Origin: Nitrososphaerota archaeon
Lineage (GTDB): Archaea; Thermoproteota; Nitrososphaeria; Nitrososphaerales; UBA183
Assembly (NCBI GenBank): GCA_027886865.1
Contig: JAPCJR010000002.1
Location: 89,795 to 153,794 of the forward strand
Length of the DNA: 64,000 nt
Reading direction: 5' to 3'
The translations under genes were made by a program, and so were the position numbers. Under the pieces are notes generated by a model. The model searched no databases, was not told the DNA's origin, and saw only the letters and a list, made by a program, of their open reading frames with translations. Below are positions 1 to 64,000 of the stretch, one piece after another. Each line of letters starts with the position of its first letter. The first letter of the stretch is position 1.

Positions 1-615
1 GACCAGTATCTTCTCCGGGTCGTTCATGTACTTCCTGGAGAGGTCCGTGATCTTCCCCGGCATGGTAGCGGAGAAGATGCAGACCTGCTTCTTCCCCGGG
101 ATGTTTCCAAGGATAAAATCGACGTCGTCTATGAAGCCCATGTCCAGCATGGTGTCCGCTTCGTCAAGCACGACGAACTTGACCGACCTCAGGTCCAGCC
201 ATCTGCGCTCTATGTGGTCCATGACCCGTCCGGTGGTGCCGACGACGACCTGGGCGCCTCGCCGCAGCTCGTCTCTCTGGCCGCCGATCGATTGGCCGCC
301 GTATATTGTAACCATCCTGACGCCCTTGTAGGCGCCGACCTTCCTCATCTCCTCCGTTATCTGGACCGCGAGCTCCCGAGTAGGTGCCAAGACGAGGGCC
401 TGAACTCTGGGATTCCTCGCATCCACGGACTGCAACAAAGGCAATGCGAAGGCGACGGTCTTTCCGGAACCGGTCTTAGCCTGACCTATCACGTCCCTGC
501 CCTTCATCAGCAGGCCTATCGCCCGCTCCTGGATGGGGGTGGGTGTCTTGAAACCCATTTTCTGGACTCCCCTCAATAGCGCGGGGTCGAGTCCCATTTC
601 TTCGAAAGTACTCAA
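1..615 (-). CDS. DEAD-box RNA helicase, N-terminal part (runs off the window)
   Basis: ATP-dependent RNA helicase core domain 1; its 3' part lies beyond base 1. Reading the minus strand from a TTG at 615 gives MSTFEEMGLDPAL, then the Q-motif region (FKTPTPIQERAI), Walker A AKTGSGKT, PTREL, the GG motif, TTGR, DEAD (Walker B) and SAT in the order typical of the family. About 205 codons are present. An ATG at 597 is the alternative start, but the TTG version gives the usual short acidic lead-in before the Q-motif. Function in RNA unwinding or ribosome assembly is inferred from the family only; no neighbour in the window narrows it. Confidence 0.93.
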   Translation of the reverse strand, partial: MSTFEEMGLDPALLRGVQKMGFKTPTPIQERAIGLLMKGRDVIGQAKTGSGKTVAFALPLLQSVDARNPRVQALVLAPTRELAVQITEEMRKVGAYKGVRMVTIYGGQSIGGQRDELRRGAQVVVGTTGRVMDHIERRWLDLRSVKFVVLDEADTMLDMGFIDDVDFILGNIPGKKQVCIFSATMPGKITDLSRKYMNDPEKILV

Positions 616-811
616 TCTTTTTTTGCTTCTACAGGAAAATCCTTGTCAGAGAATCAGAATCCTAGAACGCTCCGAGTCGTCGAACCGAGGCTTGCCTGCA
701 AGATGATTATCTGCGGCCTGCGTATTTAACTCTGACGCTGCCCGTTCTCTCCCGTAGTGGGATGGCATCGGCGAGAGATGCACGTCCGTCTTCCACCAGC
801 TCGCGAGCGAC

Positions 812-1729
812 TCATTCTCTGCGCTGGAAGAACTGGACGAGCTTCGCCCCGGTCACGGTTATGGCCATCCTCTGCGCGTCCGATGTCTGGCCGCCGATGT
901 GCGGGGTCGCTATCAGGTTAGGGGCGCCCAGTATTTCGGGTCCCGGAGGCTCCTTCTCGAACACGTCGAGCGCCGCTCCGGCTATCGTTCCGTCCCTGAG
1001 AGCTTGGGCGAGTGCCACTTCGTCTATGACCTCCCCTCGAGACGTGTTCACTATGAAGGACCCCTTCTTCATCAGCGCGAGGCGCCGCGAGTCTACAAGG
1101 TGCCTGGTCTCGGGCGACAGCGGCACGTGCAGGGTGATGAAATCGGAGGAGGAGAAGAGCGTGTCGAGGTCCACCATCGTGCAGCCGATGGACGAGAGGA
1201 CGTCCTTGCTGATCTCTATGATGTCGTAGCCCAGCACGGACATGCCGAGGACCTTCGCTATCTCCCCCACCCGCCTTCCTATCCGACCCATGCCCGCAAT
1301 TCCGATGGTCTTTCCCTTCAGCTCCAGACCTACGAACCTTTCCTTCTGCCATTGGCCGGACCGCGTGGAAGAGTCAGCTGCTGGGATGCCACGGGCGAGT
1401 GCCAGCATGAGCGCCAGGACGTGCTCCGAGACGGCCTCGACGAGCGCCTCCGGGCTGTTGACCACTTCGATCCCGCGGTCGTTGGCCGCCTTGAGGTCGA
1501 TGTTGTCAAGCCCGGTCCCTGGCCTCGCGATGATCTTGAGCTTCGACGCCTTGTCGATGACTCCTGCGTCGATCTTCGTCCTGCTCCGTACGACGACCGC
1601 CTCGAAGTCTGGGACCTTGAGAAGCAGCTCCTCCGGAGTGATCTTTGGTGAGTATTCGACTTCGAAGTCTTCGGGTAGTGCGAGCGCCTTCACGTCAACG
1701 GTGTCGCAGATGAGTACCTTGTGCTTCAA
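812..1729 (-). CDS. serA: D-3-phosphoglycerate dehydrogenase-like 2-hydroxyacid dehydrogenase
   Basis: NAD-dependent D-2-hydroxyacid dehydrogenase, probably the first step of serine synthesis (3-phosphoglycerate to 3-phosphohydroxypyruvate). The 305 residues show the Rossmann motif GMGRIGRRVGE near residue 145, the substrate-binding Arg in NTSRGEVID, the catalytic Glu in FEKEPP and the catalytic His in TPHIGGQ. It is the short form without the C-terminal ACT or intervening domain of bacterial SerA, so serine feedback control is not expected and glyoxylate or hydroxypyruvate reductase remains an alternative. The start is TTG at 1729, 35 bases inside the end of the upstream FAD oxidoreductase gene, which suggests translational coupling. 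Confidence 0.82.
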   Translation of the reverse strand: MKHKVLICDTVDVKALALPEDFEVEYSPKITPEELLLKVPDFEAVVVRSRTKIDAGVIDKASKLKIIARPGTGLDNIDLKAANDRGIEVVNSPEALVEAVSEHVLALMLALARGIPAADSSTRSGQWQKERFVGLELKGKTIGIAGMGRIGRRVGEIAKVLGMSVLGYDIIEISKDVLSSIGCTMVDLDTLFSSSDFITLHVPLSPETRHLVDSRRLALMKKGSFIVNTSRGEVIDEVALAQALRDGTIAGAALDVFEKEPPGPEILGAPNLIATPHIGGQTSDAQRMAITVTGAKLVQFFQRRE

Positions 1730-3035
1730 TGCTTTGTTCTTGAACGTGCGCGAGGGCTTTGCCTGCTGTTAAGGATATTGGAGATTTGTCCTTGTTAAAA
1801 TTCGGCAGATATGGAGATTCGTGATACGCCAGGTCCTCGAGCACCGCCCCCGATGAGACCGCCAGCGAGGCGTACTCGGAGAGCGAAAGGGCGCCCGGAC
1901 CGGCCATCTGTATGCCGAGGACCCTGCGGGTGGACCGGCCGTAGACGATGGAGGTGCAGACGTCGGAGGTGCAGACGTCTCCGCCGCCGAACAGGCCATC
2001 TCTCCTCTCGTCTTCGGAATCGACCCTTGCCACATCGAGGCCCGCGCGCACCCCTTCCTCCACGTCTATGCCGGCCGTGCAGACCTCCACCCCGAACAGG
2101 TCGAGCGACATCGAACGGGCCAAGTTGGCTCGGACCGCGCCGCCCGCTGCGTTGAGGCCGGCTACCTCGCCCATCACCCTGGAGGAGGAGTGGAGTCTGG
2201 ATGGGAGCGATGTGGACCCCAGCCTGAGCTCGGTGCAGTCGCCGGCGGCGAATATGTCCTTCGAGGAGGTGCGCATCGACCGGTCGACCAGCACCCCTCC
2301 GTGGTCTCCCACCAGGCAGTCGACCTGGGGCAGGAGGGGCGAGCTCCCGGGGAGCACCACGGCTCCGTCGCACGGGTGCACCCCTCCGGCGGATATCACC
2401 GCCTCCACGCGCCCGGTCCCGACCATCGCATCGATGTCGGCGTTCAATAGCTCCACCCCGCGGGCCGAAGCGGCTTGGGCTACCATCCGTTCGACCCCGG
2501 GCGAGAACCGACGGAGGCCCCGCGCCCCGAGGAAGACCTGGGCTTTGGAGCATCGCGTCAGGGCCTGCGCCACGATCAAAGAGAGAGGAGCAGAACCCAT
2601 TATCGCTATGTGCGATAGGCCGTCTCTGGACCTTGAGAGCGCAAGATAATCGTCCAGCGACCTCATGAGAAACACCCCCTGCTTGGACATGCCTTTCACC
2701 CTGTCGCCGAGATAGCGGGAGCCGGTCGCGAGGACGAGGGAGTCGAAGCTGAGGCGGCCGTCTCCAGTGCGAGCTGTATGCGACTGCGGGTCGACGCTCA
2801 AGACCCGCTCGTTGAGCCTCACCTCGACCCCGAAGTCTTTCGAAAGGCCGGATGCGTCAGCTAGATGTAGCATCTCAGGCGGGCACTGACCAGAGAGGAC
2901 GTACGGGAACATTGCCTGGTTCAGCCCGAGGCTGCCCGACCCCTCCACGAGGGTGACATCCACACCGGACCTGCTCGCCGCGGCCGCAGCAGCAGCGACC
3001 CCTCCTACACCTCCCCCCACCACCACGACCCGCAT
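1695..3035 (-). CDS. FAD-dependent pyridine nucleotide-disulfide oxidoreductase family protein
   Basis: A 446-residue flavoprotein of the CoA-disulfide reductase/NADH oxidase type. The N-terminal dinucleotide fold has GGGVGGVAAA, followed by ATGSRY and a second FAD motif with IFAAGDC near residue 266. In CoA-disulfide reductase and Nox a redox-active Cys sits near residue 43 in a context like CGLPY; here the matching stretch is AMFPYVLSG, with no Cys, so classic thiol chemistry is unlikely at that site. A DVCTS pentapeptide is duplicated in tandem near residue 355. Substrate unknown. It lies directly upstream of the serA-like gene and overlaps it. Confidence 0.75.
   Translation of the reverse strand: MRVVVVGGGVGGVAAAAAAASRSGVDVTLVEGSGSLGLNQAMFPYVLSGQCPPEMLHLADASGLSKDFGVEVRLNERVLSVDPQSHTARTGDGRLSFDSLVLATGSRYLGDRVKGMSKQGVFLMRSLDDYLALSRSRDGLSHIAIMGSAPLSLIVAQALTRCSKAQVFLGARGLRRFSPGVERMVAQAASARGVELLNADIDAMVGTGRVEAVISAGGVHPCDGAVVLPGSSPLLPQVDCLVGDHGGVLVDRSMRTSSKDIFAAGDCTELRLGSTSLPSRLHSSSRVMGEVAGLNAAGGAVRANLARSMSLDLFGVEVCTAGIDVEEGVRAGLDVARVDSEDERRDGLFGGGDVCTSDVCTSIVYGRSTRRVLGIQMAGPGALSLSEYASLAVSSGAVLEDLAYHESPYLPNFNKDKSPISLTAGKALAHVQEQSIEAQGTHLRHR
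1950..1979. repeat. Perfect in-frame 15-bp tandem duplication inside the FAD oxidoreductase gene
   Basis: The unit GGAGGTGCAGACGTC occurs twice with no gap (1950-1964 and 1965-1979). On the coding strand it gives DVCTSDVCTS, so the duplication adds five residues and a second cysteine without shifting the frame. This looks like a recent slippage event. Confidence 0.9.
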
Positions 3036-3186
3036 GAGACCGGCTGAACCGCTGGTCGATTTAGGGGCTTCCTACTCAGGGAGGGGCGCGATGAGGGGAG
3101 AGGTTACTGAAACTGAAAGCGCGAAGGTTGGCATGTCTGCGGAGGGGAGAACACCGTTATAACATGCCGCTCGGTCCGGGTCCACA

Positions 3187-4389
3187 TTGCTAGTCGGAAT
3201 CGTCGGTAAGCCGAACGTCGGCAAATCGACCTTCTTCTCGGCGGCGACCCTGAAGAACGTGCCCGTCGCCGACTATCCCTTCACGACGATAACGCCGAAC
3301 GTCGGAATGGGTTACCTCAGGACAAAGTGCGTCTGCGGAGAGATGGGCGTCACGGACTCTCCGCGAAATTCGGTCTGCAAGGACGGCACAAGATTGATCC
3401 CGGTCAAGCTGGTGGACGTGGCTGGCCTCGTCGCCGGCGCATCAGAGGGGAGGGGAAGAGGGAACCAGTTCCTCGACGAGATAAGGCAGGCAGACGCCCT
3501 AATCCACGTGGTGGACGCGTCGGGCGGCACTGACGAGGAGGGGAGGAAGGTCGAGGTGGGCAGCCACGACCCCGTATCCGACGTAAGGATGATCGAGAAC
3601 GAGCTCGACCTGTGGATCCTGGGAATAATCAAGAAGGACTGGGAGAAGTCTGCGCGACTGTCCGAGCAGGTCAGGTCGAGCATCGCCGCACACATCGCTC
3701 AGAGGCTGAGCGGCCTCGGGATCGACCAGGAGAGCGTCGAGGCGACCCTGATGCATCTGCACATGAGAGCGGAGAAGCCGACGAGCTGGACGGACGACGA
3801 GCTCATGTCACTGGTGAGGGCGCTCCGCGAGCGCAACAAGCCCAGCCTATTGGCCGCGAACAAGGCTGACCTTCCGGGCGCGCGGGCCGGCGTGGAGAAG
3901 CTCAAGGAGACGGGCAGGGTCGTCATCCCGGCGGCATCGGAGGCGGAGCTGCTCCTGAGGCGGGCGTCCGAGCACGGGGTAATCAGGTACACCCCCGGTG
4001 ACGGGAGCTTCGAAGTCATCGCTGGCAAGGCTACTCCTCAGCAGGAGAGGGCGCTGCAGCTCGTCAAGGAGAAGGTCCTCGACCCGTTCGGGTCCACGGG
4101 AGTGCAGCAGGCTATCGACCAGGCGTACTTCGGGCTCCTCAAGGCTATCGTGGTCTATCCGGTCGAGGACGAGACGAAGCTGTCCGACAAGAACGGGAAC
4201 GTGCTGCCCGACGCGTATGTCATGGCAGGCGGCTCCACCGCGTTGGACCTGGCTAAAAAGGTGCACAGCGACCTCGCACAGGGTTTCCTCTATGCGATAG
4301 ATGCGAGGACGGGGATGAGGCTCGGCGGAGAGCACGTCCTCAAGGACCGAGATATCCTGAAGATAGTCTCAAGCGGCCGGCGCGGCTAG
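3187..4389 (+). CDS. ychF: YchF/OBG-like GTP/ATPase
   Basis: Translation-associated P-loop ATPase of the OBG/YchF family, 400 residues. Visible motifs: G1 GKPNVGKST at the N-terminus, switch/G3 DVAGL near residue 80, G4-like NKADLP near residue 222, and a C-terminal TGS-type domain. A short cysteine-bearing insertion (TKCVCGEMG) follows G2, as in archaeal members. The start is TTG at 3187. It converges on the S3Ae gene and their coding ends overlap by 21 bp. Confidence 0.93.
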   Translation: MLVGIVGKPNVGKSTFFSAATLKNVPVADYPFTTITPNVGMGYLRTKCVCGEMGVTDSPRNSVCKDGTRLIPVKLVDVAGLVAGASEGRGRGNQFLDEIRQADALIHVVDASGGTDEEGRKVEVGSHDPVSDVRMIENELDLWILGIIKKDWEKSARLSEQVRSSIAAHIAQRLSGLGIDQESVEATLMHLHMRAEKPTSWTDDELMSLVRALRERNKPSLLAANKADLPGARAGVEKLKETGRVVIPAASEAELLLRRASEHGVIRYTPGDGSFEVIAGKATPQQERALQLVKEKVLDPFGSTGVQQAIDQAYFGLLKAIVVYPVEDETKLSDKNGNVLPDAYVMAGGSTALDLAKKVHSDLAQGFLYAIDARTGMRLGGEHVLKDRDILKIVSSGRRG

Positions 4390-5007
4390 GACTTCGGGTG
4401 CGGCCGGGACGCTCTCGAGCGCCGGCCTATTGATCAGCTTGATCTTCCTCACGCCGACGTGCCTCAGCCTCGTGACCTTCTTCGCTTCGTTGTAGACGTC
4501 AGAGGCGACCTTCTGGAGGACCGTCTCCTGCACGAATTGGTCGTATGTGAGAGAAGCCGCGCGCTCTGCGATGGTCCGGTCCATCACGGCCCTTATCGCA
4601 CTCTTCTTGGACGAGTTCATCCTCCCCTGTGATAGCGCTATGCAGTAGACGCGCACGATGTAGCCGTCCTTGGTTGTGTAGTCCTTGATGAAGTCTGACA
4701 TCGAAGACCCCCGCCTCATGAGGCTCCTCAGATACTCCCTCGAGTACTCGTGCCCCTTCAAGACCGTGTAGGCCGTCTCACCGTCAACCCTGTCGATCTG
4801 GAAGTAGAGCTTGAAGCTGTAATGCTGTGGGTCCTGCTTGAGGATATCGTAGAGCGTGGTCTCGACCACCCTTCCCTGGGGCTTCTCAATGTCCGTGAGT
4901 GGGACTCTCCCTATGGGGGCGTTGCCAAAAGACGGCGAGGCCAGGACAGTGACCCATTGCTTTGCCTTCCACTTGTCCTTCACCTTGCCCGTTGCTTTCT
5001 TGACCAA
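4369..5007 (-). CDS. rps3ae: 30S ribosomal protein S3Ae (eS1)
   Basis: Small-subunit ribosomal protein eS1, specific to archaea and eukaryotes. The 212 residues open with a basic KKATGKVKDKWKAKQW segment, as is usual, and include FGNAPIGRVPLTD and GYIVRVYCIALSQGRMNSSKK. It starts with TTG at 5007 and ends in an Ala/Pro-rich tail. The gene stands immediately upstream of nothing else on its strand; its 3' end overlaps the convergent ychF gene. Confidence 0.95.
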   Translation of the reverse strand: MVKKATGKVKDKWKAKQWVTVLASPSFGNAPIGRVPLTDIEKPQGRVVETTLYDILKQDPQHYSFKLYFQIDRVDGETAYTVLKGHEYSREYLRSLMRRGSSMSDFIKDYTTKDGYIVRVYCIALSQGRMNSSKKSAIRAVMDRTIAERAASLTYDQFVQETVLQKVASDVYNEAKKVTRLRHVGVRKIKLINRPALESVPAAPEVLAAPAA

Positions 5008-5055
5008 GCTAGGAAACGCCCCCCATTTATCCCGCCTTAAAAACCCAGCCTTACG

Positions 5056-6330
5056 TCAGCCTATCTTCAGCCTTCCGCCCATGTAAGGCACGAGCGGCGA
5101 GGGTATCCGGACGGAACCGTCGGCCTGCTGGAAGTTCTCCACTATCGCCACGAGCGCCCTCGTCGTCACTGCGGTGGAGTTCAGTGTGTGGACGAGACGC
5201 GGGTCTTCGCTAGGCTTGTCGCGGTACCGGATCATGAGCCTCCGAGCCTGGTAGTCGGTGACGTTGCTGCAGGATACCATCTCCCTGAATTTCTGCTGGA
5301 CCGGCATCCAGGCTTCCAGGTCGTACTTCTTCGCCGGGACCGTGCCCATATCGCCTGTGCAGACGTTCACGACCCTGTAGTGCAGACCGAGGCTCTGGAA
5401 GATGGCCTCCGCATTGGCTATCAGCTCTTCGTGGATGCGCCAGCTGTCCTCGGGTTTCGCAAGGACGACCTGCTCCACTTTGTAAAACTGATGAGTCCTG
5501 AATATCCCCTTGGTGTCCTTTCCGTGAGCGCCAGCCTCAACCCTGAAGCAGGGGCTGAAGCCGCAGTACCTTATCGGCAGCGAGGTTCCTTCCAGAATCT
5601 CGTCCATGTGCATCGCGGTGAGCGGGTGCTCGGAAGTGGCGATCATGTAGAGGTCGTCCCGCTCTATCTTGTAGATGACCGGGCCGAAATCGTTCAGGTC
5701 GACCACTCCTTGGTAGGCCTCCTTCCGCATCATCGCCGGTGGGCTGACTGGAACGAAACCCCTCTGCGAGAGCACGTCGAGGGCGTACCTCATGATAGAT
5801 TGCTCCAGTATCATGGCGTCGCCCTTGAGGAAGAAGAACCGGGCGCCGGAGATCTTGGCGGCGCGCTCCATGTCCACCATACCCAGGTTAGCCAGGACGT
5901 CGATGTGGTCGCGCAGAGCGAAGTCGAAGGTCGGAGGGGTGCCGAAGGTCCGGATGGCGACGTTGCCGCTGTCGTCAGGACCGACGGGGACGGATTCGTG
6001 GAGGATGTTCGGGAGCCCCATGAGTATCTCGCGCACCCGCTTCTGGGAGGCGTCGGCGGCGAGTTCGAGCTCCTTGATTCTCTGAGGGATTCCTCTGACC
6101 TCGTTCAGCTTCTCCTCTATGGGCTCGCCCGCGCGCTTCATCCCGGCTATCTCGTCGGTAAGCTGGTTCTGCCGGTGTCTCAGGTCGTCGACCTGCTTCT
6201 TCAGCTCCCTCCACTTCTTGTCGAGCTGGATGGCCTCGTCCACCAAGGGGAGCTTGTCGCTCCACTCCCTCCGGCGCAGGTCGTTCCGGATGACGTCCGG
6301 GCTTTCTCTTAGCAGCTTGACGTCGAGCAT
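5056..6330 (-). CDS. serS: Seryl-tRNA synthetase
   Basis: Class II aminoacyl-tRNA synthetase charging tRNA-Ser, 424 residues, the normal length. The N-terminal long coiled-coil arm that grips the tRNA covers about residues 30-105 (charged heptads). Motif 2 is FRVEAGAHGKDTKGIFRTH and motif 3 contains NSTAVTTRALVAI. The TSEHPLTAMH serine-pocket segment is also present. It is the common bacterial/archaeal form rather than the rare methanogenic one. Confidence 0.97.
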   Translation of the reverse strand: MLDVKLLRESPDVIRNDLRRREWSDKLPLVDEAIQLDKKWRELKKQVDDLRHRQNQLTDEIAGMKRAGEPIEEKLNEVRGIPQRIKELELAADASQKRVREILMGLPNILHESVPVGPDDSGNVAIRTFGTPPTFDFALRDHIDVLANLGMVDMERAAKISGARFFFLKGDAMILEQSIMRYALDVLSQRGFVPVSPPAMMRKEAYQGVVDLNDFGPVIYKIERDDLYMIATSEHPLTAMHMDEILEGTSLPIRYCGFSPCFRVEAGAHGKDTKGIFRTHQFYKVEQVVLAKPEDSWRIHEELIANAEAIFQSLGLHYRVVNVCTGDMGTVPAKKYDLEAWMPVQQKFREMVSCSNVTDYQARRLMIRYRDKPSEDPRLVHTLNSTAVTTRALVAIVENFQQADGSVRIPSPLVPYMGGRLKIG

Positions 6331-6364
6331 GTTATGCCAACCCCCAGTGGCCTCGGAAAGATAA

Positions 6365-6607
6365 TCATGCCGTTAGCGCCCAAACCTCTTGGAACAGCCG
6401 GGCGTCGGCGAGTATCCCTACGGCGGACGATATGCAGCTTGACGCCCGGGGGGAGCCTACCCTGAATCGCAGGCTGCGGCCTTCGAGCTCCGAAGAGAAC
6501 GTCTGATCCTTGGGGACCGACTTGTTGTCCGGTGAGAGCGCCGCCTCGAGCGAGCGAGCCTCCTTGTCAGAGGCGCAGACGAAGACCAGTTCCAGGGTCA
6601 GGTTCAT
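6365..6607 (-). CDS. pcc1: KEOPS complex subunit Pcc1
   Basis: Small dimerisation subunit of the KEOPS complex that makes t6A37 in tRNA. The 80-residue product has the Pcc1/CTAG pattern: an N-terminal strand, LEAALSPDN, then VGSPRASSCISSAVGILADARLFQEV as the C-terminal helix (quoted in parts). Its ATG at 6607 overlaps the TGA of the recJ-like gene in an ATGA, so the two are translated together. Assignment rests on family pattern and the nearby kae1 and bud32; sequence similarity in this family is low. Confidence 0.75.
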   Translation of the reverse strand: MNLTLELVFVCASDKEARSLEAALSPDNKSVPKDQTFSSELEGRSLRFRVGSPRASSCISSAVGILADARLFQEVWALTA

Positions 6608-8007
6608 CCGGAGACCTTCCCGAGCACGACCGCCGTGAACTCGTCCCTCTTTGCGACGGGGATCTTGGCTCCGGCCGCCATGCTGTGACCGCCGCCCACC
6701 CCGCCCACCGACTCCGCGGCTTCCTTGAGGATGAGGCCGAGGTTCACGTCCTTCGCGAACGAGTCGCCGAGCCGTGACGAGAACTTGAGCTCTGTCTCCC
6801 CCGACCGGGTCCTGACGAGGACCATCTTGTCCTTGTATTTGTCGGAAGAGGCCAGCAGGGACGAGATCGAGCCGGTCATCCTCTCCTCGATGAAGTCGTC
6901 GCCGATGACGACCATCACGTTGCCGTGCACCGTCATCTTGTCGCCTGACTGCAGCGTCTGGATGGCCTTGTTTAGCTTGCCCCGGTACTCGCCCATCAGC
7001 CTCATGGCTCCGGAGAGGGCCTGGTCCCTGTCTCCGAGCGAGATTGCTATCCCGACATCCGTCGCGTCCATCCGGCCGCACGCGTTGAGGAGAGTGGCGA
7101 ACTCCCGTCCGTCGTGGAGCGGGGTGAGCGGGTCCTCGAGACGCAGCGAATAGACCTCGCCTATCAGTTCCGACACGACCGCCGACCCGCCGCCGTTAGA
7201 CCCGATGTACGCCGTCAGGACCTCGAGAAGCTTCTGCTTCTCCTCCGTGGAGAGCTCGGCCAGGTTCCTCCACCTACCGCGGTCCTTGAGCGAGAGCCCC
7301 GCACCAGAGAGGGCGGCAAGCGTGGAATCCTTGGCCCCAGAAAGCCCGGGGATGAAAGGGGTGTAGGTCATGGCTATCGCCTCATGGACCGGCCTCGTCT
7401 CCCGTCCGTGGAAGAGGAAGTCCTTGGATACCTCCATGAAGCCTCCTTCGACCGCGTCCTCCAGCGCCTTCCTGTTCAGCCCGGTGAGCGAGCGCCCCTC
7501 GCCCGCATCCTGACGGTCACCGAGCGCGCCGATTATCGCCAGCGGGGAGAGGTCCCTGTTCTTCTCGTCGATGGCGACGGCGAGCATGTACGCCATCGTG
7601 GACGAGCAAGCCTCCACTCCTCCGTCGTATCCGAAGCCCCACGCGTTCAGGATGTTGGGGAGCATCGCCTGCTCCGGGGGTAGTTGATGGTGGTCGACCA
7701 CGAGGAACGCTTCTCCGAACGCTTCCGTCAGCTCGCGTATCAGGCCCGAGCCGAGGTCGGTGAAGAGATAGAAATCGAAATTGTCGGCCTTCAGGGAGCC
7801 CAGCGCCCTCATGTCGAGGTCGGGTATGGCCCGGATGGAGGCGATCGCGCCGCTCCTTGCGAGGGCGTGGAAGGCGACCGAACCGCTCGAGAGGCCGTCC
7901 GCATCTATGTGCGTGACTACGAGTATCCGTTTCCTCTCTCGTCTTAGCTGGACGAGAAGTCTTGATGCGTCAGACGCCCGTGCCATGAGTGCAGCCAGGT
8001 CCGCCAT
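6604..8007 (-). CDS. RecJ-like DHH/DHHA1 single-strand nuclease (GAN-type)
   Basis: A DHH-family phosphoesterase of 467 residues. The metal-binding motifs are THIDADGLSSG near residue 32, a FTDLGSG Asp near 82, VVDHHQ near 103 and ALGDRQD near 160. The C-terminal DHHA1 domain ends with GVGGGHSMAAGAKIP. Archaeal homologues associate with GINS at replication forks or act in RNA turnover; GINS23 is encoded at the other end of the window. It is coupled to pcc1 by an ATGA overlap and lies downstream of the S15 gene. Confidence 0.87.
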   Translation of the reverse strand: MADLAALMARASDASRLLVQLRRERKRILVVTHIDADGLSSGSVAFHALARSGAIASIRAIPDLDMRALGSLKADNFDFYLFTDLGSGLIRELTEAFGEAFLVVDHHQLPPEQAMLPNILNAWGFGYDGGVEACSSTMAYMLAVAIDEKNRDLSPLAIIGALGDRQDAGEGRSLTGLNRKALEDAVEGGFMEVSKDFLFHGRETRPVHEAIAMTYTPFIPGLSGAKDSTLAALSGAGLSLKDRGRWRNLAELSTEEKQKLLEVLTAYIGSNGGGSAVVSELIGEVYSLRLEDPLTPLHDGREFATLLNACGRMDATDVGIAISLGDRDQALSGAMRLMGEYRGKLNKAIQTLQSGDKMTVHGNVMVVIGDDFIEERMTGSISSLLASSDKYKDKMVLVRTRSGETELKFSSRLGDSFAKDVNLGLILKEAAESVGGVGGGHSMAAGAKIPVAKRDEFTAVVLGKVSG

Positions 8008-8027
8008 GGCAGACTTCTGGCCTCCTA

Positions 8028-8477
8028 CTAGGTCAGTTGAGCTACCACGGCAGCGTACTTGAAGTCCTTCGGGATGAGCCCTACCTTCTTGTAGTGTTTG
8101 GATAAGCGGTAGATCTTGGCCTCGATGAGCTCGAGTGAGCGGACGTTCCTTGCGTCAGATTTGAACGTCTCAAGGTGGGACTGCACCCTCTTCGCCCTCA
8201 GAAGCAGGTTCTGCAGGTCCTCGGGGAGCGCCGGAGCAAGCTTGTTCTCGCGCAGGAGCTGTGCGATGGACTTGCCGATGATCGGCTTTACCAGCGGGAT
8301 GCCGTAGTCGTCCCTCAGCCTCACGCCTATCTCGCTCGGCGTGATGCCTTCCTTGCCGAGCTTTATCGTCAGTGAGCTAACCTCATCGGCGGTATATGTC
8401 AACCAGCTCGGAGGCCTCTTGCTTGTGGGCCTGGTCTGGTGGCTCTTTCCGTGCCGATGGGAATGTATCCTCGCCAA
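8028..8477 (-). CDS. rps15: 30S ribosomal protein S15 (uS15)
   Basis: Archaeal-type S15P/S13e of 149 residues, with the N-terminal extension RIHSHRHGKSHQTRP that bacteria lack and the conserved LTIKLGKEG and SRxLxLIEAKIYRLSKHYK-like core. The start is TTG at 8477. In many archaea S15 is followed by a RecJ-like gene, as here. Confidence 0.95.
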   Translation of the reverse strand: MARIHSHRHGKSHQTRPTSKRPPSWLTYTADEVSSLTIKLGKEGITPSEIGVRLRDDYGIPLVKPIIGKSIAQLLRENKLAPALPEDLQNLLLRAKRVQSHLETFKSDARNVRSLELIEAKIYRLSKHYKKVGLIPKDFKYAAVVAQLT

Positions 8478-8528
8478 TCTGAAACAGCAACGACCCGATG
8501 CCGGGTCGTTTAAAACCGTTGCCCACCG

Positions 8529-9095
8529 CTACGGTCGCGAGTACCAGGCTGCGAACTTTCTCATCGCCTCGCCCCTGTGCGAGATCGCACACTTCTCCTC
8601 GAGGGTGAGCTCGCCCATGCTCTTCCGACTGCCGGTCGGGAGGAAGACGGGGTCGAACCCGAAGCCGTTCCTTCCCTTCGGGGAACGGGTTATGCGCCCG
8701 CGCACCTCCCCCTCGAACACATGCGGCTCGCCGTCGGGCGCACAGTAAGCGACGGCGCTCCTGAACGCCGCACTCCTTGATTTCTCCCGTTCGAGCAGGG
8801 CGAGGAGGCCCTCTATGCCGATGGTCTTGAAGACGTAAGCGGAGAACGGGCCGGGGAACCCGTCCAACGCCTCGACGAAGAGACCCGCATCCTCGACCAT
8901 GACCGCACGTCCATACTTGCGCGCAGCTTCCCGAGCGGAGTAAGAAGCGACGTCGGTGGTGTCCGCTTGTATCTCCGCTCCCTTGCCGCTGAATGGCCTC
9001 ACTCTCAGACCGAAGGGCTTGAATATTATCCGGGCTTCGAGGACCTTCCCCCTGTTGGAGGTCGCAAACGAGACCGCCTTACTCGACCCGGGCAT
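8529..9095 (-). CDS. rdgB: Non-canonical purine NTP pyrophosphatase (RdgB/HAM1)
   Basis: Hydrolyses ITP, dITP and XTP to clean the nucleotide pool. The 188 residues begin with the diagnostic FATSNRGKVLEA and contain EDAGLFVEALDGFPGPFSAYV-like segments, GFGFDPVFLP and the Ser/His end SHRGEA. The ATG at 9095 lies inside the last codons of bud32 (17-bp overlap). The kae1-bud32-rdgB order is common in archaea. Confidence 0.95.
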   Translation of the reverse strand: MPGSSKAVSFATSNRGKVLEARIIFKPFGLRVRPFSGKGAEIQADTTDVASYSAREAARKYGRAVMVEDAGLFVEALDGFPGPFSAYVFKTIGIEGLLALLEREKSRSAAFRSAVAYCAPDGEPHVFEGEVRGRITRSPKGRNGFGFDPVFLPTGSRKSMGELTLEEKCAISHRGEAMRKFAAWYSRP

Positions 9096-9708
9096 AGCGA
9101 CCCCTCCTCTCTATCTCCTGAAGCTTCCTGGTGACCTCCTTCGTCCTCTTCTCTCCAACGACTAGAGCGTAGCCGGTGAGGAAGGAGCTCATCACGCTGG
9201 AGGATACGTCCGAGTGGGCCCCTATCAGCGTCTCTTTGATCAGCCTGAGGTCGACGGCGTGGTCCTCTACTTTCAGGGAGTGCGTCGCTAGGCCGAAGTC
9301 GATGAGATACACGCCTTCGTCCCCGACAATCACGTTGGACGTGGTCAGGTCGCCGTGCATGATGCCAGCGCGATGGAGCTTCCCTACCGCCGTCCCGAAC
9401 TCCTTCGAGACCCTGCCGTTGTCGCTTTCGGCGGACTGCAGGAAGGACTTCAACCTGGGTCCGTCGATGTGCTGCATCACGAGGAGCGACTCGCGTGGTG
9501 AAGTGTAGTAGAGGTACGGGACCCTTACCCCGGCGGACCTTGCGTCTCGGATTATCTGGGCTTCATGGATAGTCCTCTGTCCCCTGATCTCATCGTCGAG
9601 CTCTGGCAACCGATATGGGAGAGGCTTTCGGAACTTGAAGACGGCTTCCTCGCCGGCCCAGTCTCCGATCAGCAGGTCCGCCTCTGCGCCCCGATAGAGC
9701 AGCTTCAC
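9079..9708 (-). CDS. bud32: KEOPS kinase/ATPase subunit Bud32
   Basis: Atypical small protein kinase of the KEOPS complex, 209 residues. The GTG at 9708 overlaps the TGA of kae1 in a GTGA and gives MKLLYRGAEADLL, the usual Bud32 beginning; a longer upstream reading would lie inside kae1 and has no support. Visible kinase elements are the Lys in AVFKFRK, catalytic HGDLTTSNVIV and metal-binding LIDFGLA. In several euryarchaea Kae1 and Bud32 are fused; here they are separate but translationally coupled. Confidence 0.95.
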   Translation of the reverse strand: MKLLYRGAEADLLIGDWAGEEAVFKFRKPLPYRLPELDDEIRGQRTIHEAQIIRDARSAGVRVPYLYYTSPRESLLVMQHIDGPRLKSFLQSAESDNGRVSKEFGTAVGKLHRAGIMHGDLTTSNVIVGDEGVYLIDFGLATHSLKVEDHAVDLRLIKETLIGAHSDVSSSVMSSFLTGYALVVGEKRTKEVTRKLQEIERRGRYARVE

Positions 9709-10709
9709 GCGCCTCCCCTCCAGGGTAGTTGTACCGTGTCCAGACGCCAGGACTGCCTGATGACGCTCTTCTCGATTGGGATGGACAGGCCAGACCGGTA
9801 GGCGAGGAGACCGGTCCACGCGATCTGGGCACCGCAGTCCCCGCTGTACCGCAGAGGCACCACGTAAAAGGTCGCAGAGTGTCTGCCGACCATCAGGCCC
9901 AGCATCTCCGCCAGCCTCTTGTTCGCGGCCACGCCCCCCACCACCATGAGCTCGTGGTTCCCGGTGAAGGCAAGCGCCCGCTCAGTTACCTCCACGGCGG
10001 TGGCGAAGGCGGTCTCCTGAACGGAGAAGCAGACGTCGTCGAAGGGTTCGCCCGCGTCGATGAGCCGCTTGGCGGCGGTCAGGATGCCCGAGAATGACAC
10101 GTCGTTGCCCTTCACCGTGTATGGTAGCTTGAGATACCTGTGAGAACGCGATGCTGCCTCCTCTATCCGCCTGCCGCAGGGCGACGCGTAGCCCACATAT
10201 CGGCCGAGCTGGTCCAAGAGCTGACCCAGCGTCAGGTCGAGCGTCTCACCCAAGACCCGCCACATTCCCGAAGAGTACGAAACGACCATCGTGTGGCCCC
10301 CAGAGATGAGCAGCACGAGGGGCGAGACCGCGCCCGTGAGCTTGCACCCGAGCTCGATGTGCCCCACGGCATGGTTGACGGCGACGAGCGGCTTTTGGAG
10401 GGAGAGGGCGAGGGTCCTTGCCGTCACGGCTCCCACTCTGAGGCACGGCCCCAGCCCGGGGCCCATCGCGTAGGCTACGGCGTCAATGTCCTTCCATCGG
10501 ACGCCTGACGTCGCCATGGCCTCCTTGACGACCCTCGATGCAGCCGCCGCGTGATGGATCGAGGCTTCCGTCGGGTGGATCCCGCTGCCTTCCGGGGGAG
10601 CGTAGACGTCTCTCACGTCGCAGAGGAGACCCTTCTTCTCAGAGACGACCGCGGCCGAGAACGTGTGAGCGGTGCTCTCAATCCCGAGGACTCGGAGGTC
10701 TCCTTTCAA
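9705..10709 (-). CDS. kae1: tRNA threonylcarbamoyladenosine synthase catalytic subunit Kae1
   Basis: KEOPS catalytic subunit of the ASKHA fold, which transfers threonylcarbamoyl to A37 of tRNA. The 334 residues carry LGIESTAHTF at the N-terminus, the iron-binding NHAVGHIE pair of histidines near residue 110, ISGGHTMVV and the nucleotide-binding VVGGVAANKRL. The start is TTG at 10709. Kae1, Bud32 and Pcc1 are all in this 4.4-kb block; the Cgi121 subunit is not seen. Confidence 0.96.
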   Translation of the reverse strand: MKGDLRVLGIESTAHTFSAAVVSEKKGLLCDVRDVYAPPEGSGIHPTEASIHHAAAASRVVKEAMATSGVRWKDIDAVAYAMGPGLGPCLRVGAVTARTLALSLQKPLVAVNHAVGHIELGCKLTGAVSPLVLLISGGHTMVVSYSSGMWRVLGETLDLTLGQLLDQLGRYVGYASPCGRRIEEAASRSHRYLKLPYTVKGNDVSFSGILTAAKRLIDAGEPFDDVCFSVQETAFATAVEVTERALAFTGNHELMVVGGVAANKRLAEMLGLMVGRHSATFYVVPLRYSGDCGAQIAWTGLLAYRSGLSIPIEKSVIRQSWRLDTVQLPWRGGA

Positions 10710-10828
10710 ATCGCTCTCGGTTCGGCCCCGCGACTCCTGATAAAGTTATTCGACGCGCACCGGCCACGCGTGGACCGCACCCAACTCAGGGATGGGCATT
10801 TCTGACTCCCTGAGCGGCCTTCAGAACG

Positions 10829-10836
10829 TTTTAATC
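10829..10836 (+). promoter_or_regulatory. TATA-like box for the FAH-family gene
   Basis: TTTTAATC, centred about 28 bases before the TTG at 10861, the distance expected for a leaderless archaeal transcript. It supports that TTG over in-frame codons further upstream. Confidence 0.5.
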
Positions 10837-10860
10837 ACCGCGTCGTCTCTTTCGTGGTCA

Positions 10861-11733
10861 TTGAAGCTCTGCAGGTTTCAATCAACGGACCGGGTCTGCT
10901 TCGGAGTCCTCAGGGATGGCTGGCTCCATGACCTGACCTCCGTCGACCAGGACGGCTTCCGGGACCTCAACAGCGCTTACTCGAAGGCCGGCGCCGATGG
11001 TCCGGCGATGGTCTCGCTCCTCGAAGACGGCATTAAGAAGGCCAGGAAGATACGGTTCGAGGAAGGTCTCCTCAAGATCCCGTTGGAGGGCATGGAGATC
11101 TGGGCGGCAGGCGTGACCTATCTCCGGAGCAGGAACGCCCGGGAGACGGAGACGAAATCAAAGGGCATCTACGATTACATCTATGCCGCCGAAAGGCCAG
11201 AGCTCTTCATCAAAGACACGGGGATCCGCTGCAGAGGGCCCGGTGAAGAAGTCTGTGTGAGGAGCGACAGCAAGTGGTCGGTCCCCGAACCGGAGCTCAC
11301 GGTGGTCTTCGACGAAGCAGCCAACGTCGTCGGATACACGGTAGGCAATGACGTGTCGTCGCGCGATATAGAGGGGGAAAACCCGCTCTATCTGCCTCAG
11401 GCCAAGGTATACCGCGGCTCATCCGCCATCGGACCCGTCATAGTCACCCCCGACGAGATACGGGACCCGCGCGCTCTCGGGATAAGCATGAAAATCATCC
11501 GAGAGGGCAGGCCTACCTTCGAAGGCGCAGTGAGCACGTCCCAGATGAAGAGGTCCGTCCCCGAGCTGACAGCGTATCTCAAGCGGGACAACACCCTTAG
11601 GAGGTTCACGCTGCTGATGACTGGCACGTCCATCGTCCCGCCGGACGACTTCACCCTAAAGGAGGGAGACGTCGTCGAGATCGAGATAGAGGGCATCGGT
11701 CTCCTGAGGAACCGCGTGACGCAGCTGCGCTAG
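10861..11733 (+). CDS. FAH-family hydratase/dehydratase, 2-keto-3-deoxy-D-arabinonate dehydratase-like
   Basis: Fumarylacetoacetate-hydrolase fold enzyme of 290 residues. The signature YTVGNDVSSRDIEGENPLYL, the ERPELF segment and the acidic metal ligands in PEPELTVV are clear. The pattern resembles the archaeal 2-keto-3-deoxy-arabinonate dehydratase, which makes 2-oxoglutarate semialdehyde in oxidative pentose breakdown. The convergent neighbour is an aldehyde dehydrogenase that would oxidise exactly that product, so a shared pathway is inferred. Other FAH hydratases or a decarboxylase cannot be excluded. Their stop codons share the four bases CTAG. Confidence 0.78.
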   Translation: MKLCRFQSTDRVCFGVLRDGWLHDLTSVDQDGFRDLNSAYSKAGADGPAMVSLLEDGIKKARKIRFEEGLLKIPLEGMEIWAAGVTYLRSRNARETETKSKGIYDYIYAAERPELFIKDTGIRCRGPGEEVCVRSDSKWSVPEPELTVVFDEAANVVGYTVGNDVSSRDIEGENPLYLPQAKVYRGSSAIGPVIVTPDEIRDPRALGISMKIIREGRPTFEGAVSTSQMKRSVPELTAYLKRDNTLRRFTLLMTGTSIVPPDDFTLKEGDVVEIEIEGIGLLRNRVTQLR

Positions 11734-13196
11734 TACCCCATGTAGACCGTCTTTATCCGCGTGTAGAAGTCGATGCCCTCTTCCCCCTGTTCCTTGAAGC
11801 TGTCTGAGCTGGATTTCTTGATCCCGCCGAAGGGGACCTGAAGCTCGAGCCCTACCGTTGGCCGGTTGATCTTGACTATGCCCGCCTGGACCCTGTCTGC
11901 GAAATCCAGGGCGCTGCCCAAGTTGCTCGTGCAGATGCAGGCGGTCAACCCGAACTCCGACTTGTTGGCGAGCTCCACAGCCTCGTCGACGCTCTTCACT
12001 TCGAAGACGGATAGGACCGGGCCGAAGATCTCCTCCTTCGCTATCTTCATGTCGGCGAAGACGTTGTCGAATATCGTGGGCTGCATGAAATATCCCGTCG
12101 ACGTCGTGGTGGACGGTCTCCCGCCTCCCGCGATGAGGTTCGCCCCCTCTCCCTTTCCTATCTCGACGTACCTGAGGTCCTTCTCAAGCTCCGACCGTGA
12201 GACCGCCGGGCCCATCTCGACGCCCTGCTCCAGACCGTTCCCTACCCGGAAAGACCTTGCCCGGTCCACCAACATGGCCGTGAACCGCTCCTTCACGGAT
12301 TCGTGTACCATCACCCTACTGGTAGCGGTGCACGCTTGGCCAGTGAGGCCGAACGCACTCTTGGCCACGACCTCGACCGCGTCTTCGAGCTTCGCGTCGG
12401 GCAAGACTATCGTCGGGTTCTTGCCGCCCATCTCGAGCTGTATCCTGGCCATCTTACCGGAGTTCGCCCTCGCCCTCTGAATCCCGTCCCCGACCTCGTA
12501 CGAACCCGTGAACGATATCGCATCCACTTCTCTGTTCAGCGCTAGTTCCTCCCCCACGGTGGAACCGGGACCGGTGACCAGGTTGAGGACCCCGGGCGGG
12601 ACCCCGGCCTGCTCCAACGCCGAGACCAACTTGGTCGCTATCCCGGGGGTGAGCGACGCGGGCTTGAACACGACGGAGTTGCCGGAGACGAGTGCAGGGG
12701 CCATCTTCCAGGCTGGAATCGCGATCGGAAAGTTCCACGGGGTCATCAGCACGACGACCCCCACCGGCTCCCTGACTGAATACAGGAAGGTCTTCGGGAA
12801 GCTCGACGGGTAGGTCTTGCCGTCCAGCCTGCTGCCCTGTCCACCGTAAAACCTGAAGAGGTCGACCGCCCTCCTTACCTCGCCTAGGGAATCGGCGAGC
12901 GTCTTGCCTTCCTCCGTGGTGAGAGTCCTTGCGAACTCGTCGACCTTGGACTCGATTATCTCAGCCGCCTTGTAAAGCACCTTCCCCCTCAGGGGCGCGG
13001 GGGTGCTCCTCCAAGAGGCGTGTGCCGCCCGCGCTGACTCCACCGCAGTCTTCGCGTCCTCCCTGGTGGAAAGCTGGAATTCGCCCAGGTCCTGAGCCGG
13101 GTCGGCCGGGTTGGTGACCCTGAACGTCGCTCCATCCTCCGACGGGACCCACTTGCCGCCGATGAAATTCAGGTGCGCCTGCGGCATTTTAATCAC
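11730..13196 (-). CDS. NAD(P)-dependent aldehyde dehydrogenase, 2-oxoglutarate semialdehyde dehydrogenase-like
   Basis: Aldehyde dehydrogenase of 488 residues. It has TPWNFPIAIPAWKMAPAL, the general base Glu in LEMGGKNPTIV, catalytic Cys in GQACTATSR and the C-terminal NRPTVGLELQVPFGGIKKSS block seen in semialdehyde dehydrogenases. Together with the neighbouring FAH protein it could convert 2-oxoglutarate semialdehyde to 2-oxoglutarate. GTG at 13196 and ATG at 13187 are both possible starts; a TATA-like element lies at 13216-13221. Confidence 0.88.
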   Translation of the reverse strand: MIKMPQAHLNFIGGKWVPSEDGATFRVTNPADPAQDLGEFQLSTREDAKTAVESARAAHASWRSTPAPLRGKVLYKAAEIIESKVDEFARTLTTEEGKTLADSLGEVRRAVDLFRFYGGQGSRLDGKTYPSSFPKTFLYSVREPVGVVVLMTPWNFPIAIPAWKMAPALVSGNSVVFKPASLTPGIATKLVSALEQAGVPPGVLNLVTGPGSTVGEELALNREVDAISFTGSYEVGDGIQRARANSGKMARIQLEMGGKNPTIVLPDAKLEDAVEVVAKSAFGLTGQACTATSRVMVHESVKERFTAMLVDRARSFRVGNGLEQGVEMGPAVSRSELEKDLRYVEIGKGEGANLIAGGGRPSTTTSTGYFMQPTIFDNVFADMKIAKEEIFGPVLSVFEVKSVDEAVELANKSEFGLTACICTSNLGSALDFADRVQAGIVKINRPTVGLELQVPFGGIKKSSSDSFKEQGEEGIDFYTRIKTVYMGY

Positions 13197-13215
13197 GAAC
13201 CTCGACCAAGGGGTC

Positions 13216-13221
13216 CGATAT
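13216..13221 (-). promoter_or_regulatory. TATA-like box for the aldehyde dehydrogenase gene
   Basis: ATATAT within GCATATATCGG on the minus strand, 22-31 bases before the two candidate starts (13196, 13187). Confidence 0.45.
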
Positions 13222-13330
13222 ATGCTTCAATCCAATCGCATGGACCAGCATTCACACGCACGTCCCAGCGTGGGCGGTCTATTGCCGCGGGTCAAGGTTA
13301 TCAGTGTGGATTCCCGACGGGAGCGCAACC

Positions 13331-13771
13331 GTGGCACAGCGAGAGATCCAGTCCGTCGAGGTATCGTGTTTTGTGCACGCCACCGAGGACGATGCTAAGG
13401 TGAAGAAGTCGATCAGGGGGCTTCTGGCGACAGAAGAAGAGCCTACCGAGGAGGTGCTGGAGGGCCACTACGGGAACAAGATCATCCATGCCACCTGGCA
13501 TCTCACGGGGGACGACGCCTGGACGGCATTCCGGAGCGTGGCGGAAGCTCTGGGGAAGGAAGGGAGGGAAGAATTGCTCAGGAACCTCTCTGCGCACACG
13601 GACGAACACGGAGCCCTATATCTCAGGATCAATAAGCAGACGCTCATCCGGGGCACCGCCATGCTCGCTTCGAGCGACCCCGTGAGGGTGAGGGTCAAGC
13701 CCCGCGGCTTCATGATGAAGGGCAGCCCGGAGCAGTTCTATGGCAGGCTGATGGGGTCGATAGCCGGGTGA
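13331..13771 (+). CDS. Exosome-associated RNA-binding protein (COG1325 type)
   Basis: A 146-residue protein of the archaeal exosome-subunit-like COG1325 family. It shows the typical SVEVSCFVHATEDDAKVKKSI start, GHYGNKIIHA, and an alternating basic C-terminal half ending RVRVKPRGFMMKG. The GTG at 13331 sits just before the family's usual first strand; a GTG at 13304 would add nine residues. It is followed by the Pop5-like gene in a GTGA overlap, the same pairing with RNase P genes seen in other archaea. Its biochemical role is not established. Confidence 0.7.
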   Translation: MAQREIQSVEVSCFVHATEDDAKVKKSIRGLLATEEEPTEEVLEGHYGNKIIHATWHLTGDDAWTAFRSVAEALGKEGREELLRNLSAHTDEHGALYLRINKQTLIRGTAMLASSDPVRVRVKPRGFMMKGSPEQFYGRLMGSIAG

Positions 13772-14052
13772 CGCACCCACAGAAACGGAAGCGATACCTC
13801 CTGCTCTCCTCAGACAAGGAGATCGGGCCGTCCGGGCAGAAGGAAGCAGTCAGGCTGCTGTTCGAGAGGTATCCGGACCTCGACCCGAAGAAGATGGTGT
13901 GGGTGGGCAGCTCGCTTATCTTCCGGACGGACCAGCTGAGGCTGCCTGAGATGAAGCTCAGCCTCATCATACGGGTCGGAGAGGCAACGCTAGTCCCCAA
14001 GAGCGCGTCCGGATCAATCAGCAAGCTCAAAAGAGCCGCGAAGCCCCGGTAG
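13768..14052 (+). CDS. rnp2: RNase P protein component, Pop5/Rnp2-like
   Basis: A 94-residue basic protein with KRKRYLLLSS at the N-terminus, a central VWVGSSLIFR strand and LSLIIRVGEATLVPKSASGS, which fits the archaeal Rpp14/Pop5 family that assists 5' maturation of tRNAs. The short length and divergence make this family assignment moderate. Its GTG overlaps the stop codon of the exosome-associated gene, and that context is a large part of the evidence. Confidence 0.55.
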   Translation: MTHPQKRKRYLLLSSDKEIGPSGQKEAVRLLFERYPDLDPKKMVWVGSSLIFRTDQLRLPEMKLSLIIRVGEATLVPKSASGSISKLKRAAKPR

Positions 14053-14060
14053 CGGCGGGC

Positions 14061-14438
14061 ATGGTAAAGTACTTCACCGAGGAATACTTCAAGGACGTCG
14101 AGAACAAGCTAGTCGCGGACCCCAAGTGGCTGGAAGATACCAAGGGCGTCAAGACGACGATTCTCCTCGGCGCAACGGACCAGGGCGCGGCCTTTCTGCT
14201 CAAGGTCGAGGACGGGGTAACCAGCATCTCGAAGGCCGAGGCCGGAACGGCCGCCGAGTTCACTTTCGAGGGGAGCTATGACACCTGGACTAAGGTCGCA
14301 AAGGGCGAGGTCGACCTCCAGTCCGCCGTGCTCAAGGGCTTGCTCAAGTTCAGGGGTTCGATAACCAAGATCCTGTTCTACAAGAACCGCTTCGTCAGGA
14401 TAGCCGAGGTCATCCGGGCCGTGCCCGTGGATTTCTAG
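14061..14438 (+). CDS. SCP2 sterol-carrier domain protein
   Basis: A single SCP2 domain of 125 residues, with the strand pattern TTILLGATDQGAAFLLKVEDG, an Asp/Glu-rich turn and the GSYDTWTKVAKGEVDLQSAVLKG helix (quoted in parts). These domains bind acyl chains or acyl-CoA in a hydrophobic tunnel. It sits convergent to the DUF35-thiolase-acyl-CoA dehydrogenase block, so a role in acyl-CoA handling is inferred. The stop codons of this gene and of the DUF35 gene share CTAG. Confidence 0.82.
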   Translation: MVKYFTEEYFKDVENKLVADPKWLEDTKGVKTTILLGATDQGAAFLLKVEDGVTSISKAEAGTAAEFTFEGSYDTWTKVAKGEVDLQSAVLKGLLKFRGSITKILFYKNRFVRIAEVIRAVPVDF

Positions 14439-14878
14439 GACGCGACCACGAAGACGTAGTACGGCGAGCCTTGAGCGGTCTTCCGGGCCTCGAGCCTCAG
14501 CTTCATGCCTGGCGCGAGCTTCTCGATGCTCGAGCCCTCGACCCATGCGAGTATCTTCAGCCCTTCGTTCAGCCTCCCGATCGCCACGATGTAAGGGTCG
14601 CTCTCCACGAAGCTCGTGGGGGTCACGATGACGTAGGTGAACGTCAGGAGTTCCGCGTCAGTCCCCATGCTTATCCATTCCGCGTCGCCGCTCATGCACC
14701 TCGGACAGTCGGTCTGCGGTGGGAAGCTGACCTCGCCGCAGGCCTTGCATCGGGTCGTGACGAACTTCCCCTCCTTTAGCGAGTCCCAGAATTGATGCGT
14801 CTTGGAGATGGGCAGGTTGAACGTGAGGTTCAGAGTCCTTCGGGAGTGCAGGGTCGGAGGCTCGGCGTCCACGGTCAT
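14435..14878 (-). CDS. DUF35 zinc-ribbon/OB-fold protein, thiolase partner
   Basis: A 147-residue protein with a rubredoxin-like zinc ribbon (CKACGEVSFPPQTDCPRC near residues 40-57) followed by an OB fold. Such proteins form complexes with SCP-x type thiolases and act as acyl-CoA scaffolds. Its ATG overlaps the thiolase stop codon (ATGA), so the two proteins are very likely made and used together. Confidence 0.85.
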   Translation of the reverse strand: MTVDAEPPTLHSRRTLNLTFNLPISKTHQFWDSLKEGKFVTTRCKACGEVSFPPQTDCPRCMSGDAEWISMGTDAELLTFTYVIVTPTSFVESDPYIVAIGRLNEGLKILAWVEGSSIEKLAPGMKLRLEARKTAQGSPYYVFVVAS

Positions 14879-16038
14879 GCGCTCCTCGACAGGACGGTCA
14901 CATAGCAGTAGTGGCCCGTGCCCCCCACGTTGTGCACGAGCCCGTTCCCCTTCTTCAATGGGACCTGTCTCTTCCCGGCTTCGCCCCTCAGCTGCTTGGA
15001 GACCTCGACCATCATAGACACCCCTGTCGCGCCCACGGGATGGCCCTTTGCCTTCAGGCCCCCATCGACGTTCACTGGGATCCTTCCGCCTATCTCCGTC
15101 TGTCCGTCGCGGATCATCTTGGCACCTTCGCCCTTGGCGCAGAAGCCCAGGTCTTCGTATGCCATGAGCTCGGCTATGGTGAAGCAGTCGTGGCAGGTCG
15201 CAACGTCCATGTCCTGGGGGGTCATCCTGGATGCGGCGTACGCCTTCCGTGCGGCGTCCACCGTTGCCGCCAGGCCGACGTAGTCGTCCCTCTTGCTGAG
15301 GTTCGCCGAATCCGAAGAGACCCCCATGCCCTTGATCCAGACCGGCGTGTCGGTGAGCCTCCTCGCCGTCTCCTCGCTCGCCAAGATGACGGTCGCCGAC
15401 CCGTCCGTGATAGGGCAGGCGTCATACAGCTTGAGCGGCCAGGATACCATCTGCGAGCCCATAGCTTTCTCCAGGGTAATCTCCTTCTGGAACTGAGCGA
15501 GCGGGTTCATCGAAGCGTAGTGGTGGGCCTTGACGGCCACCCTCGCCAGGTCTTCCTGCGTCGTTCCGAAGCGGTTCATGTGCGCGACGGCGTACAGGGC
15601 ATAGTAGGCGGGGAAGGTCATCCCGTAGTTCTCGAACTCCCAGAGATACGAACCGGCCCTACCCATCAGCTCCACCGACGTGAGCGTGTCGACTTCGGTC
15701 ATCTTCTCGAGGCCGACCGCCATCGAGATCTCGGACTCGCCGCTGGCCACGCTCAGGTATGCGTTCTTCACGGCTGCGCTCCCGCTCGCGCAAGCGGCCT
15801 CGACCCGCATCGTAGGAACATTATGGAATCCGGCGTATTCATTGACGACCACCGCCGGCAGAGACTCCTCGTACCAACCGCCTGCGCTGCCCAAAGTGAC
15901 GCTCTCTATCTGCTTCTTTTCGACGCCTGCGTCCTCCATGGCACCCTTTATCGACTCGAAGGCAAGCTCCGCAATGTCGACGTCCGTCCTCCTGCCGAAT
16001 TTGGAGTGTCCGATGCCGACGATGGCGACCTTTCTCAT
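14875..16038 (-). CDS. SCP-x-type thiolase (acetyl-CoA C-acyltransferase)
   Basis: A 387-residue thiolase with the nucleophilic Cys in EAACASGSAAV near residue 84, HDCFTIAE, the GGLKAKGHPVGATG His-containing loop and the end HNVGGTGHYCYV. It either cleaves 3-ketoacyl-CoA in beta-oxidation or condenses acetyl-CoA; the acyl-CoA dehydrogenase and fused hydroxyacyl-CoA dehydrogenase/hydratase upstream favour degradation, but this is inference. It is coupled to the DUF35 partner. Confidence 0.88.
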   Translation of the reverse strand: MRKVAIVGIGHSKFGRRTDVDIAELAFESIKGAMEDAGVEKKQIESVTLGSAGGWYEESLPAVVVNEYAGFHNVPTMRVEAACASGSAAVKNAYLSVASGESEISMAVGLEKMTEVDTLTSVELMGRAGSYLWEFENYGMTFPAYYALYAVAHMNRFGTTQEDLARVAVKAHHYASMNPLAQFQKEITLEKAMGSQMVSWPLKLYDACPITDGSATVILASEETARRLTDTPVWIKGMGVSSDSANLSKRDDYVGLAATVDAARKAYAASRMTPQDMDVATCHDCFTIAELMAYEDLGFCAKGEGAKMIRDGQTEIGGRIPVNVDGGLKAKGHPVGATGVSMMVEVSKQLRGEAGKRQVPLKKGNGLVHNVGGTGHYCYVTVLSRSA

Positions 16039-16091
16039 TGCGGAATCATCCGAATAGGGGTTTTCCTCTATTTCAACGATGCTGTGGCTGG

Positions 16092-17291
16092 TCAGGACCG
16101 GCCGATGACGCCCATCTCTTTTGCTATCTCTTTCATTATGGTCAACCTCTGGATGTCGTTGGTGCCCTCGTACGTCTTGATTACCTGGGAGTCCCGGAGT
16201 ATCCTCTCGACCTGCATGTCGGCTGAAACTCCGTATGCGCCCATGATGAGCATCGCCTTGTGGGCGTTCGTCTCGGCCGCCTCGGTGGCCACTATCTTCG
16301 CGATCGAGGATGCCTTGATGAATTCCTTGCCCTTCTTGGTCAGCGTCGCCGCCCAGTACGTGAGCAGACGCGCCGTCTGCACCGCTACCGCCATCTCAGC
16401 TATCTTGAACTGGACCTGCTGGTAGGTGAGAAGGTATTCGCCGAAGGTCTGTCTCTGCGTCGAGTAGTTGAGCGCAGCTTCCAGGGCGGCCTGCGCCAGT
16501 CCCGTGCCCTGAGCGGCCACACCGACCCTCCCGTAGTCGTATGTCGTCAGTGCGACGTTCACGCCGCGCCCGACCTCTCCGACGACGTTCTCCTCCGGGA
16601 CCTCTAGGTTCTCGAAGACCAGCTCGACGGGCTGGTCTCCCCTGAGCCCCATCGTGTCTATCCTCTGACCGACACGCAGCCCCGCCGCTCCCTTCTCGGT
16701 GATGAAGGCGGTCACCCCTCTGTGCCTCTTGGCTTCTTCGGGGGGGCTCGTTCGGGCGAATATCAGGTAGATGTCCGCTTTGTCTCCGTTGGTGATGAAC
16801 ACCTTCTTGCCGTTTATCATGTACTTCCCTCCTTCCCTTTTCGCCGTGGTGCTGATGCCCGCCACGTCGGACCCCGCCCCGGGTTCGGTCATCGCGTGCG
16901 CCGCTATCTTCTCGCCGCGCGCTATCGGAGTCAGGAACCTCCGCTTCTGCTCCGGCGTCCCGAAGCGGAAGAGCGGGACCGAGACCAGGTAGTTAGCGCC
17001 CACAACGGCCGAGAACGCGGCAGAGAAGCGAGCGAGCTCCTCCGTGGCCAGCACCAACGACAGGTCGTCGCCGCCGCTGCCTCCATACTCTTCCGGGAAG
17101 GGCACCCCGAAGAGGCCCAGCCGACCTGCCTTCCTGACCAGCTCCATGTCCATCTCGTTCTCCCTGTCTATCTTCGGAGCTTGGGGCGCGAGCTCCTTCT
17201 CGGCGAACTCCCTGACCACCTTGCGGAAGGCTTCGTGCTCCTCCGAGACCTCAATGACATAGTCCAGCGAACTCGGCGAGAGGGTGCTCAA
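16092..17291 (-). CDS. Acyl-CoA dehydrogenase
   Basis: FAD-dependent acyl-CoA dehydrogenase of 399 residues with the standard layout: N-terminal helical domain, AHAMTEPGAGSDVAGI (FAD/substrate), a beta domain with INGKKVFITNG, and a C-terminal helical domain with RQTFGEYL and KTYEGTNDIQRL. The catalytic Glu is probably in YEGTNDI, as in short-chain members. It performs the first oxidation of beta-oxidation; the electron acceptor (ETF) is not encoded here. Confidence 0.93.
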   Translation of the reverse strand: MSTLSPSSLDYVIEVSEEHEAFRKVVREFAEKELAPQAPKIDRENEMDMELVRKAGRLGLFGVPFPEEYGGSGGDDLSLVLATEELARFSAAFSAVVGANYLVSVPLFRFGTPEQKRRFLTPIARGEKIAAHAMTEPGAGSDVAGISTTAKREGGKYMINGKKVFITNGDKADIYLIFARTSPPEEAKRHRGVTAFITEKGAAGLRVGQRIDTMGLRGDQPVELVFENLEVPEENVVGEVGRGVNVALTTYDYGRVGVAAQGTGLAQAALEAALNYSTQRQTFGEYLLTYQQVQFKIAEMAVAVQTARLLTYWAATLTKKGKEFIKASSIAKIVATEAAETNAHKAMLIMGAYGVSADMQVERILRDSQVIKTYEGTNDIQRLTIMKEIAKEMGVIGRS

Positions 17292-17391
17292 TGAGCCGAC
17301 CCCTCATCGGTCAAGGGAAGCGCAGAACCCGTTGCGACCGTCAAGCGTATTTCGGCTCTTGACCAAGAGGCCAAACCTGATAACAGTTTCC

Positions 17392-19365
17392 CTACTCTCC
17401 CTTGAACTCGGGCTCCTTCTTGGAGAGGAACGAGGTTATCCCTTCGTTCGCATCCTGCGTCGAAAGCAACAAAGCAAAGCTGCTCGCCTCGAAGTATTGC
17501 CCGAGGTCTGTCGGGACCTGTGTGGCGAGGTTGAGCGCTTGCTTCGCGAACTTGAGCGAAAGAGGCGCGCGCTTGGAGAGGTTCCTTGCAAACTCGTCGA
17601 CCCGTTGCTGAAACTCCTCGTTTGCAAAGACGCGGTCGACCAGGCCCGCCTGAAGAGCTTCGTCAGCGGGGAGCCGGGTCCCGAAATAGATCATCTCTCT
17701 GGCCTTCGCCAGGCCCACCAGTTTGATGAGACGCTGCGTCCCCCCGGCACCTGGGATTATCCCGAGGTTGGTCTCTGTCAGGCCTATTTGGCTCGATTTC
17801 GACGCCAGCCTGAAGTCGCACGCCAGAGCGAGCTCGCAACCGCCTCCAAAGGCGTATCCGTTGATTGCCGCTATCACGGGCTTGGGCAGCCTCTCGAAGG
17901 CGCTGAAGACCTCAAACATCCTTCGGGAAGCGTCGAACGCCTTCGATGGCGCGCCGAACCCGAAGCTCGTAATGTCGGCCCCCGCGCTGAAGGCCTTGCC
18001 TCCCTCCCCGCTCAAGACGAGCACCCTGACCGAGTCGTCAGCTGCGACCTCCCTCGCAACCGCTTCGAGCTCCTCGGTCATCTTTGGCGTGATCGTGTTA
18101 AGCCTGTGCGGCCTGTTGAGGGTTACCCACGCAATCGGCGGTGTCTTCTTTAGGACGACCTCCTCGAACCTCTTCTCGGAGCTCGAGTACTCGTAGAAGC
18201 CGCGGCCGGAAGAGACGCCGAGCTCGCCCTTCTTCACCATCTCCTCAAGCATCTGGTCGGGGGCGTAATCGCGTCCGTACATATCCTGCTTGGCCTTGAG
18301 GAAGACAACGACCCTGTCTATCCCCCATCGGTCGGCCATCTGGAGTATCCCCTCGGGGAAGCCGAGGCCTAGCTTGACTGAGAGGTCGAGGTCCTCCCTG
18401 CTGCAGACCTGGTTCCTGAGCAGCCAGGCGGCGGCGTTTACGGCCACCGAGAGGAACGAGAGGGGGTCTAACCTCTCTCCCGCTTCCTTGCCTATCTTCG
18501 GCCTGGAGGACCCCGCGTAGACATAGAAGCCCTCCCCGCTCTTCTTGCCCAGCTTCCCCTCTTCGAACTTCTCCTTGAAGAGCGGAGCGCCGAGTATGCT
18601 GCTGGGCTCGCGCGACTTCACGGCCTCGGCCGCTTTGTAGAGCACGTCTATCCCGGTGTAGTCCGCCAGCTCGAAGAGCCCCATCGGCAGCCCCGCCTTG
18701 TAGACGGCGGCGGAGTCTATCTCGGCGACCGTCGCCTCGTCCCTCGTGACCATCCAGGCGGCCTCGTTCAGCAGAGGTCCCAGTATCCTGTTGACGATGA
18801 AGCCGGGCACGTCCTTGTTGCACATGACGACCTGCTTGCCGAGCTGTCTCGCGAATCCCAAGGCGGCGTCGACGGTCTCCTGAGAGGTACCGCTGCCCCT
18901 GGTCACCTCGACGAGAGGCATCATCACCGGAGGATTGAAGAAGTGCAGCCCCACGAACCTTTCCGGCTTCCGCACGGAGGCCGCTATCTCGGTTATCGGA
19001 ATCGTGCTCGTGTTCGAGGCAAAGGTCCCCTTCTTGTTTATCTGGTCGAGCTGATAGAACAGGGCTTCCTTCGTGGCCAGCTCCTCCGGGACCGCCTCAA
19101 TCACCAGTTCGGCCCCCGCGAGCTCGTTCAGGTCGAGCGTCGGCCGTATCCGGCCCATGACCTCTGCGCCCTTCTCCTTGGTTATCGCCCCCTTCTCCAC
19201 AAGCTTGGAGACGCTCCATCTGATCTTCTCCACGCCAGCATCGAGAAACGACTGCTTGACGTCGTACAGCAACACGTCAAAGCCGGCAAGCCCCGCAACC
19301 TCTGCGATGCCGTGCCCCATCGTACCGGCACCCAGCACGCCTACACTCCGAACCTTGCTTGTCAA
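17392..19365 (-). CDS. Fused 3-hydroxyacyl-CoA dehydrogenase / enoyl-CoA hydratase
   Basis: A 657-residue two-domain enzyme. Residues 1-290 form the NAD-dependent dehydrogenase (SVGVLGAGTMGHGIAEVA, SNTSTIPITEI, GLHFFNPPVMMPLVEV), a second C-terminal dehydrogenase segment follows to about 385, and residues 400-657 are a crotonase (NRPHRLNTI, oxyanion AGADITSFG, GGGCELALACDF, GIIPGAGGTQRL with the catalytic Glu pair). The order, dehydrogenase first, matches the archaeal crotonyl-CoA hydratase/(S)-3-hydroxybutyryl-CoA dehydrogenase and is opposite to bacterial FadB. The TTG at 19365 directly precedes the Rossmann strand; earlier in-frame codons add an unrelated basic stretch. Confidence 0.92.
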   Translation of the reverse strand: MTSKVRSVGVLGAGTMGHGIAEVAGLAGFDVLLYDVKQSFLDAGVEKIRWSVSKLVEKGAITKEKGAEVMGRIRPTLDLNELAGAELVIEAVPEELATKEALFYQLDQINKKGTFASNTSTIPITEIAASVRKPERFVGLHFFNPPVMMPLVEVTRGSGTSQETVDAALGFARQLGKQVVMCNKDVPGFIVNRILGPLLNEAAWMVTRDEATVAEIDSAAVYKAGLPMGLFELADYTGIDVLYKAAEAVKSREPSSILGAPLFKEKFEEGKLGKKSGEGFYVYAGSSRPKIGKEAGERLDPLSFLSVAVNAAAWLLRNQVCSREDLDLSVKLGLGFPEGILQMADRWGIDRVVVFLKAKQDMYGRDYAPDQMLEEMVKKGELGVSSGRGFYEYSSSEKRFEEVVLKKTPPIAWVTLNRPHRLNTITPKMTEELEAVAREVAADDSVRVLVLSGEGGKAFSAGADITSFGFGAPSKAFDASRRMFEVFSAFERLPKPVIAAINGYAFGGGCELALACDFRLASKSSQIGLTETNLGIIPGAGGTQRLIKLVGLAKAREMIYFGTRLPADEALQAGLVDRVFANEEFQQRVDEFARNLSKRAPLSLKFAKQALNLATQVPTDLGQYFEASSFALLLSTQDANEGITSFLSKKEPEFKGE

Positions 19366-19895
19366 TCTGAGACCCCACTTCGAGGGCCTCGGGGTTTGTA
19401 AAGATGACCTATGCGACTGATACGGGAAAGTTCCCTTCGAGAGATAGCGCGGCACGATGTATATGGCCGCGCATAAAGCCTAAAAGAAGCAAGAATTCAA
19501 TGACGAAAGACGATGAGGTTAACGCCGTCCCAGTCTTAGCCCTGGATAGCTCCAAGGGCAGATGAAGAACTCGCGACGATACTGAGTCAAATAAAACAAG
19601 CAGAGCCGAGTTGGGCATCCTTCTCGGCGCTCAGCTTGTAAGACTTGCATGTCCTGGTAAATCAGACAGACGCCTCTTCCGGCATTTCTCACCCTGCTTG
19701 CTCTGCGCTCCGGATTCCTTGGAGTTCCCTTGCACAGTTCCTTCGCTTCTCTCACAATGGACGCATTCCGAAGCCTGGCAGGGACTTCGAAAGCGGAGAA
19801 GGCTTCACAGAAATCCTCGGCGAGATTACATTCCCTCCGCTCGACAGAGTCGATAATCCGAAAGTATTCAAGCGACCGCGCAGACGACCACAAGA
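19366..19895. other. 530-bp intergenic stretch without a convincing gene
   Basis: This is the only gap above 300 bases. Base composition is clearly less GC-rich than the flanking genes. It holds no ORF with recognisable domains; a 124-codon minus-strand frame (19519-19893) has no family features. A hairpin with GCCGAG arms lies at 19605-19628. A TATA-like AAAGTATTC near 19862-19870 may serve the small RHH gene at 19896. A non-coding RNA is possible but not supported by any recognised motif. Confidence 0.5.
19605..19628. other. Short inverted repeat (hairpin candidate)
   Basis: GCCGAG at 19605-19610 and CTCGGC at 19623-19628 form a 6-bp stem with a 12-base loop in the intergenic stretch. No poly-T follows, so a terminator role is not obvious. 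Confidence 0.3.
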
Positions 19896-20084
19896 ATGCT
19901 CGTAATCAAGGACGTCAAGGTCCACGATGACACCCACAAAGTATTGAAGCTGCTCAAGGCTCAGAACCGCAGCAAGAGCATGGACGAGGTGATCAGGGAG
20001 CTGGTCAAGAAGGGCACGGGCAAGAGCATCGAGCAGTATTCATCCCAGAAGAAGAACTCGAAACTGACCGCGTTCTTGAAGTAG
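19896..20084 (+). CDS. VapB-like ribbon-helix-helix antitoxin-type protein
   Basis: A 62-residue protein: a short N-terminal strand (LVIKDVKVHDDTHK) followed by two helices (VLKLLKAQNRSKSMDEVIRE, LVKKG), the form of archaeal VapB-family antitoxins and small RHH regulators. No PIN-domain toxin gene follows; the next small gene does not resemble one. It is therefore either an orphan antitoxin or a stand-alone regulator. ATG at 19896. Confidence 0.6.
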   Translation: MLVIKDVKVHDDTHKVLKLLKAQNRSKSMDEVIRELVKKGTGKSIEQYSSQKKNSKLTAFLK

Positions 20085-20093
20085 TCGCAAGAC

Positions 20094-20104
20094 AAAAATA
20101 CAAA
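20094..20104 (+). promoter_or_regulatory. TATA-like box for the 48-residue protein gene
   Basis: AAAAATACAAA, centred 27 bases before the ATG at 20126, consistent with a leaderless transcript. Confidence 0.5.
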
Positions 20105-20125
20105 GAATCGGGGCCATCCAACCCG

Positions 20126-20272
20126 ATGGCCAAATTCGACAGCATCGTCGAGAAGAAACTGCTCACCGTCACCGAGAAAGAAACCGAGATCACTTTGGTC
20201 TTCGAGGACAACAGGTTCCTCTTCGTCTCCGTCAAGGACGGAAAGCTGGTCTGCGAGAGCGTACCAGAGTAG
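20126..20272 (+). CDS. 48-residue protein of unknown function
   Basis: Translates as MAKFDSIVEKKLLTVTEKE followed by TEITLVFEDNRFLFVSVKDG and KLVCESVPE. The alternating hydrophobic pattern predicts a small all-beta or strand-rich fold, with no cysteines apart from one near the end and no membrane segment. Support for being real: a well-placed TATA-like box, third-position GC bias as in neighbouring genes, and a clean ATG. I do not recognise the family. Confidence 0.6.
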   Translation: MAKFDSIVEKKLLTVTEKETEITLVFEDNRFLFVSVKDGKLVCESVPE

Positions 20273-20357
20273 ACCGAAAGCAAGACGTCGGTCCTTCGCG
20301 CGGACCTATCCGCTCGGGGAATCGCGAGCTTGTCTGATTGGAATTCTTGTGCGTGCC

Positions 20358-20963
20358 TTACTGCTGCATGTCGATTCCGTCTTCCTTGATCCCGGACTTG
20401 TCGATCGTGAGTATGTCTATGCCGTTTCCGCTCATAGAGTCGCGAGCGATCGCGGCGCGTATTGATGCGATGAGCAGCTCCCTCGCGTCCTTCGCCGAGA
20501 GCGATGGCGTGAAGCCTTCCTCAAGCACGCCGATGGCCATCTCTGAGCCCGTCCCGATGGCAGCGTACTCGTCGGCGATCAGGCTGCCGAGAGGGTCCAG
20601 GACCCACACCTTCGGCTTTCCGTCCAAGCCTCCCAGTATCACCTGGGTGATGAACGGGGCGTACCGCGCTTCGAACATCATGACCGAGGTGAGCTTGGCC
20701 ACGGCTCCCGGTCTCAGGCTCCGCTTTACCTCCAGCTCCTTGAGCTTCGTGTAGACAGCCACCTGCCTTACAAGGTTCTGCATGTCGGCGACCATGCCCG
20801 CGCAGACCGCCCCGGTATTGTCGGTGACCTTGAAGACCTTCCTGCCGCTCTTGCTCAGGACGTAATTTCCTAGTGTAATCCTCCTCTCGGCCCCCAGTAT
20901 CACTCCGTCCTTGTACGTGATACCCACCGCGGTGGCCCCTGGCATGTAAGCGTCGTAGGACAA
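20358..20963 (-). CDS. psmB: Proteasome beta subunit without the catalytic threonine
   Basis: 20S proteasome beta-type subunit of 201 residues. Active subunits are processed between Gly and Thr1 in GTTTVG; here the same place reads PGATAVGI, with Ala10 where Thr1 should be and Glu for the usual Asp17 (LGAERR). The Lys33 region (KSGRKVFKV) and the GTGSEMAIGVLE and DKSGI blocks are kept, so the fold is intact but proteolysis should not be. Some Crenarchaeota pair such an inactive beta with an active one; the active partner is at 25828-26484. TTG start at 20963. Confidence 0.88.
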   Translation of the reverse strand: MSYDAYMPGATAVGITYKDGVILGAERRITLGNYVLSKSGRKVFKVTDNTGAVCAGMVADMQNLVRQVAVYTKLKELEVKRSLRPGAVAKLTSVMMFEARYAPFITQVILGGLDGKPKVWVLDPLGSLIADEYAAIGTGSEMAIGVLEEGFTPSLSAKDARELLIASIRAAIARDSMSGNGIDILTIDKSGIKEDGIDMQQ

Positions 20964-20999
20964 TCTAATCTGCGGAACCCCAGCCGCCCCGGCACCTTA

Positions 21000-22046
21000 T
21001 TAGCTATTTTGCTGTGGAGGCCTGACGGATATCAGGTAGGTCCCATCCCGAGCCTCGGTCGAATACTCCGCGGGGATGAACTGCCTCGCCACATGGAGAC
21101 TGGTCCGGAGATGTCCGCTTATCTCCGGAGTCAGGAGGGCGGAGGGTCCGTCCGCGAGGAAGAGGAGCGGGGAGAGCATGTCTGCCAGGTGCGGGTCGAC
21201 GCAGGCCTTTGTGTTGTAGCCCCTTGCGAACCTCAGCCCCGCCTCGGAGCCGACACGGAGGGCTGGTTTGCCGCGAGCCCCTATGGAATCGGCACCCATG
21301 AAGCAGGAACTGTCAACGGCGCTCACTAGGATGGAGCTCCCGGGCGAAGACGACTCCTCCACCCGCACCGACTTGACCGTCGGATAGAGCCCGTTCCGCT
21401 CGAGCTGCGACACCGCCGACGTCAGCTGCTGCTCGGCGACCCTTTCGGGCAGCATCCCAGCTCTGCTGACCACCGAGATGGGAGGGTCCTCTTTTCGGGA
21501 GTCCAAACGAACGGCGGCTACCTTCTTGCAGGACTCGATGTGGACCCTGACCTTCCCTCCGCCGCTCGGATAGTAGCCCCTGCGGAGGACGTCCAGCGTG
21601 AAGACCACGCCGAGCCGCCTTAGGCTCTCGGAGAATACCACCGAGAAATAGTCGCAGGTCGGGCTCCAGGGAACGTCGGTGCCCCCTATGAGCTCGAGGT
21701 CGAGAGACGAGCCGGACAGGGAGATCGCAGGGACGATCGCCTGGAGCGCCAAGGTTACGCTCGCGGCGGTGCCCATGTCGACCGACATCGACCTGCTCTC
21801 AGGCTTCCCCGGGGAGAACGTGAACTCGGTCGAGCCGATCTCGCCACCCGTGAGAGTCCCTCCGCATATCTCCCTGAGAATCCTGAGGGTCGTTGCGTGT
21901 TGCGGTCTCAGCCCCGGTATCCTCCTCCCGGCCCTGACACGGGTGACCCGGATCGGACGGTCGAGGATTACCGCGAAGGAGGTCGCTATCCTGATTGTTT
22001 GGCCCCCTCCCTCGCCGAATGAGCCGTCTATCTCAAGAAACGACAA
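21000..22046 (-). CDS. rtcA: RNA 3'-terminal phosphate cyclase
   Basis: Converts RNA 3'-phosphate ends to 2',3'-cyclic phosphates using ATP. The 348 residues begin with the signature EIDGSFGEGGGQTIR and include GLRPQHATTLRIL; the adenylylated His is probably in ACVDPHLADML near residue 310. TTG start at 22046. RtcB and archease, the RNA ligase side of the same RNA-end chemistry, are encoded 15 kb away rather than in an operon with it. Confidence 0.94.
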   Translation of the reverse strand: MSFLEIDGSFGEGGGQTIRIATSFAVILDRPIRVTRVRAGRRIPGLRPQHATTLRILREICGGTLTGGEIGSTEFTFSPGKPESRSMSVDMGTAASVTLALQAIVPAISLSGSSLDLELIGGTDVPWSPTCDYFSVVFSESLRRLGVVFTLDVLRRGYYPSGGGKVRVHIESCKKVAAVRLDSRKEDPPISVVSRAGMLPERVAEQQLTSAVSQLERNGLYPTVKSVRVEESSSPGSSILVSAVDSSCFMGADSIGARGKPALRVGSEAGLRFARGYNTKACVDPHLADMLSPLLFLADGPSALLTPEISGHLRTSLHVARQFIPAEYSTEARDGTYLISVRPPQQNS

Positions 22047-22096
22047 TTCTAGACCTCAAAAGCAAACGCTGTGAGCCGCACCAGCCCGAATACGGC

Positions 22097-22104
22097 TTAA
22101 ATAC
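22097..22104 (+). promoter_or_regulatory. TATA-like box for nadM
   Basis: TTAAATAC centred 27 bases before the ATG at 22128; it favours that ATG over the GTG at 22119. Confidence 0.55.
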
Positions 22105-22127
22105 TCAACGAAAGCCGCGTGAATTTG

Positions 22128-22664
22128 ATGCCGAAGAAAGGGGTCGGACTGTTCGTAGGTAGGTTTCAACCATTCCACAGCGGCCACCTCGCGGCCGTCA
22201 AGTACGCCTTGAAACGGGTCGACTACCTCTACATCGTGGTGGGCAGCGCGCAGCGGAGCCACGAGCGCGACAACCCCTTCACGGCTGGGGAGAGGATAAT
22301 GATGATCAAGGCGGCCCTCGACGAGGCCAAGGTCGATGGGCGTCGCTGGATGCTCATCCCCGTGCACGACGCAGAGTCGCACTCTGTTTGGACCGCGACG
22401 CTGAGGTCCACCGTGCCTAAGTTCGACATTGTGTTCTCCAACGACACGCTGACGATAAGGTTGCTGAAGGAGGAGGGCATAGACGTGGTACCAATCCCAT
22501 ACCTGAACCGGAGCGAGTACTCCGCGACAAACGTCCGGACAAGGATACTCGAGAGGAGGGATTGGGAGAAGCTCGTCCCGCCGGCGGTTGCGAGACTGGT
22601 CAAGGACCTTGACGGGGTGGGCAGGGTCAGAAGCATGATAAACAAGGATACGGAGGCGGCGTAA
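22128..22664 (+). CDS. nadM: Archaeal nicotinamide-nucleotide adenylyltransferase
   Basis: Makes NAD from NMN and ATP. The 178 residues contain the nucleotidyltransferase motif GRFQPFHSGH near the N-terminus and the second motif ATNVRTRI near residue 140, which replaces the ISSTxIR of other families and fits archaeal NadM. The length is typical. It is followed two bases later by the aminotransferase gene. Confidence 0.94.
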   Translation: MPKKGVGLFVGRFQPFHSGHLAAVKYALKRVDYLYIVVGSAQRSHERDNPFTAGERIMMIKAALDEAKVDGRRWMLIPVHDAESHSVWTATLRSTVPKFDIVFSNDTLTIRLLKEEGIDVVPIPYLNRSEYSATNVRTRILERRDWEKLVPPAVARLVKDLDGVGRVRSMINKDTEAA

Positions 22665-22666
22665 GA

Positions 22667-23812
22667 ATGGACTATCCACCGAGCAAGCTGCTGATGCTGC
22701 CGGGCCCGACGAACGTGCCCGACAGGGTCAACCACGCGATGATAAGGTCGATGATTAACCACAGAGGCGAGACGTTCACGCGCGTGCTCAAGGGAGTGAC
22801 GGAGAAATCCCGGGCGCTATTCCAGACGGAGGGCGACCCGATAATTCTTACAGCCTCAGGGACGGGCGGAGTCGAGGCGGCGGTCTGGAACATCGTCCGT
22901 CCCGGGGACAAGGTGGTCATCCCCGTTTGCGGCGAGTTCGGGAGCAGACTCGCGGAGGTGATCGAGCTGGCTGGCGGAGAGACGGTCAGGGTGACGTCCG
23001 AGCCGGGCACCGTGCCCTCGATAGAGGCGGTCGAGGAGGCGGTGCGGAAGACGCCCAACCTGAAGGCGGTCTACACAGTACACAACGAGACCAGCGGAGG
23101 CACCGCCATCCCGTACGTAGAACGGCTGGCGAAGGTGACCGCAGACGCGGGCGCGTTCTTCGTCGTTGATGCAATATCGAGCCTCGGCGGCTACGCGCTG
23201 CCGGTCGACCGGTGGGGGATAGACATCTGCGTGACCGGCAGCCAGAAGTGCCTCGCCGCCCCTCCGGGGCTCGCGCTTCTCTCGGTAAGCAAGAAGGCCG
23301 CCGATTTCGTGAGGAAGAGCCCTCCGAAGGTTAGGTATTTCGACCTCGGCAGGCAGATGGATTTCCTCGCGCACGGGGAGACGCCGTTCACTCCTGCGGT
23401 GTCCCTCTACTACGCCCTCGACGAGGCGCTCAACTGGCTCATTGAGGAGGGACTGGATAAGAGGGTCGAGCGGCACGCCCTCCACGCCCGGACGCTCTAT
23501 TCACTGCTGGGAGCGATGGGCCTGAAGGGTCTCGCAGAGGAGAAGGTCAGGTCCAATACGGTCGTCGCCGGGTTCTACCCCCCGGGGATCGACGACAAGG
23601 TCTTCAGGAAAAAGCTCAGCGACGAGCACGACCTGGTCATCGGGGCGGGGGTGGGCGGCATGAAGGGGAAGGTGTTCAGAATAGGGAGCATGGGAAACGT
23701 GAGCTCTGCCCACGTGAACAGGACCGCCACAGCGATGGCGCTAACATTCCAGAAGATGGGCTATCCGGTCGACCTGGGAAGGATAGCTTCCGTGCTTGGG
23801 ACGGCCAGTTAA
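22667..23812 (+). CDS. Class V aminotransferase (serine-pyruvate / alanine-glyoxylate type)
   Basis: PLP-dependent enzyme of 381 residues with the class V start LLMLPGPTNVPDRV, TASGTGGVEAAVWN, the HNETSGG turn, VVDAISSLGG and the PLP-binding Lys in TGSQKCLAAPPGL. Probable substrates are serine or alanine with glyoxylate or pyruvate. It is separated by two bases from nadM, so the two are probably cotranscribed, although no direct metabolic link is evident. Confidence 0.88.
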   Translation: MDYPPSKLLMLPGPTNVPDRVNHAMIRSMINHRGETFTRVLKGVTEKSRALFQTEGDPIILTASGTGGVEAAVWNIVRPGDKVVIPVCGEFGSRLAEVIELAGGETVRVTSEPGTVPSIEAVEEAVRKTPNLKAVYTVHNETSGGTAIPYVERLAKVTADAGAFFVVDAISSLGGYALPVDRWGIDICVTGSQKCLAAPPGLALLSVSKKAADFVRKSPPKVRYFDLGRQMDFLAHGETPFTPAVSLYYALDEALNWLIEEGLDKRVERHALHARTLYSLLGAMGLKGLAEEKVRSNTVVAGFYPPGIDDKVFRKKLSDEHDLVIGAGVGGMKGKVFRIGSMGNVSSAHVNRTATAMALTFQKMGYPVDLGRIASVLGTAS

Positions 23813-23854
23813 GCATTTAAAGGAAGACGGAACCCCGGTCGCGCTCCACAACAA

Positions 23855-24646
23855 ATGTCGTTCGAGAAAGGCACCCTGATTTACGTGAACTATACGGCCA
23901 AGGTGAAGGACACCGGAGAGGCCATCGAGAGTACCGTCGAGGAAGAGGCAAAGAAGCTCAACATCTACGACCCCGAAAGGAGATATGAAGCAAGGCTCGT
24001 CTCCGTGGGAGAGGACTGGGTGCTGAAGGGGCTCGACGAGGAGATCGCCAAGATGGGCACGGGCGAGCGCAAGACAGTGGAGCTGATCCCGGAGAAGGCG
24101 TGGGGTGAAAGAGACCCGACCTTGCTCAGAATGATCCCAATCAGAAAGTTCGGCGAGAAGGGCGACGAGATGAGGGTGGGGGACGTCGTCGAAGTCGACA
24201 ATCGCCTGGGCGTGGTGAGGTTCATCGGTTCGGGCAGAGCGCAGGTTGATTTCAACCACCGCCTGGCGGGGAAGACCCTCGTCTACGACGTCGAAGTCAT
24301 CAGCGAGGTCGAGACCGAAGAGCAGAAAATCCGCTCGCTCATCAAGAGAAGGTTCCCGGGCGAGATCGGCGACAAGGTCGAGTTCACTCACAAGACAGGA
24401 GACGTGACCATCGAGATTCCAGAGGAGGCGTTCATGGCGGAGGGTCTGCAGGTGATCAAGCGCGGCGTCTCCAACGACGTTACGCACTTCCTACCGACAG
24501 TGAAGAAGGTCACGTTCAAGGAGGTCTACGCCAAGAAGGACGCGGCGAAGACCGCCGAGAAGGCAGCCGAGCCCGTAGAAGAAGGGAAGGAAGAGCAGGC
24601 CAAGGAAGAAGCGTCCATGCCAGAAGAGCCAGAGCAGAAAGCCTAG
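23855..24646 (+). CDS. FKBP-type peptidyl-prolyl isomerase, long archaeal form
   Basis: A 263-residue SlyD-like isomerase and chaperone. The FKBP part starts KGTLIYVNYTAKVKDTGEAI and includes the insert-in-flap region around GERDPTLLRMIPIRKF, then GRAQVDFNHRLAGKTLVYDVEV closing the FKBP fold (quoted in parts). Residues 145-225 form an extra C-terminal domain, and the last 35 residues are a Lys/Glu/Ala-rich tail of low complexity. It acts in the cytoplasm on folding proteins. Its stop codon shares CTAG with the convergent egsA. Confidence 0.93.
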   Translation: MSFEKGTLIYVNYTAKVKDTGEAIESTVEEEAKKLNIYDPERRYEARLVSVGEDWVLKGLDEEIAKMGTGERKTVELIPEKAWGERDPTLLRMIPIRKFGEKGDEMRVGDVVEVDNRLGVVRFIGSGRAQVDFNHRLAGKTLVYDVEVISEVETEEQKIRSLIKRRFPGEIGDKVEFTHKTGDVTIEIPEEAFMAEGLQVIKRGVSNDVTHFLPTVKKVTFKEVYAKKDAAKTAEKAAEPVEEGKEEQAKEEASMPEEPEQKA

Positions 24647-25680
24647 ATCACGCCGGTCTCTTCGGCCAGTTCTCTGGCCTTCGTGACGTCCAGGTTCGCT
24701 TCCGAGAGGATGGTGTACCTGTCGGGTCGTATGGAGGCTGCCTCCACCAGCGCTTCCACCACCTGGTCGTCCGTCACTTCAATCTCCTTGGCCTTTGTGG
24801 GGGCCCTGACGTCCTTGAGGGCCTTCCTGACCGCCTGCCAGTCGAGGCCCTGCATCTTGGCGGAGAGTATCGTCCCGATTCCGCACTTCTCTCCATGCAG
24901 CCCCCTCCCCGGGGCGATGACGTCCAGGGCGTGGCTGAATAGATGCTCGGAGCCGCTGCAGGGGCGGCTCGTCCCGGCGATCCCGGCGGCGACGCCGGTG
25001 CTTATGAGCGCCTCCACGAGGTCCCTTACGGCAGACTTGTCCGCCCGACCCATCCTCCTGGAGTTGTCGATTACCATCCGGGCGCTCATCATGGCGAGGC
25101 TCGCCGCGTACTCCCCGTAGTACTCGCCGGTGGCGTCGTGACTGAGCTGCCAGTCCCTGACGGCGGTCAGCTTCGCCACAAGGTCCCCGCAGCCGGCAGC
25201 GAAGAGCCTGGGAGGAGCGGCGGCGATGACGTCAACGTCCGCCAGGATCCCCACGGGCGGTTTGGCCTTTATGGAATAATGCTTCGTCGTGCCGCGAATC
25301 GAGGCGAACGGGCTCGCGATACCATCATGGGAGGCACTGGTGGGGACCGAGAAGAAGGGTACCTTGAGCTTCGAGGCGGCGAGCTTCCCGACGTCGACGC
25401 TCTTGCCACCTCCGAGCCCGATTATGCAGCGTGCGTCCCGGGAGACCTTCATCACCGAGTGGACGTTCTTCATGTCCGAAGAGACCACGTCGACCCAGCC
25501 CACGCGCCCGGTCACGGAAGAGGCCACCATCTCGCGGACCCTCTCCTGCACGTTGGTCCCCGATGCGACGATTATCTTGGCGGTCTTGGGCATCTCGATG
25601 AAGGCGCCCAGCCTGCCGATGACGTCGTCCCCGATCAGGATCCTCTGGGGCAACTCCATCAGGTGGAAACGGGAGGGCAC
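24643..25680 (-). CDS. egsA: sn-Glycerol-1-phosphate dehydrogenase
   Basis: Makes the glycerol-1-phosphate backbone of archaeal membrane lipids from dihydroxyacetone phosphate. The 345 residues show GLGGGKSVDVGKLAA, FFSVPTSASHDGIASP, zinc ligands in CGDLVAKL and SGSEHLFSHAL, and LHGEKCGIG. The GTG at 25680 lies 26 bases after a TATA-like box, supporting a leaderless start. This gene is the clearest single marker that the organism is an archaeon. Confidence 0.96.
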   Translation of the reverse strand: MPSRFHLMELPQRILIGDDVIGRLGAFIEMPKTAKIIVASGTNVQERVREMVASSVTGRVGWVDVVSSDMKNVHSVMKVSRDARCIIGLGGGKSVDVGKLAASKLKVPFFSVPTSASHDGIASPFASIRGTTKHYSIKAKPPVGILADVDVIAAAPPRLFAAGCGDLVAKLTAVRDWQLSHDATGEYYGEYAASLAMMSARMVIDNSRRMGRADKSAVRDLVEALISTGVAAGIAGTSRPCSGSEHLFSHALDVIAPGRGLHGEKCGIGTILSAKMQGLDWQAVRKALKDVRAPTKAKEIEVTDDQVVEALVEAASIRPDRYTILSEANLDVTKARELAEETGVI

Positions 25681-25702
25681 GCGTCGGCGCGCTGGGTCTT
25701 GA

Positions 25703-25709
25703 GATATAA
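25703..25709 (-). promoter_or_regulatory. TATA-like box for egsA
   Basis: TTATATC on the minus strand (in CTTATATCTC), centred 26 bases before the GTG at 25680. Confidence 0.55.
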
Positions 25710-25827
25710 GCTTCGTTCGGGCTGACTTGGACGCGAATCAATGAAAAGGTTAATTAAGCGACCTGCGTCCAGGAGTTTCGTTCCTTCGGGGACGACCTGC
25801 CGGATTATAGTGCGAACGTGAATCAAA

Positions 25828-26484
25828 ATGGAATTGGACCAAAAAATGCAGAACAAAGCGGAATACCACGGTACGACCACTGTGGGCCTTGTCTGCTCGG
25901 ATGGAGTCATCCTAGCGACTGACACGAGGGTCACCGCGGGAGGGTTCATCGCGCACAAGAGGGGCAAGAAGCTCCTGCAGGTGGACGAGAACATCGCAGT
26001 CACAATCTCAGGGGGCGTCGCCGACGCGCAGAACGTGGTCGACACGCTGAAGTATTACGCAAGGTCCTACAGGGTCGAGAGGGGGGTCCCCCTTCCCGTA
26101 AAGTCTGCCGCAAGGATCGTCTCCAACATCCTCTTCTCGTCTCGCTACTACCCATTCATCGCCTCGGTGCTAATCGGCGGGTACGACAGGGCCGGCGCTT
26201 CGCTATACAACCTTGATTTCTTCGGGTCCATACTGCCGCAGAAGGTTACTGCAACGGGTAGCGGCTCTCCCGTGGCGCTGGGAGTGCTCGAGGTCGGTTA
26301 TCAGGAGGGCATGAGCGTCGCAAAGGCAACCCCGGTGGCGGCGAACGCGATCATCGCGGCCATGAGGAGAAACGTATTCACGGGCGATCACTTCGACATC
26401 GCCATCATTGACAAGTCCGGGTTCAGAGAAGTCTCAGAGCAGGATAAGGAGAAGCTCCTAGCTCAGTTTTCGGGTCGCAGTTAG
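25828..26484 (+). CDS. psmB: Proteasome beta subunit, catalytically active
   Basis: 20S proteasome beta subunit of 218 residues. A 15-residue propeptide ends at Gly15 and Thr16 becomes Thr1 (YHGTTTVGL). The other active-site elements are present: Asp17 in LATDTRV, Lys33 in HKRGKKLLQV, and the GSGSPVALGVLE and DKSGF loops. It probably assembles with the inactive subunit at 20358. The next gene, fttA, follows after three bases. Confidence 0.95.
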   Translation: MELDQKMQNKAEYHGTTTVGLVCSDGVILATDTRVTAGGFIAHKRGKKLLQVDENIAVTISGGVADAQNVVDTLKYYARSYRVERGVPLPVKSAARIVSNILFSSRYYPFIASVLIGGYDRAGASLYNLDFFGSILPQKVTATGSGSPVALGVLEVGYQEGMSVAKATPVAANAIIAAMRRNVFTGDHFDIAIIDKSGFREVSEQDKEKLLAQFSGRS

Positions 26485-26487
26485 TCT

Positions 26488-28401
26488 TTGGCGCAAAAGG
26501 CAAGTCAAGTCAGTCTGATGAGCACGATACTGAAAAGCATCCCAGCGGAGGCTCAGATCACCAGGATCGAGTACGAGGGGCCCAGGATCGCGCTGTACAC
26601 GAAGAACCCCAGGTATCTCCACCAGAACAACTACATCATCTCCGAGATAGTCAACACGGTAAAGAAGAGGGTGGTCACCCGCACGGAGAAGTCGATCAGG
26701 AAGCAGGAGCAGGAAGTGAGGGCCATCCTCGACAAGACGATCCCCGTGGAGGCAGGGGCGTCCTACTACTTCTTCGATGACGCCACAGGAGAGATAACGG
26801 TGGAGGCGAACGTACCGCGGCTCCTCGCCTCCGAGAACGGGTTCGACATCGCGGGCCTGATGGAGCAGACGGGATGGAAGGTGAAGGTGAGGAAGGCGCC
26901 GCACATCGCCTCGAGCGCCATCCAGAGCATCTACTACGCCCTCAAGACGGGGGCCGACGAGCGCGAGCGCTTCTACAGGTCGCTGGGGGAGACGATATTC
27001 AGGCCGAGGTTCACGACGGCGGAGCAGATCACGGTCAAGGTACTGGGCGCAGGGCAGGAGGTCGGGAGGTCCTCGTTGCTCGTGGAGACCTCCGAGAGCA
27101 AGGTGCTGCTCGACGCCGGGATACATCCGGGCTCGAAGAACAACTGGGACGCGTACCCGAGGCTCGACTGGGCCGACATCAACCTCAACGAGCTCGACGC
27201 GGTGATAATCAGCCACGGCCACCTCGACCACATGGGGTTCCTCCCAGCGCTGTTCAAGTTCGGGTACGAGGGCCCCGTATACTGCACCGAGCCGACGCTC
27301 CCTCTGATGACGCTCCTCCAGAGCGACTACATCAAGATCGCACAGATCGAGGGAGGGAGGATACTATACGACCAGAAGGACATCAGGGACATGATCCAGC
27401 ACACCGTGACGCTGCAGTACGGGACCGTGACCGACGTCAGCCCCGACATCAAGCTGGTCTTCAACAACGCCGGCCACATACTCGGCTCCGCGACGGTCCA
27501 CCTTCACATAGGCGAGGGTGTGCACAACATCGTCTACACGGGCGACTACAAGTACGGCCGGACGCAGCTCTTCGATTCGGCCAGCTGGAACTACCCGAGG
27601 GTAGAGACGCTCATCACCGAGGGCACCTACGGGAACAAGGAGGACATCATGCCGCCTCGCGAAGAGGTGGAGATGAACTTCGTGAACGCCATCAACAGGA
27701 CGCTCTCGGAAGGCGGCAAGGTAATCATACCGATCCCGGCGGTGGGAAGGGCGCAGGAGATCATCCTGGTCCTTGACCACTACATGCGCAACAAGGTCCT
27801 CACCGAGGCGCCGGTCTTCCTGGAGGGGATGATCTCTGAAGCCACGGCCATACACGTATCCTATGCGGACTACCTTTCCAGGGAGCTCAGGAGCAAGATA
27901 CTGGAGCAGGGGATCAACCCGTTCGTCTCGGAGTACTTCACGTCCATCGAGCACCCGTCCGGCAGGGACGAGGCGCTAAGGGAAGGGCCGGCGGTCATCA
28001 TGGCGACCTCGGGCATGCTCGAGGGAGGCCCGGTACTGCAGTACTTCGAGCACGTCGCCCCCTCGGACAAGAATAAGATACTCTTCGTCTCATACCAAGT
28101 GCAGGGCACGCTTGGCAGGAGGGTGCTCGACGGCGCCCATCAGGCCAGCATGCTCGGCGACAACGGGAAGATCAAGATAATCGACGTCAACTGCCAGGTG
28201 CAGAAGGTCGACGGGTTCAGCGGCCACAGCGACTACAACCAGATAATCCGTTTCATCGGCAAGATGAGACCGAAGCTCCAGCAGGTCATCGTCGTGCACG
28301 GAGACAAGCGTAAGCTCGAGAACCTTGCCTACGTGATCCAGAGGATATACAGGGTACCGACCCTGAGACCGGCAGTGCAGGAAGCTATCAGAGTCTACTA
28401 G
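26488..28401 (+). CDS. fttA: Transcription termination ribonuclease FttA (aCPSF1)
   Basis: Archaeal CPSF73-like beta-CASP nuclease of 637 residues that cleaves nascent RNA to end transcription. Residues 1-150 form two KH-type RNA-binding domains, then the metallo-beta-lactamase domain with SHGHLDHMG, the YTGDYKYG region and GNKEDIMPPR, the beta-CASP insert with MATSGMLEGG, and the closing HSDYNQ and VVHGDK motifs. It starts three bases after psmB; TTG at 26488 or ATG at 26518. Termination in this organism is therefore expected at U-rich sites cut by this enzyme. Confidence 0.96.
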   Translation: MAQKASQVSLMSTILKSIPAEAQITRIEYEGPRIALYTKNPRYLHQNNYIISEIVNTVKKRVVTRTEKSIRKQEQEVRAILDKTIPVEAGASYYFFDDATGEITVEANVPRLLASENGFDIAGLMEQTGWKVKVRKAPHIASSAIQSIYYALKTGADERERFYRSLGETIFRPRFTTAEQITVKVLGAGQEVGRSSLLVETSESKVLLDAGIHPGSKNNWDAYPRLDWADINLNELDAVIISHGHLDHMGFLPALFKFGYEGPVYCTEPTLPLMTLLQSDYIKIAQIEGGRILYDQKDIRDMIQHTVTLQYGTVTDVSPDIKLVFNNAGHILGSATVHLHIGEGVHNIVYTGDYKYGRTQLFDSASWNYPRVETLITEGTYGNKEDIMPPREEVEMNFVNAINRTLSEGGKVIIPIPAVGRAQEIILVLDHYMRNKVLTEAPVFLEGMISEATAIHVSYADYLSRELRSKILEQGINPFVSEYFTSIEHPSGRDEALREGPAVIMATSGMLEGGPVLQYFEHVAPSDKNKILFVSYQVQGTLGRRVLDGAHQASMLGDNGKIKIIDVNCQVQKVDGFSGHSDYNQIIRFIGKMRPKLQQVIVVHGDKRKLENLAYVIQRIYRVPTLRPAVQEAIRVY

Positions 28402-28412
28402 ACTAAACTAGA

Positions 28413-28721
28413 TCAGGTCTCGGAGAGAGCGCCTCTCCAGATCCTGACGCCCGGAGGCGTTATCACGACCCGCTCCTCGCCTAGTCTGGCGATGTCTCCG
28501 CCTATGGAAGTCGCGAACTCGTAGAGCTGCTCCACCGCTCCCTTAAGCTCCTCAATGTTCTTCTGCGCAAGCGGGGTCACCCTCAGTATCACTATGACGC
28601 GGTTCGCCACGTCTTCCTGAATCTTAGGAATGTCATCCATGCTCTTCAACTGAAGCGCCTTCAGGAGGATGTCGCTCCCCTTCTGCTGGGAGTCCGTCTC
28701 TTCGCTCAACCCGGTTTCCAA
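28413..28721 (-). CDS. sepF: SepF-like cell-division protein
   Basis: A 102-residue protein with the archaeal SepF core: NRVIVILRVTPLAQKNIEEL, then a helix, GGDIARLGEERVVITPPGV and IW (quoted in parts). Archaeal SepF anchors FtsZ to the membrane. Here the first 30 residues are polar and acidic and do not form an evident amphipathic membrane-targeting helix, so membrane attachment is uncertain. TTG start at 28721. Presence of SepF suggests FtsZ-based division. Confidence 0.82.
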   Translation of the reverse strand: METGLSEETDSQQKGSDILLKALQLKSMDDIPKIQEDVANRVIVILRVTPLAQKNIEELKGAVEQLYEFATSIGGDIARLGEERVVITPPGVRIWRGALSET

Positions 28722-28784
28722 CTACTTGTTACACTGTGAAGCAATCCATTCCCCCTTTTAAACATAGATGAATCAATTGTCCAC

Positions 28785-29267
28785 TCAGATCTTCTTGAAC
28801 GATTCCCAAGCGCGGTCCCCGGCGTGGTGCAGGTTCTTCACGCAGTTCCCCTTGGTCATCCCGGCCATCTCGGAGCTCGGAACCAGGGACCGCCCCACCG
28901 CCAGGCCGCGCTCCTTTCCCAGGTCCCTTATCACCAGGAGCTTCTCCTTGTCCCCCCACTCGTCGAACTTCGATATCCCGGGCCGCATGACGTCGGCCCC
29001 CTTGAGGATGTATTTCACCGCCCCCTCGTCGATGTAGATGGACGGCAGCAGCCCTATCAGCGCCTTCGACCCCACGAACGGGAGGATGGTCTCTCCAAGC
29101 TGGACGAAGGTGAACCTCCCATCCACGACCAGGAACCTGACCCCTTCGTCGGGCTCGATTATCTCGACCTGCGCGGACCTGGGAACGTCGAGGGTGAGTC
29201 CGCACGACGTCTGGACCTTTTCGATGTAGTCCCGCGAGTCGTGCTTCGATGCAAAGTGTCTCTTCAA
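28785..29267 (-). CDS. PUA-domain RNA-binding protein (MCT-1/Tma20-like)
   Basis: A 160-residue protein with an N-terminal pre-PUA domain and a C-terminal PUA domain whose signature is IYIDEGAVKYILKGADVMRPGI (quoted in two parts: IYIDEGAVKYILKG and ADVMRPGI). Eukaryotic relatives MCT-1 and eIF2D act in translation initiation and recycling; a similar role is inferred. TTG at 29267 lies 28 bases after a TATA-like box. Confidence 0.85.
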   Translation of the reverse strand: MKRHFASKHDSRDYIEKVQTSCGLTLDVPRSAQVEIIEPDEGVRFLVVDGRFTFVQLGETILPFVGSKALIGLLPSIYIDEGAVKYILKGADVMRPGISKFDEWGDKEKLLVIRDLGKERGLAVGRSLVPSSEMAGMTKGNCVKNLHHAGDRAWESFKKI

Positions 29268-29290
29268 TCTCGAGTTAGAGCACCCATCAG

Positions 29291-29300
29291 TTTAATAAAG
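29291..29300. promoter_or_regulatory. TATA-like element between divergent PUA and LSm genes
   Basis: TTTAATAAAG, centred 28 bases before the PUA gene start (minus) and 42 bases before the LSm ATG (plus). It is the only AT-rich element in this 70-bp divergent spacer and may serve both. Confidence 0.5.
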
Positions 29301-29337
29301 CCACTCTCACATCCCCACCAAACACCAGTGATTCTTG

Positions 29338-29568
29338 ATGTCCGTCGACATGGCAATCAAGGTACTAGACCAGAGCCTCGGGAAGATAGTCCTCATCAAG
29401 CTCAAGGGGAGCAAGGTGATACGAGGCTCGCTTCAGGGCTTCGACCAGCACATGAACCTCTCGCTAGAGAACGCTGAAGAGGTATCCGAGGACGGCAAGT
29501 CGACGACGCTGGGTACGCTCATCGTAAGGGGAGACAACATCATAATGATCTCTCCGCCTCCCAACTAA
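29338..29568 (+). CDS. LSm/Sm-like RNA-binding protein
   Basis: A 76-residue Sm protein with the Sm1 motif (IVLIKLKGSKVIRGSLQGFD, HMNLSLENAEE) and Sm2 (TLIVRGDNIIMI). It forms a heptameric ring that binds U-rich RNA. ATG at 29338; a TTG one codon earlier is also open. The pattern is close to LSm proteins of Thermoproteota. Confidence 0.95.
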   Translation: MSVDMAIKVLDQSLGKIVLIKLKGSKVIRGSLQGFDQHMNLSLENAEEVSEDGKSTTLGTLIVRGDNIIMISPPPN

Positions 29569-29627
29569 CTGAGCTGAGCTCCTAACCTTATATGCCCATT
29601 CGGGCGATATTGATAGCGCCGGCTACC

Positions 29628-30341
29628 TTGTCACTCGATCCAACCACGCTCGCCCTGGGGGTAGCAGGGGGCGCTGCAGTGGGAATCGCGGTTTCATATT
29701 TCGTGTTCTTCAACAGGGCGGGAAAGACCAAGGTCCAGGTCGTCCAGAGGGACTCCTCAGGCCAGCTGCGCAAGAAGACCATCACCACAGACGAGTTGGA
29801 CGCCTCGAAGAGGGAGATGCGGACGCTAATCCTAGAAAGAGACCTCCTCTCGTCCGCCCTCACCAAGGTCTACGAGGCGGAGAGCGACGGCCAGATAACC
29901 AGGGAGGAGAGGGAGATGATCGCGCGCAGGTACAGCTCGCAGATCAGGGAGTTCGAGGCGAAGCTCAGGGACAAGGAGCTCGTCGTCGAGGTCGGAGAGC
30001 TCGAGCGGCTGAGGGACGAGCTCGTTTCGCTATTCAGGGAGAAGATACAGAACATCGAGTCGCGCCTCGACCAGTCGAGAGAAAGACTCCAGCCTATGCG
30101 CCAGGAGCTCAGGCCCGAGCCGCCGAGGACCGCCCGAACAGCCGCACCCACCCCGACCAGTTCGGCCGTCTCCGCGATGACCCCGACCGACGACCTCGAG
30201 AGGGCCATCGAGAGGAAGGCACCGGCCAAGAGGGACGAGAGCGACGGGGAGAAGAGGGTCAAGGCGCTGCGGGACGAGGTCATGGACGCGCTAGCCAAGC
30301 TCGAGCAGATAGACACAAGGAAAGAGAACGACCAAGCTTGA
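29628..30341 (+). CDS. Membrane-anchored coiled-coil protein of unknown function
   Basis: About 237 residues from TTG at 29628. A single membrane helix lies near the N-terminus (LALGVAGGAAVGIAVSYFVF), followed by a long charged coiled coil (about residues 60-150), a Pro/Ala/Thr-rich linker and a second short charged helix. The ATG at 29592 overlaps a TATATG element that itself looks like the promoter, so I prefer TTG at 29610 or 29628. It is coupled to rpiA by a TTGA overlap. I do not recognise the family; a scaffold or surface-structure role is only a guess. Confidence 0.65.
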   Translation: MSLDPTTLALGVAGGAAVGIAVSYFVFFNRAGKTKVQVVQRDSSGQLRKKTITTDELDASKREMRTLILERDLLSSALTKVYEAESDGQITREEREMIARRYSSQIREFEAKLRDKELVVEVGELERLRDELVSLFREKIQNIESRLDQSRERLQPMRQELRPEPPRTARTAAPTPTSSAVSAMTPTDDLERAIERKAPAKRDESDGEKRVKALRDEVMDALAKLEQIDTRKENDQA

Positions 30342-31039
30342 AGGACGGCAGAGCGGCTAGCCTCGAGAAGGTCGGCATCGCCATAGCCGAGAGGATGAGG
30401 GACGGGTCCTTGGTCGGTCTTGGCAGCGGGACCACGATGGCCAGCCTCCTACCCACGATATCCAAGCGGCTCAAGAAGCGCGGGGTCAGGGTCAGATGGG
30501 TCCCGACCTCGCTGCAGATAGCACTCGTCGCCCAATCGATGCGCGAAGAGACATCGATCATGGACAAGCCCGCTCTCGACCTCGTCGTCGACGGGGCCGA
30601 CCAGGTGGACGCGAGCCTGAACCTGATCAAGGGCGGCGGCGGGGCGCTCTTCCGCGAGAAGGTGCTGATCAGCAACACCAAGAGGACGTTCATTGTGGTC
30701 GACGAGAAGAAGCTCGCGATGAAGCTCTGTGAGGGCGGGGTACGCGTCCCCGTTGAGGCGCACCCGTTCGCAAGGGTGCCCGTCGCCGAGGGCCTCCAGT
30801 CGCTCGGCGGGGAGCCGAGGCTCAGGCTGGGCGATAGGGGCTTTCCGTACTATACGGAGAACGGCAACCTGGTCTTCGACACGCTCTTCAAACCGACCGC
30901 CAACCCCGCCACCCTCGAGAGGGAGATCAAGTCGCTCGCGGGGGTGATCGAGTCGGGGATATTCACTCCCAGGCCCATCGAGGTCTTCGTGCTCAAGGAG
31001 GACGGAAGCTACGGGTCGAAGAAGAACTCCCGCGACTGA
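30338..31039 (+). CDS. rpiA: Ribose-5-phosphate isomerase A
   Basis: Interconverts ribose-5-phosphate and ribulose-5-phosphate. The 233 residues hold VGLGSGTTMA, the catalytic LVVDGADQVDASLNLIKGGG (Asp and Lys) and GALFREK. TTG at 30338 overlaps the TGA of the coiled-coil gene. It would supply pentoses for nucleotides in an organism that probably lacks a full oxidative pentose phosphate pathway. Confidence 0.95.
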   Translation: MKDGRAASLEKVGIAIAERMRDGSLVGLGSGTTMASLLPTISKRLKKRGVRVRWVPTSLQIALVAQSMREETSIMDKPALDLVVDGADQVDASLNLIKGGGGALFREKVLISNTKRTFIVVDEKKLAMKLCEGGVRVPVEAHPFARVPVAEGLQSLGGEPRLRLGDRGFPYYTENGNLVFDTLFKPTANPATLEREIKSLAGVIESGIFTPRPIEVFVLKEDGSYGSKKNSRD

Positions 31040-31086
31040 GGACAAATTTATATCAGGGATGACGAAGGTGCTCAAAGAACACTGAA

Positions 31087-31515
31087 ATGGTTCATGAAGT
31101 CGACTACAAGACCAAGGCCATAGACCCTAATTTCATGCAGAAGCCGGAGGAGTTTCCCCAGACCGGCGAGCACGTCGCTCACAAGGTATTCGCCTATGGA
31201 AAGGATAGGCTCGACGCCGACGGAAAGCCATACCCGACCAAGCACGGCATCCACGGGTCGTTGGTGGCGGTCGACTTCGAGGCGTGTATAGCGGACGGTG
31301 TGTGCATGGACGTCTGCCCGGTCTTCGTGTTCGAGTGGCTGCTCAACCCAGGACAGTCCGGTACGGGCAAGGAGAAGCAGGTAGCGCCAGGGACGCCCGA
31401 ATGGGACCAGTACAGGACGGACAAGTCCGACCCGACACGCGAGGCGGACTGCATATTCTGCATGGCGTGTGAAACCAGCTGCCCGACACAGGCCATCAAG
31501 ATAACTCAGCCTTAG
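31087..31515 (+). CDS. Zinc-containing seven-iron ferredoxin
   Basis: A 142-residue ferredoxin of the type known from Sulfolobales, Thermoplasmata and related archaea. The N-terminal extension carries several histidines (TGEHVAHKVFAYG, TKHGIHG) that would bind Zn with a C-terminal Asp. The first cluster motif is CIADGVCMDVCP, with Asp in place of one Cys and so probably 3Fe-4S; the second, CIFCMACETSCP, is a 4Fe-4S motif. It likely accepts electrons from 2-oxoacid oxidoreductases. Confidence 0.93.
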   Translation: MVHEVDYKTKAIDPNFMQKPEEFPQTGEHVAHKVFAYGKDRLDADGKPYPTKHGIHGSLVAVDFEACIADGVCMDVCPVFVFEWLLNPGQSGTGKEKQVAPGTPEWDQYRTDKSDPTREADCIFCMACETSCPTQAIKITQP

Positions 31516-31525
31516 AATAGCAAGC

Positions 31526-32602
31526 TTAGTGATGTGCGAGAAAGTCTGTTTCTGCCTGGCTCGTGCACTGAGAGACCTGTTCATCAAAGGATTTCCTTAG
31601 ACTCGCTGCAGCGTCCTCTACTTTCCCCCAGAGTTCGCCTTTAGTGACCGATAGCATAAGCTGCTTGGTTTGCACTTTTTCCTCGTGGCGGAGCGGAAGC
31701 CGCTGAAGGAGTGATTGTGCCTCGTCGAATCTCGACACCAAGACCCTCCAATACGCTTTCCGCATGACTATGTGAAAGCCTTTCGAGACGTATCCGGGCT
31801 CTTTGTCGAGATATGGCTTGAGCGGTTTGCATCCGAGTTTTGCCAGGCATTGATATGCGAACTCGATGAGGTCAAGGTCTGTGTTGTGGATCGCCACCCA
31901 CAGCAGAGTCGTCTTTCCGTGATTGGGATAGACTCGGATGTTGCCTTCAGCGTCAACCAGCCCTGCCAAGTAGGCGAGCATGGTGCTCTCCTCGTCCATC
32001 ACCCATTTTCTACACACATCACGAGCGTCAATGAGAAATGCGAAGCTTTTGTCTAGTATCGCTTGGAGATTCCACTCGTATGTTTTTGTGTCCTTCTTGT
32101 ATCGCGGATTCTTGTAGACATGACCGTATGGGCTGAACAAGTCTGTGAAGAGATTGATTAGGGCAGGGTGCGTGGTGCTTGTCGATACGCGAGTAACGTC
32201 GCCGAAGGGGGTACAGGCAGAAAAGTCTCCATGTTTCAGTCCCAACAGGTAGGCCTTGTCCTGGTTCGTACCATTGAAGGGCCGCCGTTCATATTTGCGA
32301 ACCTTCTTGTGAATCCCGGCTAGACGAGCTTCCTCAAAATCTCTCGGTCGAATCCCGACCTGCCGGGCTAGCCAGCTCGTGTACCCTGAAGTCTTGTTTC
32401 CGATGAGCTTGGCCATGTCACTGAGTGACATTCCCTTCTCGATATGGTTCCGCCTGATGAATCCGCGTATCCACTCCTTGGTCTCCTCGTCCAGGTACTT
32501 GATGCTCAGGCCGGGCGTACGGAGCAGCTCTATGATGCTGTCGTCGTCCACCGCCGTGTCCTCGGGCTGCTCCGACATCTCAGAATCAAGCCCTTGCGCC
32601 AT
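31526..32602 (-). CDS. Free-standing LAGLIDADG homing endonuclease-like protein
   Basis: A 358-residue protein with an N-terminal helical, helix-turn-helix-like segment (about residues 40-90) and two LAGLIDADG-type motifs: YLLGLKHGDFSA near 117 and LAGLVDAEGNI near 211, both keeping the acidic residue. There is no intein splice junction and no host protein on either side. Base composition is visibly lower in GC than that of neighbouring genes, which suggests transfer. ATG at 32602. It lies between the ferredoxin and the MarR operator. Confidence 0.83.
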   Translation of the reverse strand: MAQGLDSEMSEQPEDTAVDDDSIIELLRTPGLSIKYLDEETKEWIRGFIRRNHIEKGMSLSDMAKLIGNKTSGYTSWLARQVGIRPRDFEEARLAGIHKKVRKYERRPFNGTNQDKAYLLGLKHGDFSACTPFGDVTRVSTSTTHPALINLFTDLFSPYGHVYKNPRYKKDTKTYEWNLQAILDKSFAFLIDARDVCRKWVMDEESTMLAYLAGLVDAEGNIRVYPNHGKTTLLWVAIHNTDLDLIEFAYQCLAKLGCKPLKPYLDKEPGYVSKGFHIVMRKAYWRVLVSRFDEAQSLLQRLPLRHEEKVQTKQLMLSVTKGELWGKVEDAAASLRKSFDEQVSQCTSQAETDFLAHH

Positions 32603-32627
32603 ATAAGCGCCAACCGGCGACGCTAAG

Positions 32628-32640
32628 AATCATAATGATT
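32628..32640. promoter_or_regulatory. Perfect 13-bp palindrome in the marR / endonuclease divergent spacer
   Basis: AATCATAATGATT is a perfect palindrome around a central A and abuts the shared TATA element (32640-32645). It differs in sequence from the three CCTAA-N3-TTAGG-type sites next to it. Confidence 0.45.
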
Positions 32641-32645
32641 ATATA
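32640..32645 (+). promoter_or_regulatory. TATA box for the marR-MFS operon
   Basis: TATATA, about 31 bases before the GTG at 32674; it could also serve the divergent endonuclease gene. Confidence 0.5.
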
Positions 32646-32646
32646 C

Positions 32647-32691
32647 CCTAAGTATTAGGCCGCCTAATGATTAGTGTTCCTAATGATTACG
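32647..32691. promoter_or_regulatory. Three-site MarR operator, 16-bp period
   Basis: Three 13-bp sites start at 32647, 32663 and 32679: CCTAAGTATTAGG (perfect palindrome), CCTAATGATTAGT and CCTAATGATTACG. Exactly 16 bp separate successive starts. They run from just after the TATA box across the expected transcription start and the first codons of marR, where a bound regulator would block transcription. Autoregulation by the encoded MarR protein is inferred. Confidence 0.75.
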
Positions 32692-33168
32692 ACATCTGGC
32701 GACGGACAGAACCGACTTTCCTCGGATGCCGAACAGCTCGCCGAGTCGATACAGGACGTCATCCTGTCCGTGCTCCGTCACATACAACCGATGGTGGAGG
32801 CCGAGGGGATCTCGAAGCCTCAGTTCCTGACCATGCACGTGCTGTCCAGTCTGGAACCGGCGTCCGTCAGCACCGTCGCGAGGCACCTTGCGGTCAAAGC
32901 ACCCACGGCGTGCGTGACGGTCGACCAACTGGAGGCGGCCGGGCTCGTCAAGCGACAGCGTTCCGAGCGCGACCATCGCACCGTGGAGTTGTCCCTCACG
33001 CCCAAGGGTCGCAGGGTAGAAGCCCGCGTCTGGTCCCAGATAGGACAGAGGGTGGCCCATGCAGCACGCGGCCTTCCGCACGAGGATGTCGCCGCGACGG
33101 TCCGTGTCGTCCGCGAGCTGAACCACAGGCTCCAGCCTATTGCGGTCTCCAGGGGAGTAAAGGCATGA
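32674..33168 (+). CDS. MarR-family transcriptional regulator
   Basis: A 164-residue winged-helix regulator. The recognition region is VSTVARHLAVKAPTACVTVDQL and the wing is LVKRQRSERDHRTVELSLTPKG (both quoted in parts of up to 20 residues: RSERDHRTVELSLTPKG). GTG at 32674 or ATG at 32683. Its stop overlaps the ATG of the MFS transporter gene (ATGA), so the pair forms a classic regulator-efflux operon. Arginine codons are mainly CGN, unlike the AGG-rich neighbours, suggesting acquisition from bacteria. Confidence 0.88.
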   Translation: MFLMITTSGDGQNRLSSDAEQLAESIQDVILSVLRHIQPMVEAEGISKPQFLTMHVLSSLEPASVSTVARHLAVKAPTACVTVDQLEAAGLVKRQRSERDHRTVELSLTPKGRRVEARVWSQIGQRVAHAARGLPHEDVAATVRVVRELNHRLQPIAVSRGVKA

Positions 33169-34793
33169 GCGCTCCTGCCACGCCCGCAGCGCCGTCTCTA
33201 GCCGCGCCGCGGCAGTACGACGCCAAGTACGGGAGGACGGTCCTCCTCATCCTGGCGGGCATGGCCGTGATGGTCACCTACGTCGAGACGATGGTGCTGC
33301 CCGCGTTCAGCAACTTCGAGTCGTTCTTCCACGTCACCGAGGCGAGCACGATCGCGTGGATCCTCTCGGCCTACCTTCTCGTAGGCGTCGTCGTCACGCC
33401 GATCTTCGGCAAGCTCGGGGACATCTACGGCAAGAAGCGCATGCTGCTGGTCGCGATGGGTGTCTACGCCGTCGCCGTCAGCCTCGCTGGGTTCACCCCC
33501 AACATCGGCGCCTTCCTCGGACTCAGCCGGCCCGACCAGATCTACGGCCTGATTGCGATCCGGGCGGTGCAGGGGGTCGGGATGGCGATGTTCCCCCTCG
33601 GCTTCGCCATGCTGCCCGAGGTCTTCCCTCCAGCGCGCGTCGGCCAGGCCCAAGGCCTCCTCTCGGGGATGTTCGCAGCGGGCGCCGCGGCGGGGCTGGT
33701 CGGTGGAGGATACATCGCGGAGACCTTCGGCTGGCAGGACACATATCACACGGTCATCCCGATCGCGATTCTCGTGTTCGTGCTCGCCTTTGTGTTCATC
33801 CACGAGTCCCAGATCCGTCACGCCCGTAAGATCGATTTCCCGGGGGTCATCAGCCTCGGCCTCGGGCTCACGCTCCTGATGCTCGGCATCACGGAGGGGG
33901 CGTACTGGGGGTGGACCAACTTCTCCTCGGTCTCGTTCGGAGGCGTCCCGTGGGGGGTCCCGGAGTTCCTACTCCTGGCGCTGGTCTCATTTGCGTTCTT
34001 CCTCTACTGGGAGCCCCGGGCGCCGAGCCCGGTCGTGTCGTTCCAGTCGCTCAAGGAGAGGAACATACTGGTTTCCAACATCAACGGCGTGTTCGTGGGC
34101 ATGGCGATGTTCCTGCTCTTCACCATCCTCATCATCCTCGGCGAGTATCCGTCCCCAGGCTTCGGGCTCAGCGAGCTGAATGCAGGCCTCATCCTGGTCC
34201 CCGCCGTCATCAGCATGCTCGTGACCGGACCGTTCCTCGGACGGGCGATCAGCAAGTACGGGCCGAAACCAATCATGATCCTGGGCTTCATCCTGATAAC
34301 CCTGGGGGCGTTCGGGCTCGCCGAGTTCAACCGCACGACGTACGAGGTCGGGATAATCGCCGTCCCGATGATGGTGGGTAACGTCGCCGTGCTCATCTCG
34401 ATGTCGAACGTCATCGTCCTCTCGGTCGACCCGAAGACGATGGGGATCCAGACCGGCATGAACCAGACGTTCAGGAACCTCGGCTCGGCGCTGGGTCCCG
34501 TGCTCGTCACATCTATCCTGGCGAGCTATGCGTTCACCGATGCGTTCCCCGGCTTCACGCTGCAGAACTACACGGTACTCGGCTACCAGGTCGTCTTCGC
34601 GCTGATCGGAGTGATCGGCGTCGCCGGCCTCCTGTTCGCGCTCGCGCTCCGCAACTTCCGGTTCCTGGCGGACGGAACCAGATCTGGGCAGGCTAGCGGG
34701 GCGCCGGCGGCAGAGCCGGGACCTCGTGAAGCGCCAGCCGGAGACCCCCAGAAGACCGGCACGGGCGGGGTCCAGCAACGGCCCGCTGGCTGA
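33165..34793 (+). CDS. MFS drug-efflux transporter, DHA2 (14-helix) type
   Basis: A 542-residue membrane protein with about 14 hydrophobic helices. Motif A is GKLGDIYGKKR near residue 80 and motif C-like glycines appear in GMFAAGAAAGLVGGGYIAE. It is probably a proton-coupled exporter of toxic compounds, controlled by the upstream MarR. The last 40 residues are Pro/Gly-rich and cytoplasmic. Codon use matches marR rather than the surrounding genes. Confidence 0.9.
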   Translation: MSAPATPAAPSLAAPRQYDAKYGRTVLLILAGMAVMVTYVETMVLPAFSNFESFFHVTEASTIAWILSAYLLVGVVVTPIFGKLGDIYGKKRMLLVAMGVYAVAVSLAGFTPNIGAFLGLSRPDQIYGLIAIRAVQGVGMAMFPLGFAMLPEVFPPARVGQAQGLLSGMFAAGAAAGLVGGGYIAETFGWQDTYHTVIPIAILVFVLAFVFIHESQIRHARKIDFPGVISLGLGLTLLMLGITEGAYWGWTNFSSVSFGGVPWGVPEFLLLALVSFAFFLYWEPRAPSPVVSFQSLKERNILVSNINGVFVGMAMFLLFTILIILGEYPSPGFGLSELNAGLILVPAVISMLVTGPFLGRAISKYGPKPIMILGFILITLGAFGLAEFNRTTYEVGIIAVPMMVGNVAVLISMSNVIVLSVDPKTMGIQTGMNQTFRNLGSALGPVLVTSILASYAFTDAFPGFTLQNYTVLGYQVVFALIGVIGVAGLLFALALRNFRFLADGTRSGQASGAPAAEPGPREAPAGDPQKTGTGGVQQRPAG

Positions 34794-34832
34794 GACTCTG
34801 AGAGACGGCGCAGTCTGGTTGAAGGCAAGCGC

Positions 34833-35531
34833 CTAGGCAGAAGCGACAGTGAAGTGGAGCACGGCGACCTGTCCCCACTCGGTCGCGCTGATGACCGTGT
34901 AGACCCCCTGCTTGAACGAAGCGAAGGTACTCTGAGAACCACCGCTCGAGGTCCACGACCCGCCGTAGGCTGAGCTGGATGTCGCGGGGGCCTGATTGCA
35001 GAACCCTCCGCTCTCGCAGGAGCTCATGAGATAGCTGTCCGGTTGGAAGACGAAGTAGCTGTAGTCGAGGATCGCCGGACAGTTGTACAGGCCCGGACTG
35101 TAGAGCGCCATCGGAGTGGCTGAGGAGGCGTTGGCGGCCGTGTAAAAGCCCTGGGCGATGAGGAAGCCGAAGGGCTCATTCAGGTCTCCACAGGGGCCTA
35201 GGCTCACCTGGGGGAGGCCGGTCGGCGTGCCCTGGTCGGCGGTGACGTTTTTGGGAGACGAGAGGGTATTGATCAATGACATGTTGATGTCGACCTCCTG
35301 ACCTGGCGACAACTGGGAGGCGTTGAGCGAGAGCAAGAGTTCCAGGCCCGCGCCTGCAGTAGAGGTCGAGAGGGGCGAGTCCAGGCTTGTGACCGTCGTC
35401 GTGGAGGTCACGGTCTTGCCCGCGCCAGAGACGGCTACGAAGACACTCGCCGATATCAGCACCCCCGCTATGACGATAGCGATCGCCATGGCCCTGTGGC
35501 TACGCATGGGCTGGTCGCTCATTGAAGCCAA
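34833..35531 (-). CDS. Secreted or membrane-anchored protein of unknown function
   Basis: About 232 residues. After a short basic start there is one hydrophobic helix (AMAIAIVIAGVLISASVFVA), then a Ser/Thr-rich linker (SGAGKTVTSTTTVTSL) and an extracellular domain with four or five cysteines (including CGDLNEPF, YNCPAI, SSCESGGFC) and many Asn/Ser. The lipid- or membrane-tethered architecture is typical of archaeal cell-envelope proteins. TTG at 35531 or ATG at 35522. No family recognised. Confidence 0.7.
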   Translation of the reverse strand: MASMSDQPMRSHRAMAIAIVIAGVLISASVFVAVSGAGKTVTSTTTVTSLDSPLSTSTAGAGLELLLSLNASQLSPGQEVDINMSLINTLSSPKNVTADQGTPTGLPQVSLGPCGDLNEPFGFLIAQGFYTAANASSATPMALYSPGLYNCPAILDYSYFVFQPDSYLMSSCESGGFCNQAPATSSSAYGGSWTSSGGSQSTFASFKQGVYTVISATEWGQVAVLHFTVASA

Positions 35532-35558
35532 GCCTCTGCTTTTTTAGGTCCGATTATG

Positions 35559-35566
35559 ATTAATAG
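35559..35566 (+). promoter_or_regulatory. TATA-like box for the small zinc-ribbon gene
   Basis: ATTAATAG centred 23 bases before the ATG at 35585. Confidence 0.4.
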
Positions 35567-35584
35567 TTTTGCCCGAATAGGCGG

Positions 35585-35782
35585 ATGGCGCCTCGAGTGG
35601 TGAAAAGCAACGGTGTGGAGACCGTGGACGGCAACTGCATCAAGTGCAACAAGAGGACGCGCCATGCGATACGGGTCGGCCCTCATGGTTCCGAGTATTT
35701 CGAGTGCGTGATATGCGGGAACAAGGTCGACCTCAAAGCCTTCGTCTTCGACGACCTTGACGCGCTATCTGGAGACGGCTGA
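35585..35782 (+). CDS. Small zinc-ribbon protein
   Basis: A 65-residue protein with two CxxC knuckles (NCIKCN near 18 and ECVICGN near 40), forming one zinc ribbon, and an acidic tail (FDDLDALSGDG). No other domain. Such proteins may bind nucleic acid or partner proteins; function unknown. Confidence 0.72.
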   Translation: MAPRVVKSNGVETVDGNCIKCNKRTRHAIRVGPHGSEYFECVICGNKVDLKAFVFDDLDALSGDG

Positions 35783-35806
35783 GGGCCGCGCCCAGCCGAG
35801 GCTCGA

Positions 35807-36022
35807 CTAGCCTCGCGACGCGTAGCTCATCGAGGTCAGTGACCCTCCCTCAGCGAGCTCTATCCCGCACTCGGGACAGACCGGTTTTTTGAAGAGCCAT
35901 CCCACTTTCTTCCTGCAGCAGTTCTCGCAGTACAGGTTCCGGCAGCGGTGGCGCTGCCAGGGCGTGGGATTCCTGAACCCGCCGACCGCCCTCCTGCATC
36001 TGATGCAGTAGCCGCGTATCAA
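35807..36022 (-). CDS. Small multi-cysteine zinc-binding protein
   Basis: A 71-residue basic protein with CIRC, CENCC and CPEC knuckles and several Arg residues, suited to bind two zinc ions and perhaps RNA. TTG at 36022. It lies back to back with the next gene and convergent to the preceding zinc-ribbon gene. Function unknown. Confidence 0.65.
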   Translation of the reverse strand: MIRGYCIRCRRAVGGFRNPTPWQRHRCRNLYCENCCRKKVGWLFKKPVCPECGIELAEGGSLTSMSYASRG

Positions 36023-36071
36023 CGGTCACGCATCCCGTAGGCTGGTATAAGCTGCCACCCCCGTTCTTCGT

Positions 36072-36530
36072 TTGGCTCGCGGTCCGGAGAAGGTCAGAAA
36101 GGGATTTAACTGCAAGCTCGAGGCGCTACTTTCGATCTTGGAAGAGGACGCTGAGCTCAGCCGCATAAACGCCCGGAGGATGGCAGAGCTGAAGAGGCGC
36201 ATCGAGATAGCGACGGCTCCGAAGCCCGTGAAACCCAAGGAAAAGTCGAACAACGAGCTCGTCATGGAGAAACTGTACGACAGGGGAGACGAGGTGCTGA
36301 GCACGGCATATTCCTACTATCCGAAGGAGACGCAGATAGTGGTGGACCACCTTGCCACGTACCTGAGGGCGAACCCCAAGACCGAGAAGATAAGCGGAGG
36401 TGAGCTCCTTGAAGTGTTCAGGACAATCGGGCTCAGGTTCAGCTTGAAGACGTCGATAAAGGTCCAGGAGAAGGGCAAGTTCATCGACCTGGCGGATAAG
36501 TTCAAACTGAAGAAGGAAGAAGAGCCGTGA
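36072..36530 (+). CDS. Helical protein of unknown function upstream of the PAC2 gene
   Basis: A 152-residue charged, mostly helical protein: a long N-terminal helix (LEALLSILEEDAELSRINAR), a Pro/Lys linker (APKPVKPKEKS) and a C-terminal winged-helix-like half (TQIVVDHLATYLRANP, GGELLEVFRTIGLRF). It is coupled to the PAC2 gene by a GTGA overlap, so a function with that protein is likely. TTG at 36072. I do not recognise the family. Confidence 0.7.
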   Translation: MARGPEKVRKGFNCKLEALLSILEEDAELSRINARRMAELKRRIEIATAPKPVKPKEKSNNELVMEKLYDRGDEVLSTAYSYYPKETQIVVDHLATYLRANPKTEKISGGELLEVFRTIGLRFSLKTSIKVQEKGKFIDLADKFKLKKEEEP

Positions 36531-37294
36531 CAGCGGCGCGGATAACGTCCAAGGCGTTCTTCGAGCCCAACCCGAAGGACCCGATCCTGGTGTGCGGGAT
36601 GCCAGGGAGCGGCTACGTCGGGAAGCTCGCCGTGGACCACCTTGTCGAGGCGTTCAAGGGGAAAAAGTTCACGAAAGCATGGTCGGGCGAGTTCCCTCCC
36701 CAGGGAAATGTGGGCGAGGACGGTGTCGTGAATGCCATCAGCGGAGAGTTCTACATGTGCGAGACCGGGCAGGAGCGGGACCTTCTGGTGTTCACCGCGG
36801 ACGCCCAGCCGGCGACGACCAACGGAGAGTATGAGCTCTCCGAATGGGTACTCCAGCTCGCGAAGAGATATGGCGCCAAGCTCGTGTTCTCCCTTGCAGC
36901 GTACATCACGGGCGCGTTCACGGCCGAACAGAGGGTGTTCGGTGCTGCCACGTCGCCGGAGCTGACCTCCAGGATGAGCGACGAGGGGGTGAAGATAATG
37001 AAGGAGGGCGCGATCAGCGGGATGAACGGCATCATCATCGGGATGGCCAAGTTCCACGGTATGGAAGGCGCCTCCTTGCTCGGGGAGACCTCGGGCTACC
37101 TCGTGGACCCGGTGGCTTCCGAGGCAGTGCTCGACGCATTCTCGCGAACGCTGAAGCTCACCGTCGACCTGGCCAGCCTCAGGGACAAGGCGAAGGAGGC
37201 GAAGCAGGTTATCGGACAGATCCAGAAGATGAGCGAGCAGGAGAGCGGTGCCCGCGGTGGGAACCCGACCGGACAGCCCGGCTACATCGGTTAA
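36527..37294 (+). CDS. PAC2-family proteasome assembly chaperone-like protein
   Basis: A 255-residue PAC2 (COG2047/1938 type) protein: PILVCGMPGSGYVGKLAVDH at the N-terminus, VFTADAQPATTNGEYE, GAKLVFSLAAYITG and SGMNGIIIGMAKFHGMEG. Archaeal PbaA/PbaB relatives bind proteasome components. Two proteasome beta subunits are in the window, though not adjacent. The stop codon shares TTAA with the convergent rtcB. Confidence 0.85.
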   Translation: MTAARITSKAFFEPNPKDPILVCGMPGSGYVGKLAVDHLVEAFKGKKFTKAWSGEFPPQGNVGEDGVVNAISGEFYMCETGQERDLLVFTADAQPATTNGEYELSEWVLQLAKRYGAKLVFSLAAYITGAFTAEQRVFGAATSPELTSRMSDEGVKIMKEGAISGMNGIIIGMAKFHGMEGASLLGETSGYLVDPVASEAVLDAFSRTLKLTVDLASLRDKAKEAKQVIGQIQKMSEQESGARGGNPTGQPGYIG

Positions 37295-40245
37295 CCTTTG
37301 ATGTTACCGATCGGCCTCAGCGCGGCGACCTTCTTCGATATGCCGGCGCGGTCCATCGTGTCGACGACCTCGGAGATGTCCTTGTACGCCATCCCAGCCT
37401 CCTCTGCCAGTCCGTCGTACGTCGCGGCCTTGACGTAGATCCCTCTCTTCTCCATGCTCTTCTGGAGCTCGCCGCCGTTCACCTGTTTCTTTGCGGCGGT
37501 GCGAGACATGGTCCGTCCCGACCCGTGCGCAGTTGAGCCGAACGTCTCGGTCATCGCCTTGGCGGTACCGAGGAGGAGGTACGAGCCGGTCTCCATGGAA
37601 CCTCCGATTATGACGGGCTGCCCGATTGCTCTGTAGGGGGCGGGTATGTCGCGGTGCCCGGGGCCGAAGCTCCTGGTGGCGCCCTTCCTGTGCACGACGA
37701 GGTCCTTGCTCGAGCCGTCAAGCTCCTGCCTCTCCACCTTCGCGATGTTGTGGCAGACGTCGTAGATGATGTGCATGTCGAGGGCCTCGGCGTCCTCGTG
37801 GAAGACCGTCTTGAAGGCCTCCCTGACCCGGTGGACTATGACCTGCCTGTTCGCGAAAGCCATGTTGGCCGCGCATACCATCGCTCCATAGTAGTCCGTG
37901 CCCTCCTTCGATGAGAACGGCGCGCAGGAGAGCTCCCTATCCTTGACCGTGATTCCGTAGCGCTTCATCGCGCCATCGAAGATGCGCAGATAGTCGGAGC
38001 CGATCTGGTGCCCGAACCCTCTGCTTCCGCAGTGTATCATGATGACGACCTGGTCGTCGTGGACCAGCCCGAAGTGCTTCCCGGTTTCAGCGTCGAAGAA
38101 CCGGCTAGGGTCGATGACCTGGATCTCGAGATAGTGGTTGCCTGAGCCGAGGGTCCCCAGCTGGCTGATACCCCTGCTCGACGCCTGCCTGCTCACCTTC
38201 GTGGGGTCTGCGCCCTTGAGGAACCCACCCTCCTCGACCATGTCAGCATCGTCGCTCCATCCGTAACCGTTCTCTCCGCACCACTTGACGCCCCAGCGCA
38301 TCACCTCCTCGAACTGGCTCTGGTTCACGCGGACGGTGCCCTTTACCCCCACGCCGGTCGGGACCAGGCGGAAGAGAAGGTCGACGAGCTCCTTTACCTT
38401 CGGCTTGACCTCCTTAATACGCAGATTCGTCCGTATGAGCCGCATTCCGCAATTGGAGACGACGATACCATCAGCGATAAAGTTGTGATCCCGATGGTCT
38501 AACGACAGGTCGTAGACAAAGCCTGCATACGGAACCTCATCGATTGTGATTATCTGGCCAAGTGCGAACCCGCCGCGGCCATACTCTCTGTGTCCCGAAA
38601 ATTCTTCGAATCGTTCCACGTCCCAGACGCGCGCTTTCCCTCTCGGTGACCATATCGAGTGCTTGATGAAACTCTCTCCTACATACTTGCTTTTCAGCGC
38701 TGAGACTATCTGCGAAGGCGCGGCGCCGGCTGCGTACATCTGAGAGGCTTCGTTTCTCGCGTTGTTGCGTTCCACCCTTATGGCGGCAAGGAAGTCGATG
38801 TAAAGAGACGCGAGCGAAGCCAGCCTTTCCTTTTCCAAATTGTATAGATATCCTACTTGCGAGAAGAACTTCTTCATATTCGCCTCGCCCGCATCTATTG
38901 CGAGCCGGAACCCTATAGTCTGCCCGTCAACCCCGTCGTATCTGTAGCCTTCGACCGGCACGGGCTCGGCCGCCTCAACTCCGAAGCAGAAGAGTAACTC
39001 CCTGATGTCACGGAGGAAGATGATTGCGCTTTCTTGAATCGCAACAAGCTTGCTCTGACTGAATGAGAGAGTATCGAAATTGAAGCCGTTGTTGGTCCTC
39101 GGCTTCCCAAGCTCAGCGGCCAAGAAAGAGGCCAGAAACAGTCGCTTCTGCCACTTGGGCGCCTTCATAACGAAAGACGGAACCCTGTAAGGGGATGCTG
39201 TCTTCTTGCCATAGGGACCACCGAGAGCGACCACTAGGACGCAGAAGCTGGTCGAGTTGACCGCCAAGCTGAACTCTTTGAAGTCAAAATCCGAAATTCC
39301 GTACCCCGTCTCGAAGTGGTGGTGACGGTCACGCTCGTGAAGAGATGCCTGGAATCCAAGGGCCTCGACGTCTTCCTTCATCGATGCGAGGTCTTCCTTA
39401 CGGCCGTAGAAGGTCGTGTATTTTCCTCCCTTGGTCCGGGGTATAGTAGCGTCTCCGAAGATTTGGCCGAGAAGCTTCAAAAGACGAGGGAGGCTCGGGC
39501 TGTCGTAGAAGACGGAGTCAAGCTTCAGCTCTCTGAGATGCTTCATTGTTTGTCCTCGTGCGTTTCCCCGGTCTGTTATCTTCATCTCGTCCATTGCGCG
39601 TTGCAGGTCGGCCTCCTGAACAATTGGCTCATGAGCGGCTGAAGCGAATTCCACGCCTGAGAAGCCGGTGATTACTATTGAGTCAGTTTGGGTGAGTGCA
39701 CCTGCCAAGACCATTCCTCTTGCCGTTAGCACGGGGTGGTCCTTGGTGACCTTGATTTCATTATTCAAGTCGGTCCTAATTCTGATGAGGGATCCCTCTT
39801 CTCTTCTCCGCATGAACAGCAGAGTGCCAGCGGAGACAGCCTTCTTGCTTGCGAAATCGAGCGACATCACGTACCGACCGCGTCCCAGATCCTCTATCTT
39901 ATGCCAGGCCCCGTTAGCGTCCAGCACGCGAGCGTCGGGGTGAAGGCAATTTATGTCGAAGCCTATACCGCCAGGCGAAATCACACCCTTTTCAGGGTCG
40001 AACGCCGCGACTCCGCCGATGGGGAATCCATAGCCCCAGTGAGCGTCCGCCATCGCGTACGAGTAGCGCTCTATCCCGGGAAGCGCCGCGACGTTGGTAA
40101 CCTGCTCGAACACCCCCTGGTCCATACCCTCCAGGAGCTTTTTGGTCGCGTAGATGCGCGCGGGGACGTTCATTCCTTCCTTGTAGCTGGTGGGTATCTC
40201 CCACACGACGTCTGAGATCTGCTTGGTACTAGGAGGGACGGGCAT
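37291..40245 (-). CDS. rtcB: RNA-splicing ligase RtcB, interrupted by an intein
   Basis: GTP/Mn-dependent ligase that joins 2',3'-cyclic-phosphate or 3'-phosphate RNA ends to 5'-OH ends; the archaeal tRNA exon ligase. The precursor is 984 residues; after removal of the 499-residue intein the ligase is 485, the normal size. N-extein: ADAHWGYGFPIGG and GGIGFDIN. C-extein: CGMRLI, GTLGSGNHYLE, HCGSRGFGHQ, the guanylylated His in TAHGSGRTMSR. The Mn-binding Cys is the +1 residue of the C-extein, so activity requires splicing. ATG at 40245 gives the usual start; longer reading overlaps archease. Confidence 0.96.
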   Translation of the reverse strand: MPVPPSTKQISDVVWEIPTSYKEGMNVPARIYATKKLLEGMDQGVFEQVTNVAALPGIERYSYAMADAHWGYGFPIGGVAAFDPEKGVISPGGIGFDINCLHPDARVLDANGAWHKIEDLGRGRYVMSLDFASKKAVSAGTLLFMRRREEGSLIRIRTDLNNEIKVTKDHPVLTARGMVLAGALTQTDSIVITGFSGVEFASAAHEPIVQEADLQRAMDEMKITDRGNARGQTMKHLRELKLDSVFYDSPSLPRLLKLLGQIFGDATIPRTKGGKYTTFYGRKEDLASMKEDVEALGFQASLHERDRHHHFETGYGISDFDFKEFSLAVNSTSFCVLVVALGGPYGKKTASPYRVPSFVMKAPKWQKRLFLASFLAAELGKPRTNNGFNFDTLSFSQSKLVAIQESAIIFLRDIRELLFCFGVEAAEPVPVEGYRYDGVDGQTIGFRLAIDAGEANMKKFFSQVGYLYNLEKERLASLASLYIDFLAAIRVERNNARNEASQMYAAGAAPSQIVSALKSKYVGESFIKHSIWSPRGKARVWDVERFEEFSGHREYGRGGFALGQIITIDEVPYAGFVYDLSLDHRDHNFIADGIVVSNCGMRLIRTNLRIKEVKPKVKELVDLLFRLVPTGVGVKGTVRVNQSQFEEVMRWGVKWCGENGYGWSDDADMVEEGGFLKGADPTKVSRQASSRGISQLGTLGSGNHYLEIQVIDPSRFFDAETGKHFGLVHDDQVVIMIHCGSRGFGHQIGSDYLRIFDGAMKRYGITVKDRELSCAPFSSKEGTDYYGAMVCAANMAFANRQVIVHRVREAFKTVFHEDAEALDMHIIYDVCHNIAKVERQELDGSSKDLVVHRKGATRSFGPGHRDIPAPYRAIGQPVIIGGSMETGSYLLLGTAKAMTETFGSTAHGSGRTMSRTAAKKQVNGGELQKSMEKRGIYVKAATYDGLAEEAGMAYKDISEVVDTMDRAGISKKVAALRPIGNIKG
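38452..39948 (-). mobile_element. Intein in RtcB with a partly degraded LAGLIDADG domain (499 residues)
   Basis: The intein begins with Cys (CLHPDARVLDANG), has block B VTKDHPVLT near residue 67, and ends FIADGIVVSN, followed by the extein Cys. The penultimate residue is Ser, not the usual His. Insertion is exactly at the metal-binding FDIN/CG site of RtcB. A DOD endonuclease region is present: LLGQIFGDATI near residue 160 keeps the acidic residue, while the second motif, FLASFLAAELG near 271, has Ala where Asp is expected. Splicing should work; cleavage activity is doubtful. GC content is lower than in the exteins. Confidence 0.94.
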
Positions 40246-40310
40246 CTGGAATAACCGGATTAATCCGTCTCGCGAATCCGCAAGAGAGTTTAAGTGTTTG
40301 TCAGCGTCGT

Positions 40311-40742
40311 TCAGATATCTAGGACGACCGTCGCCACCCAACGCCCCTTCTCCTGCGTGACTCCGAACATGTGCATCGTCACGGCCTTGACATCGTTCCG
40401 GAGCTTGTGCCTCTCACGGTCTATCGGCTCTCCGCTGAGTTCGCAGACGAGGCTCCTGCCATCCCGCGCCACTTTGGCGTCGAACTTCTTGAATAGCAAA
40501 GAGTCGACGTCCTTGATCACTATCAGCTCCGTGAGGAAGTCGTAGAGGAGCCCATCGAGGCCTTCTGCCTTGACCGCGATCTCCTTCTTCACCGTGCCGC
40601 GCAGGCTCCTCCGGTCGACCATCACATCCGTCAGGGCTCCCGCGCTGACCTCGAAGAGCGCGCTCCGCGAGGAGGCCCCGACCTTGAAGGCGACGTCCGC
40701 CAACGCGACGTTCGGGAGGAAACGGTAGCTCGACCTTTGCAA
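40311..40742 (-). CDS. Archease, RtcB activator
   Basis: A 143-residue archease that speeds guanylylation and turnover of RtcB. It has YRFLPNVALADVAFKV in place of the usual YxFLPHTADV (the His is replaced by Asn), ALFEVSAGALTDVMVD and the C-terminal metal-site region VKAVTMHMFGV. TTG at 40742, about 30 bases from the TATA element. It is directly upstream of rtcB on the same strand, with a 65-bp gap. Confidence 0.9.
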   Translation of the reverse strand: MQRSSYRFLPNVALADVAFKVGASSRSALFEVSAGALTDVMVDRRSLRGTVKKEIAVKAEGLDGLLYDFLTELIVIKDVDSLLFKKFDAKVARDGRSLVCELSGEPIDRERHKLRNDVKAVTMHMFGVTQEKGRWVATVVLDI

Positions 40743-40768
40743 AGCGAAATTTAGGCGCGGCGGTGCGT

Positions 40769-40776
40769 CTTTAAAG
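40769..40776. promoter_or_regulatory. Symmetric bidirectional TATA box between archease and lplA
   Basis: The palindrome CTTTAAAG is centred 30.5 bases from the archease start codon and 29.5 bases from the lplA start codon, so one element could position TBP for both divergent leaderless genes. Confidence 0.6.
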
Positions 40777-40801
40777 CTGTGCACGGCGTCGACCATTTCT
40801 C

Positions 40802-41575
40802 TTGACCCAAGTCCCCCTTGACTGTAGGCTCGTCGTGGACGGGGCTATAGGCGCCCACGCGAATCTCGCCCTCGAGGAGGCGATGCTCAGGGAGAACAAG
40901 GGCCTCGTGGTGAGGCTCTGGACGAACGAGAGGTCGGTAATCATCGGGCGGGCGCAACTGGCGCGGTACGAAACGGACCTAGAACAGTGCGCGAAGGCCG
41001 GAATCCCAGTGGTGAGGAGGGTCACCGCGGGCGGGACCGTATACCACGGTCCGGGGAACGTCAACTGGTCCCTCTTCGTGGGGAGGCAGGTCTCGTCCGG
41101 AGGGATAAGATACATCTGGGGCGTAGGGGAGCTGTTCAAGATGGCGGCTGGCGTGGTGACGGAGGCGTCCGGGAGATGCGGCGTCAGCACCTGGCTCGAG
41201 GAACCCAACAGGGTCGTCTCAGCGGGCGGCAAGGTGAGCGGGATGGCCGCGTACATCTCAAGGGAGAGCCTGCTCGTGCACGGGACGTTCCTGCTCGGCG
41301 CCGATCTCGACGAGGCGAAGACGCTCACCGACCCAGACGAGAAGCAGCTCGAGAGACGGTACACCCGCAGCAGGGCCATGAAGATGGCGAACACCGGCAT
41401 CGGGCTAGCTTCATTTATCGCGTCGTTCAGGGACGTCGTCGCCGAGAAGGTGGGGAGAGAGCTTGAGATCGACCAACCCAGAGAGGGCGAGCGACGGACG
41501 ATGGAGTCGCTCATCGAGAAGTACGAGAGCGCCGCATGGAACCTCGGCGACCCGTTCGAGGCCGAGACGAGATGA
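40802..41575 (+). CDS. lplA: Lipoate-protein ligase A family protein
   Basis: Attaches lipoate (or octanoate) to carrier domains. The 257 residues show the biotin/lipoyl ligase fold: NLALEEAMLREN, VIIGRAQ, the RRVTAGGTVYHGPGNVNWS motif and the catalytic Lys in SAGGKVSGMAAY. The usual RRxSGGG is RRVTAGG here. TTG at 40802. Its stop is overlapped by the next gene (ATGA). Confidence 0.88.
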   Translation: MTQVPLDCRLVVDGAIGAHANLALEEAMLRENKGLVVRLWTNERSVIIGRAQLARYETDLEQCAKAGIPVVRRVTAGGTVYHGPGNVNWSLFVGRQVSSGGIRYIWGVGELFKMAAGVVTEASGRCGVSTWLEEPNRVVSAGGKVSGMAAYISRESLLVHGTFLLGADLDEAKTLTDPDEKQLERRYTRSRAMKMANTGIGLASFIASFRDVVAEKVGRELEIDQPREGERRTMESLIEKYESAAWNLGDPFEAETR

Positions 41576-42792
41576 GTGAGGAGGAAGTAACGTTCGCGGA
41601 CATCGAAGAGGCCGCGCGCATCCTCGAGGGCGTGGTTAGGACGACGCCCCTCGACAGGTCACGGATAATCAGCGAGCGGTCCGGCATGGACCTTTACCTG
41701 AAGATGGAGAACATGCAGAGGACCGGGTCCTTCAAGCTGCGGGGAGCCTACAACAAGATCTACTCGCTGCCCGATTCGGAGCGGAAGAGGGGGGTCGTGG
41801 CGGCTTCGGCGGGCAATCACGCTCAGGGGGTCGCCCACGCCGCGACACTGCTGGACACGAGGTCGACGATAGTGATGCCCGAGGGGGCCTCGCCCGCCAA
41901 GGTCGATGCCACCAAGGGCTACGGGGCCAGGGTGGTCCTATACGGTGCGGTCTTCGATGAGACCCTCGAGATGGCGAAGAAGATAGCCGCGAAGGAGGGG
42001 TCCATCTTCGTACACCCGTTCGACGACCCGAAGGTCATCGCGGGGCAGGGCACCGTCGCCCTAGAGATGCTCGAGTCGGCGCCAGAGCTGGAGACCATAG
42101 TGGTGCCCGTCGGTGGCGGAGGCCTGATATCTGGGATCGCGGTCGCGGCGAAGACGATCAAGCCGAAGATAAGGCTGGTCGGGGTCCAGTCGCAGGCGTT
42201 CCCGAGCATGTACATGGCGTTCAAGACGGCGCGGATAGTGCCCTTCAAGTCCGAGGAGACCATCGCCGACGGGATCGCCGTCAGACAGCCCGGGAAGCTC
42301 GACTACAAGCTGGTCAGGAAGCTCGTCGACGACGTGGTCCTCGTGAGCGACGCCGACATCGCGGAGGCCGTCTTCCTGATGCTCGAGAGGATGAAGACCG
42401 TCGCAGAGCCCGCCGGGGCGGCGGGGGTCGGTGCCTGCCTGGCGGGCGTCGTGAAGGCCGCGCCAGGGCCCTGCGGCGTGGTGGTAAGCGGGGGCAACAT
42501 CGACATGTACACTCTGGACCAGATAGTCGCCAAGGGGCTCGAGAGGGAGCACCGGCTTGTCAGGGTGAAGATAACCCTCTCAGACAAGCCTGGGGCGCTG
42601 AGGGACACCCTCGACGTGGTCGCCAGCGCACGCGCGAATGTGGTCAACGTGGAGCACGACAGAGTCGGGAAGGACATCCCGATAGGAAGGGCGGAGGTGA
42701 CGTTCACCCTCGAGACGCAGAACATGGAGCACACCAAATCCCTGGTCTCGGCGCTGAGCAAGGCGAGGCTGAAGTACAAGCTGGTAAACTGA
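41572..42792 (+). CDS. ilvA: Threonine deaminase with ACT domain
   Basis: PLP enzyme of 406 residues converting threonine to 2-oxobutyrate and ammonia. The PLP Lys is in GSFKLRGAYNK near residue 58, the phosphate loop is VPVGGGGLISG near 180, and residues 330-406 form an ACT domain for isoleucine or valine control. The length and single ACT domain fit the catabolic/short biosynthetic form. It is translationally coupled to lplA. Confidence 0.92.
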   Translation: MSEEEVTFADIEEAARILEGVVRTTPLDRSRIISERSGMDLYLKMENMQRTGSFKLRGAYNKIYSLPDSERKRGVVAASAGNHAQGVAHAATLLDTRSTIVMPEGASPAKVDATKGYGARVVLYGAVFDETLEMAKKIAAKEGSIFVHPFDDPKVIAGQGTVALEMLESAPELETIVVPVGGGGLISGIAVAAKTIKPKIRLVGVQSQAFPSMYMAFKTARIVPFKSEETIADGIAVRQPGKLDYKLVRKLVDDVVLVSDADIAEAVFLMLERMKTVAEPAGAAGVGACLAGVVKAAPGPCGVVVSGGNIDMYTLDQIVAKGLEREHRLVRVKITLSDKPGALRDTLDVVASARANVVNVEHDRVGKDIPIGRAEVTFTLETQNMEHTKSLVSALSKARLKYKLVN

Positions 42793-42804
42793 GCCACTCG
42801 GGAG

Positions 42805-44136
42805 TCATTTGCCTGCAGGGCCGGGCTGCTTGTCGGCGTACCCCATGCTCTTCAGCGCAGCCTCGAGTACGAAGAACGAGAAGAGCATAAGCGCGGCGGC
42901 AATGGTGAAGGTCGTCGAGTAGCCTTGGTAATAGGAGATGTATCCCGTGAACAGTGAACCCGCCACCGTCCCCAGCGCCCCCAAGGCAGCGTACCCTCCC
43001 AGGACGTTCCCCTGACGGGCCTGTCCAAGGCTGGAGAGCAGGGTGACCGAGGTCGAGGAGTTCCACAGGGCGTAGGCGAGCCCCACGAGGGCGTAGAGCA
43101 GCGAGGCGAGGAGGAACAGCGCGAGCCCGTGGGTGGCCAGAGCGGCCGCCGCGAAAACCATGTAGATGGCGGTACGCAGGAGTACCGCGTAGGGGCCGAC
43201 GCGCACCCCCCCGAACTTCTTGATGAAACCTCCCATCCACCGATACACCAAAGTCTGGACGATGATGTTGATCAGGGATATCGCGAAGACCTCGCTGTCG
43301 GTGACCCCGGAGTCCACCAGGAAGGGCGCGAAGGAGGTGTTGAGGAAGGCGCTGGACGTCGAGAAAAGGAACGCCGAGAAGAAGAGGAGCACCCTTCCGG
43401 TGATCGCGCCTGCCCGGGTAGCGCGCGCCAGCCTCACGACGTCCTTGAACATCCCCCTTGACACGACGAGGTGGTGGGCGAAGAAGGTCATCCCGTGGTA
43501 TATCCTCGCTGGGAAGCTGGCAGGGTTCAGCGAGAGGTGGCCGGTCTCGAGGGGCAGCGGCGGCTCCGTGATCAGAGAGTAGGAGAGGACCAGCGACGCC
43601 CCCGTCGACGCGGCGCAGAAGACTAGGAAGGCTTGGAGGGGCAGGGTCCCCGTCCAGATGAAACCGACCGCCAGCCCTATGACCGAGCCGATGTTGACGA
43701 CCTGGTAGAGCCTCGCGTAGGATGAGAGCCAGTTCTTCTTATCGGAGGTCTCCATGACGAGGAGGTTCGCGGCGACCGCGTTCGCAGTCACGACGAGGCC
43801 CAGAACGGCGTACAGCGCGGCCAGGGCGTCGAGGTTGGGAAGCAGGAACATGGCGGCGAAGACCGCCGTCGAGCCGGCGCAGGTGATGACGAAGAAAATG
43901 CGCCGCCTCGCGAGGCGGTCGGTCATCCTCCCCCAGAATATCGATGAAGGGATGAGCACCGCGTTATAGAGCGTCGTGAAGAGCGCCACCTGCACCACGT
44001 TGCCTCCGAGGTAGAGGATGTAGAGCGGGACCATGGTCCCGAACCCCGAGAGCCCTGCGTTGAGAGGGAGCACGGTCCAGGCCCAGCTCTGCCGTCTGCC
44101 TGCGGGCCGCGCGCTCTCTGTCTGGGTGCTCGTCAT
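42805..44136 (-). CDS. MFS transporter
   Basis: A 443-residue integral membrane protein with about 12 helices. The motif A position reads GRMTDRLARRR near residue 70 and the second half has a matching MGGFIKKFGGVR. Long basic N-terminus. Substrate unknown; it is not in an operon with a regulator. It could export metabolites of the adjacent amino-acid pathway, but nothing in the sequence shows it. Confidence 0.85.
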   Translation of the reverse strand: MTSTQTESARPAGRRQSWAWTVLPLNAGLSGFGTMVPLYILYLGGNVVQVALFTTLYNAVLIPSSIFWGRMTDRLARRRIFFVITCAGSTAVFAAMFLLPNLDALAALYAVLGLVVTANAVAANLLVMETSDKKNWLSSYARLYQVVNIGSVIGLAVGFIWTGTLPLQAFLVFCAASTGASLVLSYSLITEPPLPLETGHLSLNPASFPARIYHGMTFFAHHLVVSRGMFKDVVRLARATRAGAITGRVLLFFSAFLFSTSSAFLNTSFAPFLVDSGVTDSEVFAISLINIIVQTLVYRWMGGFIKKFGGVRVGPYAVLLRTAIYMVFAAAALATHGLALFLLASLLYALVGLAYALWNSSTSVTLLSSLGQARQGNVLGGYAALGALGTVAGSLFTGYISYYQGYSTTFTIAAALMLFSFFVLEAALKSMGYADKQPGPAGK

Positions 44137-44203
44137 GGAAAAATATCCCGAAGGACAGACGCGGCCACGCAGGCGTTATCTTCTTTTCTGCCGCCCGCGC
44201 GCG

Positions 44204-45301
44204 TCAGCGCGAAGACGAAAGACTCGCGAACTCTCGGAACATGCCCTGCAGGACCGCGATCGAGTTCAGGTAGTCTGGAATCTCGACGTACTCGCCGTCC
44301 GTATGCTCCAACCTGGAGTCGCCGGGGCCGTACGTCACGCACGGTATCCCCATCCTCTCCGAGAGCGTGTTCATGTCGCCGGTGCCCGTCTTGTGGGTGA
44401 AAGCGGGCCTGGTGTGGAGGCTCTTGAGGATGGACCTCTGGAAAGCCCTCACGACGAGCGAATCCGTCGGGGCCTCATATGCCTCGGTGGGCTCCTCGAA
44501 CTCCAGCTTGAACGAGGCCCCGGGGTTCCGCTTCGCGTGGCCCTCTGTGACCGCCAGGAGGTCTGCCTTGACCGCCGCGGAGGGCGTGCCGGGAGGGAGC
44601 CTGACATCGAGCGTCAGCCTGCACCTCCCCGGGATGACGTTGGAGTAGGACCCTCCGCGTATCATCGTGAGCGAGACGTTCACCGACCGGTAGTGGTCTT
44701 CGCCGACCGTCTTCCCCCTTTCGTACCTCTGCATCTTGGTGAAGAGCGCAAGGGCCTGGTCTACGGCGCTCGGGTGCGCCCACGACGACGCGGCGTGACC
44801 GCCCGCGGTGGTGACCGTCAGCCTCGCCTCGACCCTGCCCCGATATCCCACGGCTACCCGGTGAGCGCCTCCCGGCTCGCCGAACACCGCCGCGTCGTAG
44901 TCTCCGCCGGCGTCGATCAGGGTGTGGATCCCCAAGCTGTCCCCCTCCTCCCTGGTCACGCAGGCCATCGTGGCGTGGAGCGGCCCATCCCGCTGAGCCG
45001 CGGCGGCGGAGATCATGGCGCACATCGGCGACTTTGCATCCGCAGCCCCGCGCCCGTATACCCTGTCGCCCTCGCGTCTCACCGCTATGAAACCGGGCAC
45101 CGTGTCCATGTGCCCGCACAGGAGCAGGTGGGGACTCCCGGACCCCACCTCGCCGATCGCGTTGCCAGCGACGTCCGTGCGGACGTTGGCGAAGCCGAGC
45201 GCCCGCATGCGCTTCTGCAGCATTCCCGAAAGCCGTCCCTCTTTGGTGGAAGGAGAATATACCTTCAGCGAGTCCAGAAGCAGCTCGATTTCCTGCTGCA
45301 C
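44204..45301 (-). CDS. lysK: LysW-lysine/ornithine hydrolase
   Basis: M20-family zinc peptidase of 365 residues that releases lysine or ornithine from the carrier LysW. Metal ligands: CGHMDTVPG near 63, GRGAADAKSP near 88, CVTREEGDS near 118 and the C-terminal HTDGEYVEI. It begins with GTG four bases after the end of lysX and closes the LysW cluster. Confidence 0.92.
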   Translation of the reverse strand: MQQEIELLLDSLKVYSPSTKEGRLSGMLQKRMRALGFANVRTDVAGNAIGEVGSGSPHLLLCGHMDTVPGFIAVRREGDRVYGRGAADAKSPMCAMISAAAAQRDGPLHATMACVTREEGDSLGIHTLIDAGGDYDAAVFGEPGGAHRVAVGYRGRVEARLTVTTAGGHAASSWAHPSAVDQALALFTKMQRYERGKTVGEDHYRSVNVSLTMIRGGSYSNVIPGRCRLTLDVRLPPGTPSAAVKADLLAVTEGHAKRNPGASFKLEFEEPTEAYEAPTDSLVVRAFQRSILKSLHTRPAFTHKTGTGDMNTLSERMGIPCVTYGPGDSRLEHTDGEYVEIPDYLNSIAVLQGMFREFASLSSSR

Positions 45302-45305
45302 GGCC

Positions 45306-46154
45306 TCATCTCTTCTCCAAGGAGACGAGATAGTCCACTATGAATCCGGGTATGTCGATGCCCGTGGCTGGCACGGTGTTCTTGAACTCGGTGGTGTTGT
45401 TGACCTCGTGCACGAGCATCCCGTCGGGCGACTCCATCAGGTCGACGCCTACGATCTCTCCTCCTACGGCCTTCGCCGACTTTAGCGACAGCTCGTTCAG
45501 CTCGTCCGTCACGGGGCACGGTATCGCCTTCCCTCCCCTTGCGGTGTTGGTCCTCCAGTCGGAGGACGAGAGCCGGTAGATGGCGGCCACCGTGCGGTCC
45601 CCGATGACGAAAGACCGGATGTCCCTTGGAGGTCGTTTCACGAACTCCTGCAGGTAGTACACCTGGTACATCGGGTACATGTATTCCCGGTCTTCCAGGA
45701 TGGCCGTCGCAAAGTCCTCGTCTTTGATCAGGGCGGAAAGACGTCCCCAGCTTCCGACGACGGGCTTGATCACGCCGGGGTAACCGAGCGCCGCGAGCGA
45801 CTTCTTCGCCGACTCTTCCGTGAACGCCAGGAAGGTGCGGGGGGTCGGTATCCCGGCCCTGGCGAGCGCGAGGCTGCAGAACAGTTTGTCGCTCGACATA
45901 TACGCCGTCCTGAAGTCGTTGACGACGCGGTGGCCGAGCGACTCCAGCGCTGCCGTAGCGTGGATGTTCCGGTAGTGGCTCACGCAGCGCTCGAGGATGA
46001 CATGGTCCGCTATCCCGCTGGACTTGGAGGTGACGTCCAGCGCCATCTCGCGGGCGTCTACAAGGTGCACATCGGCGCCCTTCCTCTTCGCTGCCTCCGC
46101 TATGGCCTTCTCCTCCCAGCGTATCATGTCGTAAAGTATGGTGAACGAGGTCAT
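45306..46154 (-). CDS. lysX: ATP-grasp ligase LysX (2-aminoadipate to LysW), probable
   Basis: RimK/LysX-type ATP-grasp ligase of 282 residues. Visible parts: RCVSHYRNIH, IKPVVGSWGRL, the RPPRDIRSFVIGD central domain, NTARGGKA and HEVNNTTEFKN. Two such ligases exist in the cluster; this one stands apart behind its own promoter next to lysK and differs at NTARGG/NNTTEF from the other. Assignment to 2-aminoadipate (lysine) rather than glutamate (arginine) is inferred from placement, not proven. Confidence 0.82.
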   Translation of the reverse strand: MTSFTILYDMIRWEEKAIAEAAKRKGADVHLVDAREMALDVTSKSSGIADHVILERCVSHYRNIHATAALESLGHRVVNDFRTAYMSSDKLFCSLALARAGIPTPRTFLAFTEESAKKSLAALGYPGVIKPVVGSWGRLSALIKDEDFATAILEDREYMYPMYQVYYLQEFVKRPPRDIRSFVIGDRTVAAIYRLSSSDWRTNTARGGKAIPCPVTDELNELSLKSAKAVGGEIVGVDLMESPDGMLVHEVNNTTEFKNTVPATGIDIPGFIVDYLVSLEKR

Positions 46155-46174
46155 CTCTACCAGCTACTGGAGTT

Positions 46175-46195
46175 ATGACGGTCTTCTGGCGTCAT
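46175..46195. promoter_or_regulatory. Inverted repeat upstream of lysX, candidate Lrp site
   Basis: ATGACG (46175-46180) and CGTCAT (46190-46195) are perfect 6-bp arms with a 9-bp spacer, 21-41 bases before the lysX start and next to the TTAATAATG TATA-like element (about 46192-46200). The Lrp-family regulator gene ends 22 bases away, so control by it is a reasonable inference. Confidence 0.5.
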
Positions 46196-46217
46196 TATTA
46201 ACGATATCAGGCTCCTG

Positions 46218-46613
46218 TTAACGGATTGTGCGCAAGATTATGGTGGTGTTGGTATTGAGAACGCCACCCAACCTGCGGATTTCTTCGACCGACTTGTTGA
46301 CCTCGGCGATGCTGGGACCCTTGATGATCGCCGCGATGTCGAACGCGCCGGTGGTCTCGTAGATGGTCTCCACGCCGGTCACCCCCCGGATCTTCTTGCT
46401 GACCTCGGACGTCGGGTGAGAAGGGCTGACCGAGACGTAGGTGATCGCGCTCGTGAGTTCCGGCTCGTCGAGCTCGACGGTGAACTTCCGTATGGCGCCC
46501 GAGCGCACCAGGTTCGCCACCCTCCTCCTGACGGCCGCCTCGGACAGCTTCACGCTCTTGGCTATGTCGACGAAGGAGACCCTGGCGTCCTCCCGCAGCA
46601 CCGCGACTATCAT
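46218..46613 (-). CDS. Lrp/AsnC-family regulator (LysM-like)
   Basis: A 131-residue regulator with an N-terminal HTH (FVDIAKSVKLSEAAVRRRVA) and a C-terminal RAM/ACT ligand domain (VETIYETTGAFDIAAIIKG). It sits inside the LysW cluster, 10 bases after lysJ, as LysM does in Sulfolobus, where it controls lysine genes in response to lysine. The ATG at 46613 gives a helix start slightly shorter than usual; no upstream in-frame start exists. Confidence 0.85.
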   Translation of the reverse strand: MIVAVLREDARVSFVDIAKSVKLSEAAVRRRVANLVRSGAIRKFTVELDEPELTSAITYVSVSPSHPTSEVSKKIRGVTGVETIYETTGAFDIAAIIKGPSIAEVNKSVEEIRRLGGVLNTNTTIILRTIR

Positions 46614-46623
46614 TTCGTCCTTC

Positions 46624-47808
46624 TTATCCAGACGGCTTCTCCTCCATCGTGAGCACGCGGTCCAGCGACTCTATGACGCTCCCGATCTGCGCTTCCGTTA
46701 TCACGAGCGGCGGCAGCAGCCTCAGGATGGTCCGCCCGGAATAGGTGTACAAGACGTGGTCCTTGATAGAGTTCAGGAGGATGTTCTGGATATCGACCCT
46801 CATCTCGAACGCCAGCATCAGCCCCATCCCGCGAGCCTCCCTTGAGATCCTGTGCCTCGAACCCAGCGACTTGAGCTGCTCGAGGAAGAAGGCGCCCTTT
46901 GTGGCGGCCTGCGCCGGAAGGTCGTTCTTGATGATGTAGTCGAGCGTGGCGGACCCGGCAGCGCAGGAGAGCGGGTTCCCGCCGAAGGTGCTGGTCTGCT
47001 CTCCCTTCTTGAGGACGTGCATTATCTCTTTTCTGGTGATCGTCGCCCCGATTGGCACCCCACCCGCGAGGCCCTTAGCCGACGTCATGATGTCCGGGAC
47101 CACGTCCCAGTTCTGGACGGCCCACAGCTTTCCTGTCCTTCCCAGGCCGCTCTGTACCTCGTCGGCTATCAGCAGAATCCCGCGCCTGTCGCAGAGCTCA
47201 CGGACCCCCTTGAGGTATCCCTCAGGTGGCAGGATTATCCCACCCTCACCCTGGACCGGCTCTAGCATCACCGCCGCCGTGTCTGGACCCACGCCGGCCT
47301 CGAGCTCCTCGAGGCTCCCGAAAGCGACGTGACTGAAGTTCGGTACCAGAGGCTCGAAGGCCTCCTTGTACTTCTTGTTCCACGTCGCCGAGAGCGCCCC
47401 CGCGGTCTTCCCATGGAACGCCCCCTTCATCGCTACGATGCCCTTCTTGCCTGTGTACTTCTTCGCGAGCTTGATCGCCACCTCGTTCGCCTCCGCTCCG
47501 CTGTTGGAGAGGAACGACGAGTCGAGCCCCTTCGGGGAGCACGCGACGAGCTTCTCGAAGAAGGTCGCGCGGGCGTCGTTGTAGAGCGAGCTGTGGCAGG
47601 TGATCAGCTTCTCTGCCTGGGCCTTGATCGCGGCCACGACCTCCGGGTTACAGTGCCCGACGATCGCGACCCCGTATCCGCCCATGCAGTCGATGTACTG
47701 GTTCCCCTTGTCGTCCCACAGCTCCGAACCTGCGCCACGCACTATGACGACAGGATACTTCTGGTACGTCTGCGGCCCATGCTCGTCCTCAACTTCCATT
47801 ACGTTCAT
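46624..47808 (-). CDS. lysJ: LysW-semialdehyde aminotransferase
   Basis: Class III PLP aminotransferase of 394 residues that uses glutamate to aminate LysW-bound 2-aminoadipate or glutamate semialdehyde. Motifs: NSGAEANEVAIKLA, GAFHGKTAGALS, ADEVQSGLGRTGK and the PLP Lys in TSAKGLAGGVPIGA. ATG at 47808 overlaps the lysZ stop (ATGA). Confidence 0.94.
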   Translation of the reverse strand: MNVMEVEDEHGPQTYQKYPVVIVRGAGSELWDDKGNQYIDCMGGYGVAIVGHCNPEVVAAIKAQAEKLITCHSSLYNDARATFFEKLVACSPKGLDSSFLSNSGAEANEVAIKLAKKYTGKKGIVAMKGAFHGKTAGALSATWNKKYKEAFEPLVPNFSHVAFGSLEELEAGVGPDTAAVMLEPVQGEGGIILPPEGYLKGVRELCDRRGILLIADEVQSGLGRTGKLWAVQNWDVVPDIMTSAKGLAGGVPIGATITRKEIMHVLKKGEQTSTFGGNPLSCAAGSATLDYIIKNDLPAQAATKGAFFLEQLKSLGSRHRISREARGMGLMLAFEMRVDIQNILLNSIKDHVLYTYSGRTILRLLPPLVITEAQIGSVIESLDRVLTMEEKPSG

Positions 47809-48614
47809 CGCGAACTGATCACCGTGCAACCCTGGTGCGCCAGGGCGGCCGTCACCGGAGCGGCGCCGAACCCGGAGGCGACTATGACCTCCTTCACGCC
47901 GCCTTCCATCGCCTCGATACCCGCGAGGATCTTCTTCTGCATGCCGAACCCGATCTTTGGCAGGAACGACTTCGCCTGCTCGACGCTGAGCTTGTCCACG
48001 AACCGTCCGTCGATCGTCAGCCCCTTCACGTCTGTGAGGAAGAGTACCGCGTCGGACTTGGAGCCCATCGCGAGATAGGTGGCCGCCCTGTCCGAGTCCA
48101 CGTTGAGCGGCTCTGAATCCTCCCCCATCGCGACCGGGGAGACCACCGGGATGAAGCCCTTCTCGAGCAGGGCGGAGATGACCGTCGGGTCGGCCGACTG
48201 CATCCTCCCCGTGTAGCCTCCGTCTATCGACATCTTCCTGCCGCGCTCGTCCACTATGAGGAGCTTCTTCTTTCGCGTCGCCCGGAGGACCCCGCCGTCG
48301 AGGCCCGATAGCGACACGGCCCTGATGCCTGCCCTGGCGAGCGTCTCGAGGATCTTCTTGGCGATGAGCCCGCACATGACCATCGTGAAGATGTCCATGG
48401 TCTCCCTGTCCGTGTACCTGCTGCGTATCCCGTCCGGCGAGACCACGAACCTCTGCTCTTTCCCGAGCTTATTGGCGGTCTCGGTCACCACGTCTCCGCC
48501 TCCGTGGACGAGGATGAGCTGATGGTCGGCGCTGAGCTTGCTGATGTCGCTGAGGAGCTCCGCCGGGAGCTGGCCCTTCACCAGGTCTCCCCCGAGCTTG
48601 ATCACCACTCTCAT
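47805..48614 (-). CDS. lysZ: LysW-aminoadipate/glutamate kinase
   Basis: Amino-acid kinase fold protein of 269 residues that phosphorylates the carrier-bound side-chain carboxylate. It has VIKLGGDLVKG, LVHGGGDVVTETANKLG, the NVDSDRAATYLA ATP region and ITDVKG-like FLTDVKGL. ATG at 48614, five bases after lysY. Confidence 0.94.
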   Translation of the reverse strand: MRVVIKLGGDLVKGQLPAELLSDISKLSADHQLILVHGGGDVVTETANKLGKEQRFVVSPDGIRSRYTDRETMDIFTMVMCGLIAKKILETLARAGIRAVSLSGLDGGVLRATRKKKLLIVDERGRKMSIDGGYTGRMQSADPTVISALLEKGFIPVVSPVAMGEDSEPLNVDSDRAATYLAMGSKSDAVLFLTDVKGLTIDGRFVDKLSVEQAKSFLPKIGFGMQKKILAGIEAMEGGVKEVIVASGFGAAPVTAALAHQGCTVISSR

Positions 48615-48619
48615 GTCTG

Positions 48620-49681
48620 TCACACCGGATGGAGGGGCGCGTCGTAGATTCCCTGCTTCTCGTCGAGCCCCAGCATGATGTTCATTACCTGCACGGCGTT
48701 CCCGGCCGCCCCCTTGATCAGGTTGTCGATCGCCCCTATCGCCACTATCCTGTGGCCTCTTTCGTCGATCTCGAACCCGACGTCGCAGAAGTTCGAGCCG
48801 ACGACCACCTTCGGGTCTGGGAGCCGGAACGGGCCCTTCCTGTCCTTGACCATGCGGATGAATGGCTCCCCGCTGTAGAGCCCCCTGTACATCTTCCAGA
48901 TGGTCGAGTTCTGCACCTCGCCTTCGTAGAAGACGTGGCAGGTGCACAGGATGCCCCGGACCATGTTGATCGCGTGCGCCGACATGGAGACGGTGACCTT
49001 CTTGTCGCCGAGCCAGGAGAGCTGCTGCTCTATCTCACCCGTGTGCCTGTGGTCCACCGGCTTGTACGGCCTGACGACTCCATACCTCTCCGAGAAGTGG
49101 GTGGAGAGCGAGGGCTTCCCGCCCGACCCCGAGGAGGCTATCTTCGCATCCACGACGATGTGGTCTCTGTCCATCAAGACGTCTCTCTGCTTGAAGAGCG
49201 GCGCCATCGCCAGAATCGAGGTTATCGCCATGCACCCCGGAGAGGCGGCGAGAGATGTCTTTGATATCGCATCCTTGTTCAGCTCGGGTATGGCGTACAC
49301 GAACTTGGAGAGCAGTTCAGGGTTGGGATGGTCGAAGCCGTACCACAGCGGATAGTCCGCGGGATTCTTGAGCCGGAAGTCCGCGCTGAGGTCGACGACC
49401 TTCATGCCCGAGGACGCCAGCTGGGAGACCATCTCGATGGACTGCCCGTGCGGCAGCGCCGTGAAGACCAGGTCGGCCATGCCGGCCAGCTTGGACACGT
49501 CGTTGTCGGCGAACTGCATCTCTGTCATCCCCCTTAGGTTCGGATGGACCCGGAAGAGATACTCGCCCACGTTCCTTTTCGACGTCGCGAAGGTCAGGTC
49601 GACCTTGCCGTGCTTCAGGAGCAGCCTTAGGAGCTCGCCTCCCGCATATCCGGAGGCTCCTACCACTCCGACCCTTACCAT
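48620..49681 (-). CDS. lysY: LysW-phosphate reductase (semialdehyde dehydrogenase)
   Basis: NADPH-dependent reductase of 353 residues, ArgC-like. GVVGASGYAGGELLRLLL at the N-terminus, FTALPHGQS, the catalytic Cys in AASPGCMAITSI near residue 150, and the HRHTGEIEQ His. It produces the carrier-bound semialdehyde used by LysJ. It follows argX immediately. Confidence 0.95.
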   Translation of the reverse strand: MVRVGVVGASGYAGGELLRLLLKHGKVDLTFATSKRNVGEYLFRVHPNLRGMTEMQFADNDVSKLAGMADLVFTALPHGQSIEMVSQLASSGMKVVDLSADFRLKNPADYPLWYGFDHPNPELLSKFVYAIPELNKDAISKTSLAASPGCMAITSILAMAPLFKQRDVLMDRDHIVVDAKIASSGSGGKPSLSTHFSERYGVVRPYKPVDHRHTGEIEQQLSWLGDKKVTVSMSAHAINMVRGILCTCHVFYEGEVQNSTIWKMYRGLYSGEPFIRMVKDRKGPFRLPDPKVVVGSNFCDVGFEIDERGHRIVAIGAIDNLIKGAAGNAVQVMNIMLGLDEKQGIYDAPLHPV

Positions 49682-50536
49682 CTAGCTCTTCGCGCTCCTC
49701 ACGACGTACTCGATCATCTTCTTTGCTATCTTCGTCTTCGAGGCCGCCTGGGCGCCCTTGAACTCGACGGTGTTGTTAACTTCGTGGACAAGGTAGCCCT
49801 CCTTGGACTCCATCACATCCACTCCGAGGATCCCGCCTCCGACGGCGTGCGCGGCTTTGAGGACTATCTCGGTCAGCTCTTTGTCCGGTTTGAATGCGGT
49901 CGTCGTGGCACCCCGTGCGACGTTCGTCCGCCACTCGTTGGCTGCCGCGTGCCTGTAGACGGTCGCTATGATCTCGTCGCCCGCGACTATGGCCCTGATG
50001 TCGCGAGGAGGCCTCTCTATGAAGTCCTGCATGTAGTACATGTGCTCGACCGGGTTCGGGATGGACTCGCGCAGCTCGACGATGGTGTCCAGCGTCTGCG
50101 CGTCCTTGGCGATGCTGATCATCCTCCCCCAGCTACCGACGAACGGCTTCAGGACTATCGGGTATCCCAGTGCGTCGGCGGCCTGGTCGACCGCCTCGGC
50201 GGAGAGGGCGACGAAGGTCTTCGGCGTCGGGACCCCCGCCTTCGCCAGGACCATCGAACTTACGAGCTTGTTCCCGCAGATATCGGAGACCTTGGAGCTG
50301 TTTATCACGAAGGCCCCGAAGTTCTCCATGATCCGGGCCAGAAAGAGGGAGCGGTAGTAGCTGATGCACCGCTGAAGGACCACGTCCCCGAATTCCTGCT
50401 TGGATTTCTTGGCGGTCGCTTCGAAGTAGAGCATCCTCCCGTCCACCAGGTCCACGGTGCAGCCTGCGTGCTTCGCTTCCTGGACGAGCCACTTCTCCTC
50501 TCCCCGAATGCGGTCGAAGACTATTGTGATCTTCAA
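49682..50536 (-). CDS. argX: ATP-grasp ligase ArgX (glutamate to LysW), probable
   Basis: A 284-residue paralogue of the LysX at 45306. Key parts: RCISYYRSLF, LKPFVGSWGRM, RPPRDIRAIVAGD, NVARGATTTA and HEVNNTVEFKG. Its place between lysW and lysY, in the operon with argH and argG, points to glutamate as substrate and ornithine as product. TTG at 50536, two bases after the lysW stop. Confidence 0.82.
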   Translation of the reverse strand: MKITIVFDRIRGEEKWLVQEAKHAGCTVDLVDGRMLYFEATAKKSKQEFGDVVLQRCISYYRSLFLARIMENFGAFVINSSKVSDICGNKLVSSMVLAKAGVPTPKTFVALSAEAVDQAADALGYPIVLKPFVGSWGRMISIAKDAQTLDTIVELRESIPNPVEHMYYMQDFIERPPRDIRAIVAGDEIIATVYRHAAANEWRTNVARGATTTAFKPDKELTEIVLKAAHAVGGGILGVDVMESKEGYLVHEVNNTVEFKGAQAASKTKIAKKMIEYVVRSAKS

Positions 50537-50537
50537 G

Positions 50538-50711
50538 CTACTCGCCCCAGTCTTCTTCAGCGACTTCAGCCGGCTTGAGCTCTACCTTGCCCTGGCTCAC
50601 GGAGGCGACCTCGTACTCTGACTGACATTCCTTACATTGGACGATCTCACCCACGATGGCATCGTCCGGCACGGTAATGTCTGCGTCGCATTCTTCACAT
50701 TTTGCTATCAT
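50538..50711 (-). CDS. lysW: Amino-group carrier protein LysW
   Basis: A 57-residue acidic carrier: zinc ribbon CEECDADITVPDDAIVGE then CKEC, and the C-terminal EDWGE whose last Glu side chain receives the substrate amino group. Length and motif are exactly those of the family. ATG at 50711 overlaps the argH stop codon (ATGA). Confidence 0.97.
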   Translation of the reverse strand: MIAKCEECDADITVPDDAIVGEIVQCKECQSEYEVASVSQGKVELKPAEVAEEDWGE

Positions 50712-52195
50712 GTTATCACCTCGTTCTTGTTGGTTCGCAGCTGCTTTTTGAGACGCCCGTCGGCCTCAGCCAAGGACCTGCGAGAACGGCCGACCCAGGA
50801 TTTGTTCTGTTCGACCGTCTTCGAGTCGCTGAGGATTAGACGAGACACTGAGAGTGGATTGGACCCGCCTGCACTTCGGATCATTTGCAGGGTTTTGAGT
50901 GCATCAAGCACGGTTCGCAATTCGTCTTTATCAATCTTTACCGGCTTGCCGAGAATCCTGCTCGAGACCCTCTTCATCTCCTCCGCTGTCGCCCTCTCAA
51001 GCGTGACGTCCTCGTCGACCGCGAAGCGCACGAGCTCGCCCACGATCGCATGCGCCTGCCGGAACGGGACGTGGTGTCGTTCCACCAGGTGGTTCGCCAG
51101 CTCGGTCGCCGTCGACATGTCGGTGCTCAGGGACCTCCGCAGCGCCTCTTCGTCGAACTCCAGCGACGAGAGCATCTCGGCCATCAGGCTTGCGGACTCG
51201 ACTGTGTCGTCGAGCGCCCTCCAGAGATGGGGGGTGACCTCCTGAAGGTCGAGGTTGTACGAGTTGGGCAGCGCCTTGGTTATCGCGAACATGCCTGTGA
51301 GCTCGCCGAGGACCGAGCCGCACTTCGCCCTGATGGTCTCCGCCACCACGGGGTTCTTCTTTTGGGGCATTATGCTGCTCGTGGCGCTGTATTCGTCGGA
51401 GATATCCACGAAACCGAACTCCGAGGAGCTCCACAGGATCAGCTCTTCCGACATCCGGCTAAGGTCCACCATCGCTATGGCCGCCGCTGAGGCGACCTCG
51501 AGGGCAAAGTCCCTCGAAGACACCGCATCCATCGCGTTCTCCACTATCCCGTCGAAACCCAGGAGCGAAGCGACATAGTCGCGGTCGACCCTAACGGAGG
51601 TGCCCGCCAGCGCCGCCGCTCCCATCGGGGACAAGTTGACCCGTCCGTACGCCTGAACCAGCCTCTCGACGTCCCGCTGGATGGCCTCGAAGTGGGCCTG
51701 AAGGTGATGGGCCAGGGTGACGGGTTGCGCGTGCTGAAGGTGCGTGTATCCGGGCATTATGGCGGCCCTGTGCTTGCGGACCTGCCGGACGATGGACGCC
51801 TGGACCTGTGAAAGGGCAGCGGCCGCGTCCAGGAGCCTCGCCCGCGCCTCCATCCTGATGGCCGTGGCCACCTGGTCGTTCCTGCTCTTCCCGAAGTTCA
51901 TGAATCCGGCCATGTCCATCCCGATCGCCCTGATCGCTTCCTGCTCCACCATGTGGTGCACGTCCTCGGTGCTGGGGTCGAGCTGGAGCTTGGCGGGGAG
52001 CGACTCCAGGAAGCTCAGAGACGCGGATGCGACATCCGGCGCGACCTCCTTCGAGCGTGCCAGTGCGAGCATGTGAGCCATGTTTATCGACACGACGTGC
52101 TTCGTAATCGGTGAATCGAAGCCTATCGAGGAGATAAAGTCATTTGCTCTTTTGCTTGAGCGCTTGACCCTGTTTCCTCTTAGGATGTTCGACAT
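50708..52195 (-). CDS. argH: Argininosuccinate lyase
   Basis: Last step of arginine synthesis, 495 residues. Signatures: GKSRNDQVATA, GYTHLQHAQPVTLAHH with the catalytic His, and the flexible SSIMPQKKNP loop with catalytic Ser. The ATG at 52195 lies 56 bases inside argG; this overlap is long but no later start keeps the first conserved helix (RANDFISSIGFD). It is coupled to lysW downstream. Confidence 0.95.
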   Translation of the reverse strand: MSNILRGNRVKRSSKRANDFISSIGFDSPITKHVVSINMAHMLALARSKEVAPDVASASLSFLESLPAKLQLDPSTEDVHHMVEQEAIRAIGMDMAGFMNFGKSRNDQVATAIRMEARARLLDAAAALSQVQASIVRQVRKHRAAIMPGYTHLQHAQPVTLAHHLQAHFEAIQRDVERLVQAYGRVNLSPMGAAALAGTSVRVDRDYVASLLGFDGIVENAMDAVSSRDFALEVASAAAIAMVDLSRMSEELILWSSSEFGFVDISDEYSATSSIMPQKKNPVVAETIRAKCGSVLGELTGMFAITKALPNSYNLDLQEVTPHLWRALDDTVESASLMAEMLSSLEFDEEALRRSLSTDMSTATELANHLVERHHVPFRQAHAIVGELVRFAVDEDVTLERATAEEMKRVSSRILGKPVKIDKDELRTVLDALKTLQMIRSAGGSNPLSVSRLILSDSKTVEQNKSWVGRSRRSLAEADGRLKKQLRTNKNEVIT

Positions 52196-53399
52196 TCTTC
52201 TCCCTCGTCACCTCTGAAGCCATCTTGGCCGCTATCCTGGACTGCAAGCCCCAGAGCTCGATGAAGCCCACCGCCGACGACTGGTCGAACGTGGAGCCCT
52301 TCTGATAGGTCGACAGCGCGACCCGGTAGAGCGAGTTCTTCGAGGACCGACCGACGACGCGCAGGCCACCCTTGTACAGCTTGAGCCGGACCGTCCCGGT
52401 CGCCCTCCGCTGGGTGGTCCGGACGAAACTGTCGAGCGCGAACCGCAAAGGCTCCATCCACAGGCCCGAGTAGACGAGCCACGACCACTCCCGCTCGACG
52501 CCGCCCTTGAACGCGAGCTCGTGCCGCGTGAGGACCAGCTGCTCTAGGTCCCTGTGAGCCTCGATTATCGTCACGGCCGCGGGCGCCTCGTAGACCTCCC
52601 TTGATTTGATGCCGACCAGCCTGTCTTCGATGTGGTCGATGATGCCCACGCCGTGCTTCCCCGCGAACTTGTTGAGGTGCCGGATGAGTTCCAGGTCACC
52701 CATCTCCTGGCCGTCCGCGGTCCGGGGGACCCCCTCGACGAAGCCTATCTCGACGTAGCCCGGCTGGTCGGGTGCGTCCTTGGGCTGCGTCACCCACTCG
52801 AACGCGCTCGCCGGCGGCTCGGTGTTCGGGTCCTCGAGCGGGCCGCTCTCTATCGCCCTTCCCCAGAGGTTCTGGTCGATGCTGAATATCGAGTTGGATG
52901 GCTTTAGCTTGATGCCGTGCTGCTTCGCGTAGAGCAGCTCCTGGTCCCGGCTCATGTTCCACTCTCTCACCGGCGCTATCACCTTCAGCGCTGGGTCGAG
53001 CGCCCTCACAGTGACGTCTATCCTCACCTGGTCGTTCCCCTTCCCGGTGCAGCCGTGGGCCACGGCCGTCGCCCCTTCCTTCTCGGCCACCTCGACGAGC
53101 TTGGCGGCGATCAGGGGCCTTCCTAGCGCGGTGGCTAGGGGATACTTGCCCTCGTACATGCCGTTTGCCTTGATCGATGGAAGTACGTAGTTGGTGATGA
53201 ATTCGTCCTTCACATCCACCTCGTAGTGCTTTATCGCTCCGGTCGCCTTGGACCTGTCAGCTATCTCCTTGAAGTCCTCAGTCTGGCCGAGGTCGAGCGT
53301 GAGCGTGATCACTTCTGCGCCGTACTTCTCCTGAAGCCACTTCACGCAGACCGATGTGTCGAGCCCGCCTGAGTAGGCGAGGACAATCTTCTCTTTCAA
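52140..53399 (-). CDS. argG: Argininosuccinate synthase
   Basis: Joins citrulline and aspartate with ATP. The 419 residues begin with the PP-loop LAYSGGLDTSVCVKWL and contain AHGCTGKGNDQVR and the EPPASAFEW region. TTG at 53399 is 27 bases after a TATA-like box and just before the first strand. The Lys/Arg-rich tail extends a little beyond the bacterial end. It heads the argG-argH-lysW-argX-lysYZJ-lrp unit. Confidence 0.96.
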   Translation of the reverse strand: MKEKIVLAYSGGLDTSVCVKWLQEKYGAEVITLTLDLGQTEDFKEIADRSKATGAIKHYEVDVKDEFITNYVLPSIKANGMYEGKYPLATALGRPLIAAKLVEVAEKEGATAVAHGCTGKGNDQVRIDVTVRALDPALKVIAPVREWNMSRDQELLYAKQHGIKLKPSNSIFSIDQNLWGRAIESGPLEDPNTEPPASAFEWVTQPKDAPDQPGYVEIGFVEGVPRTADGQEMGDLELIRHLNKFAGKHGVGIIDHIEDRLVGIKSREVYEAPAAVTIIEAHRDLEQLVLTRHELAFKGGVEREWSWLVYSGLWMEPLRFALDSFVRTTQRRATGTVRLKLYKGGLRVVGRSSKNSLYRVALSTYQKGSTFDQSSAVGFIELWGLQSRIAAKMASEVTREKNVEHPKRKQGQALKQKSK

Positions 53400-53420
53400 G
53401 GATTTCGACCCTCCGTGAAA

Positions 53421-53431
53421 CGTTTTTATAG
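53421..53431 (-). promoter_or_regulatory. TATA box of the argG-lysW cluster
   Basis: CTATAAAAACG on the minus strand, centred 27 bases before the argG TTG. It overlaps the space before the divergent ACT-domain gene. Confidence 0.6.
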
Positions 53432-53434
53432 ATT

Positions 53435-54157
53435 TTGGCCATAAAGGAACCAAAAGTAGGTGCTCTTGTCACGAAATCGGTCAGCCCGGGGGCCATAATC
53501 GCCGCGGTGAGGGACGAGATCGACTACGACCTCTCCCTTCAGGACGCTCTGGCTAGGGACTATGCCAACATGAGCGCCGTGGCGAGGATGATGCAGCCCA
53601 GGATATCCGAGAAGCTGGGGAAGGAGGTGAACATCGAGACGATAATCACCTCTCTCAAGCGGCTCCGTGGCGTATACACGGTGGCTTCGGAGGAGATAAG
53701 GGCGGTCATAGCCGAGAGCGTCGTCAACGTCAGGACGAACGTCTCGAAGATCTCGGTAGAGAAGACTAGGAAGACCCTCGAAGCGGTCAGCGCCATGCTC
53801 GCGAGCCATCAGCACGACTTTTTGCACGTCTCAGAGAGCATCTCCTCCATCACCCTCATCTTCGACCAGAAGCTGCACAAGAGGATCAGGGACAAGCTGC
53901 CGGACTCTGTCATACTCGAAGAGGGAGACGACTACGCCGCCATCATCCTCCAGAGCCCGATAAGGATACGGACCACGCCTGGATGCATCATCAACTTCTA
54001 CAACCAGATAGCCCGGAGACACGTGAACATCGAAGACACGGTCAGCTGCCACACGGATACGATAATAGTGGTGAAGATGCGCGAGGTGGGAAAGGCCTTC
54101 ACCGCGCTGACCGACCTGATAACCGAGGAGAGGAAACGGATGGAGTCGGCCGCGTGA
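53435..54157 (+). CDS. ACT-domain regulator-like protein
   Basis: About 240 residues. An N-terminal part (DYDLSLQDALARDYANMSAV ARMM) looks like an HTH; two ACT-like regions follow, the last being TPGCIINFYNQIARRHVNIE with VKMREVGKAFTALTDLI. The position between argG and carA suggests a sensor of amino acids for arginine/pyrimidine genes, but this is inference. TTG at 53435 is very close to the TATA element of argG, so a GTG at 53507 is a possible start. Confidence 0.65.
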   Translation: MAIKEPKVGALVTKSVSPGAIIAAVRDEIDYDLSLQDALARDYANMSAVARMMQPRISEKLGKEVNIETIITSLKRLRGVYTVASEEIRAVIAESVVNVRTNVSKISVEKTRKTLEAVSAMLASHQHDFLHVSESISSITLIFDQKLHKRIRDKLPDSVILEEGDDYAAIILQSPIRIRTTPGCIINFYNQIARRHVNIEDTVSCHTDTIIVVKMREVGKAFTALTDLITEERKRMESAA

Positions 54158-54245
54158 TTCGGCCCGTCCGGGTCGGCCGCCAAGCCTCCTATCATCAAAG
54201 TGTTTAAAAACGGACTTCTGGGAGGATATCTTCTTTAGAGACTCA

Positions 54246-55415
54246 ATGGAAAAAATTGAGGGGGGGAATCCCGCCGTCCTTGTTCTGGAGGATGGTTCTC
54301 TTTTCGTCGGGAAGGGTTTTGGTGCAGAAACGACCAGCATAGCCGAGGTCGTCTTCACCACAGGCATGGTAGGCTATCCCGAGTCCATGACGGACCCATC
54401 CTTCGCAGGGCAGCTGCTCTGTTTCACGTATCCGCTGATCGGCAACTACGGGGTCTCGAGCATGAAGGACCTCGACTCTATGGGGCTGCCCAAGCAGTTC
54501 GAATCGGAGTCCATCAAGGTCAGCGGGATAATCGTCCAAGAGTGGTGCGAGAGGCCCAGCCACTGGGCCTCGGTCCAGAACGTCTCCGAATGGATGAGCA
54601 GCGAGGGCATCCCGGGGATCAGCGATATCGATACGCGGGCGCTCGTCTCAAAGATCCGGGAGAGCGGCGTCATGATGGGGGTCCTGGCGAGCGGGGCCGG
54701 CCTCACGAACAGGAGGGGGCTGATGAAGACCCTGAAGGAATCCACGCGGTATGATTCGATCGACTTTGTCAGGCGCGTCTCTCCGAAGAAGGCGCAGGTC
54801 TACGGGACTTCGGACAAGACGGTGGTCCTAATGGACTGCGGGTCCAAGTTCAGCATCATGCGGAACCTGCTCAAGCGCGGCTACAGCGTGGTGAGGGCGC
54901 CGTTCGACTACGGCTACTCCGACATCATGAAACACGACCCGGTGGGGGTGGTGGTCAGCAACGGGCCCGGAGACCCTCAGCTGTGCGGTGAGACGATAAA
55001 GGCCACGGCCAGGCTGATAGACTCCGAGATGCCCATCCTCGGCATATGCCTCGGGAACCAGCTCGTCGGCCTCTCGCAGGGAGCCGAGACGTACAAGCTC
55101 AAGTACGGTCACCGTGGTCAGAACAAGCCGGTCGTCGACCTGATCACGGGAAGGGGCTACGTCACAAGCCAGAACCACGGCTATTCGGTCGCCCGCGAGA
55201 CGCTGGCGAAGACGGAGCTGCGACCGTGGTTCATGAACGCAGACGACGACAGCATAGAGGGGCTCGTGCACCAGAAGAAGCCCTGCATCGCGGTGCAGTT
55301 CCACCCGGAGGCGTCTCCCGGGCCATACGATACCGAGTTCGTGTTCGACCGGTTCGCATCCCTCATCGAGACGGGAAGAATGGTAGGTGAAAAAGTTCGA
55401 AGCATGAAAGTGTGA
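54246..55415 (+). CDS. carA: Carbamoyl-phosphate synthase small (glutaminase) subunit
   Basis: Class I glutamine amidotransferase subunit of 389 residues. N-terminal domain starts AVLVLEDGSLFVGKGFG; the amidotransferase domain has SNGPGDPQ, the nucleophile Cys in ILGICLGNQL and QFHPEASPG with the catalytic His and Glu. It feeds ammonia to CarB. The carB GTG overlaps its last codons (55412). Confidence 0.96.
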   Translation: MEKIEGGNPAVLVLEDGSLFVGKGFGAETTSIAEVVFTTGMVGYPESMTDPSFAGQLLCFTYPLIGNYGVSSMKDLDSMGLPKQFESESIKVSGIIVQEWCERPSHWASVQNVSEWMSSEGIPGISDIDTRALVSKIRESGVMMGVLASGAGLTNRRGLMKTLKESTRYDSIDFVRRVSPKKAQVYGTSDKTVVLMDCGSKFSIMRNLLKRGYSVVRAPFDYGYSDIMKHDPVGVVVSNGPGDPQLCGETIKATARLIDSEMPILGICLGNQLVGLSQGAETYKLKYGHRGQNKPVVDLITGRGYVTSQNHGYSVARETLAKTELRPWFMNADDDSIEGLVHQKKPCIAVQFHPEASPGPYDTEFVFDRFASLIETGRMVGEKVRSMKV

Positions 55416-58400
55416 AGAAAGCGATAGTGCTGGGAAGCGGGGCAATCAAGATCGGAGAAGCCGGCGAAAGCTGCTAACGCAGCCGCCAATTCGACTACTC
55501 CGGCAGCCAGTGCCTCAAGGCGCTCAAGGAGGAGGGCGTGCAGTCGGTCCTTGTCAACCCCAACATCGCCACGATACAGACGGACAGGAGGATCGCGGAC
55601 AAGATTTACTTCCTGCCCGTCAACCCGGACTTTGTCACTGAGATAATAGAGAAGGAGAGGCCGGACGCCATACTCCTGGGCTTCGGCGGCCAGACGGCGC
55701 TGAACTGCGGCGTCGGGCTGGGCAGGAAGGGGGTCCTCGAAAAGTACGGTGTGAAGGTCCTCGGGACGCAGATCCACGGGATAGAGATCACGGAGGACAG
55801 AGAGCTCTTCAAGGAGACGATGCTCGACGTGGGCGTCTCCGTCCCCAGGAGCAAGCCGGCGTACTCGCTGGAGGAGGCGAGGCAGGTCTCCAAGGAGATC
55901 GGCTACCCGGTGATAATCAGGGTGGCGTACACGCTGGGAGGCAGAGGAGGCGGGGTGGCCAAGAACGAGAAGGAGCTCTCGGAGATAGTCCAGCGCGGGC
56001 TGAACCTGAGCATCGCCGGCCAGGTCCTGATAGAGGAGTACATCGGCCACTGGAAGCAGATTGAGTACGAGGTGATGAGAGACGGGGACGACAACGGGCA
56101 GGTCGTCTGCAACATGGAGAACGTGCTCAGCATGAGGGTCCACACGGGCGACAACATAGTCGTGGCGCCCTCCCAGACAATCACCAACCGGGAGTATCAC
56201 ATGCTGAGGTCCCTGGCCCTGAAGGCCGCGAGGAGGTGCGAGATAGTGGGCGAGTGCAACATACAGTTCGCCCTGGAACCCACCTCCGAGCGGTACAACG
56301 CGATAGAGATCAACGCGAGGCTCTCGAGGTCGTCCGCCCTCGCGTCGAAGGCCACTGGGTATCCCATCGCGTACATCGCCGCGAAGATATGCCTGGGATA
56401 CTCGCTCACCGAGCTGAAGAACAAGGTGACGGGCGTGACGAGCGCCCTCTTCGAGCCTTCGCTAGACTATGTGGTGGTCAAGATGCCGAGGTGGGACACC
56501 AAGAAGTTCGAAGGCGCGTCGAGGAACATCGGGACCGCGATGAAGTCCATCGGCGAGGTGATGGCGATAGGGAGGAACTTCGAGGAGTCCGTCCAGAAAG
56601 CGGCCAGGATGCTCAACATCAGGTACGACGGCGCCATCAGGCGGTTCGTGGAGACCGACGACCTTGATGTCATCAGGGAAAGGCTAAGGAACCCCACCGA
56701 CCAGATAATCTTCGACGTCGTCGAGGCGCTCATGGTAGGGATGCCAGAGGACGAGGTGAGCAGGCTCAGCATCATCGACCCGTGGTTCGTAAGCAAGTTC
56801 AAGAATATCGTGGACATGTACAAGCGGATATCCCAGACGGGCAAGGACGGCCTCGAAAGGGACCCCTCGCTAGTCCGGGAGGCGAAGAAGCTCGGCTTCT
56901 CGGACAAGCAGGTCGCGGCCGCCGTCGGGATGGACGAAGAGCACGCCAGGGCGATGCGGGAGCGGATGGGGATCGCGCCCCACACCAAGACCATCGACAC
57001 CCTCGCGGCAGAGTGGCCGGCCAAGACCAACTACCTGTACATGACCTACAACGGGTCCGAGGAGGAGGCCAAGCCCACCAAGGCGAAGAAGGTGCTGGTG
57101 CTGGGAGCGGGGCCCTACAGGATCGGCAGTTCGGTCGAGTTCGACTGGGGGACGATGAACATGGCCTGGGCGCTCAAGGCGAACGGCGTCGGGGAGGTGA
57201 TCGTGGTCAACTGCAACCCGGAGACCGTCTCGACCGACTTCGACATGAGCGACAGGCTCTACTTCGAGGAGCTCACCGTCGAGAGGATCCTCAACATCTA
57301 TGAGAAGGAGAAGCCGCTCGGGGTGGTCCTCTGCGTGGGGGGCCAGATACCGAACGACCTCGCCCTCGAGCTCGACCAGAACGGGGTCAGCATCCTCGGG
57401 ACCAGCGCCGACTCCATCGAGCGTGCCGAGGACAGGGAAAGGTTCAGCTTCCTGCTGGAGAACCTCGGGATCCCCCAGCCCAAGTGGGGGAGCTTCAGGT
57501 CCACGAAGAAGGCGCGCGACTTCTGCGACGAGGTCGGCTATCCCGTCATAGTACGCCCGTCGCACGTGCTGAGCGGTTCGGCCATGAGGGTGATATGGGG
57601 CAGCGCGGAGCTGGACACCTTCCTGGTGAAGGCGGCGGAGGTCAACCCCAACTACCCCGTGACGGTCAGCAAGTTCCTCGAGAACGCGAGGGAGGTCGAG
57701 GTGGACGCCATCTCTGACGGCGAGACCACGGTCATAGGCGCGATCATGGAACACGTCGAGAACGCGGGCGTCCATTCGGGCGACGCGATAATGACCATAC
57801 CGACGATAACGATAAGCGCAGCGGCGAAGGAGAAGATGAGGGAGTACACCAGGGCGATCGCGCGCGAGCTCGGAGCCAAGGGCCCCCTGAACGTCCAGTA
57901 CCTTGTCATCGGAGACGAGGTCCAGGTGATAGAGTGCAACCTGCGGGCCTCGCGCTCGATGCCGTTCGTCTCCAAGACGACCGGGATGAACCTCATCGAG
58001 CTGGTCGCCCCCGTCCTGCTGGGCGGAAAGTTGACCGGCCTCAAGGACGGCCCGGAGCCTACCACGTTCGCCGTGAAGGCGCCCCAGTTCTCGTTCATGC
58101 AGATGGAGGGCGCCGCACCCACCGTTGGGGTCGAGATGCGCTCCACCGGAGAGGTGGCCGCCTTCGGGAACACCCTCGCGGAGGCGATGAGCAGGGCCCT
58201 GATGGCATCGGGCATCCGCATACCGCAGAAGGGCGAGACGGGGATAATCCTCGCCGACGAGAAGTCGGACCTCAAGGAGATGCGCGCGCTGCTGAAGGAC
58301 TTCGGCACCGTGGGCATCACCTTCGTCACCACGCAGGCGCTTGCCGGCGCTCTGGGCGCGGGCGCTGCGAAGGTGGCGACCATAGAGGAGATGGTCGAAA

Positions 58401-58582
58401 TGGTCTCGAAGGGACAGGTCTCGTTCGTGATATCGCTAAACACCAACCTGAACAAGTTGCGTAAAGACCTCTACAAGGTCAGGAGGAAGGCGGTGGAGCT
58501 CCAGGTGCCGTTCCTCACGACACTGGAAGAGGGAGAGGCGATACTCCTGTGTGTCCAGTCGCCCCTGACCAGCCTCAGCTAG
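55412..58582 (+). CDS. carB: Carbamoyl-phosphate synthase large subunit, split by a 21-nt candidate intron
   Basis: Makes carbamoyl phosphate for arginine and pyrimidines. Starting at GTG 55412, four bases inside carA, the frame reads MKKAIVLGSGAIKIGEAGE, then Ser-Cys-stop (TAA 55475-55477), three more codons and Gln, and then FDYSGSQCLKALKEEGV. Homologues read GEAGEFDYSG without interruption, so exactly 21 bases (55469-55489) are extra. Removing them gives 1049 residues, the usual length, with both ATP-grasp halves (GGRGGGVAKNEKE; second half VLGAGPYRIGSSVEFDWG) and the C-terminal MGS-like domain intact. The rest shows no decay. Without removal, the first Rossmann strand would be lost. Confidence 0.9.
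55469..55489 (+). other. Candidate 21-nt bulge-helix-bulge pre-mRNA intron in carB
   Basis: GGCG (55463-55466) pairs with CGCC (55484-55487) as the 4-bp central helix. The 5' bulge is AAA (55467-55469) and the 3' bulge AAT (55488-55490), each three bases. The inner helix is GCTGC (55470-55474) with GCAGC (55479-55483), closed by a TAAC loop that holds the stop codon. Cutting after the second base of each bulge removes 55469-55489 and joins GAA to TTC. A contiguous outer helix is lacking; a distal CGGAG/CTCCG pair (55453-55457, 55498-55502) may replace it. This matches the relaxed substrate of the archaeal splicing endonuclease. Confidence 0.8.
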
Positions 58583-59846
58583 AAAGGATCGCGCCGAGGT
58601 ATTCGTTCAGGGGGAGGAGCCTCTCGCTCCCGTCGCGGAGGTCCTTCAGCAGGACGTTTCCCGACTCGAGCTCCTTCCTTCCTACGATCAGCACCCATCT
58701 GAAGCCCATTGAGCTAGCGTCCTCCAGTTGCTTCCGGAGACCCTTGGACCGGAGGCCGATGTCCGCCCTGACCCCGGCCGCTCTGACCTGCGTGAGGGCC
58801 TCGAGCGCCTCCTTAACGAGCGCAGGCTCGGTGTACGCGACGTAGACCGACCTGGATTCGGCCTTCCCGGCGGCAGAGAGCGAGAGGGCGATGCGCTCCA
58901 CTCCCCCTGCGGCACCCGTCGCGGAGAGCTCCGGCCTGCCGAATATGCGCGGGAGCGCGTCGTAGCGGCCCCCGCCGCAGAGCGAGCCGAGGTCGGACCG
59001 GGCCTCGTCCTTGACCTCGAAGACTATGGCGGTGTAGTAGTCTATCCCGCGCACGATGCTGAGGTCGTACTCGACGTTGGCGACGCCGCGGAGCGCGAGG
59101 GTGTCGCTCAGCTCGGCCAGGCCCTGCGCGGAGGCGAGCCCTTCCTCCTTCAGCCTCTTGACGACGTCTCCGGGTGCGCCTCGGGTCCTGCCGAACTCCA
59201 GCAGCCTTCGCATCTCCGCCGCGCTCACCCCCTTCCCCTCGTACTCACGGACCAGCTCGTCCTCCGTCTTCTTCGAGACCTTGTCGAGCGCCCGCATCAT
59301 CTCCAGGACCTTCTCCTCCGACGTTACCTTCAGCACGCTCTTGATGTACTCCTCGACGACGCGCCTGTCGCCCACGTGAAGCTTGACCTTGCTCAACCCG
59401 AGCTTCTTGAAGAGGTTGTACGACATGTCCATCACCTCGGCGTCCGAGTCCACCGTTGGGTCTCCGAAGATCTCGATGTCCCACTGATAGAACCACCTGT
59501 ATCTGGCGTGCTGGGGCTCGTCGTACCTCCAGACGCCGCCGAAGGAGGCGAGCTTGATGGGCGGCTTCATCCCCTTCCGGCCCACCACGTATCTCGTCAT
59601 GCCAACGGTGAGGTCGAAGCGCAGCCCGATCTCCCTCTCGGCCTTGTCTCGGAAGTGATAGATCTGGTCGTCCACCTGGCCTCCGCTCTTGGCGCGGAGG
59701 ACGGAGAGCGTCTCGAGGGGGGCGGGCTCCATCGACTTGAAGTTGTAGGCGACCGTCAGCTCGTCGAAGGCTGCGCGGATGCGCTGGTGCAGCTCGTACT
59801 CCTCCGGTTCGATGTCGCGGATGCCCCTCGGCAGCGATAGGTCCAT
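58575..59846 (-). CDS. hisS: Histidyl-tRNA synthetase
   Basis: Class II synthetase of 423 residues. N-terminal LPRGIRDIEPEE (motif 1 region), the histidine-binding GLRFDLTVGMTRYV, motif 2 around WRYDEPQHARYRWFYQWD, HisA VRGIDYYTAIVFE and CGGGRYD, then a C-terminal anticodon-binding domain. Its 3' end overlaps carB by eight bases. It lies four bases after rfcS and is probably in its operon. Confidence 0.96.
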   Translation of the reverse strand: MDLSLPRGIRDIEPEEYELHQRIRAAFDELTVAYNFKSMEPAPLETLSVLRAKSGGQVDDQIYHFRDKAEREIGLRFDLTVGMTRYVVGRKGMKPPIKLASFGGVWRYDEPQHARYRWFYQWDIEIFGDPTVDSDAEVMDMSYNLFKKLGLSKVKLHVGDRRVVEEYIKSVLKVTSEEKVLEMMRALDKVSKKTEDELVREYEGKGVSAAEMRRLLEFGRTRGAPGDVVKRLKEEGLASAQGLAELSDTLALRGVANVEYDLSIVRGIDYYTAIVFEVKDEARSDLGSLCGGGRYDALPRIFGRPELSATGAAGGVERIALSLSAAGKAESRSVYVAYTEPALVKEALEALTQVRAAGVRADIGLRSKGLRKQLEDASSMGFRWVLIVGRKELESGNVLLKDLRDGSERLLPLNEYLGAILSS

Positions 59847-59850
59847 GCCA

Positions 59851-62151
59851 TCACTTGCCCTTCAGTGCGGCCAGCTCCGCAAGCATGGCAGTAAGCTGTA
59901 TCTCTGGGCTCGCTCCCAGAATGAGCCTATAGTCATATTCCGCTACTATCTTGATGGCGTCAGCCATACGCTCGCCGCCGCTCGAGACCACTGCCTCGTT
60001 CGCAAAGCGCAGGAAATCCGTCTCCGGTATACCGTAGACGCGGGTGAGCTCGACGAGCTTGATGCGCGCCGCGCTGAAGTCTCCGTCGAGGGCGAGCCTG
60101 ATTATCTCGGCGGCCCTCTCCTTGACAGTGGCGCCCGTGACCTTCTCCACTCGTTCGAGCGTCACCTCTCCGCCCGCCGACGCCGCCTGGAGGAGGTTTA
60201 TCGCCTGGCGGAGGTCTCCGCCGGTGGTCTCGTACATCGCCTCGAGGACCTTCTCGGTGACCTTCACGCCCTCTGATTTGGCTATCTTCTTCAGAGAGCC
60301 TGAGACCTGCTCCGCAGCAACCCTCTGGAACCTGAAGATGGCGCACCTGCTCTGGATGGGCTCGATTATGCTGGAGGAGTAGTTGCAGATCAGGATGAAC
60401 CTCGTGAACCTCGAGCTCTCCTCCATGATCCTCCTGAGAGCGGTCTGCGCGTCGCGCGTATTGTGTGTAAGGATGCCGTTACCTAGTAAGAAATTTTGGT
60501 TGTTCCCGACTGCTATGTTCAACACCCTCGCTTTCCGCTCTTGTACCACTGATCTAACGCGTGCGTGCAGGATTTTTTGTGCTGGGCCCCCCGAAATGCC
60601 GACTGTGTGGAATATCCTCGGCAGTACTGAATCGCTGATGATTTTCTCATCTCCCAGCTCGTGCTCCCAGACCACCACTACTCTGTACCCTAGAGATTCG
60701 AGCTCCTTCACGTGGCGATAGTCTTTCTCCAGATTCCTCTTTTGCTTCTCGTACTTTGCCTGAACTCCGCATGTCGGACAGACGTGCCACCAACAGCCGT
60801 TCACTAGCAGGGCGATCTTGTTTCCGATGACGAAATCGATGGCAAACGGGTACTTGTTTCCTTTCTGATTCGTGACGATAAGACGTTCGCGTTGGTAGGG
60901 AATCTTCCAGGATTCGAGGAGCTGCGCCATTTTTTGCTCGGTCTTGCTTCTGAATCCGTGGTCCTTCCAGTATTGCACCGAAGCCAAGTACGCTCGCTTG
61001 CTGGCTTGTTTGAAGAAGCCGTCCTTCACGAGTTTTCTATATCGCCCGTCTGGATTCGCCAGTGACTTCTTCACCTTGGCTGCCATTGGCGCCTTCATCT
61101 CTGGATGCTGCGCGAAGTAACGCGCGCCGCCTCTCCCTATCGCCTCCTTGTGCTCCTTCGTGAGTCTCTTCCCTAGCCATGCGCCTTCTCCCTTCTTGTA
61201 CTTGGCCCATGTCTTCGGGTTTGGAATCCGACCCTCGTCTATCAGTTTGAGCGCGATTTGAGAGCGTTTGTTTCTGTACTCTTTGGACTGGTACGTACCC
61301 CGTCTCGCGAGACTGTCCGCTCCACTCAGTCCAATACGATGCCTTTCCTCCGGTGTTCTTTGAGCTGAGATCGCTCCGAAGAAGGAATTTCTGCATCGAT
61401 TGGAGCAGAAGTGGTGTTGGTACTTCCCATATTCATGTGGTCTGTAGAATGGTCTGCTGCAGCTATAGCAGCGCATGACCTTGTTTGAAAAGTCCGCAAG
61501 TTCGGAACCGGGTCTTAGCTCACGCGTCCTGAGCACCTTCACGCTGCGTCCCTCTATGACGAAGAAAGGATGTTCGGCAGAGGCCAGGACGCTCCTTCCG
61601 TCTTCAAAAGTGACTCTGTAGAGATTGGCAGTGCCAGACTGTACTATGTGTCCGGTATCATCTTCAAGACGCATACCCCTTGAGCTGAACGAGGGAAGGT
61701 CGAAGCAACCGTCACCGTGGGTTTCCAGGAGTTCCTGCAGAGTTGCTTCTTTAAGGTCATCCAGCTTGCCCACGAGAACCCTTGTCTCGGGATCGAGACA
61801 CATTTCGTCGGCTTCGTCGAGTATCACGAGTCTGAACGGCACACCCTCCCTTCTGTCTGAGTAGCTCGCAAAGACCTTGACCCTCTCCCTGACCGTGTCG
61901 ATCCCCCTCTCGTCGCTCGCATTGAGCGAGAGCGTATAGTCGGACTTGAGGTCTCCGAGCAGCTGCTCCGCCACTATGTGCGCGAGAGTGGTCTTACCAG
62001 AGCCGGGCGGCCCAGCGAAGAGGAGGTGCGGCATCTCCTGGGGCTTCTCAAGCAGAGGCGCCAACCTTTCCTTGACTTCGGTCTGATTAATGACGTCCTC
62101 TAACTTGTGCGGCCTGTACTTCTCCACCCACATCAGGCTCTCGAGAGGCAT
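59851..62151 (-). CDS. rfcS: Replication factor C small subunit, interrupted by an intein
   Basis: Clamp-loader AAA+ subunit that loads PCNA. The precursor has 766 residues; the mature protein has 319, as normal. N-extein: WVEKYRPHKLEDVI (RFC box), GPPGSGKTTLAH (Walker A), ILDEADEM (Walker B). C-extein: TRDAQTALRRIMEESSRF, ICNYSSSIIEPIQSRC with the Arg finger, and the collar domain. ATG at 62151 lies 28 bases after a TATA-like box; a GTG at 62157 is also open. The interruption is inside Walker B/sensor region, where other archaeal RFC inteins also occur. Confidence 0.96.
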   Translation of the reverse strand: MPLESLMWVEKYRPHKLEDVINQTEVKERLAPLLEKPQEMPHLLFAGPPGSGKTTLAHIVAEQLLGDLKSDYTLSLNASDERGIDTVRERVKVFASYSDRREGVPFRLVILDEADEMCLDPETRVLVGKLDDLKEATLQELLETHGDGCFDLPSFSSRGMRLEDDTGHIVQSGTANLYRVTFEDGRSVLASAEHPFFVIEGRSVKVLRTRELRPGSELADFSNKVMRCYSCSRPFYRPHEYGKYQHHFCSNRCRNSFFGAISAQRTPEERHRIGLSGADSLARRGTYQSKEYRNKRSQIALKLIDEGRIPNPKTWAKYKKGEGAWLGKRLTKEHKEAIGRGGARYFAQHPEMKAPMAAKVKKSLANPDGRYRKLVKDGFFKQASKRAYLASVQYWKDHGFRSKTEQKMAQLLESWKIPYQRERLIVTNQKGNKYPFAIDFVIGNKIALLVNGCWWHVCPTCGVQAKYEKQKRNLEKDYRHVKELESLGYRVVVVWEHELGDEKIISDSVLPRIFHTVGISGGPAQKILHARVRSVVQERKARVLNIAVGNNQNFLLGNGILTHNTRDAQTALRRIMEESSRFTRFILICNYSSSIIEPIQSRCAIFRFQRVAAEQVSGSLKKIAKSEGVKVTEKVLEAMYETTGGDLRQAINLLQAASAGGEVTLERVEKVTGATVKERAAEIIRLALDGDFSAARIKLVELTRVYGIPETDFLRFANEAVVSSGGERMADAIKIVAEYDYRLILGASPEIQLTAMLAELAALKGK
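60460..61800 (-). mobile_element. Intein in RfcS carrying a Vsr-like nuclease (447 residues)
   Basis: Starts CLDPETRVLVGKLDD, block B is LASAEHPFFVIEG near residue 72, and it ends FLLGNGILTHN before extein Thr. Between the splicing blocks lies a zinc finger (CYSC near 111, FCSNRC near 131), a NUMOD3-like basic region (RLTKEHKEAIGRGG near 212) and, at about residues 285-385, a Vsr-like nuclease: SKTEQKM, FAIDFVIGNK, LLVNGCWWHVCPTC and VVVVWEHEL. No LAGLIDADG motif is visible. All splicing residues (Cys1, HN, +1 Thr) are present. Base composition is lower in GC than the exteins. Confidence 0.92.
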
Positions 62152-62174
62152 CAGCACACGTATCCGCGGAGCGG

Positions 62175-62183
62175 CATAATATC
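62175..62183 (-). promoter_or_regulatory. TATA-like box for rfcS
   Basis: GATATTATG on the minus strand, centred 28 bases before the ATG at 62151. Confidence 0.5.
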
Positions 62184-62197
62184 ACCACGCCATTCCC

Positions 62198-62216
62198 CTG
62201 AGATATATAATCTCAG
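62198..62216. promoter_or_regulatory. Palindrome enclosing a TATA element in the rfcS/ocd spacer
   Basis: CTGAGATATATAATCTCAG: 7-bp perfect arms (CTGAGAT and ATCTCAG) around ATATA. Its centre lies 26 bases before an ATG (62233) that opens a 12-codon ORF ending at 62271. It could be an operator around a TATA box or a hairpin. Confidence 0.5.
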
Positions 62217-62284
62217 AGCAGGCGCCCGTCCTATGCCCGCTGCCGAGAGAGACGCCGCCGGTCGAGCGTGAAGCCTTCGGCGCG

Positions 62285-62290
62285 TATATA
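62285..62290 (+). promoter_or_regulatory. TATA-like box for the ornithine cyclodeaminase-like gene
   Basis: TATATA, about 38 bases before the TTG at 62326, leaving a leader of roughly 12 bases. Confidence 0.4.
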
Positions 62291-62325
62291 GATGGCGAAG
62301 CCCGGAGCGACGCGGAGAGCAGAAG

Positions 62326-63306
62326 TTGAGAATCCTCACGCTCACGAACGAACAGGTCATCGCCCTCGCCGACATGCGCGGGTCGGTCGACGAGCTGAAC
62401 AGCTCGTTCCGCTTGCTGGGCGAAGGGCACGTGGAATCACCTGTCAGGACCAGGTTCAGGATGAGCGACGTCAGGAACATCCTGCTGATGCCGTCTCTCG
62501 TGAGAGAGAAGAAGGACACAGTGAGCCTGAAGCTGGTGACAATCTACCCCGATCTGGGTGTCAACGTCCCCTCGGTCCAGGCGGTCGTCATGCTCGTGGA
62601 CGGGAAGGACGGGCAGATCAAGTGCATCATGGGAGGGACCAGCCTCACGGGCGTCCGGACCGGAGCGGTCTCCGGTCTCTCTTGCAGGTATCTCGCGAGG
62701 AAGGACTCACGCAAGCTCGCGATGATCGGGGCCGGAGGGCAAGGATTCCATCAGGTGAATGGTGTGGCGTCCCAGCTCAACCTCAGCGAGGTGTCGATCT
62801 TCGACCTCGACAGAGGAAGGCAGAAGAGGCTCATGGAGCGGTGTGAGAAGGAGCTGCACCTCAAGGTTAGCGCAGCCGACACGGTCCAGTCTGCCGCGGC
62901 GGGCGCCGATGTGGTGGTCACAGCGACGACGTCGAAGACCCCGGTCCTTGATGCGGCGCATGTTGCTCCCGGGACTCACGTGGTCGCTATAGGGGCGTAC
63001 ACCCCCGAGACTAGGGAACTTGGGTCCGATCTGGTGTGGAAGGCATCGGTGTATGTCGACTCGATGGAGGCGGCGATGGAGGAAGCGGGGGACATACTGA
63101 TCCCGATCAAGGAAGGACGGATCACCCAGGAGAGCATCAGGGGAGAGATGGCGGGCCTGGTCTCCGGGAAAGTCAAGGGCAGGGCGAACGACTCGGAGGT
63201 CACCATCTTCAAGGCCGTGGGCCTCTCATTCGAGGACAACGCCGTCGGGTGGATGGTCTACGACCGCGCGATCAAGTCCGGGGTAGGCGGATGGACAGAA
63301 CTTTAG
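62326..63306 (+). CDS. Ornithine cyclodeaminase / alanine dehydrogenase family protein
   Basis: A 326-residue NAD-binding mu-crystallin-family enzyme: N-terminal half with RTRFRMSDV and KLVTIYPDLGVNVPSVQ, the catalytic region GGTSLTGVRTGAVSGL, Rossmann motif MIGAGGQGFHQV, and TATTSKTPVL. Family members form proline from ornithine, reduce ketimines or act as alanine dehydrogenases; the substrate cannot be read from sequence. TTG at 62326. Confidence 0.86.
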   Translation: MRILTLTNEQVIALADMRGSVDELNSSFRLLGEGHVESPVRTRFRMSDVRNILLMPSLVREKKDTVSLKLVTIYPDLGVNVPSVQAVVMLVDGKDGQIKCIMGGTSLTGVRTGAVSGLSCRYLARKDSRKLAMIGAGGQGFHQVNGVASQLNLSEVSIFDLDRGRQKRLMERCEKELHLKVSAADTVQSAAAGADVVVTATTSKTPVLDAAHVAPGTHVVAIGAYTPETRELGSDLVWKASVYVDSMEAAMEEAGDILIPIKEGRITQESIRGEMAGLVSGKVKGRANDSEVTIFKAVGLSFEDNAVGWMVYDRAIKSGVGGWTEL

Positions 63307-63372
63307 AGCATACTTAATTAATCCCGGCTGTCCTCAGTTAAATCCTAAACTCGGAGATTGAGTTGATCGTAC

Positions 63373-63930
63373 TTGGACACGGCAGGAAAGGTCATCACCG
63401 AACTTTTTGAGCGACGCGAGAGAGAATTCTTGCTGTCTCCCGTCAGGGTGGTGGTCAAATCATCGATGGAACAACTCGAGGTAGGGGACATGACGATCGA
63501 GAAGATGAAGGAGGGGGAGACGGTCGAGCTCCCGAGATGGGCGGCGGAGGAGCTCGCGGAACTGAACGTGGCCGAGATCCAGGAGGAGGCCTTCGAGGTA
63601 GAGATATTCAAGGCCCTGACTAGGGAGAAGATGCTAGGCGCACAGCAGCTGGCCGCCCTTCAGCCGAACTTTTACCTGAAGATGCGGAGGCGGCTGGCGG
63701 CCGTGAGGTCGGGCACCGAGACGGGCAAGTACAGGAGGGACGACTATGAGAAGCTCAAGGCGACAAGCTACGACCTGATCGGGCGCAGGCTTAGCAAGCT
63801 GCTCTCGGTGAGCTCCTCGGCGAGCCTCCAGACGATAGGCGACAAGATAACACCGGAGGAGAAGGCGTTCTTCACGACATCCAGGTCTCAGGCGGAAGAA
63901 TGGAAGAGCTCGCTGCTGGGGGAGTCCTAG
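63373..63930 (+). CDS. GINS complex subunit, Gins23-like
   Basis: A 185-residue GINS protein of the archaeal CMG helicase. The beta-rich B domain comes first (SPVRVVVKSSMEQLEVGDM, GETVELPRWAAEELAELNV) and the helical A domain second (FYLKMRRRLAAVRSG), the Gins23 order. TTG at 63373. It is directly followed by the MCM gene, the same pair found in Sulfolobales, which supports the assignment. Confidence 0.8.
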   Translation: MDTAGKVITELFERREREFLLSPVRVVVKSSMEQLEVGDMTIEKMKEGETVELPRWAAEELAELNVAEIQEEAFEVEIFKALTREKMLGAQQLAALQPNFYLKMRRRLAAVRSGTETGKYRRDDYEKLKATSYDLIGRRLSKLLSVSSSASLQTIGDKITPEEKAFFTTSRSQAEEWKSSLLGES

Positions 63931-64000
63931 TTGGCCGTGATCACGAGGAAGATGTCGGAGCTCTTCGAGGAGTTCCTGAGGACCTATGAGGACAAGGGGG
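63931..64000 (+). CDS. mcm: MCM replicative helicase, N-terminal fragment (runs off the window)
   Basis: Only 23 codons are present: MAVITRKMSELFEEFLRTYE and DKG. The helix ELFEEFLRTYEDK matches the start of archaeal MCM proteins. TTG at 63931 follows the Gins23 stop codon with no gap. The gene continues beyond base 64000. Confidence 0.65.
   Translation, partial: MAVITRKMSELFEEFLRTYEDKG

What the first reader, a model, noticed from the sequence alone, without database searches (positions are those of the whole stretch)
55463..55490. Very small (21-nt) bulge-helix-bulge intron inside carB
Seen directly: carB has an in-frame TAA at codon 22, in a stretch where homologues have the unbroken GEAGEFDYSG. 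The surplus is exactly 21 bases. These bases and their flanks form a 4-bp helix (GGCG/CGCC), two 3-nt bulges (AAA, AAT) and a 5-bp inner stem with a 4-nt loop. Cutting both bulges after their second base and joining restores the conserved peptide at a codon boundary. The rest of the 1049-residue protein shows no decay, so a dead gene is unlikely. Protein-coding BHB introns are established for cbf5 and a few other archaeal genes; I know of none in carB or this short.
Basis: partly seen in the sequence, partly recalled or inferred. Interest (0 to 1): 0.95.

Follow-up and report, generated by a model that had tools for sequence, protein, structure and literature searches.

The report
Ancient mini-intron in archaeal carB genes
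A 21-base stretch with a stop codon interrupts the carB gene (pyrimidine and arginine synthesis) of an archaeon and is likely cut out of its mRNA by the enzymes that splice tRNAs; about half of the sampled genomes of its relatives' class carry an insert at the same spot, with matching changes on both sides of the same folded stem, which would make this an old mRNA intron of a kind that a 2020 paper knew from one other archaeal gene.

Summary
The 21 bases at 55469-55489 contain an in-frame TAA and fit a GGCG/CGCC helix between two 3-nt bulges; removing them restores a 1049-residue CarB. Comparison strongly supports the intron reading. Of 79 readable carB sites (window plus 78 of 80 related loci), 53 carry an insert at exactly this codon boundary and 26 are empty. 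Among 82 distinct inserts (20-34 nt), all 37 whose length is a multiple of three contain an in-frame stop; the other 45 shift the frame. The inner stem covaries. Exon codons that pair in the model are near-fixed only where an insert is present. The gene is under purifying selection (dN/dS 0.06 against L001). Twelve of 12 relatives searched encode EndA and RtcB; the window itself encodes RtcB. A covariance model finds the insert in 205 of 400 genomes of the class; genomes reached only by a phylum sample gave no intron-like hit. It is not unprecedentedly short: cbf5 introns are 16-44 bp (PMC2738675). Splicing itself is inferred; no RNA data were available. Ten paper searches showed no report of it.

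The parts
54246..55415 (+). carA (carbamoyl-phosphate synthase small subunit); its last 4 bases overlap the carB start
   Evidence: ORF; Pfam CPSase_sm_chain and GATase
55412..55468 (+). carB exon 1, GTG start, 19 codons ending GGC GAA
   Evidence: read directly; same frame in relatives
55469..55489 (+). 21-nt intron AGCTGCTAACGCAGCCGCCAA (predicted to be spliced out)
   Evidence: covariance model hit 81.3 bits (the window is one of the model's own sequences)
55475..55477 (+). in-frame TAA (codon 22) in the intron loop
   Evidence: read directly
55463..55466 (+). central helix, 5' (exon) strand GGCG
   Evidence: GGC codon in 94 of 96 distinct insert-bearing sites against 3 of 23 distinct empty sites
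55484..55487 (+). central helix, 3' (intron) strand CGCC
   Evidence: one C-G to U-A double change (L021)
55467..55469 (+). bulge 1 (AA|A), predicted 5' cut after 55468
   Evidence: BHB geometry; exact bond inferred
55488..55490 (+). bulge 2 (AA|T), predicted 3' cut after 55489
   Evidence: BHB geometry; exact bond inferred
55470..55474 (+). inner stem, 5' strand GCTGC
   Evidence: covaries
55479..55483 (+). inner stem, 3' strand GCAGC
   Evidence: covaries
55452..55461 (+). exonic outer stem, 5' side (TCGGAG . AGC)
   Evidence: 9 of 9 pairs standard in 38 of 38 distinct sequences; GGA 94 of 96 against 4 of 23 empty
55493..55503 (+). exonic outer stem, 3' side
   Evidence: GAC, TAC and TCC codons enriched in insert-bearing sites
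55490..58582 (+). carB exon 2 with stop codon
   Evidence: Pfam CPSase_L_D1, D2, D3; dN/dS 0.060 against L001
55538..55540 (+). internal GTG where the mechanical ORF of CarB starts (1014 aa)
   Evidence: database entries truncated in the same way, such as P0001
37291..40341 (-). RtcB RNA ligase (predicted to join the exons), itself interrupted by an intein
   Evidence: tblastn; Pfam RtcB 544.7 bits and Intein_splicing; NCBIfam NF038162 1089.1 bits, under its cut-off of 1150

Best explanation
The 21 bases are predicted to be a bulge-helix-bulge mRNA intron that the tRNA-splicing endonuclease EndA would cut out of the carAB transcript and whose exons the ligase RtcB would join, giving a full-length 1049-residue CarB. 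Shown by sequence: the insert, its stop codon, the restored frame, the same-site inserts and empty sites in relatives, the covarying stem, the near-fixed exon codons, EndA and RtcB genes in 12 of 12 relatives searched, and RtcB in the window. Inferred: that the RNA is cut after the second base of each bulge, that RtcB seals it, and that the intron arose once within the class Nitrososphaeria and was later lost several times. A message that keeps the intron would end about 20 codons into carB, so splicing is probably needed for any CarB to be made.
For: Same codon boundary in 53 of 79 sites, empty in 26. 82 distinct introns of 20-34 nt: 37 of 37 multiple-of-three ones hold an in-frame stop, the other 45 shift frame; in the 53 loci the unspliced frame stops 13-40 codons after the start of the GSG motif, while the spliced frame runs 1024-1079 residues from that motif. 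Covariation: 51 double-change cells against 15.5 +/- 5.5 in shuffles (0 of 500 as high); 96.9% of cells paired against 17-52% when slid by 1-3 columns; an alignment anchored on the splice sites gives 814 of 864 cells paired for 96 distinct sites, 94.2% against a shuffled mean of 84.1%. Codons in the outer and central helices: GGA 94/96 against 4/23 empty, GGC 94/96 against 3/23, TCC 76/96 against 5/23 (not corrected for kinship). Purifying selection, dN/dS 0.060 against L001. Eleven of 12 relatives searched have one CarB match at E <= 1e-60; G010 has two adjacent pieces. EndA and RtcB in 12 of 12 relatives, EndA hits numbering two or more in 9; in G001 (genome of L001) one EndA is closest to 3p1z/3ajv (recalled as Aeropyrum pernix) and keeps Tyr, His and Lys (recalled as catalytic), the other lacks the His. 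RtcB in the window. Model R1 finds the intron in 205 of 400 class genomes at E <= 1e-11; the 119 strong hits whose sequence I took all lie at the carB site.
Against: No cDNA, RNA-seq or peptide was examined. The 101-nt fold is not unusually stable (z -0.30). One covariation measure does not exceed shuffles (further pair types 15 against 15.7; 482 of 500 as high), and the count of pairs with double changes is reached by 8 of 500. The fourth central pair fails in 10 of 38 distinct sequences (G.A) and the last inner pair in 11 of 38. The outer helix is broken by an A.A mismatch and unpaired bases, so the strict canonical BHB is not met. The exact cut bond is ambiguous, since a shift by one or two bases can give the same codon. 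EndA was not found in the window by tblastn (best E 0.41), whose genome is not held. Three of 12 relatives (G005, G008, G012) showed one EndA gene only; incomplete MAGs are possible.
Confidence: 0.93

Rival explanations
1. The insert stays in the mRNA and CarB starts downstream of it (for example GTG 55538), so exon 1 and the insert are a leader and CarB is about 35 residues shorter.
For: Gene callers annotate exactly this: P0001, P0002 and others start downstream. In 26 of 79 genes no ATG, GTG or TTG stands 4-40 codons before the GSG motif of exon 1.
Against: Exon 1 encodes GSG[AG]IK[IV]GEAGE in line with the rest in all 78 readable related loci, with synonymous variation (the pattern searched for asks for these residues, but only the two contig-edge loci failed it); in 26 it is fused to the rest without insert. 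Missing standard start codons occur in empty-site genes too (10 of the 26), so they do not track the insert.
Confidence: 0.03
2. The ribosome skips the insert (programmed translational bypass) without any RNA cleavage.
For: A hairpin between take-off and landing sites with a stop codon inside is a feature of known bypass elements (recalled).
Against: The last three bases of the insert (CAA, CAG, CAT, AAA, AAG, TAA, TAG or TAT) do not repeat the take-off codon GAA/GAG, as known bypass sites would ask (recalled). What is kept is what a BHB needs: the central helix and the 3-nt bulges.
Confidence: 0.02
3. Pseudogene, assembly error or sequencing artefact.
For: Single window from an unnamed record; no genome held for it.
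Against: 52 other loci, among them records named as strains such as Candidatus Nitrosotenuis chungbukensis MY2 (L054), carry an insert at the same place; dN/dS 0.060 and 1049 intact residues.
Confidence: 0.01

Closest known systems
BHB intron of cbf5 pre-mRNA in Desulfurococcales and Sulfolobales (Watanabe 2002, cited only; Yokobori 2009, PMC2738675)
   Same: Short intron (16-44 bp) in a protein-coding gene, relaxed BHB in most, cuts predicted between the second and third bulge base, lineages with the intron absent; cut by hetero-oligomeric EndA (section 8 of PMC2738675 read).
   Different: Different gene (carB, a metabolic enzyme) and class (Nitrososphaeria). Splicing of cbf5 was seen as cDNA; this one is predicted. 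[quoted passage not shown] all 82 distinct ones here break the frame or hold a stop.
Archaeal tRNA introns cut by EndA
   Same: BHB-type recognition, size range (11-175 nt, PMC2738675), same enzymes predicted.
   Different: In an mRNA, with an outer stem made of codons.
HVO_1309 mRNA of Haloferax volcanii, cut by EndA (PMC7714728, passages seen)
   Same: An mRNA substrate of the splicing endonuclease.
   Different: BHB sites in a 5' UTR, not an intron in a reading frame.

Membership tests
Archaeal BHB introns in protein-coding genes | Removal restores a conserved, uninterrupted protein | tested here: met
   Joined CarB 1049 aa without stop; 26 empty-site relatives show the same junction
Archaeal BHB introns in protein-coding genes | Two 3-nt bulges on opposite strands flanking a 4-bp helix | tested here: met
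   Met in the window; in 10 of 38 distinct sequences the fourth pair is G.A, so relaxed there
Archaeal BHB introns in protein-coding genes | Perfect outer helix next to the bulge (strict form) | tested here: not met
   Outer stem imperfect, with mismatch and unpaired bases. Most cbf5 introns of PMC2738675 also have an unconventional BHB, so this bears on strictness, not on membership
Archaeal BHB introns in protein-coding genes | Structure kept by compensatory changes across relatives | tested here: met
   5 pairs with double changes (8 of 500 shuffles reach this), 51 double-change cells (0 of 500)
Archaeal BHB introns in protein-coding genes | Organism has EndA able to cut relaxed motifs, and a ligase | tested here: inconclusive
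   EndA and RtcB genes in 12 of 12 relatives, two or more EndA hits in 9; RtcB but no EndA in the 64-kb window; activity untested. PMC4090602 lists Thaumarchaeota as alpha2beta2 (passages seen)
Archaeal BHB introns in protein-coding genes | Spliced mRNA observed | not testable with these tools
   No RNA data on hand

The most novel reading that the evidence does not exclude
The carB intron is a class-wide splicing gate: every distinct intron seen keeps a stop or a frameshift, so CarB, unlike CarA in the same operon, is made only after EndA and RtcB act, and splicing sets the supply of CarB for pyrimidines and arginine in ammonia-oxidising and related archaea.
Probability: 0.15. Interest if true: 0.93.

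Novelty: new member of a known kind. Interest (0 to 1): 0.86.

Why it matters
A 2020 paper (PMC7714728, passage seen) states that cbf5 was the only further archaeal BHB intron reported in an mRNA. A second gene, in a largely moderate-temperature class that includes abundant ammonia oxidisers (recalled), would show that tRNA-type mRNA splicing is neither confined to hyperthermophiles nor a one-off, and that such an intron can persist through a class in a metabolic gene. It gives a natural series of presence, empty site, varying length and compensatory change for studying how mRNA introns are kept and lost without a spliceosome. It also means that public CarB records of these archaea often miss the true N-terminus.

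Tried and rejected
Whole genome of the window: not held, so EndA and other introns could not be sought in it; tblastn found RtcB but no EndA in the 64 kb. No tRNA and no Rfam family at gathering score in the window. Folding energy as evidence: rejected, z -0.30. Second window hit of model R1, 19789-19841, 10.5 bits, E 0.99: taken as chance. G608 hit outside the class sample: no carB motif in its 3049-base locus, taken as chance. The 22 weak class hits (E 8.7e-4 to 1.4e-7) were not counted as introns; the 5 of them that the phylum output lists are 36 nt long, the length of the empty site; the other 17 were not looked at. Length as a novelty: rejected.

Literature: ten paper searches. No listed title or abstract start named a carB intron; some searches listed 20 of 711, 15 of 179 and 20 of 34 papers. 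The two papers were opened by passages and do not concern it. The library holds only open-licence PMC papers.

Rows left out: the genome scan kept 80 of 266 relatives. L004 and L006 have no readable site (contigs begin downstream). Alignment A1 used the 38 distinct sequences (-21 to +15 around the insert) of the 53 insert-bearing sites. The 96 distinct sites and 82 introns come from 172 insert-bearing sites, which include second fetches of loci already held (L111 is the genome of L001).

Full report
Observation. carB in the window starts at GTG 55412, overlapping the end of carA, and is broken at codon 22 by TAA inside a 21-base insert, 55469-55489. Removing it gives an open CarB of 1049 residues. 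The described helix, bulges, inner stem and loop are all there. With the exons fixed and the insert shuffled, the nine pairs form in 4 of 200,000 trials. Fold energy alone is not remarkable (z -0.30).

Relatives. A scan of GTDB genomes found 266 CarB relatives and kept the best 80, nearly all titled as Thaumarchaeota or their genera, Nitrososphaeria groups or unnamed archaea (L017 is titled bacterium); the closest is 90% identical (L001), next Candidatus Gagatemarchaeum stordalenia (L002, 85%). The site is readable in 78 of the 80 and in the window: 53 of 79 have an insert of 20-30 nt between the same Glu and Phe codons, 26 have none. With further genomes, 82 distinct introns were collected, 20-34 nt long: 37 of 37 multiple-of-three ones contain an in-frame stop, 45 shift the frame. 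In the 53 loci the unspliced frame ends 13-40 codons after the start of the GSG motif; the spliced one runs 1024-1079 residues from that motif. So none of them can be translated through into CarB. Among the 26 empty genes one (L016) is shorter, 925 residues.

Structure. In 38 distinct aligned sequences the 18-pair structure holds in 96.9% of cells; double changes occur in 51 cells against a shuffled mean of 15.5 (0 of 500 as high), and sliding the partners lowers pairing to 17-52%. Not every measure stands out: pairs with a double change are 5 against 3.4 (8 of 500 as high) and further pair types 15 against 15.7 (482 of 500). The inner stem carries most covariation (UA/CG/UG, CG/UA, AU/GC/CG); the central helix has one C-G to U-A change (L021). 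An alignment anchored on the splice sites, over 96 distinct sites, gives 94.2% paired against a shuffled mean of 84.1% (maximum 86.0%). Failures there: fourth central pair 12 of 96 (G.A), fourth inner pair 5 of 96, fifth inner pair 33 of 96. The outer stem is exonic and imperfect. Its codons, and the GGC of the central helix, are near-fixed only in insert-bearing genes: GGA 94/96 against 4/23, GGC 94/96 against 3/23, GAC 89/96 against 11/23, TAC 94/96 against 14/23, TCC 76/96 against 5/23. These tests ignore kinship, but the coding need is the same in both sets, so the RNA appears to be constrained.

Gene and enzymes. CarB of the window against L001: dS 0.90, dN 0.054, ratio 0.060. Eleven of twelve relatives searched have one CarB match at E <= 1e-60, and G010 has two adjacent pieces. 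EndA and RtcB occur in 12 of 12. Nine of the twelve have two or more EndA hits; in G001 one protein keeps the Tyr, His and Lys positions (recalled assignment) and is closest to 3p1z/3ajv, the other lacks the His, as expected of an alpha/beta pair. PMC4090602 (passages seen) lists Thaumarchaeota with alpha2beta2 enzymes, and PMC2738675 ties relaxed motifs to such enzymes. The window itself encodes RtcB at 37291-40341 on the - strand, interrupted by an intein; no EndA was found in the 64 kb.

Distribution and history. Model R1 finds the intron at E <= 1e-11 in 205 of 400 genomes sampled from the class of G001; 22 more have weak hits, 5 of which are listed and are 36 nt long, the length of the empty site. 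I took the sequence of 119 strong hits and all 119 lie at the carB site. In a phylum sample of 398 genomes 47 have strong hits, and all 47 were already in the class sample; 14 newly reached genomes have weak hits only, 13 of 36 nt and one chance match. On a quick tree of 79 CarB proteins (SH-aLRT support only) the presence label needs 6 changes, at least 5 forced by well-supported branches. Rooted on L022 and L025 this reads as one gain and five losses, but the root is assumed and two long rows (L020, L021) are placed unsurely. The 26 empty sites join the same two codons without remnant.

Databases. Of the 120 database CarB proteins listed, 17 contain the joined junction, 2 (P0050, P0058) run through the intron in a wrong frame, and 101 lack the junction; the first of these start downstream (P0001, 1014 aa; P0002, 1011 aa). 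Some may be cut by contig ends or come from intron-less genes. P0007, 1050 aa and 82% identical, is full length and may be a recent loss; its DNA was not seen.

What is known. cbf5 is the described case of a BHB mRNA intron (PMC2738675, section 8 read; PMC7714728, passages seen: 'only one example'). cbf5 introns are 16-44 bp. Ten paper searches showed no carB intron. The mechanism is therefore a known kind in a new gene and class; splicing remains predicted until seen on RNA.

Noticed in passing
window 37291-40341 (-): RtcB, the predicted ligase for this intron, is itself interrupted by an intein, so the RNA-splicing ligase would depend on protein splicing. NCBIfam has a model for intein-containing RtcB, so the combination is known; the hit is 1089 bits, below its cut-off of 1150.
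   Followed up: partly
L007, L008, L012, L023, L024, L031, L050, L051, L073, L079 and others, just upstream of the carB GSG motif: In 26 of 79 carB genes no in-frame ATG, GTG or TTG lies 4-40 codons before the GSG motif; codons such as GTA or CTG stand at the expected place near the carA stop. It occurs in intron-bearing (16) and empty (10) genes, so carB may use non-standard start codons, perhaps by coupling to carA.
   Followed up: partly
window 59851-62157 (-): Replication factor C small subunit carries an intein (Pfam Intein_splicing).
   Followed up: no
G005:C24:168906-171719: RtcB is hit in two pieces (1-50 and 49-426) about 1.5 kb apart within one 1007-codon open frame, as an intein would give.
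   Followed up: no
L031 and L032; G368 (C82, C148) and G169 (C10, C35): Identical CarB proteins in MAGs titled as two genera, and two carB introns on separate contigs of one genome, point to mixed bins.
   Followed up: no
P0050, P0058 (protein database entries): Predicted CarB N-termini that read the intron in a wrong frame (MGQSRSEKQAKAGRTSRKFDYSG...): annotation errors caused by the intron.
   Followed up: partly
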